A DNA stretch of 34,368 nucleotides from Bacteroidales bacterium (GTDB lineage Bacteria > Bacteroidota > Bacteroidia > Bacteroidales > UBA10428): assembly GCA_016926375.1 (NCBI GenBank), contig JAFGOR010000192.1, positions 1 through 34,368 of the forward strand. The letters are read 5' to 3'. The notes beneath the pieces are model-generated. The model was not told the DNA's origin. It saw only the letters and a list, made by a program, of their open reading frames with translations, and did no database searches. Each line of letters opens with the position of its first letter. Positions within the stretch are counted from its first letter, which is position 1. Below are positions 1 to 34,368 of the stretch, one piece after another. Made by a program: the position numbers and the translations under genes.

Positions 1-1
1 A

Positions 2-226
2 TCAAAAATTTATTCAGGTGTTCCAGGTAATCTTGTTGCTTTTGCCTGTAAACTTTCATTTCAAAGGGGACATGAAGGAAATGTTGCTTTCATATCTATG
101 AATCAATTAATTGACCATTATGTTGAAAGTCTAGGTGCGACTCATTTCGGAGGTAGGTTAATAATAATTGACACAAGTGCAGCATTAAAGCTAATGAACC
201 GATATTTTTCAAATTTAACGCTATGA
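2..226 (+). CDS. C-terminal part of a GNAT-like / toxin-like protein (5' truncated by window edge)
   Basis: Frame-2 translation SKIYSGVPGNLVAFACKLSFQRGHEGNVAFISMNQLIDHYVESLGATHFGGRLIIIDTSAALKLMNRYFSNLTL*. The pattern resembles small Bacteroidota N-acetyltransferase-like proteins. Stop overlaps the next ATG (ATGA at 223-226). Not in the supplied ORF track. Confidence 0.65.
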   Translation, partial: SKIYSGVPGNLVAFACKLSFQRGHEGNVAFISMNQLIDHYVESLGATHFGGRLIIIDTSAALKLMNRYFSNLTL

Positions 227-375
227 AGACTAAGAAGCCAGAATTGGATGTTGATTTTATTGGGATGCAGGGTTCATCATTAACCAAAGATGAAGAAAAG
301 AAAATTAGTGAGTTTATTCGCCAAAATAAGCTCAAAAAGATGAAAACTACCTCGAAGAAAAAGTTGACCGTATAG
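223..375 (+). CDS. Small protein (50 aa), candidate antitoxin/partner of the upstream GNAT-like protein
   Basis: MKTKKPELDVDFIGMQGSSLTKDEEKKISEFIRQNKLKKMKTTSKKKLTV*; 4-bp ATGA overlap with the upstream CDS; recalled 'KKELDVDFIG...LTKEEE' small-protein pattern. Confidence 0.6.
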   Translation: MKTKKPELDVDFIGMQGSSLTKDEEKKISEFIRQNKLKKMKTTSKKKLTV

Positions 376-387
376 TACAATGCACTA

Positions 388-460
388 TTGCCAACACCCG
401 GTCATACGCAACCTGCCTGCCTGCCGGCAGGCTGTGCATACCACCGAACGTTAACTGCAA
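388..460. repeat. Hairpin-forming intergenic repeat, copy A (attC-like candidate recombination site)
   Basis: TTGCCAACACCCGGTCATACGCAACCTGCCTGCCTGCCGGCAGGCTGTGCATACCACCGAACGTTAACTGCAA. Imperfect inverted repeat sharing its core with copies at 1013 and 6081; CGTT at 449-452. Confidence 0.75.
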
Positions 461-475
461 CCGCAGAATAGAAAG

Positions 476-994
476 ATGAAAAAAGCTTTTACAATATTAT
501 TGGTTTTTACCTTGGCTTGGTCTAATTCGATAGCTCAAAATAATAATGAGGAATTATTATCAGGTTTAATTAGGCTGATCAATCTAATCGCGCAATTTAA
601 AGCATCACCAGTTGATAATAATGTATATATTGATAGTCTAAAGATTAAAATGCAAAACGATTGTCATATTCTTTTGCTAAAGAAAATATCTGATTACAGA
701 TTGATGCACAATATATGGCCTCAAAGTATTCAGAATCTTGATATCTATGAAGATAGTACATTTTCAGGTTGCATTAATAACCTATCAGATATTGACACTT
801 TTAAAGTAAGTCAAGATAGTTTATTCTATAATTACCCATTGAAAACAGTTGATAATATGATAATTCCACTGACTTTATGCATAGGTAAAGATAATGAGTT
901 GAATATTTTATATATTGGTAACTACAGGACTGAGACTGAACAAATGGAAATGGACAAAAGAAAAAGCACAGAAGAATTTACAATTGAATGGTAA
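476..994 (+). CDS. Hypothetical exported protein
   Basis: 172 aa ORF with a clear signal peptide (MKKAFTILLVFTLAWSNSIAQ); no family recognised. Confidence 0.75.
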   Translation: MKKAFTILLVFTLAWSNSIAQNNNEELLSGLIRLINLIAQFKASPVDNNVYIDSLKIKMQNDCHILLLKKISDYRLMHNIWPQSIQNLDIYEDSTFSGCINNLSDIDTFKVSQDSLFYNYPLKTVDNMIIPLTLCIGKDNELNILYIGNYRTETEQMEMDKRKSTEEFTIEW

Positions 995-1012
995 GATAGA
1001 AAATATGCGGCA

Positions 1013-1087
1013 GCAGCTAACATGCGGTCATATGCAACCTGCCTGCCGGCAGGCAGGCTGCGCATACCGCCACCGTTTGTGCACAAT
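1013..1087. repeat. Hairpin-forming intergenic repeat, copy B
   Basis: GCAGCTAACATGCGGTCATATGCAACCTGCCTGCCGGCAGGCAGGCTGCGCATACCGCCACCGTTTGTGCACAATT; contains the 20-bp perfect palindrome CCTGCCTGCCGGCAGGCAGG (1038-1057); CGTT at 1074-1077. Confidence 0.75.
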
Positions 1088-1141
1088 TAAAACGAACATT
1101 CTACATAGCTAAAACATAAAAAATCATTAAAATAAGTAACA

Positions 1142-2938
1142 ATGAGAAAAGCAATTGTAATTATAGGATTGGTATTTTTCTTCCAGGCATTTTCATTTGG
1201 TCAGTTAGAGAAAGAAATAAACTCATCGGTAAAAAAAGTAACTGTATATACGCAAGGAGCTCAAATTGAGAGAGAAGCAACGGTTTCTTTGCTGCAGGGA
1301 AAAATGGTTTTAAAATTAGTTGGACTTTCTCCTTATATTAAAAAAGAAAGCATTAGAATTGATGGGGACGGTTCCTATTCTATACTTAATGTACAGCACC
1401 AAAATGACTATTTAAAAGAATTAGATAAAAATAAAGAAATCGAATCCTTGAAAGACAAGATCGAAGATCTTCAGTTTAAAGTTGAAGATGAAGGGACTTG
1501 GATAAAAATCATAAAAGATAAATTGGACTTTCTTAATGTAAATAAAGAAATCACTGGTAAAGAACAAGCGTTAAACCCAGAAACGTTTAAAACCTTAAAT
1601 ACAATTTATGGGAGCAATATAGAAACATTGAATTTAGAGATGTTGAAGAAGCAGAGATTAGTTAATGATTATCAAAAAGAGATTAACAAACTTAATAATC
1701 AACTGAATTCTTTAAATAGCAAATCTGATTTACCATCGGGGACAATAATAATTACTATTGAAGCGAAACAAACAAAAACCTCGAAGCTTAGTGTTAACTA
1801 CTTAGTTGATAATGCTTCTTGGTATCCTTCATATGATATTAGATTTATGGGAGTCAATAAACCACTTACTGTAACATATAAGGCTAATATCAAACAAAAT
1901 ACAGGTATTGATTGGAATGATGTCAATCTTGTGCTGTCTACAGCCAAAACCAATATATCCGCTCAAATTCCAGAATTTGTACCATTCTACCTGCAATTTT
2001 ATTATCCGGAAATTTCACAAGCTTTACAAGGAAGGGCTGCAGGTATTCAAATATTGGAAGATTCGGGTATTCCGGGCGCTGAATCTGAAATCAGAATTAG
2101 AGGCATCAGTTCAATTAATGACAAAAGCGAACCCTTATATGTTGTAGATGGAGTGCCACAAAGCAATATATCGTCTATAAATCCTAATGATGTTGATAAA
2201 ATTGAAGTTTTAAAGGATGCCTCTGCCACAGCCGTATATGGTTCAAGAGGTTCCAATGGTGTTCTTCTTGTAACGACAAAACAGAACAAAGAAAAATCTT
2301 CAATCCCATTAACAATTACATCGAAAAGAGAAACTTCAAATGAGTACATCGTTGAAGCCCCTCAAAAAATCCAATCAAATGATAAAAATGTAAGTGTTGG
2401 TTACAAAGAAACTGATCTAAATGCGATATTTGAATACCAATCAATTCCCGGTTTATCTGAAAATGTATTTCTAATTGGAAAGATAGTTGATTGGTATAAA
2501 GCCGAATTTATTGATGGAGAAGCAAATGTGTACCTCGAGAATTCTTTTGTTGGCAAATCTTCAATAAATACAAAACAGTTCAAGGATACATTAGAAATTT
2601 CATTTGGAACTGATAATAATATAAGTATAAAACGAGAAAGACTAACAGAGTTCACTGAAAATCAACTAATCGGTTCTAATAAAAAGGAAACAATAGGATT
2701 TAAACTTACACTTAGAAACAATAAGTCATACCCGATAACGGCAAAAATAATTGATCAAATACCAGTTTCAACCACAAAAGATATTCAAGTTGAAACAATT
2801 GATATATCAGGTGGAAAAATGGACACGGATTCTGGTAAAGTTGTTTGGGAGATAGCTTTAAATTCAAATGAATCTAAAGAACTAATAATCAAATATTCAG
2901 TAAAATATCCAAAGGATAAAAAAGTGTTTATTGAATAA
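1142..2938 (+). CDS. MuiA-like / DUF4140-DUF4139 protein with an inserted TonB-dependent-receptor plug-like segment
   Basis: 598 aa, signal peptide. DUF4140-like N-terminus ([33 protein letters not shown]), coiled coil, DUF4139-like [20 protein letters not shown]. Plug motif LQGRAAGIQ...[25 protein letters not shown]...[38 protein letters not shown]4139-like C-terminus. Confidence 0.85.
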
Positions 2939-2943
2939 TTAAC

Positions 2944-3074
2944 TGTGCACAACAATATAAGTATAAAAAAATGCCAAGACAGTAGGTTATTCAAGGTTTG
3001 TAGCCCGCATCAACTTTTGTGTAGCTTGACAGGTAACCGCCCGTAATCGGCAACTTTTAATACAACCAACCGTT
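2944..3074. repeat. Candidate divergent intergenic recombination site (site 3)
   Basis: TGTGCACAAC|AATATAAG at 2944 to ACAACCAACCGTT at 3062-3074. Shares CAACAATATA with site 4 (4519-4528) and ACCGTTTGG with the 5096-5104 junction. No simple central hairpin. Confidence 0.4.
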
Positions 3075-3127
3075 TGGCTGCAACCGACAAAAAACAGACT
3101 ATTTAATAACCAAATAAACTTTTATTT

Positions 3128-4465
3128 ATGAAACTTAGATTTATCTCCACTTTTATTCTTGTATGTTATACTGGAATAATGTTCTCACAACAGTTCGAAC
3201 TCTTAAAAATCGATCCGAAATTTGAAATTTCAATGAAAAATGATCTAGCCATAGATAAAATGAATAATCTATGGGTTGCTACTGACAAAGGTGTTTTGGA
3301 ATTTGTAAATAATAAATGGAATTTGTATCAAAATGATTCGATTAAATTTCAACATATTGACAAATTGTTTATTGATTCACAAAATCGAATATGGTGTATA
3401 AGTTATCTCCACAACACCTTATCTAAATCATATTTTGGAGGACTATATATGATAGATAACGAAAGGAATATCATTGATTTTTCAGATAAGTTTGAAAGTA
3501 TTTTTATAACTGATATAAATGAAGATGCTGAAGGAAAAATATGGGTTACAACCGGTAAGATGCTAGCGGGTGTTACGAATAAAAAGAATCACACATTTAA
3601 TACCTCCTTAGATATGATAAAAGGTATTCCTATAACAGATATAGCAAGTGATATTGTTGCTAAAAATGCACCTGGTGGGGTTTATAAATTTGATGGATCC
3701 AATTGGAATTGTATGACATCTGACGCAATGATACCGATAAAATTTGTAAGTAAAATAATAAAAGGAAATGATGCATTATTTTTTTGTGAAGAACGCGGAG
3801 GGAAAGAAAGATTAATTAAATATAGTGGGAATGAGTTTATAGACATATCATCCAAAGGTAATTATCCGGGTGATGAAGTACATGATATTGTATCAGACTG
3901 TGATGGAGATTTATGGATACTTACTGCAGACAATAGATTAAAGGTTTTTAAAATTGACCGGAATAATACAATAAATGAGTTTTATAAAATGAATCCATAT
4001 AGATTAGGGATAGGCCGTTTTTATAAATTTGGTGACCATTTATGTCTAACATACTTAGGTACATTTATTGAATTTAACAAGACAACAAATACTTGGATAT
4101 GTCCTCAAAAACAATCAAATCAAAACATTAAATATTTTATAAAAGATGTAACAATGAGTTCTGATGGTTCCTATTATATAGCTGATGGAAAAGGAATTCG
4201 CATATATAAGGACGGAAGCTTTATTGATACAAGGATTTTTGATAAAATAAAAATTGGAATGTTATTCTCTGTTCAAAATGATAAGATATTAGTTGGTACA
4301 AAAGATCATGGGTTATATTTATTGAATCGAGGAAAACTAGAAAAAATAAACAAAGATTTGCATGATCAAGACATGCCGCTAGGATATTCAAATATAAAAT
4401 TAACACAAGGTAATGTTTCATACTTTTTAACAACAAATGGAATCCTTAAAGTTGTAATTGACTGA
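3128..4465 (+). CDS. Exported beta-propeller protein resembling two-component-regulator propeller (Reg_prop) sensors, without a recognisable signalling domain
   Basis: 445 aa, signal peptide; repeated blades such as MNNLWVATDKGVLEFVNNKW, SQNRIWCISYL, EGKIWVTTGKM, DGDLWILTADNRLKVF, GSYYIADGKGIRIYKDGSF. Confidence 0.7.
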   Translation: MKLRFISTFILVCYTGIMFSQQFELLKIDPKFEISMKNDLAIDKMNNLWVATDKGVLEFVNNKWNLYQNDSIKFQHIDKLFIDSQNRIWCISYLHNTLSKSYFGGLYMIDNERNIIDFSDKFESIFITDINEDAEGKIWVTTGKMLAGVTNKKNHTFNTSLDMIKGIPITDIASDIVAKNAPGGVYKFDGSNWNCMTSDAMIPIKFVSKIIKGNDALFFCEERGGKERLIKYSGNEFIDISSKGNYPGDEVHDIVSDCDGDLWILTADNRLKVFKIDRNNTINEFYKMNPYRLGIGRFYKFGDHLCLTYLGTFIEFNKTTNTWICPQKQSNQNIKYFIKDVTMSSDGSYYIADGKGIRIYKDGSFIDTRIFDKIKIGMLFSVQNDKILVGTKDHGLYLLNRGKLEKINKDLHDQDMPLGYSNIKLTQGNVSYFLTTNGILKVVID

Positions 4466-4549
4466 ATACATTTTAGATATTAGAGTTTGACTTGATAAAT
4501 AGAAAACACCAGGTGCCAACAATATAGGATTTAAGGCATAGTTGAGCCC

Positions 4550-4583
4550 AAAAAAAGGCAGTAGGAAAAATGCCCCACTGCCT
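4550..4583 (-). terminator. Putative rho-independent terminator for minus-strand transcription
   Basis: On the minus strand: AGGCAGT-N14-ACTGCCT followed by TTTTTT. Inverted repeat at 4556-4562 / 4577-4583 with the A-tract on the + strand at 4550-4556. Confidence 0.5.
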
Positions 4584-5175
4584 CAAATCATCGAACTGAG
4601 AAATGAATCCCCACGCTCAATTGTGTTTTCCCAAAGGGATGGCTTGGCCATAAATCGTGTTGGGCTAAACCCTTGCAAATCAGCAGTAACATATAGGGGG
4701 ATTGAACCGGGAGGGTATACTTTTTTCAAAAAAAATAAGGCTATAAATTATCTCTTTTATGCGGTAACCGGTTTCATAAAAACGATGCCACTGGTTTTTC
4801 ATTCGGAGACAAAGCGGACAGTAGGGCTCGCGATAGTTCAGGATCAGTTGCGGGATTTTATTCCATACAGTGTCTTTCTTTTCATAGCATTGATTTGAGC
4901 TTCTCCCAAATGGTAAGAAATTGAAAACGTTTACTGCTGGTAAAGTATATGAACTAACTAAAGAATATTCACAAACCCTAACAGCGTTTTTATTGTATTT
5001 GGACTGATGATGTTTTGGCAAGCTCAATGTTTTTAAGTAGTTTTATAACAAGGGACAATAAAAAGGCTTCAAACTTTCAAACAAACAAATACGCAAACCG
5101 TTTGGGTTCAATTACGAGAACTGCAAGATTGTTTATCTTTAATTTGCTAATTACTCATTTATTAAAGCTTTAAAA

Positions 5176-6057
5176 ATGAATAAATTTAGATTACTCACCT
5201 TTGTTTTATTTATAGGGCCAATTGTTCTATTAAGTTGCGAAAAGGAAAAATCAGATAATTGTAATTTACTAGGTTATGGTCTTGAATCTGATGGGAGATA
5301 TCAAATTACTTTTGATTATCGCAATAACAAAGCATTTTTGCGGATAGACTATGGACTAATATGCAATATATCTACTAATCCGCTTAATAATTGCCAGGTT
5401 TCTGATTTTCCTGGGGCAATAGACAGTGCTGTATATGTAGGGGGCTTAATTAAGATACTATATAAATATTTAGGAAACCATATACTCATGGAGCATGATG
5501 AATTTGAATATGATGGTCAAAGAATTGTTGAAAAAAGAACCTATGATCACTATAATCGTGAAGAACCTGTTCTGGCAAGAGTTCAGGATTATAAATATAA
5601 TAATAGCGGATTATTGAATGGTATTGATTACATGATTTATCTATCACCAGGAAATACATCTTATATAAGCGATACACTATTTAAGTATTTTTACTACGAT
5701 GACTTTAAAAATCTGGTAAAAACAGTTAACGTTAGATACCTTACCAATGCTAATGACAGTACTCAAGCCAATTATGATATCGAGGAATTTTTAGATTATG
5801 ACAATATGATAAATCCTTTTTATGGGATGCCATTTCAGGATCTATTCAAAACTTGTTATTATGGAGACGGCATATCAATCTATAGTTCACCTACTCCTTC
5901 GGTATTTGTTTATACTTCGCTGTCGAAGAATAATTTCCTTAGATATAAGCAAACACGCATTTTAAATGGAGATACAATACTGCAAACAGAATTGAGTCGA
6001 TCCTTCGAATACAATACAAATGGGTATCCAATTATGGGGAAATACTCGTGTGAATAA
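5176..6057 (+). CDS. Hypothetical lipoprotein
   Basis: 293 aa; signal plus lipobox (VLLSCEKEK); Y/D-rich blocks such as HDEFEYDGQRIVEKRTYDHYNREEP and DYKYNNSGLL, typical of Bacteroidota surface lipoproteins. Confidence 0.75.
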   Translation: MNKFRLLTFVLFIGPIVLLSCEKEKSDNCNLLGYGLESDGRYQITFDYRNNKAFLRIDYGLICNISTNPLNNCQVSDFPGAIDSAVYVGGLIKILYKYLGNHILMEHDEFEYDGQRIVEKRTYDHYNREEPVLARVQDYKYNNSGLLNGIDYMIYLSPGNTSYISDTLFKYFYYDDFKNLVKTVNVRYLTNANDSTQANYDIEEFLDYDNMINPFYGMPFQDLFKTCYYGDGISIYSSPTPSVFVYTSLSKNNFLRYKQTRILNGDTILQTELSRSFEYNTNGYPIMGKYSCE

Positions 6058-6080
6058 GAATATTTCAGAACAAAATACTA

Positions 6081-6162
6081 TTGCCAACACCCAGTCATAC
6101 GCAACCTGCCTGCCCTGCCTTTCGGTATGCAGGCTGTGCATACCGCCGGCCGTTGACGGCAA
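6081..6162. repeat. Hairpin-forming intergenic repeat, copy C
   Basis: TTGCCAACACCCAGTCATACGCAACCTGCCTGCCCTGCCTTTCGGTATGCAGGCTGTGCATACCGCCGGCCGTTGACGGCAA; same core as copies A and B; CGTT at 6151-6154. Confidence 0.75.
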
Positions 6163-6252
6163 GTGTAAAAGACAGACGAGCAGACAGATACGATATTGAC
6201 AAAATTAAAATAAGAAAGGATTTAGCTTTTTGACAGGACAGGGCATATTTGA

Positions 6253-6438
6253 AACTATGGCGAAATTATCACAAATCAGTTGTTGCTCGAAGCTAAAAGG
6301 TACATATTGTATACCGAGAACACCATTAACGAAATAGCCGATATACTTTCGTTTACCGATGCCTCAAACTTTGTGAAATTCTTTAAAAAGAACGAGGGTG
6401 TTACACCTATAAATTTTAGGGACAAATATTTTCAATAA
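6253..6438 (+). pseudogene. C-terminal HTH remnant of an AraC-family regulator
   Basis: In-frame translation NYGEIITNQLLLEAKRYILYTENTINEIADILSFTDASNFVKFFKKNEGVTPINFRDKYFQ*. Classical AraC second-HTH signature with no upstream start or sensor domain. Confidence 0.75.
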
Positions 6439-6521
6439 TACCATTTTAACATTCATTCGTACCATGCCATAGGAAACCATACATCCTAATTTTGCATTAT
6501 AAATTTAATAATTTTGTGCGT

Positions 6522-7295
6522 ATGGAAATAGTAATAATTTGTTTGGCAGCCTTTTTTACTGCCGTTCTTACTTTTTTTTCAGGTTTTGGACTGGGAACTA
6601 TTTTAGCTCCTGTATTTGCAATATTCTTTCCTATTGATATTGCAATTGCACTAACTGGCGTGGTGCATTTTTCAAACAATCTTTTCAAAATTGCTTTGGT
6701 TGGTAAAAATACAGATAAAACCGTATTGATGCGGTTTGGTATTCCTGCCATTTTAGCATCATTTGCAGGTGCATGGCTTTTACTGAAAATTACTGTTCTT
6801 CCTACTTTGTTTCAATACCAGTTATGGGGTAAGGATTTTGAGGTAACGCCAGTTAAATTAATTATTGCGGTATTGCTGATAGTCTTTTCTATTCTTGAAA
6901 TTTCACCATCATTCCGGACAGTGCAATTTGGGAAAAACAAACTTGCATTGGGCGGCGTGTTAAGCGGATTTTTTGGTGGTTTATCGGGCATCCAGGGAGC
7001 AATACGCAGTGCATTTTTAATAAAAAGCGGACTAACAAAAGAAGCATATATTGCCACGGGTGTAGTTATCGCCTGCTTAGTTGATTTTACAAGACTTTCG
7101 GTATATGCTTCACGGTTTACTTCGGCAAACCTGCACGAAAACCTGACACTTTTAATTTCGGCAACCCTTTCAGCAATTGCAGGGGCATATTTTGGCAAAA
7201 AATTGCTTAAAAAAGTCACTTTGAGGAGCATCCAACTCATCGTTGCGGTAATGCTCATACTCATTTCAATTGCATTGGGTATAGGATTAATTTAA
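6522..7295 (+). CDS. TauE/SafE (TSUP) family permease
   Basis: MEIVIICLAAFFTAVLTFFSGFGLGTILAPVFAIFFP...GGVLSGFFGGLSGIQGAIRSAFLIKSG; hydrophobic throughout with duplicated TSUP glycine motifs. ATG at 6522 preferred over 6492. Confidence 0.85.
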   Translation: MEIVIICLAAFFTAVLTFFSGFGLGTILAPVFAIFFPIDIAIALTGVVHFSNNLFKIALVGKNTDKTVLMRFGIPAILASFAGAWLLLKITVLPTLFQYQLWGKDFEVTPVKLIIAVLLIVFSILEISPSFRTVQFGKNKLALGGVLSGFFGGLSGIQGAIRSAFLIKSGLTKEAYIATGVVIACLVDFTRLSVYASRFTSANLHENLTLLISATLSAIAGAYFGKKLLKKVTLRSIQLIVAVMLILISIALGIGLI

Positions 7296-7306
7296 AAATT
7301 AAAAAT

Positions 7307-7585
7307 ATGAAAACAATTGATTCTGTAATCCGAAAAAGGTTGACAGATGCTTAATGGTGGCCAGCCATAGTCATAGGGGCTGTATTTTTCGGGCGTGTCC
7401 CCGATAGGATTGGTCTATTACAAAGCAAGATTGATCAACAAAATATAAAAAATATCAAACTGCATTTAACTGATTTTATTACCGTAGGTTCAGGATTGCA
7501 CGATAATTCCGTTGATTATGTAATGCTTTTTAATATTTTGCATCACGACACCCCCTGCCAAATTTTAACCGAAGTTGTAACATTA
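7307..7585 (+). pseudogene. Decayed class I SAM-dependent methyltransferase
   Basis: In one frame: MKTIDSVIRKRLTDA*WWPAIVIGAVFFGRVPDRIGLLQSKIDQQNIKNIKLHLTDFITVGSGLHDNSVDYVMLFNILHHDTPCQILTEV. In-frame stop at 7352-7354, SAM-binding GxGxG motif absent, C-terminus missing. Confidence 0.6.
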
Positions 7586-7610
7586 GATAGTAACCCTAAA
7601 TTCCTTTCAT

Positions 7611-8210
7611 ATGAAAAATTTACTTGTCATATGTCTGATTTTTCAGTCAGTTGCTTTATTCGGACAGGAAGTAAGCACGGCAAAGCACAAGGTCAAAATT
7701 GGTGCGGGCTTTTCCTACTTTCCGGTTACAGAGGTGATGAGATATCTGGGAAGAGATGAAGGTGTTCCGGAAATTGATGGAAAAGCATTTTATTCAGCCG
7801 GAATTACAGGTGTATTTTCTTTAAAGAAGAACCTTTCAATGGCAAGTGGAGTCTTTTTATCTCAGTATAGGGTAAAGGTGGACCCCTATGAACTCAATCA
7901 GCCAAATTTTAATGAAAACATTTCCGTGCTGTATGTACCGCTTTCTCTTAGGTTCAATTTTGGCAAGCATGTTTATTTCTCAACCGGACTGTTATTTGGT
8001 TTTGATTTCAGTAATCCCGGCGAGCTGAAGAATCAAACGGGTATTGGGATGATACTGAGTCCGGGTGTTTCATTTGATTGTTCAGACAAGATTTCATTTT
8101 TTCTTAATCCTTATTTGAATTTACCTTCGATGGTGTCTTTTAATTACGGACTGAACAATGACCGAATACTGGAAGCCTCAATAAGACTGGGTTTTTTATA
8201 CCAGCTTTAA
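7611..8210 (+). CDS. Outer-membrane beta-barrel protein (porin/PorT-like)
   Basis: 199 aa, signal peptide (MKNLLVICLIFQSVALFGQ), alternating beta-strand pattern ending in aromatic SIRLGFLYQL. Confidence 0.75.
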   Translation: MKNLLVICLIFQSVALFGQEVSTAKHKVKIGAGFSYFPVTEVMRYLGRDEGVPEIDGKAFYSAGITGVFSLKKNLSMASGVFLSQYRVKVDPYELNQPNFNENISVLYVPLSLRFNFGKHVYFSTGLLFGFDFSNPGELKNQTGIGMILSPGVSFDCSDKISFFLNPYLNLPSMVSFNYGLNNDRILEASIRLGFLYQL

Positions 8211-8221
8211 ATGACTGTATT

Positions 8222-10021
8222 TTAGCTCTTCCCAGCTCTTTTCCGATCGTGTTCGCTCAGCAGGATTTTACGCAACCTGATTGAAAGCGGCGTGATTTCG
8301 ACGTATTCATCTTCCTGTATGTATTCCAGGGCTTCTTCAAGGCTGAATTTCACAGGCGGGATGAGCTTTGCCTTCTCATCACTTCCTGAAGCCCGCATGT
8401 TGGTTAGTTTTTTTGACTTGGTGACGTTAAGCACCAGGTCGCCTGCCCGGCAATGCTCACCTACAACCTGTCCGGCATACACTTCTTCCTGAGATTCCAC
8501 AAAAAACTGCCCGCGATCCCTGAGTTTATCAATGGCGTAAGCAAAGGCAGTGCCAGTTTCCATGGCAACAAGTGAGCCATTAACACGGCGCTCTATAGTT
8601 CCTTTAAGCGGCTCGAAATCCTTGAATCGGTGCGACATCACTGCCTCGCCTGCAGTTGCTGTGAGCAGGTTGCTCCGAAGCCCGATGATACCACGTGAAG
8701 GTATGTCAAATTCAAGATGAATACGATCACCGCGCCTTTCCATCATAAGCATTTGCCCCCGGCGTGCAGAAACCATTTCAATAGCCTTGCCGGAATATTC
8801 TTCAGGGAGGTCGATGTACAAAATCTCCATGGGTTCGCAGGGTTCTCCGGCAATGGTTTTGATGATTACTTTGGGCTGGCCGACCTGGAGTTCATAACCT
8901 TCGCGTCGCATGGTTTCAATGAGAATGGATAAATGCAGCACACCGCGTCCGAAAACAATGTGGGAGTCAGGCGTTCCTCCCTGCTCAATGCGCAGTGCCA
9001 GGTTCTTTTCCAGTTCCTTATCAAGCCTTTCTTTCAGGTGCCGTGAGGTTACGTATTTGCCTTCCTTACCATAAAACGGCGAATCGTTGATGGTGAAAAG
9101 CATACTCATGGTAGGCTCGTCCACATTGATTGATTCGAGTGCCTCTGGTTCTTCAAGCTCCGCAATGGTGTCGCCAATATTGAAGCCTTCAATGCCAACA
9201 AGAGCACATATATCTCCGCATGCTACAACAGGAACCTTACGGTAAGCCAAACCTTCATAAACCGACAATTCTTTGATGCGCGTACGAATAATGCTTCTGT
9301 CGCGCTTTACCAGTGAAACGCCCATGCCTTCTTTTAATTCTCCCCGATGCAATTTACCAATAGCAATCCGGCCCAGGTAATTGGAGTAATCGAGGTTGGA
9401 GATCAGCATCTGGGGCGAACCTTTTATAATAACAGGTGGTGGTATATGCCTTACAATGGCATCCAGGAGCGGGGTGATATCGCCGGTGGGCTTTTTCCAG
9501 TCATCCGACATCCAGCCGTTTTTGGCAGAACCATAAATGGTGGGGAAATTCAACTGGTCATCTGTACCGCCCAGGTTGAACATCAGTTCAAATACCTGTT
9601 CCTGAACTTCCTCGGGACGGCAGTTGGGCTTGTCTACCTTGTTAATGACCACAATGGGTTTTAGCCCGAGATTGAGCGCTTTCTGCAATACAAAACGGGT
9701 TTGAGGCATGGTGCCCTCAAAGGCATCTACCAGTAGCAATACACCGTCGGCCATATTTAACACACGTTCAACCTCGCCTCCGAAATCGGAGTGTCCGGGT
9801 GTGTCAATGATGTTGATTTTGATACCGGAATAAGTTACCGATACATTTTTTGCCAGGATGGTGATACCTCTTTCCCGCTCCAGCTCATTGCTGTCCATCA
9901 CCAGTTCACCAGGGCTCTCGTGAGCCTTGAAAAATTTGGTTTGTAAGAGAATTTTATCTACCAGGGTGGTCTTTCCATGATCTACATGGGCAATAATCGC
10001 TACATTCCGGATATCCTTCAT
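8222..10021 (-). CDS. typA: Translational GTPase TypA/BipA
   Basis: 599 aa; [62 protein letters not shown]-like C-terminal domains. Confidence 0.97.
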
Positions 10022-10141
10022 TCAAAAATAAAATAGGGCGCAAAGATATAATAAAACTTGAAAATGTAATGAAGTGAAAGAAATCCTGCCGGATTAAACT
10101 GATTTTTAATCAATCGGCCTGTTCGGGCAAGTTGTGAAAAA

Positions 10142-10173
10142 TTTGGCCCGATTGTGAAAGTTGTGTAAATTTA
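10142..10173 (+). promoter_or_regulatory. Possible Bacteroidota-type promoter upstream of the lipocalin gene
   Basis: TTTG (10142-10145), 20-nt spacer, TAAATTTA (10166-10173); one mismatch to TANNTTTG. Confidence 0.4.
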
Positions 10174-10213
10174 GCACAAAGAATGACACTGACCCCTTTT
10201 TTTAATCTGCCAA

Positions 10214-10750
10214 ATGAAAAAAATACCGGTTATTATGACCTTTCTTTTATTTATGGGTTTACATGCTTACAGTCAACCACTTCAAACGGTTGATCAGGTT
10301 GATATTGAAAAATACATGGGGCGCTGGTACGACATTGCATCCTACCCGGCACCTTTTCTGAAAGGATGCCGGTGCACCACCGCGGATTATGAAATTGTAC
10401 CCGGGAAAAAGTTTATTCGGGTAACCAACCGGTGCATCCGGTTCAAAAATGGCAGATCGAAAATTATTACCTCACAAGGTAAAGCGTTTGTTGTTAAAGG
10501 TTCAAAGAACACAAAGCTCAAGGTTCAGTTTTTCTGGCCATTCCGGGGGGATTATTACATCATCGGACTGGCTGATGATTACAGCTGGGCCATTGTGGGG
10601 CACCCCACCCGTAAATATCTTTGGATTCTGAGTCGTGATTCATTCATTCCCACAGATACATACAATTACATCCTGAAAATTACAGGTGAGCAGGGTTATG
10701 ATGTGAATCGGCTGATAAAGACTTCACAGAATTGTGATTCTGCAAAATAG
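10214..10750 (+). CDS. Lipocalin family protein (Blc-like)
   Basis: 178 aa, signal peptide; VDIEKYMGRWYDIASYPAPFLKGC and YYIIGLADDYSWAIVGHPTRKYLWILSR lipocalin motifs. Confidence 0.92.
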   Translation: MKKIPVIMTFLLFMGLHAYSQPLQTVDQVDIEKYMGRWYDIASYPAPFLKGCRCTTADYEIVPGKKFIRVTNRCIRFKNGRSKIITSQGKAFVVKGSKNTKLKVQFFWPFRGDYYIIGLADDYSWAIVGHPTRKYLWILSRDSFIPTDTYNYILKITGEQGYDVNRLIKTSQNCDSAK

Positions 10751-10856
10751 ATTTTCATAATATCTGATTTCTCTCTATTTTTGCCGCCTTAATATCGTGT
10801 TGCAGCTTCTTCAGGAATTTTTCATTCTGTTTGTTGTAACCGCCTATTGTTTTCTC

Positions 10857-12248
10857 ATGCAATTATCGAAATTTTTCAATCTGAACAGCGAAAAGGGAGG
10901 TGTCGCTGAATTACTTGCAATTGCCTTTCCCATGATCATTGCCACGGCATGCGATGGTGTAATGACATTAACCGACCGGCTTTTTCTTGCCCGCCTGGGC
11001 CCTGAACTCATGAACGCTGCCATGGGTGGCGGCGTTGCCATGCAGATGATGATATTCTTCTTTATGGGCCTTACCGGATATACCAATGCTCTGGTGGCAC
11101 AATTTTATGGATCGGGTCAGAAAAATATGGCAGCAGTGGCTGCATTTCAGGCTGTTATTGTGGCATTGGTAGCGTATCCTGTGGTGTTATTATGCAGACC
11201 TCTGGCGCATAGTTATTTCAATTTTATGAGCCTGCCGGCTCAGCAATTGGAATACCAGATTGTTTATTTCAACATTGTAATATACGGTGCTGTATTCAGC
11301 ATCTTACGAAACAGCCTGAGCTGTTATTTTTCGGGAATCGGGCGCACCAAGGTTGTCATGTTTGCAACTGTAACTGCCATGGTGGTGAACGTAGGACTCG
11401 ACTATGTTTTGATTCCCGGGAGATATGGATTTTCTTCAATGGGAATCAGGGGGGCTGCTTATGCCACTGTTATCGGGGGAATATGCGGCCTGCTTGTGTT
11501 GATAATAGCCTATATTGGCAAGAAGAACTGGCACAATTTTGAAGTAGCACGATCATTCCGGTTTGATGCACAGGCCATGCGCAAATTGCTTTATTTCGGG
11601 TATCCGGCCGGTTTGGAATTGTTTCTGAACTTTCTGGCCTTCAGCGCCATGATCTCTCTTTTTCATTCGCAGGGTAACGTGGTGGCAACAGCAAGCACCA
11701 TTATGTTTAACTGGGACCTGGTATCCTTCATTCCATTGCTCGGTATTGAAATTGCGGTTACCAGTCTGGTTGGCCGTTATATGGGGGCCGGCGATCCCGA
11801 TACAGCACATCGGGCAGCCATCTCAGGCATCAAAACGGGAATTCTGTATTCCGTTTTCATTCTTTTTCTGTTTGTACTGATCCCGGAAACCCTGGTTATG
11901 GTGTTCCGGCCTGAAAATCCCGATAGCGTATTTACGGAAGCAATACCCATTGCCAAGGCCATGATCAGGCTGGCCTCGATTTACGTGCTGGTGGAAGCTG
12001 TTATGGTAGCCATTGTGGGTGCTTTAAGAGGAGCCGGAGATACGCATTTCACCATGCTCATTTCGGTGGCCGGCCATTGGTTGCTGCTGCCCATTTTGTA
12101 CCTGCTGATGAATGTACTGGGTCAGTCAGCTGTAACCGGATGGCTGGGACTTATCATCTTTTTCAATATTTTCTGCGGTGTGCTGGTTCTCAGGTACCGC
12201 AGCGGAAAATGGAGGAAGATTAAGGTATTAGGGGGAGGGGAGCAGTAG
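10857..12248 (+). CDS. MATE family efflux transporter
   Basis: About 460 aa polytopic protein; ELLAIAFPMIIATACDGVMTLTDRLFLARLG; duplicated MATE halves. ORF-track start is a GTG at 10797; first ATG at 10857. Confidence 0.9.
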   Translation: MQLSKFFNLNSEKGGVAELLAIAFPMIIATACDGVMTLTDRLFLARLGPELMNAAMGGGVAMQMMIFFFMGLTGYTNALVAQFYGSGQKNMAAVAAFQAVIVALVAYPVVLLCRPLAHSYFNFMSLPAQQLEYQIVYFNIVIYGAVFSILRNSLSCYFSGIGRTKVVMFATVTAMVVNVGLDYVLIPGRYGFSSMGIRGAAYATVIGGICGLLVLIIAYIGKKNWHNFEVARSFRFDAQAMRKLLYFGYPAGLELFLNFLAFSAMISLFHSQGNVVATASTIMFNWDLVSFIPLLGIEIAVTSLVGRYMGAGDPDTAHRAAISGIKTGILYSVFILFLFVLIPETLVMVFRPENPDSVFTEAIPIAKAMIRLASIYVLVEAVMVAIVGALRGAGDTHFTMLISVAGHWLLLPILYLLMNVLGQSAVTGWLGLIIFFNIFCGVLVLRYRSGKWRKIKVLGGGEQ

Positions 12249-12415
12249 CAGCGGCAGTAGCAGCTAAAAAAAGCACCGGGCATTATTCAATATATATGCA
12301 GGGTATATTTATATATATAGAATATTGACAATGTTGCTTCCAAATTTTCGGTGAATATTTTGGCTGCTAAGGCTAAATGCACTATCTTGCGCACCTTAAT
12401 TTAAAATAATCTATT

Positions 12416-13387
12416 ATGCTACATTATAAAGAATTGGGGTTGGTGAATTCCAGGGAACTGTTTAAGAATGCTGTGAAGGGCGGATATGCCATACCCGCAT
12501 TTAACTTCAACAATCTCGAGCAGATGCAGGCTATTATAAGTGCCTGTGTTGAAACAAAATCCCCGGTTATTCTCCAGGTGTCAAAAGGTGCCCGTAAGTA
12601 TGCCAATCAAACGTTGCTCCAGTATTTGGCCAAGGGTGCAGTTGAGTATGCCAAGGAACTGGGTTATGCCATTCCGATTGTACTTCATTTGGACCATGGC
12701 GATTCTTTCGAAACTTGCAAATCATGTATCGAGAGCGGCTTTTCATCGGTGATGATAGACGGATCACATTTTCCCTATGAGGAGAATGTTAGGCTCACCA
12801 GGCAGGTTGTTGAATTTGCTCACCAGTATGACGTAACTGTTGAAGGTGAATTGGGTGTGCTGGCAGGTATTGAGGATGAAGTTGTAGCTGAACATTCATC
12901 TTATACCCGGCCCGAAGAAGTTGAAGATTTTGTAAAGAAAACCGGAGTTGATTCTCTGGCCATTTCCATAGGAACATCACATGGCGCATTCAAATTTAAG
13001 GTAAAACCCGGTGAACTTCCTCCTCCGTTAAAATTTGACATTCTTGAGGAAGTTGAAAAACGCATTCCCGGTTTCCCCATTGTACTGCATGGTGCTTCTT
13101 CAGTGCCCCAGGATATCGTAGCCGAAATCAACCAGTATGGAGGCAAAATGGAAAATGCCACTGGTGTTTCTGAAGATCAGCTTCGCAAGGCTGCTGCTTC
13201 TGCAGTTTGTAAAATCAATATCGATAGCGACGGCCGGCTTGCAATGACGGCTGCCATTCGTAAAGTTCTGGCGGAAAAACCCGAAGAATTTGATCCGCGT
13301 AACTACCTCGGTCCAGCCCGCGATAAGCTCAGGGAACTTTATAAACACAAAATTGTGAACGTGCTGGGTAGTGCCAACAGGGTTTAA
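12416..13387 (+). CDS. fba: Class II fructose-bisphosphate aldolase
   Basis: 323 aa; YAIPAFNFNNLEQMQAII, IPIVLHLDHGDSFETCKSCIESGFSSVMIDGSH, HGASSVP, NIDSDGRLAMTAAIRKVL. Confidence 0.93.
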   Translation: MLHYKELGLVNSRELFKNAVKGGYAIPAFNFNNLEQMQAIISACVETKSPVILQVSKGARKYANQTLLQYLAKGAVEYAKELGYAIPIVLHLDHGDSFETCKSCIESGFSSVMIDGSHFPYEENVRLTRQVVEFAHQYDVTVEGELGVLAGIEDEVVAEHSSYTRPEEVEDFVKKTGVDSLAISIGTSHGAFKFKVKPGELPPPLKFDILEEVEKRIPGFPIVLHGASSVPQDIVAEINQYGGKMENATGVSEDQLRKAAASAVCKINIDSDGRLAMTAAIRKVLAEKPEEFDPRNYLGPARDKLRELYKHKIVNVLGSANRV

Positions 13388-13416
13388 CATTACCCCGGTA
13401 ACATATTTTTTAAAAT

Positions 13417-13490
13417 GTAGAGACGCATGATTATGCGTCTCTACGTGTTTTATGCGTCTCTACGCATTTTATGGCGCACTTTTTGTGCGC
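13417..13490. repeat. Cluster of inverted repeats (GTAGAGACGCAT family)
   Basis: GTAGAGACGCAT-GATT-ATGCGTCTCTAC (13417-13444, perfect 12-bp stem), then ATGCGTCTCTACGCAT (13452-13467), then GCGCAC-TTTTT-GTGCGC (13474-13490). Confidence 0.85.
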
Positions 13491-13570
13491 TCTCTGAACA
13501 TGTGGTTGTAATTCTATCGGAATAAACTAATTTTATAACTTGTTTTGATTCAACCTGCGAAATTGTCTGT

Positions 13571-16500
13571 ATGAAAGCAATTTTAAGAAAGCACCTTCTG
13601 ATTCTTGCACTTACCGGTCTTTCTTTATCCGGCTTTTCCCAGTTTTACAACGGCCATCAGATGAGTTTTGGCAAGAACCGGGTTCAGTTCAATGAATTTG
13701 TGTGGTCGTTTTACCGCCATGAAAAATACGACGTCTACTTCAACGAGGACGGGAAAAATCTGGCTGACTATACTGCTGACTATGCCGAACAAATTGTACC
13801 CCGCGTGGAGGCCTTTTTTGATTATACCATGGAAAAGCGCATACTTTTTGTGGTATACAACAGGCTCACAGATTTCAGACAAAGCAATATCGGGCTGGTT
13901 ACCGGAAAGGATGAATACAATATTGGGGGTACTACCAATGTAAGCCGCAATAAGGCATTTCTTTATTTCGAAGGAGATTTTGACAAGTATGACCAGCAGA
14001 TTGTTGCTGCCATTACCCGTATTGTGGTTAACGAGATGCTCAATGGCTCTGACCTGCTCGACAATGTGACCAGCTCAACGCTTATTAATGTTCCCAAATG
14101 GTATAGTGAGGGACTGGTGGCATACCTTTCAAAACAATGGGACATTGAAACGGAAAACGTGGTTAAAGATGGCATTGTAAATGGCCGTTACGAAAAGTTC
14201 AACCGGCTTACCGGAGATGACGCGGTTTATGCAGGTCATTCCTTCTGGAAATATATCGCAGACACTTACGGGGAAACGGTAATTCCCAATATCATTTATC
14301 TCACCAGCATCAGTAAGTCGATTAAGTCGGGTTTCTTAAATGTGCTGGGATTTAATCTGAAAGATCTTACCTACGAATGGACAGGTTATTATATGAATCT
14401 TTTTGCTGACGATGCAGGTGCTCAGAAAACTCCTGATTCCGGAAAAATGCTGAAGAAAACCAGGAAAGGAGTTCGGTATGAACATATTAAAATCAGTCCT
14501 ACAGGTAATTACATTACCTATGTAACCAATGAGATGGGCTTATACAGGATATGGTTGCTGGATGTAAAAACCGGTAAGAAAAAGAAAATCATCAGGCGGG
14601 AACACAGGCTGGAACAGATTATCGATTACAGTTATCCGGTTATGGCATGGCATCCCTCAGCCAGGTACATTGCATTTATTACTGAAGAAAAGGGAGGATT
14701 GAAACTCTACTATTACAACATTACCGAGAAAGAGCTTGCCGTAAGAAATTTCCTGTACTTCGACAAAGTGCTCAGCTTTTCATTTTCCAATGACGGTTCA
14801 AAATTTGTTTTTTCCGGGACACGGTTGGGGAAAACAGATATTTATGTTCATGACATTGCATCGTCAACCAACCTGCAGATTACCAATGATATTGCCGATG
14901 ATTTGGATCCCCGGTTCATTGATGGGGACCGGAAGATTATTTTCAGCTCAAACCGTTTGTCGGATACCCTTTCAGCTGTCATCGGAACACAAGAAAGAGC
15001 AATTACCAATGAACTCTATATTTATGATTTTAAAGGCCGTTCAGATGTGCTGATGCGTTTGAACGACAACACCAGCAGTAATAATTCCAACCCCGAAGAA
15101 ATTGGAGAGAACAAGTTCATTCAGCTGAGTGATGACCTGGGAACAGTAAACAGATATATTTCAACATTCGACAGTACTGTCAGTTTCATTGATACCGCCA
15201 TTCATTACCGCTATTTTGCCGAAACGGCGCCTTTGACACAGTTTTCCAGAAACATCCTGGAGCAGGATTATCAGAAATCTCCGGGATTGGTTGCAGATGT
15301 TATATTCAACGAGGGCCGGTATAACATTTACATGAATCCGCTTGATGAACTGAATGTGATAACTGAAAAAACAGAAGTGACACCGTCACAAAAAGCACGC
15401 AGAAAGATTTGGTCGGCAAAGGATAGTATCCGCAATGTGAAACAGAAAGTTATACCGATTACCCGGGTTACTGACAACACGGTCATATCAGGTGTTGATA
15501 CCATCACACTTGAGGGCAACGCAATTGATGTGAATAATTATATTTTTGAAATAGAGAAGCTCAATTCATACAACGAGCAACTTAAGAATAACCAGCTCAA
15601 ACTCACTGCAGACACTTCAGAAGATGCCAGGCCCAAGATTCGGCTTTATCAGCCTGTATTTTACCAAAACAACATGGTGGCGCAGATTGATTTCAACTTT
15701 TTGAATGCATCATACCAGGCTTTCACCGGGGGTGCGTATTATTTTAATCCCGGTTTCAACGTATTGCTTAAAATAGGCGCCAACGATTTGTTTGAAGATT
15801 TGAAAATAACCGGGGGCGTGCGTTTGTCGCCCGATTTTGATGCCAACGAATACCTGTTAAGTTTTGAAAGCCTAAAGAACCGGCTTGACAAGATGTTTGT
15901 CTTCCACAGGCAGGCGTTTAAGAATGAAGGTTATTATGAAGGTGTATCTTTTGTAATCAAAACCCATTCACACATATTTTCTTCTATACTCCGTTACCCG
16001 CTGAATCAGGTGAAGTCATTGTCAGCTACCCTTTCCTACCGCAATGACCGTACTGTATTCCTTTCAAGCAACCCATATCCAAATCCTAACAATTTCCTGA
16101 ACACACCCAATATATACAGGAACTGGATCGGCTTAAAGCTCGAATATGTTTTTGACAATACCCGGCCGTTGGGGATTAACCTGTATTCAGGTACCCGGTA
16201 TAAACTGTTTGCTGAGGTTCAGGAGCAGGTTGACAAGGGGTTGAGTGAACTGGTAGTTTTTGGTGCTGATTTCAGGAATTATACGCGTTTGCACCGGACC
16301 TTGATTTGGGCCAATCGTTTTGCCTGGAGCTCTTCTCAAGGTTCGAGCCGGATCATTTATTATTTGGGGGGTGTGGACAACTGGATCAATTTCGGGCAAC
16401 GGCCACCTTATTTTACCCCTTTTAGTGAAATTCCCATTGATGAAACACAGAATTATGCATTTCAGGCTGTTGGTACCAACATGCGCGGATTTTCACAAAA

Positions 16501-16873
16501 CATTCGGAACGGGAATAATTTTGCTGTTTTTAACAGCGAAATCCGATTCCCTGTATTCAAATACCTGGCAAATTACCCTTTAAGCAGGAGCTTTTTTGAA
16601 AATTTTCAACTGGTTGGTTTCTTCGATGTGGGTTCAGCCTGGTCAGGTCCCACACCCTGGTCGAGTCACAACGCTTATGATAATGAAATCATTCAGCAGG
16701 GGCCATATAAAATAATAGTCGACTCAAATCGAGATCCGATAGTTGCCGGTTATGGTTTTGGCATACACTCGCAACTACTGGGATATTTTATGAGATTCGA
16801 CTGGGCCTGGGGTATCGAAAACAGGGAAATTGTGCCCCAGGTGTTTTATTTTTCCATGAGCCTTGATTTTTAA
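13571..16873 (+). CDS. TolB-like (PD40) propeller fused to an outer-membrane beta-barrel
   Basis: 1100 aa; signal peptide; peptidase-MA-like N-terminal region; PD40/WD-like repeats (YEHIKISPTGNYITYVTNEMGLYRIWLLDVKTGKKKKI, VLSFSFSNDGSKFVFSG, DDLDPRFIDGDRKIIFSSNR); C-terminal barrel ending QVFYFSMSLDF. Confidence 0.85.
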   Translation: MKAILRKHLLILALTGLSLSGFSQFYNGHQMSFGKNRVQFNEFVWSFYRHEKYDVYFNEDGKNLADYTADYAEQIVPRVEAFFDYTMEKRILFVVYNRLTDFRQSNIGLVTGKDEYNIGGTTNVSRNKAFLYFEGDFDKYDQQIVAAITRIVVNEMLNGSDLLDNVTSSTLINVPKWYSEGLVAYLSKQWDIETENVVKDGIVNGRYEKFNRLTGDDAVYAGHSFWKYIADTYGETVIPNIIYLTSISKSIKSGFLNVLGFNLKDLTYEWTGYYMNLFADDAGAQKTPDSGKMLKKTRKGVRYEHIKISPTGNYITYVTNEMGLYRIWLLDVKTGKKKKIIRREHRLEQIIDYSYPVMAWHPSARYIAFITEEKGGLKLYYYNITEKELAVRNFLYFDKVLSFSFSNDGSKFVFSGTRLGKTDIYVHDIASSTNLQITNDIADDLDPRFIDGDRKIIFSSNRLSDTLSAVIGTQERAITNELYIYDFKGRSDVLMRLNDNTSSNNSNPEEIGENKFIQLSDDLGTVNRYISTFDSTVSFIDTAIHYRYFAETAPLTQFSRNILEQDYQKSPGLVADVIFNEGRYNIYMNPLDELNVITEKTEVTPSQKARRKIWSAKDSIRNVKQKVIPITRVTDNTVISGVDTITLEGNAIDVNNYIFEIEKLNSYNEQLKNNQLKLTADTSEDARPKIRLYQPVFYQNNMVAQIDFNFLNASYQAFTGGAYYFNPGFNVLLKIGANDLFEDLKITGGVRLSPDFDANEYLLSFESLKNRLDKMFVFHRQAFKNEGYYEGVSFVIKTHSHIFSSILRYPLNQVKSLSATLSYRNDRTVFLSSNPYPNPNNFLNTPNIYRNWIGLKLEYVFDNTRPLGINLYSGTRYKLFAEVQEQVDKGLSELVVFGADFRNYTRLHRTLIWANRFAWSSSQGSSRIIYYLGGVDNWINFGQRPPYFTPFSEIPIDETQNYAFQAVGTNMRGFSQNIRNGNNFAVFNSEIRFPVFKYLANYPLSRSFFENFQLVGFFDVGSAWSGPTPWSSHNAYDNEIIQQGPYKIIVDSNRDPIVAGYGFGIHSQLLGYFMRFDWAWGIENREIVPQVFYFSMSLDF

Positions 16874-16909
16874 TAAAATGCCATCAACAACAATCTGGTA
16901 AATAAAAAC

Positions 16910-17278
16910 ATGTCAGTTAACGAAGTAATCGTACTTATCCTGATCGGCCTTTCAGCCGGAATTGTTTCCGGTTTACTGGGCGTTGGAGGCGCCATTATCA
17001 TTGTTCCGGCTCTTATTTTCTTTGTGGGTTTGACTCAACATCAGGCGCAGGGAACCAGCCTGGCAATCCTGGTGTTTCCGATAGGTTTTCTGGCCTTTTG
17101 GAATTACTACAAGCAGGGTTATGTTAATTTTAAAATTGCGGTTGTTGTTATGCTGGCTTTTTTTATCGGAGGTTATTTTGGATCGTTGCTGGCAGTGCGG
17201 GTGCCCGAAAAAGTTTTGAGAATAGCATTTGGAGTATTGATTGTTGTTATGGGTTTGAGAATGATAATTAAAAAATAG
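16910..17278 (+). CDS. Half-size TauE/SafE (TSUP) family membrane protein
   Basis: 122 aa; VLILIGLSAGIVSGLLGVGGAIIIVPALIFFVGLTQHQAQGTSLAILVFPIGFLAFWNYYKQGYVNFK...GGYFGSLLAVRVP. Confidence 0.9.
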   Translation: MSVNEVIVLILIGLSAGIVSGLLGVGGAIIIVPALIFFVGLTQHQAQGTSLAILVFPIGFLAFWNYYKQGYVNFKIAVVVMLAFFIGGYFGSLLAVRVPEKVLRIAFGVLIVVMGLRMIIKK

Positions 17279-17292
17279 TCAAATATATTACT

Positions 17293-18486
17293 ATGGATAT
17301 TCATCAGAAAATTCTGCAGCAGGCTTCGGCCTATTTCGAAGATGTGGTTGGCATCAGACGTCACATCCATCGGTTCCCGGAATTATCCTATGAAGAATTC
17401 AAAACATCTGCCTACATACAGGAGCAGCTGAACTGCTTGGGCATTCCTTTTAAAACCGGATTTGTTAAAAACGGTGTAATTGCCACAATTGAGGGCAAAA
17501 ATCCAAAAAAGCGTATTATAGCCCTGCGGGCAGAGATGGATGCCTTGCCCATTGCAGAAAAGAATGAGATTCCATTTAAGTCTGAAAACACGGGAAAAAT
17601 GCATGCATGCGGGCATGATATGCACATGGCAGCTTTGCTGGGTGCTGCCCGGATAATTCATACCTACTGCGAAGAGTTTGAAGGATCTGTTCTGTTAATT
17701 TTTCAACCGGCTGAAGAAAAGCTTCCGGGAGGTGCCAGCCTGATGATAAGTGAGGGCGCGTTTGCCAATGGTAAACCTGATCTGATCATTGGCCAGCATG
17801 TGTTATCGGGTCTTAAAACCGGCACTGTTGGTTACCGGTCCGGGGTTTACATGGCTTCCTCCGATGAAATTTACATTACCGTTAAGGGTAAGGGCGGACA
17901 TGGTGCCGTGCCTCACCAACTCGTGGATCCGGTACTGATATCCGCACATATCATTGTGGCACTTCAACAGATAGTAAGCCGAAACGCCAATGCTTCTGTG
18001 CCAAGCGTGCTCTCATTTGGTAAGGTGGATGCACCGGGAATTACCAACGTTATACCTTCTGAAGTAACTATCGAAGGAACATTCCGCACCATGAACGAGC
18101 CATGGAGAAAGGAGGCCCATGAAAAAATTACCAAAATGGCCAGCCTTATTGCTGAGAGTATGGGCGGAAGTTGCGACGTAACTATAAAACACGGGTATCC
18201 TGTTCTTGAGAATCATGCAGGGTACACTGAAAAAGCCATCCGGTTATCACGCGAATTGCTGGGTTCTGAGCATGTTATGGAAATGGATCTTCGGATGACT
18301 TCTGATGATTTTGCTTATTATTCCCAATACTGTCCCTCAGTTTTTTACCGGTTTGGAACAACCGATCCGGAAGAGAAGTTCATGTCACCTGTTCATTCAG
18401 CTACCTATATGGCCGATGAAAGGGCATTGATTACTGCCATGAGCAATCTGGCCTGGCTAACCCTTTCGTTTCTTAAGGAATCATAA
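17293..18486 (+). CDS. M20 family metallopeptidase / amidohydrolase
   Basis: 397 aa; IRRHIHRFPELSYEEFKTSAYI, ALRAEMDALPI, MHACGHDMHMAALLGAA, FQPAEEKLPGGA. Confidence 0.95.
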   Translation: MDIHQKILQQASAYFEDVVGIRRHIHRFPELSYEEFKTSAYIQEQLNCLGIPFKTGFVKNGVIATIEGKNPKKRIIALRAEMDALPIAEKNEIPFKSENTGKMHACGHDMHMAALLGAARIIHTYCEEFEGSVLLIFQPAEEKLPGGASLMISEGAFANGKPDLIIGQHVLSGLKTGTVGYRSGVYMASSDEIYITVKGKGGHGAVPHQLVDPVLISAHIIVALQQIVSRNANASVPSVLSFGKVDAPGITNVIPSEVTIEGTFRTMNEPWRKEAHEKITKMASLIAESMGGSCDVTIKHGYPVLENHAGYTEKAIRLSRELLGSEHVMEMDLRMTSDDFAYYSQYCPSVFYRFGTTDPEEKFMSPVHSATYMADERALITAMSNLAWLTLSFLKES

Positions 18487-18512
18487 GGAATTGTTACACC
18501 TGATTTTTTTCT

Positions 18513-18543
18513 TTTGTGCATTTCAATTAATAGATTAAATTTG
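18513..18543 (+). promoter_or_regulatory. Bacteroidota primary-sigma promoter for the ferredoxin
   Basis: TTTG (18513-18516), N19, TAAATTTG (18536-18543), matching TTTG/TANNTTTG. Confidence 0.7.
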
Positions 18544-18570
18544 GCGCATTAACGATTAAAACACTTTGTT

Positions 18571-18738
18571 ATGGCTTATGTAATTAGTAATGAATGCACC
18601 GCTTGTGGTACCTGTTTGCCCGAATGTCCTTCCGAAGCAATAAGTGAAGGCGATATCTATACGATTGATCCTGATAAGTGTATCGATTGCGGCGCATGTG
18701 CTGATGTTTGTCCGGTGGATGCACCACATCCGGTCTAA
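18571..18738 (+). CDS. 4Fe-4S ferredoxin (2x[4Fe-4S])
   Basis: MAYVISNECTACGTCLPECPSEAISEGDIYTIDPDKCIDCGACADVCPVDAPHPV*; two CxxCxxCxxxCP motifs. 55 aa, so absent from the ORF track. Confidence 0.95.
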   Translation: MAYVISNECTACGTCLPECPSEAISEGDIYTIDPDKCIDCGACADVCPVDAPHPV

Positions 18739-18760
18739 ACCGAAATTATAAATTTCTGAT

Positions 18761-18801
18761 ACAACCCTTCAGGCTGAAAGCTTTGAAGGGTTGTGCTTTT
18801 T
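18761..18801 (+). terminator. Rho-independent terminator after the ferredoxin gene
   Basis: ACAACCCTTCA (18761-18771) and TGAAGGGTTGT (18784-18794), perfect 11-bp stem, followed by GCTTTTTG. Confidence 0.8.
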
Positions 18802-18833
18802 GTTACAGTTCATCCATTACAATCAGTCAGACT

Positions 18834-19571
18834 ATGAGCTACCAACCATCGTGGCGTGAAAAGTTCCAGGTACGCTCGTTTGATATTGGTTTGAATGCCA
18901 TGACGCGTATGAGCAGCCTATGCGGCTATATGCAGGAAGTAGCCGGCAGGCATGCCAATCACCTCGATGTGGGGTATCATTTTATGCAGCAATCGGGAAA
19001 GGCTTGGGTGCTGTCGCGTCTTTTTATCAGAATACACCAATTGCCAGCCTGGGGGCAGGAATTTTATGTTGAAACCTGGCCATTAGGTACGGAACGGATT
19101 TTTTACCGGCGTGATTATCAGATTGATGACGGTAGCAAGGTAATGCTGAACGCTACTTCATACTGGATACTGCTGGACCTGAATACCCGAAGACCTGCGT
19201 TTGTACCTCTCGATGAAGCGGTAATCAAACACAACCAGGGCCGGTACAGCATGCCCATGCCGTCAGAAACTTTTCGTGAGGTGGTTTCGGATGAGTGGCA
19301 GTCTCACCAGGTGAAATACAGCGATCTCGACCAGAACAGGCATGTGAATAATGCACGTTATGTGGAATGGATCTTCAATGTGCTGGATCAGGATTTGCTC
19401 GAAAAGTCAGCACCAACCTATTTTGCCATTGAATATAAGCATGAGGCCAAAGCAGGTGACGTTGTTGAATTGCGCACCACAAGGCCGGATGATAAAAAAC
19501 CTGCCTTTTCAGTTGAAGGCAGGTTCATGAATTCCAATCAGGTAAGCTTCCGATCAAAGATTGTCTTCTGA
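18834..19571 (+). CDS. Acyl-ACP thioesterase family protein
   Basis: MSYQPSWREKFQVRSFDIGLNAMTRMSSLCGYMQEVAGRHA...WVLSRLFIRI...VETWPLGTERIFYRRDYQI...DLDQNRHVNNARYVEWIFN. The 18708 start overlaps the ferredoxin, so ATG 18834 preferred. Confidence 0.88.
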   Translation: MSYQPSWREKFQVRSFDIGLNAMTRMSSLCGYMQEVAGRHANHLDVGYHFMQQSGKAWVLSRLFIRIHQLPAWGQEFYVETWPLGTERIFYRRDYQIDDGSKVMLNATSYWILLDLNTRRPAFVPLDEAVIKHNQGRYSMPMPSETFREVVSDEWQSHQVKYSDLDQNRHVNNARYVEWIFNVLDQDLLEKSAPTYFAIEYKHEAKAGDVVELRTTRPDDKKPAFSVEGRFMNSNQVSFRSKIVF

Positions 19572-19596
19572 TCGCTCCTGTTTCTTATCCTGAGCA

Positions 19597-20616
19597 TTAT
19601 TTAGCGCTGTTCACCTTATCAAGGATTTTCTTCTCAATCTCCTGAGTAAGTTCGGGGTTGTCTGCCAGCAATTGCTTAACCGCATCGCGACCCTGACCCA
19701 GCCGGGTTTCTCCGTAACTGAACCACGAACCGCTCTTTTTTACAACTTCAAGCTCCGTTGCCATGTCAATAACTTCACCGGTGCGTGATATCCCCTCTCC
19801 ATACATAATATCAAACTCTGCCTTACGGAAAGGAGGTGCCAGTTTGTTCTTAACAATTTTTACCTTGGTGCGGTTTCCGAAAACCTCTTCACCTTCCTTG
19901 ATCTGGTTAATTCTTCGTATATCAATTCTTACCGATGCGTAAAACTTGAGTGCATTACCACCGGTGGTGGTTTCCGGATTGCCAAACATGACTCCGATTT
20001 TCTCCCTGAGCTGGTTAATAAAAACACAACAAGTATTTGTTTTGCTGATGGTAGCGGTAAGCTTTCTCAACGCCTGCGACATTAAACGGGCCTGCAGACC
20101 CATTTTGGAATCACCCATCTCGCCTTCAATTTCTGCCTTGGGAGTTAGTGCAGCCACTGAATCGATAACGATGATATCAATAGCTCCTGAACGTATCAGG
20201 TGTTCGGTAATTTCAAGGGCCTGTTCGCCGTTATCGGGTTGTGATATCAGCAGGTTCTCAATATCCACGCCAAGTTTCTGCGCATAGGTGCTGTCGAAAG
20301 CATGTTCCGCATCAATGAATGCTGCAATGCCTCCGGCTTTCTGAGCCTGTGCAATGGCGTGTATTGCCAATGTAGTTTTTCCGGATGATTCGGGGCCGAA
20401 TATCTCAACAACCCTTCCCCGCGGGTAACCACCAACACCAAGGGCTATGTCCAAAGCCAGAGAACCTGAGGGTATAGCGCCTACTGTAACCACAGCACGA
20501 TCTCCAAGTTTCATAATGGCACCCTTGCCAAAGTCTTTCTCAATTTTTCCTAATGTGGTTTCAAGCGATTTAAGCTTTTCTTTCCTGATGTCGTCGATGG
20601 TTTGTTCTTTTGCCAT
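19597..20616 (-). CDS. recA: Recombinase RecA
   Basis: 339 aa; [79 protein letters not shown]. Confidence 0.98.
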
Positions 20617-20628
20617 TATTTAATTTGT

Positions 20629-21096
20629 TTAATTGATTCCCAGTTCATCCAGGATCTGCTGTGTATGGTCGCCCGTATTCACCTTTCTGATGATCTTCAG
20701 GATGTTTCCCGATTCATCAATCACGTAAGTCGACCTCAGCACACCCATGGTTTTTTTTCCGTACATGTTCTTCTCTCCCCAGGCATCATAAGCCTGCAGA
20801 ATACTTTTATCAGGATCGGAAATCAGGCTGAAAGGAAGTTCATATTTGCTTCTGAACCGGGTGTGTGACTTTTCATCATCGGGACTCACTCCGACAATGG
20901 CAAAACCCCTGTTCAAAAGGTCGCTGTAATTATCCCTCAGGTTACAGGCTTCGGCAGTACAACCGGGAGTGTCATCTTTTGGATAGAAATACAAAACAAC
21001 CTTTTTTCCTTTAAAATCCTCCAGGCTTACCCATTTTCCGTCCTGGTCCTTTCCTTTAAAAACAGGCGCCTTGACGCCTTCAATTAACTGTTTCAT
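20629..21096 (-). CDS. bcp: Thioredoxin-dependent thiol peroxidase (Bcp/PrxQ)
   Basis: 155 aa; VVLYFYPKDDTPGCTAEACNLRDNYSDL. Confidence 0.95.
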   Translation of the reverse strand: MKQLIEGVKAPVFKGKDQDGKWVSLEDFKGKKVVLYFYPKDDTPGCTAEACNLRDNYSDLLNRGFAIVGVSPDDEKSHTRFRSKYELPFSLISDPDKSILQAYDAWGEKNMYGKKTMGVLRSTYVIDESGNILKIIRKVNTGDHTQQILDELGIN

Positions 21097-21323
21097 AGTA
21101 TTCAGGTTTAGTAAAAATACAAATTACGGTTCGATGATTCCAACATTTTTTAAGAATTAATTTCAGTAATATATTAACACCAGAGGAGGATGAATGTTTG
21201 AAGGAGATACCATGAATCTCCTCTGTTTTCTGTTTTGAATGCAACGTTGTCTTTTTGCATCGGAACAGTTGTGTGCCTGATTAAAATACAGTAAATTAAG
21301 CAACAATTCAACCCGCTTAGCGT

Positions 21324-22259
21324 TTGTTGTATATGCGTTACCTGAACATGATAGTGCCGGCCCTGTTGTGTGTTTTGCTTCATCACCCCGCATATGGGAA
21401 CAAGCCTGGTAAGTTATACCGTCTGGACTTTGGCGGTGGCAGTAATGATCTTTCCTTTAAAGTTGGAGTCAAAGGGGGCGTCAATTTTACCGTGATCATG
21501 CCTTTGGAGCGTTTTTCTGTGCTCCAGCCCATTCAGGGAACCGATGCCACAAGTGGCGAAAAGGATTATGCGGCATTATACCGCAACCTTGGATTTCAGT
21601 ATGGGTTTATAGGCTTGCTTCAGATAGGCAAAGCACTCAGCATTTCCCTGGAACCCACTTTCAGTAATTATTCAATTAAATATGATGCCACATCAACCTG
21701 GACGGATGCCTCAAATCCCGCTGACCGCATCGTCATAAACACCAATTACGCCGATAAACTCCGGTATTTCGAAATTCCGCTGGTGTTGAGGTACCAACTG
21801 GGTTCACAGCAGATAAGACCATATCTGGCTGCAGGTTTCTTTTACGGTATGCTCACCGGGGCAGCAGGCAATGTGGAGTCATCAACGGTGCAATATATCA
21901 ACGATGTTGAAATACCTGTGGAAAACAGTATTTATGAAGGCGATATCTCAAACAATTTCATCAATACTCGTCTGGCTGCTTTTCCCGGAGCAGGAATCAT
22001 GGTTGATTTCAGTTTTGCCACGCTCTTTGTTGAGGCCGACTATTATTTTACCTTACATAATGTGACTGATGAATCATCTCGTTATTCGAACCAGCAATCG
22101 GTTGGGGGTTATTACAATGTACCCGACAACCTGCGGCCCGACAATCTGGTGATTAACCTGGGAATCCTCTTTAATATTAACCGTGCAAGCCTGCAAGGGG
22201 GGCAGGGCAGGGGAAAGGGATCTGCTGTTGAATGTCCCCCGGCTTTTAAAAAACGATGA
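21324..22259 (+). CDS. Outer-membrane beta-barrel protein (PorT-like)
   Basis: 311 aa; hydrophobic N-terminus; FKVGVKGGVNFTVIMPLERF, YFEIPLVLRYQLGSQQIRPYLAAGFFYG, FVEADYYFTLHNV. Confidence 0.75.
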   Translation: MLYMRYLNMIVPALLCVLLHHPAYGNKPGKLYRLDFGGGSNDLSFKVGVKGGVNFTVIMPLERFSVLQPIQGTDATSGEKDYAALYRNLGFQYGFIGLLQIGKALSISLEPTFSNYSIKYDATSTWTDASNPADRIVINTNYADKLRYFEIPLVLRYQLGSQQIRPYLAAGFFYGMLTGAAGNVESSTVQYINDVEIPVENSIYEGDISNNFINTRLAAFPGAGIMVDFSFATLFVEADYYFTLHNVTDESSRYSNQQSVGGYYNVPDNLRPDNLVINLGILFNINRASLQGGQGRGKGSAVECPPAFKKR

Positions 22260-22263
22260 TGTT

Positions 22264-23484
22264 ATGTGTTACCCTGCTTATTTGAATTGGTATTTTCGGC
22301 TGCTGCCTGTTTTATGCATATTGCTGTGTGCAACTTCATGCGACATCAGGAAAAGTGATGCCGAACCGTCAGCAAGCTTCACTGCTGTGTACGATCACCC
22401 CGATATGGATTTATCATTTTATCCCATTGACATGGTGCAAACCAGTGATGAAGGTTTTTTGGTGCTTTCGGTTTTTACGGATACGGCACTCAGCACCTTT
22501 CCACTGATACGGTTGATGAAAACCGACAAATCGGGCAAGCTTGTCAGGGAAGAGCTGGTGAATGCAGCATATTGCAGTGCTGTTCCTTCATTGGTAAAAA
22601 ATGGCAATGTGTGGCAATTTGTTTGCATGGATGCTGTTAATCAGAATGTCAAGCTCATGGAAGTCAGTGAAGATCTTTCAGGAATTGCCGAAGTTTCTGA
22701 ACTTTCCGGAAAATACCCGTTGTACTTGTATGCCGACAGCCGGCATGATTTTGTTGTGCTGAGTTTCGACCGGATTGCACGCACCTCGGTACTTACCAAG
22801 TATACTGATGAAGGAACACAGCTATGGCAAGTCAGCTTCAATATCATTGAGGATTATAAGAATCAGGTGGAAACGCACCTGAAAAAAGGCAACAGGCAGT
22901 TTCCGTTTTTCATCACACAGGCCGGATCTCCCAATCTCGCCCATTACCTGGTGAATTGTTTTTACAATTATACCATGACGTTGCTTTTTGCCGGACAAAC
23001 CAGTGGTAACCGCACCGGCCAGCTGAATACCTACCAGGATGATGCTGCAATCAGTTCTATTGCCTTTCTTGATAATTCCCGGTTTGCTGTTTCGCGTTAT
23101 TACATGGGTGCTAATTACGTTTTTCCATCGGTTGAACTGGATATGAATAATACACAGGGAGCCGATACCTTCGATGATATTCAGTTGCCTGAACTCACTG
23201 CCGATGCTGCTGTAAAGTCACTGGCCACCACTTTGAACAACAGGGAGGTTGTTGTGATGGCCAGTCAAACCAAATCAAACCGACTTGTACTTTATTTTTT
23301 CGATAAAGCTGAAGGAGCACTGCTCACTACCCGGTATCTCGCATCAACCAACCCGGTAAAGATTGCCGGCCTGATAGAAACAAGCGATAACGGTCTTGCA
23401 TTGCTGGCGCAAACCTTTGTGGCCGGAAGATTTCCAAGAACGGCCATTTTCAAGGTTTCACCTGAGGACATCAGTTTTGATTAA
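22264..23484 (+). CDS. Hypothetical lipoprotein, possibly beta-propeller
   Basis: ATG 22264; signal plus lipobox (LCILLCATSCDIRKSD); starts 5 bp after the preceding ORF; blades such as MVQTSDEGFLVLSVFTD and IETSDNGLALLAQTF. Confidence 0.75.
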   Translation: MCYPAYLNWYFRLLPVLCILLCATSCDIRKSDAEPSASFTAVYDHPDMDLSFYPIDMVQTSDEGFLVLSVFTDTALSTFPLIRLMKTDKSGKLVREELVNAAYCSAVPSLVKNGNVWQFVCMDAVNQNVKLMEVSEDLSGIAEVSELSGKYPLYLYADSRHDFVVLSFDRIARTSVLTKYTDEGTQLWQVSFNIIEDYKNQVETHLKKGNRQFPFFITQAGSPNLAHYLVNCFYNYTMTLLFAGQTSGNRTGQLNTYQDDAAISSIAFLDNSRFAVSRYYMGANYVFPSVELDMNNTQGADTFDDIQLPELTADAAVKSLATTLNNREVVVMASQTKSNRLVLYFFDKAEGALLTTRYLASTNPVKIAGLIETSDNGLALLAQTFVAGRFPRTAIFKVSPEDISFD

Positions 23485-23499
23485 TCCGTGTTGATGGTT

Positions 23500-25143
23500 T
23501 TACTTTTTGATGATTTTAACAGAATCAGTGAATTTGCCATTGTCAACCCGGATGATGTATTCCCCTGTATGCAGATCGCTGAGATCAACTTGTGCTTCAT
23601 TACGCCCGTAATGTGCTGCGTTCATAGCGGTTTTCTTAACCTCTCGTCCTGAAAGGTCAATAACTCGTATGGTTAATGGAGTCGGGGTCTGCACAAAGCA
23701 GGCAATGGTGGTTTTATTTATCACAGGATTTGGGTAACAGCCAATCAGCCCGGTTTTTCTGTTTCCGTTAATCCGGTCATCAATGCCTGAGGCCCCTGCA
23801 ATCAGATCGAGTCGCTGACCGGTCCACTGGTCAAATCCTGTTGCCTGCATGGCCTCATTTGAAGCGCCCAGCCAGTCCTGTACCACCGATGTATATACCT
23901 GGCGATAGTCGCTAGTATACTTCAGGTTTCCGTTGTTCAGGTCGTTCAGGTTGGGGTTGGTACCCAGAATGCCTCCCTTGAGGCCTTTCCCGAAAAGGAA
24001 TACCGGAGTTGCTGAACCATGGTCGGTGCCATAGCTGGCATTTGAATAAACACGGCGGCCAAACTCGGTAAAGGTCATGGTAAGCACATTGTCCTCAATA
24101 TTCATAGCAGCCAGGTCATCCTGGAAAGCCTTGACGGCAGATGACAGGTGATATAAAAGTGCAGCATGTGTTCCCAGGGTTGCATCGTAGGTTTCAACCT
24201 GTTCGCCATGGGTGTCGAACCCGCCAATGCGGCAAAGGAAAATCCGGGTTTTCAGGTCTCCTTTCAACAGGCGGGCAATAAGCCTGAGCTGGCCCGAAAG
24301 CGTGTTATTCAGGAACGGCTCGGGAGCGCTGAGCGGATATGCTTCAGGATATTCCACAGTAAGTGAATTGCTGCCCAGGTCATAAGCCTCTTTCAGCCTT
24401 CCGGCATACTGGTTCGACTTTTTTTCAAGTTCCATCAGGTAGCGCAGCTCATCACCGGCATGGCTGTCGGGGAACAAAATGGGTGGTTCCACGCCAACGG
24501 TGGTGATCAGATCGTAAAACTGATCCGGGTTGTGGATGTTGATGCCCATGGGAATACCTTCTTCGCGATGAAAGGCGATGGACATCAGGTTTCCCATCTC
24601 AATACCAATGGGGTCGGGCATGTCGTCTGAAGGATATGCTCCGGGGTAACCCGGGTAAGCATGATTGAGAAATCGGCCCATCCAGCCCGATGAATAATCT
24701 GTGGTTGCTTCACCGCCCATCATCACAATATCTCTGCCCCGGAAATGAGACATATTCATATCGGGGTACCCCACGTTTTGCACTATGGCTGCCTTTCCCT
24801 GGTCGTACAATTCCTTGAACCCAATCATGTCGGGGTGCAGTCCAATCTGATCTTCAATGGCCAAAGTAGTGTCTACGTTGATAAACTTGCGTGGTCCGCT
24901 TTCGGGTATAGCAATATTAGCCCTGTAAGTATAATAGGTGTCGTATTGGTTTACGGGTATCAGCGTGTTCAGGGCATCGTTACCGCCGTGTAACTGGATA
25001 AAGATCAGTACATTGTTATTACCATTGGCGGCTGCCGCTTTGAGGTTGCTGTTTGCGGCCAGTAATCTTACAGGCACTCCCGATAACATTACTGAGCCGG
25101 CGGAGGCCATGCCTATGTTGCGTATGAATTTTCTTCTGTTCAT
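23500..25143 (-). CDS. DUF1501 protein with Tat-like signal and C-terminal T9SS type A sorting domain
   Basis: 547 aa; N-term MNRRKFIRNIGMASAGSVMLSG; body NNVLIFIQLHGGNDALNTLIPVNQYDTYYTYR..., MTFTEFGRRVYSNASYGTDHGSATPVFLFG; C-term IGCYPNPVINKTTIACFVQTPTPLTIRVIDLSGREV...LHTGEYIIRVDNGKFTDSVKIIKK. Confidence 0.92.
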   Translation of the reverse strand: MNRRKFIRNIGMASAGSVMLSGVPVRLLAANSNLKAAAANGNNNVLIFIQLHGGNDALNTLIPVNQYDTYYTYRANIAIPESGPRKFINVDTTLAIEDQIGLHPDMIGFKELYDQGKAAIVQNVGYPDMNMSHFRGRDIVMMGGEATTDYSSGWMGRFLNHAYPGYPGAYPSDDMPDPIGIEMGNLMSIAFHREEGIPMGINIHNPDQFYDLITTVGVEPPILFPDSHAGDELRYLMELEKKSNQYAGRLKEAYDLGSNSLTVEYPEAYPLSAPEPFLNNTLSGQLRLIARLLKGDLKTRIFLCRIGGFDTHGEQVETYDATLGTHAALLYHLSSAVKAFQDDLAAMNIEDNVLTMTFTEFGRRVYSNASYGTDHGSATPVFLFGKGLKGGILGTNPNLNDLNNGNLKYTSDYRQVYTSVVQDWLGASNEAMQATGFDQWTGQRLDLIAGASGIDDRINGNRKTGLIGCYPNPVINKTTIACFVQTPTPLTIRVIDLSGREVKKTAMNAAHYGRNEAQVDLSDLHTGEYIIRVDNGKFTDSVKIIKK

Positions 25144-25154
25144 GGCGGTTTGGT

Positions 25155-26834
25155 TTAGAATAACTGAAATTCGGGTGTTTGCATCAGGGCGGCAACCAAC
25201 GTTTCGAGCTGGTTTCTTACCACATCGTCATTACCACCTGAAGTGTACAGGTTCCATTCAGTGGTCCAGGTGGCAGGTGCCAGATTGTCTAAAAACACAT
25301 CGTTGAGGAAGTAATTGTACCGGTCGGTATCTATTTCAACTGCCAGCAGGTTCCGGGTTAAAGTTTGAACCACAGTTTCGGCATCGGAAGGGTTTGAAAT
25401 ATTTCCCGAATTCCTTACCCAGTCGACTATGTCGAGTTGGAAACCGTAATCTCCGCCTTCGTCAAGCCTTCCCATGAGTATGTTGGAGAAATGGTAACGG
25501 TGACCGATGGCATTGGGGGTTATCCAGTCGCGGCTATAGGTAGGTTCCTGGCTGTATGGCGGGTATCCTGATACATCAATGGGCTCATAGAAATCAATGC
25601 CCTGTTCGAGAATCATGGGGAGGATGCCATCAAGGTATGACTTTTGATAAAGATCACTCAAAGATGCAGGCATGTCCACATTAAAGAAACGCAGCGAACC
25701 GACGATGATTTCAAGCGGACTTTTGATGAGAGCACCGATGGAATTGTCGCTGGTAGTCAGTGTATCGGTATCGTAAAAGTGTTCGCTTGCAAGCAATTGC
25801 CGGAGAACGGGTTCCATTTCATAATTGCCGGTTCTGAAAGTTGTTGCCAACGGATTGATGATATCGGTTTCAACTTCCGCTGATATATCCCAGTAAACAA
25901 AAAAGCGGTAAAGCTTTCGGCAAATGAACCGGGCTGTTTCCTCGCGTGCGAAGATCATTTCGATCAGGTCATCGAATTCTTTGATGGCTGCTTCTTTTGT
26001 GGCCAGGTTTTCAATTATCTCGTTGGGCTGAATGGTTTGATTTCCGAAGGCTGCAGTAAACACTTTGGGATTTATATCGTGCCTTACAGCCAGTTCGGTA
26101 GCAGGCAATCCTGTAGAATTTTCGGTTTCAAGTTTGCCGGCAGGAATGTTGGTATCGGGGTCCGGGTTGGTGAAGGTGGGGTCGAACCGCCAACCGGTGA
26201 GCACCCTGCAGGCAGCTTTGATGTCGTCTTCGGTGTAATTGGTGTAATTGCCTTCGGCAAGCTGGGGTCCTCTGCCAATGGAATAAAGTTCGAACATCTC
26301 ACGGGCAAAGTTTTCATTGGGACTGTCCTTATCATTGGTTTCACCGTCGATGTATCGCAGCATGGCATTATCGAGGCAGATTTTTTTGAAAAGGGTTTTA
26401 AAGTTCCCAAAGGCGTAATACCTGAACAAGGCGTTCTGGTAATAAACGGCTTCACTGCTGCCGATAACCGACCATGCCGCAGGCAGGTGGGTATGATAGA
26501 AATAGGTAATGCGTTCCTGCAGGTTATTACCCGATTTACGCATCTGTTCGAGGTGCCAGGCCCTGAAGAAATTAAACAGGGTGTCCTGATCACTGTTAAC
26601 GTCTTCAACAGCAACGGGTTTTGTGGGTGGATTCACCCAACTGTCGCCGGTAAGCACATCAACAGGCGGATCAGGAACGGCAGGAGGGGTAAACAGGGTG
26701 TCGAGAGCCGCTGTTGCAGTAAGTGCAGCAAATGTTTCAATATCGGCCGGCCCGGGACCCCATGTTGCTCTCCGGAGCAGGTGGGCAGCCCCTTTTTTGC
26801 CCAGAACCCCGGTAATCGGATTGAGTGATGCCAT
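25155..26834 (-). CDS. DUF1800 domain-containing protein
   Basis: MASLNPITGVLGKKGAAHLLRRATWGPGPADIETFAAL...NENFAREMFELYSIG...DIKAACRVLTGWRFDP. Internal ATG at 26834 preferred over the 26939 start. Confidence 0.9.
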   Translation of the reverse strand: MASLNPITGVLGKKGAAHLLRRATWGPGPADIETFAALTATAALDTLFTPPAVPDPPVDVLTGDSWVNPPTKPVAVEDVNSDQDTLFNFFRAWHLEQMRKSGNNLQERITYFYHTHLPAAWSVIGSSEAVYYQNALFRYYAFGNFKTLFKKICLDNAMLRYIDGETNDKDSPNENFAREMFELYSIGRGPQLAEGNYTNYTEDDIKAACRVLTGWRFDPTFTNPDPDTNIPAGKLETENSTGLPATELAVRHDINPKVFTAAFGNQTIQPNEIIENLATKEAAIKEFDDLIEMIFAREETARFICRKLYRFFVYWDISAEVETDIINPLATTFRTGNYEMEPVLRQLLASEHFYDTDTLTTSDNSIGALIKSPLEIIVGSLRFFNVDMPASLSDLYQKSYLDGILPMILEQGIDFYEPIDVSGYPPYSQEPTYSRDWITPNAIGHRYHFSNILMGRLDEGGDYGFQLDIVDWVRNSGNISNPSDAETVVQTLTRNLLAVEIDTDRYNYFLNDVFLDNLAPATWTTEWNLYTSGGNDDVVRNQLETLVAALMQTPEFQLF

Positions 26835-27010
26835 AGTTTGTTGGTTTAGTTTATTTGCCAGTAAATGAAAATGATTGTTTAACAGATGATTGCCAATGAA
26901 CGTAATCAGAATAAAGTTACAACATGTTTTGAATTTCACCCAACAGGTTGGTCAATTACATGCATAAAAAAACGCTGATTACGAAAAATTATTATGGTTC
27001 AGTAATTTGT

Positions 27011-27628
27011 TTACCGGGGCAGGTAAACCAGTTTTTTGGTTTCGAAATAGGGCTCAGCAAAGTAGTCGCTGAGGTTAAATACCCGGGCGTTCTTTATAAC
27101 ACTGAGTTCTGCGGAGAGGTCGCCTCCTTTCAGCGCCAGTAAACCATTTTTCAGCGTGTTGAATCCTCCGGCACGGATGTTTTTCTTTACCCACCCAAAC
27201 AGTATGGCTATCTCGGCCACAGCCCTGCAAACAACAAAGTCGGCCTGGGTAGTGAGTTCCTCAAGTCTCAGGTTGCGGGCGTCAACATTAGCAAGTTCAA
27301 TTTCGCTCCGGATGGCATCTACAACCCTGATTTTTTTGGCAATGGAATCTACCAGGATGAATTGCACTTCAGGAAAGAGTATGGCCAGGGGTATTCCCGG
27401 AAAACCGCCACCTGTGCCGGCATCGATGATTGCGGTGCCGCTTTTAAAAGAAATGATCCGGGCAAGTGACAAAGAATGCAGTACATGATGCAGGTAAAGG
27501 TTTTCGATGTCTTTGCGCGAAATCACGTTTATTCGCTGGTTCCAAAGCGCATACAATTCTCCAAGACGTGAAAACTGTTCGGTTTGACGCGGGGTAAGTT
27601 GCGGAAAGTATGTTGCAATGGTTTGCAT
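27011..27628 (-). CDS. rsmG: 16S rRNA (guanine(527)-N(7))-methyltransferase RsmG
   Basis: MQTIATYFPQLTPRQTEQFSRLGELYALWNQRINVISRKDIENLYLHHVLHSLSLARIISFKSGTAIIDAGTGGGFPGIPLAILFPEVQFILVDSIAKKIRVV. Confidence 0.96.
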   Translation of the reverse strand: MQTIATYFPQLTPRQTEQFSRLGELYALWNQRINVISRKDIENLYLHHVLHSLSLARIISFKSGTAIIDAGTGGGFPGIPLAILFPEVQFILVDSIAKKIRVVDAIRSEIELANVDARNLRLEELTTQADFVVCRAVAEIAILFGWVKKNIRAGGFNTLKNGLLALKGGDLSAELSVIKNARVFNLSDYFAEPYFETKKLVYLPR

Positions 27629-27650
27629 GAAGTGGTGCCGTGCAAAACAA

Positions 27651-28250
27651 TTACATTTTTCCTGTTGTATTTTTGAGAATGTTGAAGAGCAATTCGCGGG
27701 CCCGGAATAACTGAGCTTTAACAGTACCAATGGGCAATTCGAGCTCTTCGGCAATTTCTTCGTACGAGAGTTCGCTGAAATATCTCAACTCTATGAGTTT
27801 GCGGTAGCGTGGTTTCAGTTTTGAAACGAGCGACCGCATGAGGTGTATCTTTTGCTCGTTGATCAGAGATTCTTCAGGATCAAGTATCGGAGCCTGGATA
27901 TCCTTGGTGGCTTTCTCGTGTTCTTCGTTGCTGTGATCAAGTGAAACGTGACTTGTTTTCTTTTTGCGGATGAAGTCGATGCAATTGTTGGTGGCAATTT
28001 TGAAAAGCCAGGTGCTGAAAGCGTAATTTGGTGCGTATTGATTGATGTTCTTAAAAGCTTTGCCAAAGGCTTCAATGGTAAGGTCTTCAGCATCGCTGGC
28101 ATTGTTAACCATTTTTAGCAGCATGTAGTAAATGGCGTCGCGATAACGGCCCATCAATTCGGCATAGGCGCGCTGATCACCCTGGGTGGCGCGCTGAACC
28201 AACATATAATCGCGTTGCGCTTTCTCGGATAGATTTGTATTTACTTCCAT
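27651..28250 (-). CDS. ECF-type RNA polymerase sigma factor
   Basis: 199 aa; DQRAYAELMGRYRDAIYYMLLKMVNNASDAEDLTIEAFGKAFKNI, FSTWLFKIATNNCIDFIRKKK, LRYFSELSYEEIAEELELPIGTVKAQLFRARELL. Confidence 0.96.
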   Translation of the reverse strand: MEVNTNLSEKAQRDYMLVQRATQGDQRAYAELMGRYRDAIYYMLLKMVNNASDAEDLTIEAFGKAFKNINQYAPNYAFSTWLFKIATNNCIDFIRKKKTSHVSLDHSNEEHEKATKDIQAPILDPEESLINEQKIHLMRSLVSKLKPRYRKLIELRYFSELSYEEIAEELELPIGTVKAQLFRARELLFNILKNTTGKM

Positions 28251-29380
28251 TGAAAATTTGAAGGTCTGATTCGGCTAGATAACAAAAGCCCAAAATTAAT
28301 GAACAGTGACAACAAGTCAAACAATAACGAAATTAATAATAAATTTTTCTCATTTAAACGGATCATTGTTTTTTTAATAACAAAGATCTGAATGATCATA
28401 CGCAATACGAAAACCAGGAGCACCCAAATCCTGTGTACTGGCGAAAAAAGCAGGGCAATCAGGCTGGCATAAAAGATCAGTCGGCTGAACGGCTCAAGTG
28501 CCAGAATAAATTTATGCGAACCTTTATAGAGGCTGTTTGTTGAAAAGTGACGTTTCTTCTGGTAACTCCATTTATCAAAGGAATCTTTTGGCGCAGTGCG
28601 TGTGTGGCTCTCATGCGCATATTCGATAGCCGTATTTGTACCGGTGGCATTTTCATTCACAAACAAGTCATCATCACCCGAGGCCAGGTGAAAATGTCCG
28701 GAAAAGCCTTTGCCTGAATAGAAGAGTGATTTTTTGTAAGCCAGGTTTCTGCCAACTCCCATGTAAGGTATCCGGCAGAGAGCCATGCTGAAATACTGCA
28801 GGGCAATCATCAGCGTATCGTACCGGATGTACTTGTTCAGTATACCGGGAAGAGGAAAATATCCGCCATAACCCAAAACAATCGCGGTTTTATCAGAAAA
28901 ATGGCCCGACATGAGTTTCAGCCACTGATTGCTTTCAGGCTGGCAATCGCCGTCGGTAAACAACAACCGCTCATGCTTTGCTGCTTTGATACCAATGGTA
29001 ACCGCAAGTTTTTTCCCGTGTGAAAACTTTTTATCTTCCTTAATAACGCTTGTTCTTAAGTTGGGGTATGCTTTCATGTATTTTTCCAAGATGTCTTCCG
29101 TTTCATCCGAGGAGCAATCATTCACAACAATAACCTCGAATTCGGGATAATCCTGGGTAAGTATGACCGGGAGAAATTTGTCCAGGTTGTCAGCTTCATT
29201 GCGTGCGCAAATAATCACCGAAACCGGTTCAAACACGGCATCCTCCTGTTTCTTTTTATGAAAAACAAACCTGCTGAAGATGCCCAGGTAGTAAACCAAC
29301 TGGATGACAAACGAAAAAACAAAAACGAGCAGGATAATAAACCATTGTTTATCAGCTAGTAATTCAGAAATTGCTGGCAT
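28241..29380 (-). CDS. Family 2 glycosyltransferase (membrane-associated)
   Basis: 379 aa; EPVSVIICARNEADNLDKFLPVILTQDYPEFEVIVVNDCSSDETEDIL, FTDGDCQP, QKKRHFST; N- and C-terminal TM segments. Confidence 0.92.
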   Translation of the reverse strand: MPAISELLADKQWFIILLVFVFSFVIQLVYYLGIFSRFVFHKKKQEDAVFEPVSVIICARNEADNLDKFLPVILTQDYPEFEVIVVNDCSSDETEDILEKYMKAYPNLRTSVIKEDKKFSHGKKLAVTIGIKAAKHERLLFTDGDCQPESNQWLKLMSGHFSDKTAIVLGYGGYFPLPGILNKYIRYDTLMIALQYFSMALCRIPYMGVGRNLAYKKSLFYSGKGFSGHFHLASGDDDLFVNENATGTNTAIEYAHESHTRTAPKDSFDKWSYQKKRHFSTNSLYKGSHKFILALEPFSRLIFYASLIALLFSPVHRIWVLLVFVLRMIIQIFVIKKTMIRLNEKNLLLISLLFDLLSLFINFGLLLSSRIRPSNFQWK

Positions 29381-29474
29381 TTGCTTTAATTATTCTCAGC
29401 GGCCAATTTACTCAAAGTTTTTGATGTATGCCAAATTCTGACAGCTCAACAGACAATTTTCATGGTAATAGTTA

Positions 29475-29482
29475 TATATTTG
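29475..29482 (+). promoter_or_regulatory. -7 element (TANNTTTG) for tgt
   Basis: TATATTTG at 29475-29482, just upstream of ATG 29501; supports that start over 29462. -33 element not clear. Confidence 0.5.
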
Positions 29483-29500
29483 CGGCCAAACAAGGTTTTC

Positions 29501-30631
29501 ATGGAATTCAGGATATTCAATCGAGATTCGGCTACCCGGGCGCGCTCCGGAAGGATTACAACCGGGCATGGAGCGATTGAGACTCCTGTGTTTATGCCGG
29601 TTGGCACAGCAGGAACGGTTAAAGCGGTTCATCAGCGTGAGCTTTCTGATGATCTGAATGCGAAGATCATTCTCGGAAATACCTATCATTTATACCTGCG
29701 TCCGGGTATTGATATCATCAGGCAGGCAGGCGGACTCCACCGTTTTATGAACTGGAGCCGGCCCATTCTTACCGACAGCGGAGGTTACCAGGTGTTCTCA
29801 CTGGCATCAATCAGGAAACTTACCCGGGAAGGTGCTCTGTTCAGTTCACATATTGACGGATCGAAGCACTTGTTTACACCCGAAAAAATCGTGGATGTGC
29901 AGCGGGTTATTGGTGCCGACATCATCATGGCTCTGGACGAGTGCACGCCCTATCCATGTGAACACAAGGAGGCCCTAAAGTCGATAGAGCTTACCCACCA
30001 ATGGCTTGAAAGGGGTTATTCGCATTTTCGAAATACCGAACCGCTATATGGGTATGAACAGTCGTTTTTCCCCATTGTTCAGGGCAGTGTTTATAAAGAT
30101 CTCCGCGATATGTCAGCGCGGGAGATTTGCAAATATCCGGCTGATGGTTATGCAATTGGCGGCTTATCCGTTGGAGAGCCTGAAGATGTGATGTATGAAA
30201 TGATAGACGTTGTAACTGACATACTCCCTGATGAAAGACCACGTTATCTTATGGGAGTAGGTACCCCGGTGAATTTACTTGAAGCCATTGCCAGGGGCAT
30301 TGACATGTTTGATTGTGTTATGCCCACCCGAAACGGACGGAATGGCATGCTATTTACCAGTAAGGGCGTTATGAATATGAGGAATAACAAGTGGAAGGAT
30401 GACTTCAGCGAACTTGACCCCGATGGCGCCTGCTATGTTGACCACCATTATTCAAAAGCCTATCTGCGACATCTGATCATATCAAAGGAAATTCTGGGTG
30501 CTCAAATTGCCTCACTGCATAACTTAAGTTTTTATCTTTGGCTTATGGATGAGGCCAGAAAGCAAATCCAGGCAGGCACTTTTGGGCCATGGAAAACCCG
30601 GATGGTTCAACAATTGATTACCAGGCTATGA
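29501..30631 (+). CDS. tgt: tRNA-guanine (queuine) transglycosylase
   Basis: MEFRIFNRDSATRARSGRITTGHGAIETPVFMPVGTAGTVKAV, ILTDSGGYQVFSL, MALDECTPYP, GIDMFDCVMPTRNGRNGMLFT. Confidence 0.97.
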   Translation: MEFRIFNRDSATRARSGRITTGHGAIETPVFMPVGTAGTVKAVHQRELSDDLNAKIILGNTYHLYLRPGIDIIRQAGGLHRFMNWSRPILTDSGGYQVFSLASIRKLTREGALFSSHIDGSKHLFTPEKIVDVQRVIGADIIMALDECTPYPCEHKEALKSIELTHQWLERGYSHFRNTEPLYGYEQSFFPIVQGSVYKDLRDMSAREICKYPADGYAIGGLSVGEPEDVMYEMIDVVTDILPDERPRYLMGVGTPVNLLEAIARGIDMFDCVMPTRNGRNGMLFTSKGVMNMRNNKWKDDFSELDPDGACYVDHHYSKAYLRHLIISKEILGAQIASLHNLSFYLWLMDEARKQIQAGTFGPWKTRMVQQLITRL

Positions 30632-31722
30632 AAAATCTCAGGATGATGATTTTGGATTGGTACATTATCAGGAAATTCCTGGGAACCTTCTTTTTTACCA
30701 TTGCGCTGATTTTGGCCATTGCTGTAGTTTTTGACCTTTCTGAAAAAATTGATGATTTCCTTGAAAATGAAGCTCCGCTCCGTGCCATCGTTGTTGATTA
30801 CTACCTGAATTTCATACCCTACTTTGCCGTATTATTCAGTCCGTTGTTCACCTTCATAACGGTAATCTACTTCACATCAAGAATGGCATACAATACCGAA
30901 ATTATTGCTATTTTAAGCAGTGGTGTAAGTTTCAGGCGGATTCTCTATCCCTATTTTATTTCGGCATTTGCGCTAACCGTGTTTGCTTTTGTACTGAGCA
31001 ATTACATTATTCCGCATTCAAATGCCCGTAAGCTGGCTTTTGAGGAGGAGTATTACCACAGTTCTCCCAAACAAAACCGCAACAGGGATATTCACAAACA
31101 AATTGAACCGGGGATATTTGTATACCTCGAATCATACAACACCAACTTTAACCGGGGCCTGAAATTCTCTATTGAGAAATTTGATGACGGAAAACTGGTG
31201 TCCAAACTTTTTGCCGACGATATCGCATGGGATTCTGTTAAAAACAAATGGCACATTCGCAATTACTATATCCGGGAATTTCAGAACGAAAACCAGCTGG
31301 TTATACAGGGAAGGGATCTCGATACCACCCTGAATCTTCATCCGGAAGAATTCAGGCGCAGAGACAACGCTGTTGAAGCCATGAACCTGGGGGAACTTAA
31401 CCGCTTCATCAACACCCAAAAGATGCAGGGAGCCGAAGATATTGATTTGTTCATGATTGAAAAACACAGGCGTTTTTCTTTCCCCTTTTCGGCCTTCATT
31501 CTTACACTGATTGGGGTGTCTGTTTCATCAAAAAAAGTGAAGGGTGGAATTGGTATGCAATTGGGAATCGGGCTTCTGATCAGCTTCTCATATATAGTGT
31601 TCATGCAGTTTTCTTCGCAGTTTGCTATTAGCGGTGCATTCAGTCCCTTTATTGCTGTATGGATTCCCAACGTGCTCTTCACCATCATCGCGGTATTCAT
31701 TTACCGGTTGGCGCCCAAATAG
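30628..31722 (+). CDS. LptF/LptG (YjgP/YjgQ) family permease
   Basis: MKNLRMMILDWYIIRKFLGTFFFTIALILAIAVVFDLSEKIDDFL; six-TM pattern; start overlaps the tgt stop (ATGA at 30628-30631). Confidence 0.92.
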   Translation: MKNLRMMILDWYIIRKFLGTFFFTIALILAIAVVFDLSEKIDDFLENEAPLRAIVVDYYLNFIPYFAVLFSPLFTFITVIYFTSRMAYNTEIIAILSSGVSFRRILYPYFISAFALTVFAFVLSNYIIPHSNARKLAFEEEYYHSSPKQNRNRDIHKQIEPGIFVYLESYNTNFNRGLKFSIEKFDDGKLVSKLFADDIAWDSVKNKWHIRNYYIREFQNENQLVIQGRDLDTTLNLHPEEFRRRDNAVEAMNLGELNRFINTQKMQGAEDIDLFMIEKHRRFSFPFSAFILTLIGVSVSSKKVKGGIGMQLGIGLLISFSYIVFMQFSSQFAISGAFSPFIAVWIPNVLFTIIAVFIYRLAPK

Positions 31723-31757
31723 TTCAATACTTATTATTCAGGTATTGGAGCGGATTA

Positions 31758-31788
31758 TTTGCATTTCTTCTTTTTGACCTTATATTTG
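31758..31788 (+). promoter_or_regulatory. Bacteroidota primary-sigma promoter for the acyl-CoA carboxylase gene
   Basis: TTTG (31758-31761), N19, TATATTTG (31781-31788); supports ATG 31813 as start. Confidence 0.75.
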
Positions 31789-31812
31789 CTCCCTTCATTA
31801 AACAAAATTATC

Positions 31813-33357
31813 ATGGCACTTAAAAAACATATTCTGGAACTTCAGAAAAAACGTCAGGAAGTCCAGATGGGCGGTGGTGAAAAAGCCATCGAAAAACAGG
31901 TGGCCATGGGCAAGATGACTGCCCGCGACCGCATCAATACACTTCTGGATGAGAATTCATTCCAGGAATACGATATGTTTGTCCAGCATGATGCAAGAGA
32001 TTTTGACATGGCCAAAAAGGTACTGCATGGTGATGGTGTAGTTATTGGAACCGGTAACGTTTCGGGCAAGCCGGTTTGCATTTTTGCACAGGATTTCACG
32101 GTTGCAGGTGGCTCTTTGGGCCTGATGCATTCGCGCAAAATCGTGAAAATAATGGACCATGCCCTCAAAATGAAGGTTCCCCTGATTGGGATTAATGATT
32201 CGGGTGGAGCCAGAATTCAGGAAGGTGTGAATTCACTGGCCGGCTATGGAGAAATTTTCTTTCGAAATACCATTTCTTCAGGTGTGATTCCGCAGATATC
32301 TGTTATTCTGGGCCCCTGTGCCGGCGGGGCTGTTTATTCACCGGCGCTGACCGACTTCGTGTTTGTGGTGGAAAATATCTCCAAGATGTTCATCACTGGT
32401 CCCGAAGTGATTAAAACTGTTCTGGGAGAGGAAATCTCTATGGAAGACCTGGGTGGTGCACGCGTGCACAGTGAGATAACCGGCAATGCACATTTCTTTG
32501 CAAAATCGGAACAGGAATGTTTTGACCAGATCAAGAAACTGCTTTCGATGATACCGGCCAACAACAAGCGCAAAGCAGTAAAAACAACACCCAAACCGCC
32601 TAAGGCCGCTTATAAAATTGGAGAAATTGTTCCCGAAGATCCTTCTCTGCCCTACGATGTGCGCGATGTGATCAAGGCCATTGTGGACGATTCCGATTTC
32701 TTTGAGATCATGCAGAACTGGGCAGCCAATATGGTAATTGGCTTTGGCCGGATGAACGGCGAAACCTGTGGCTTTGTTTGTAACCAGCCACTGGTAATGG
32801 CCGGCGTGCTCGATGTGGATTCATCCGATAAAGCTGCCCGGTTCATCCGCTATTGCGACGCATTTGATATTCCCATCATCACCCTCGAAGATCTTCCGGG
32901 ATACCTTCCGGGCGTCGACCAGGAACATGCCGGCGTGATTCGTCATGGTGCTAAAATTTTGTATGCCTATAGCGAAGCCACTGTTCCCAAACTCACCGTG
33001 ATTCTGCGCAAAGCCTATGGCGGTGGTTACATAGCCATGGGTTCAAGGCACCTGCGTGCCGACTTTGTGTTTGCATGGCCCACGGCTGAAATTGCCGTAA
33101 TGGGACCAGAAGGAGCTGCGAACATCATATTCAGGAAAGAAATTACGGAAGCATCGGATCCCAATGAAATGCGCAGGCAAAAAGTTCAGGAATACAAGGA
33201 GAAATTTGCCAATCCATACGTGGCTGCTTCACGTGGCTATATCGATTCGGTGATTGCCCCCGAGGAAACCCGCAATATTCTGCTGCACGCACTTGAGGTG
33301 TCTGTGGAGAAAAAGGTAGAACTGCCTGATAAGAAACATGGTCTGCCACCTTTTTAA
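31813..33357 (+). CDS. Acyl-CoA carboxylase carboxyltransferase (beta) subunit, propionyl-CoA/methylmalonyl-CoA type
   Basis: MALKKHILELQKKRQEVQMGGGEKAIEKQVAMGKMTARDRINTLLDENSFQEYDMFV; GINDSGGARIQEGVNSLAGYGEIFFRN; GYLPGVDQEHAGVIRHGAKILYAYSEATVPKLTVILRKAYGGGYIAMGS. Confidence 0.95.
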   Translation: MALKKHILELQKKRQEVQMGGGEKAIEKQVAMGKMTARDRINTLLDENSFQEYDMFVQHDARDFDMAKKVLHGDGVVIGTGNVSGKPVCIFAQDFTVAGGSLGLMHSRKIVKIMDHALKMKVPLIGINDSGGARIQEGVNSLAGYGEIFFRNTISSGVIPQISVILGPCAGGAVYSPALTDFVFVVENISKMFITGPEVIKTVLGEEISMEDLGGARVHSEITGNAHFFAKSEQECFDQIKKLLSMIPANNKRKAVKTTPKPPKAAYKIGEIVPEDPSLPYDVRDVIKAIVDDSDFFEIMQNWAANMVIGFGRMNGETCGFVCNQPLVMAGVLDVDSSDKAARFIRYCDAFDIPIITLEDLPGYLPGVDQEHAGVIRHGAKILYAYSEATVPKLTVILRKAYGGGYIAMGSRHLRADFVFAWPTAEIAVMGPEGAANIIFRKEITEASDPNEMRRQKVQEYKEKFANPYVAASRGYIDSVIAPEETRNILLHALEVSVEKKVELPDKKHGLPPF

Positions 33358-33368
33358 TAACCAGCCTT

Positions 33369-33710
33369 ATGAGTGAAAATACGAAAAATGCAGCAGGAAG
33401 CGACAAACCGCTTCAGAAGCTGAATATTAACGGTGACGAGTATCTTACCACCTTTACACGCAAGTATGAAAACCGGAAAAAATGGACACCTCCCAATGAA
33501 AAAGAGCTGGTTTCATTTATTCCCGGTACCATCAGGCAGGTTCTGATTAAGGAAGGTGATGTAGTAAAGGCCAATCAGCCGTTGATTGTGCTCGAAGCCA
33601 TGAAGATGATGAATACCATATATGCGCCGTTTGATGCTAAGATCAAGTCGGTGCACATGAAAACAGGCGACCGGTTACCTAAAGGTACGTTGATGCTTGT
33701 TTTTGAGTAA
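33369..33710 (+). CDS. Biotin carboxyl carrier protein of acyl-CoA carboxylase
   Basis: 113 aa; biotinylation motif LEAMKMMN; starts 12 bp after the carboxyltransferase gene. Confidence 0.93.
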   Translation: MSENTKNAAGSDKPLQKLNINGDEYLTTFTRKYENRKKWTPPNEKELVSFIPGTIRQVLIKEGDVVKANQPLIVLEAMKMMNTIYAPFDAKIKSVHMKTGDRLPKGTLMLVFE

Positions 33711-34368
33711 GCAACCTGCCTTTCCATACAAAACATTCAGGGAAAACAGCCTCCAATTCGGGGGCTGTTTCCTTATACAGCCCGTATACTGTTGAACCAC
33801 TTCCGGTCATGGATGCATAAACGGCACCTGTGTCATATAGTTTTTCTTTTATAGCACCAATTGCGGGATGTTTCCGGAACACACTTTTTTCGAAATCATT
33901 TACCATACGGTCTTTCCATTCCTCAACGGGTAGTTGAACCAATTCTTCAACTGATTCGGTTGGTTTCGCAGGGGAAACGCCTGCATACGCTTCGGCCGTG
34001 CCAACATGAATACCCGGGTTTACCAGCACAACATGCATGTATTTCGGAAATACTGACAATTCCCGGAACCGGTTACCTCTTTCAAAGCCAAATAACGGCC
34101 GGTTTTTAATAAAGAAAGCGCAGTCGCTTCCCAGTTGCGAGGCATAATCACAAAGCCGGTCCTCGCTCAATTCCAGCTGAAAATTTTCATTAAGCATTTT
34201 AAGCATAAAGGCGCCGTCAGATGATCCGCCTCCCAAACCGGCCCCCATGGGTATTATTTTATGAAGATGCACCTGCAGGGCAGGGAGGTTGAATTCCTGC
34301 GCCAGCAAATGATACGCTTTTACGCAGAGATTACTTTCCGGGCTTCCGTCTACCGGAATTCCCGATGC
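33679..34368 (-). CDS. ispE: 4-diphosphocytidyl-2-C-methyl-D-erythritol kinase (5' end beyond window)
   Basis: KIIPMGAGLGGGSSDGAFMLKMLNENF, LGSDCAFFI, YASMTGSGSTVYGLY. The frame stays open to the window edge (SGIPVDGSPESNLCVKAYHLLAQEFNLP), so the 34308 start is not real. Confidence 0.95.
   Translation of the reverse strand, partial: ASGIPVDGSPESNLCVKAYHLLAQEFNLPALQVHLHKIIPMGAGLGGGSSDGAFMLKMLNENFQLELSEDRLCDYASQLGSDCAFFIKNRPLFGFERGNRFRELSVFPKYMHVVLVNPGIHVGTAEAYAGVSPAKPTESVEELVQLPVEEWKDRMVNDFEKSVFRKHPAIGAIKEKLYDTGAVYASMTGSGSTVYGLYKETAPELEAVFPECFVWKGRLLTQKQASTYL

Follow-up and report, generated by a model that had tools for sequence, protein, structure and literature searches.

SusC/RagA-type TonB-dependent receptors are 22-strand outer-membrane barrels in which an NTE precedes the Ton box. 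To our knowledge, the plug and the Ton box are normally seen solely as parts of outer-membrane pores. In Bt1763, the Ton box reads DEVVVTG and lies after the NTE (PMC7782687). A case outside transport is PorE, a non-transporter for which TonB coupling has been proposed (PMC12204202). MuiA, a family defined by DUF4140 and DUF4139, has been linked in Pseudomonas aeruginosa to envelope stress, swarming and biofilm (PMC10418997, PMC7603352), and these links fit an envelope role while being silent on any plug.

Here we describe a protein encoded in a 34,368-nucleotide stretch of DNA from a Bacteroidales bacterium (the window) that brings these families together. With MuiA (TIGR02231) it shares the whole body, the domain order and the helical hairpin, but it differs in bearing a plug in a DUF4139 loop; in the MuiA paralogue of the same genome (contig C209, L013) this loop is short and free of a plug. 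With the SusC/RagA receptors it shares the plug sequence and the putative lock residues, but it has no NTE, Ton box or barrel. PorE is comparable in that an NTE-type domain (NTE-like carboxypeptidase) occurs outside a transporter, whereas PorE is a lipoprotein tethering the outer membrane to peptidoglycan, and the parts of its description consulted make no mention of a plug (PMC12204202). A further parallel in architecture comes from YfbK/vWA proteins of Bacteroidota (L194, L201, L205, L210, L216), which are also barrel-less and carry the same SusC N-terminal modules; in these the module is N-terminal to the vWA body, while in the window protein it sits inside a domain loop.

Domain architecture of the window protein

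The window ORF almost certainly encodes a MuiA-family protein with an inherited SusC-type plug in one variable loop of DUF4139. The protein (598 aa) is read in a single open frame at positions 1142–2938 of the forward strand, on which all its features lie, and was assigned with Pfam and NCBIfam: it scores 290.2 bits against the MuiA model TIGR02231 (cut-off 112.6), and both DUF4140 and DUF4139 are present. It starts with a signal peptide-like N-terminus without a lipobox cysteine (1142–1204; read from the sequence, with a model helix at residues 2–17), followed by DUF4140 (residues 33–131, 1238–1534; PF13600, E 3.3e-20) and by a long helical hairpin or coiled coil (residues 90–193, 1409–1720), for which AlphaFold places helices at residues 90–135 and 146–193, mostly at pLDDT 80–92 away from the turn. 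The DUF4139 match (PF13598, residues 216–591, E 1.4e-48) is split by the plug into a first part at residues 216–289 (1787–2008) and a second part at residues 386–591 (2297–2914).

The insert between them (residues 290–384, 2009–2293) was recognised as a SusC/RagA-type plug by PF07715, TIGR04057, PDB matches to SusC and Foldseek. The Pfam Plug match (PF07715, residues 290–374, E 2.7e-16, 60.4 bits, cut-off 23.9) covers positions 24–107 of the 107 in the profile, the first ~23 being missing from the insert. The SusC signature TIGR04057 is passed with 58.2 bits (cut-off 46.2), and the sequence matches in the PDB, to SusC 8aa4 (E 8.6e-24) and to RagA, are confined to residues 290–388. The SusC/RagA model TIGR04056 matches only partially (151.9 bits, far under its cut-off of 368.25), and Pfam found neither an NTE (PF13715) nor a barrel family in the protein. 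These scans agree with the first-pass annotation, which had read a plug inside a MuiA/DUF4139 protein in one uninterrupted frame and had noted that a β-barrel was lacking.

We also modelled the structure. The full-length AlphaFold model had a mean pLDDT of 60.8, with about 28–51 in the plug region, values too low for reading the packing of the plug against DUF4139. A model of the plug by itself (mean pLDDT 58.8) reached about 66–79 in the C-terminal half, which shows the expected strand-helix-strand order, and stayed below 50 in the N-terminal half. When this model was submitted to Foldseek, the top 14 matches were all SusC/RagA, with 54% identity to 8aa4, a ranking that largely mirrors sequence similarity.

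Because a signal peptide is present while a lipobox cysteine and a barrel are absent, the protein is more likely to be soluble and periplasmic, as far as can be predicted from its sequence. For the same reasons a role as a surface scaffold, one of those first put forward, is not favoured. The other initial suggestion, contact with TonB or SusD-like partners, did not gain ground for the window form either: the window protein has no Ton box motif, nor do 15 of the 16 members of its clade (a weak pattern match occurs in L074), and no SusD lipoprotein was detected among the part of the window ORFs scanned with Pfam. The genome does encode TonB_C proteins. No conserved neighbours were found around the gene among the relatives compared, and an operon partner was therefore rejected. 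Downstream of the gene, at 3128–4465, lies a 445-aa protein whose only Pfam match is Reg_prop (a two-component-regulator propeller repeat). Further along, at 23500–26939 on the reverse strand, a DUF1800 protein stands beside a DUF1501 protein that bears a type IX secretion tail.

The plug is shared by relatives and kept under selection

When GTDB genomes were searched with the latter half of DUF4139, 16 relatives were obtained. The plug is found at the identical position in 15 of them, all from other Bacteroidota genomes and including Bacteroidales MAGs, Flammeovirga and Paludibacter, so that the survey of DUF4139 proteins called for at first reading did reveal a recurrent insertion. A whole-genome search located the same insertion in L026, L036, L038, L039 and L047; four of the 16 relatives (L059, L060, L067 and L068) are apparently on the same contigs as L047, L026, L038 and L036. 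One relative is truncated by the end of its contig and still includes the plug (L073). In another (L069:4828-6633), which keeps the plug, two open stretches are separated by an in-frame stop, the result of either pseudogene formation or a sequencing error.

In a tree of the body without the loop, computed by a quick method, the window clade was composed of 15 plug-bearing rows and one plug-less row, L070, in which the plug has been lost (SH-aLRT 100), and its sister was an NTE-type clade (support 97). For pairs with unsaturated silent sites, dN/dS was 0.13–0.27 in the plug and 0.03–0.09 in the body, that is, about 2–8 times higher in the plug, which indicates that the plug is kept under purifying selection but with weaker constraint. 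The arginine of its IRG motif and the lysine of its VLKD motif are invariant (16/16 of the window clade).

A variable DUF4139 loop carries SusC N-terminal pieces

We collected and classified the loops of 106 MuiA proteins, a set enriched for long loops because these were fetched on purpose. Loop length ranged from 15 to 217 aa. Forty-four loops were short and featureless, 22 carried an NTE and a Ton box, 21 a plug, nine an NTE without a Ton-box motif by the pattern used, six a Ton-box motif only, three an NTE, a Ton box and a plug, and one a plug with an internal Ton box; Pfam confirmed PF13715 and PF07715 in example loops. The three-module form is complete in L148 and L149, where the Ton box follows the NTE as in Bt1763, and marginal in L143. 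The internal motif, DEVVVTGYS, lies within the variable part of the plug of a MuiA protein (L136:362-2242).

A fairer figure than this enriched set comes from a sample of the phylum (74 strong DUF4139 matches, taken as the listed rows with E <1e-30, own genome excluded), in which 29 carried a long loop insert (span above ~1,090 bases), and all 29 inserts were an NTE, in most cases accompanied by a Ton box, a plug, or the two together. A Ton-box-like motif was present in 8/50 short loops against 0.02 expected from shuffled loops and in none of the bodies, a descriptive figure only, since the pattern was picked after viewing the loops and some of these are related. Our results show that the DUF4139 loop of MuiA in Bacteroidota has repeatedly acquired SusC N-terminal pieces, a broader pattern to which the window protein belongs as one form. 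The pairing of DUF4139 with a plug was not described in the open-licence literature searched, though the architecture may already be recorded in domain databases.

The plug of L122 shares 78% identity over 108 aa with a SusC encoded in the same genome; the window plug is at most 53% identical to the SusC plugs of its own. A tree of the plugs, built from best-scoring stretches (98 columns, a short and poorly resolved alignment), rejected a single clade for all MuiA plugs (p-AU 0.0019) and allowed the window group as one clade (p-AU 0.37). The capture in L122 is recent and separate. This resemblance, together with the rejection of a common clade, shows that the MuiA loop captured SusC pieces on at least two separate occasions. 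Most forms may derive either from one ancient insert of NTE, Ton box and plug that was trimmed differently, or from many captures.

A second family of barrel-less carriers

The YfbK/vWA proteins of Bacteroidota carry the SusC-type modules at their N-terminus. One of them, L194, belongs to the genome of the window (contig C189) and has an NTE and a Ton-box-like stretch; L201 has an NTE, a Ton box and a plug, and L205, L210 and L216/L186 have a plug, although some vWA loci are cut at the flank and part of their N-termini are incomplete. They thus add a further family to the reuse of plugs in barrel-less proteins that had been suspected at the outset, when some Bacteroidota M56 peptidases and MG2-type proteins were named as putative carriers, and in both families relatives have in common a SusC module fused to a non-barrel envelope protein. 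The MuiA-plug architecture is a genuine variant of plug reuse and belongs to a wider pattern, in which barrel-less envelope proteins reuse the SusC N-terminus. Near a vWA-plug gene, at L186:4309-4875 (reverse strand), we observed a 189-aa protein made up largely of a plug domain, its N-terminus being signal-like. Most of the remaining short plug ORFs of the relatives resemble truncated or broken receptors.

Discussion

We tentatively propose that the plug/NTE module docks MuiA to the SusC/TonB system. The SusC piece would act as a docking module that places the body of MuiA at the SusC/TonB machinery, on its periplasmic side, where TonB would bind, and possibly pull, the forms with an NTE and a Ton box; the NTE has been implicated in contacting TonB (PMC12204202). 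Plug-only forms such as that of the window would dock inside or beneath a SusC-type barrel, or bind to another plug partner. Pulling of the window form by TonB is unlikely because the Ton box is missing; its plug may bind to the barrel of a SusC or have a structural role only. Closed SusCD barrels without their plug have been observed in vitro by cryo-EM (PMC7782687), which makes it conceivable that a plug acts in trans. In FhuA, the plug residues R93 and R133 are predicted to lock onto glutamates of the barrel (PMC11658791), and by position we equate with them, putatively, the two basic residues that are invariant in the window clade. Docking is favoured by these residues, by the Ton-box motifs, by long inserts being exclusively SusC N-terminal modules, by the purifying selection on the plug and by the TonB_C proteins of the window's genome; the lack of a Ton box in the window clade, the faster evolution of the plug, its loss in L070, the unconserved neighbours and the abundance of SusC donors speak against it, and the conserved residues may serve folding only.

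It is also possible, though we would not call it probable, that the plug is a tolerated passenger: the loop would be permissive and SusC donors abundant, and pieces taken up by recombination would persist as a harmless fold with no partner and decay. With up to 90 plug matches in a single genome, SusC genes are numerous enough for chance capture to be plausible, and the wide range of loop lengths, the plug evolving faster than the body, its loss in L070 and the recent capture in L122 from a SusC of the same genome are consistent with this. Against a passenger speak the purifying selection on the plug, with its key residues intact in 16/16, its retention across Bacteroidales and Flammeovirga, the restriction of long inserts to SusC N-terminal modules, the persistence of Ton-box motifs in short loops and the recurrence of the same modules in YfbK/vWA proteins.

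Rather improbable, in our assessment, is that the SusC leader makes MuiA itself a TonB client on which force is exerted, with the window form as a derived variant that lost its Ton box. The complete leader of L148 and L149, the many loops with an NTE and a Ton box, the enrichment of Ton-box motifs in short loops, the NTE-type sister clade and the proposal made for PorE (PMC12204202) would agree with it, while the window clade without a Ton box and the nine NTE inserts without the motif, by the pattern used, do not. Finally, a chimeric assembly in which part of a susC gene was fused to muiA, conceivable in a draft genome of 294 contigs, is rejected as virtually impossible, since the relatives carry the identical junction in independent genomes and assemblies, with silent-site divergence.

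Our results hint that barrel-less proteins can tap into the outer-membrane transport machinery. On a broader scale, MuiA and YfbK/vWA could be non-transport TonB clients of Bacteroidota sharing an exchangeable SusC leader (NTE-Ton box-plug), an idea that we consider unlikely; if it were true, the Ton motor would act on non-pore proteins or be shared with them. Recurrent capture at a single loop provides a natural series for the study of domain uptake and trimming. If the plug and the Ton box are kept by barrel-less periplasmic proteins because they serve a function, the Ton system of Bacteroidota would extend beyond transport, and the roles of MuiA and YfbK/vWA would gain a concrete, testable link.
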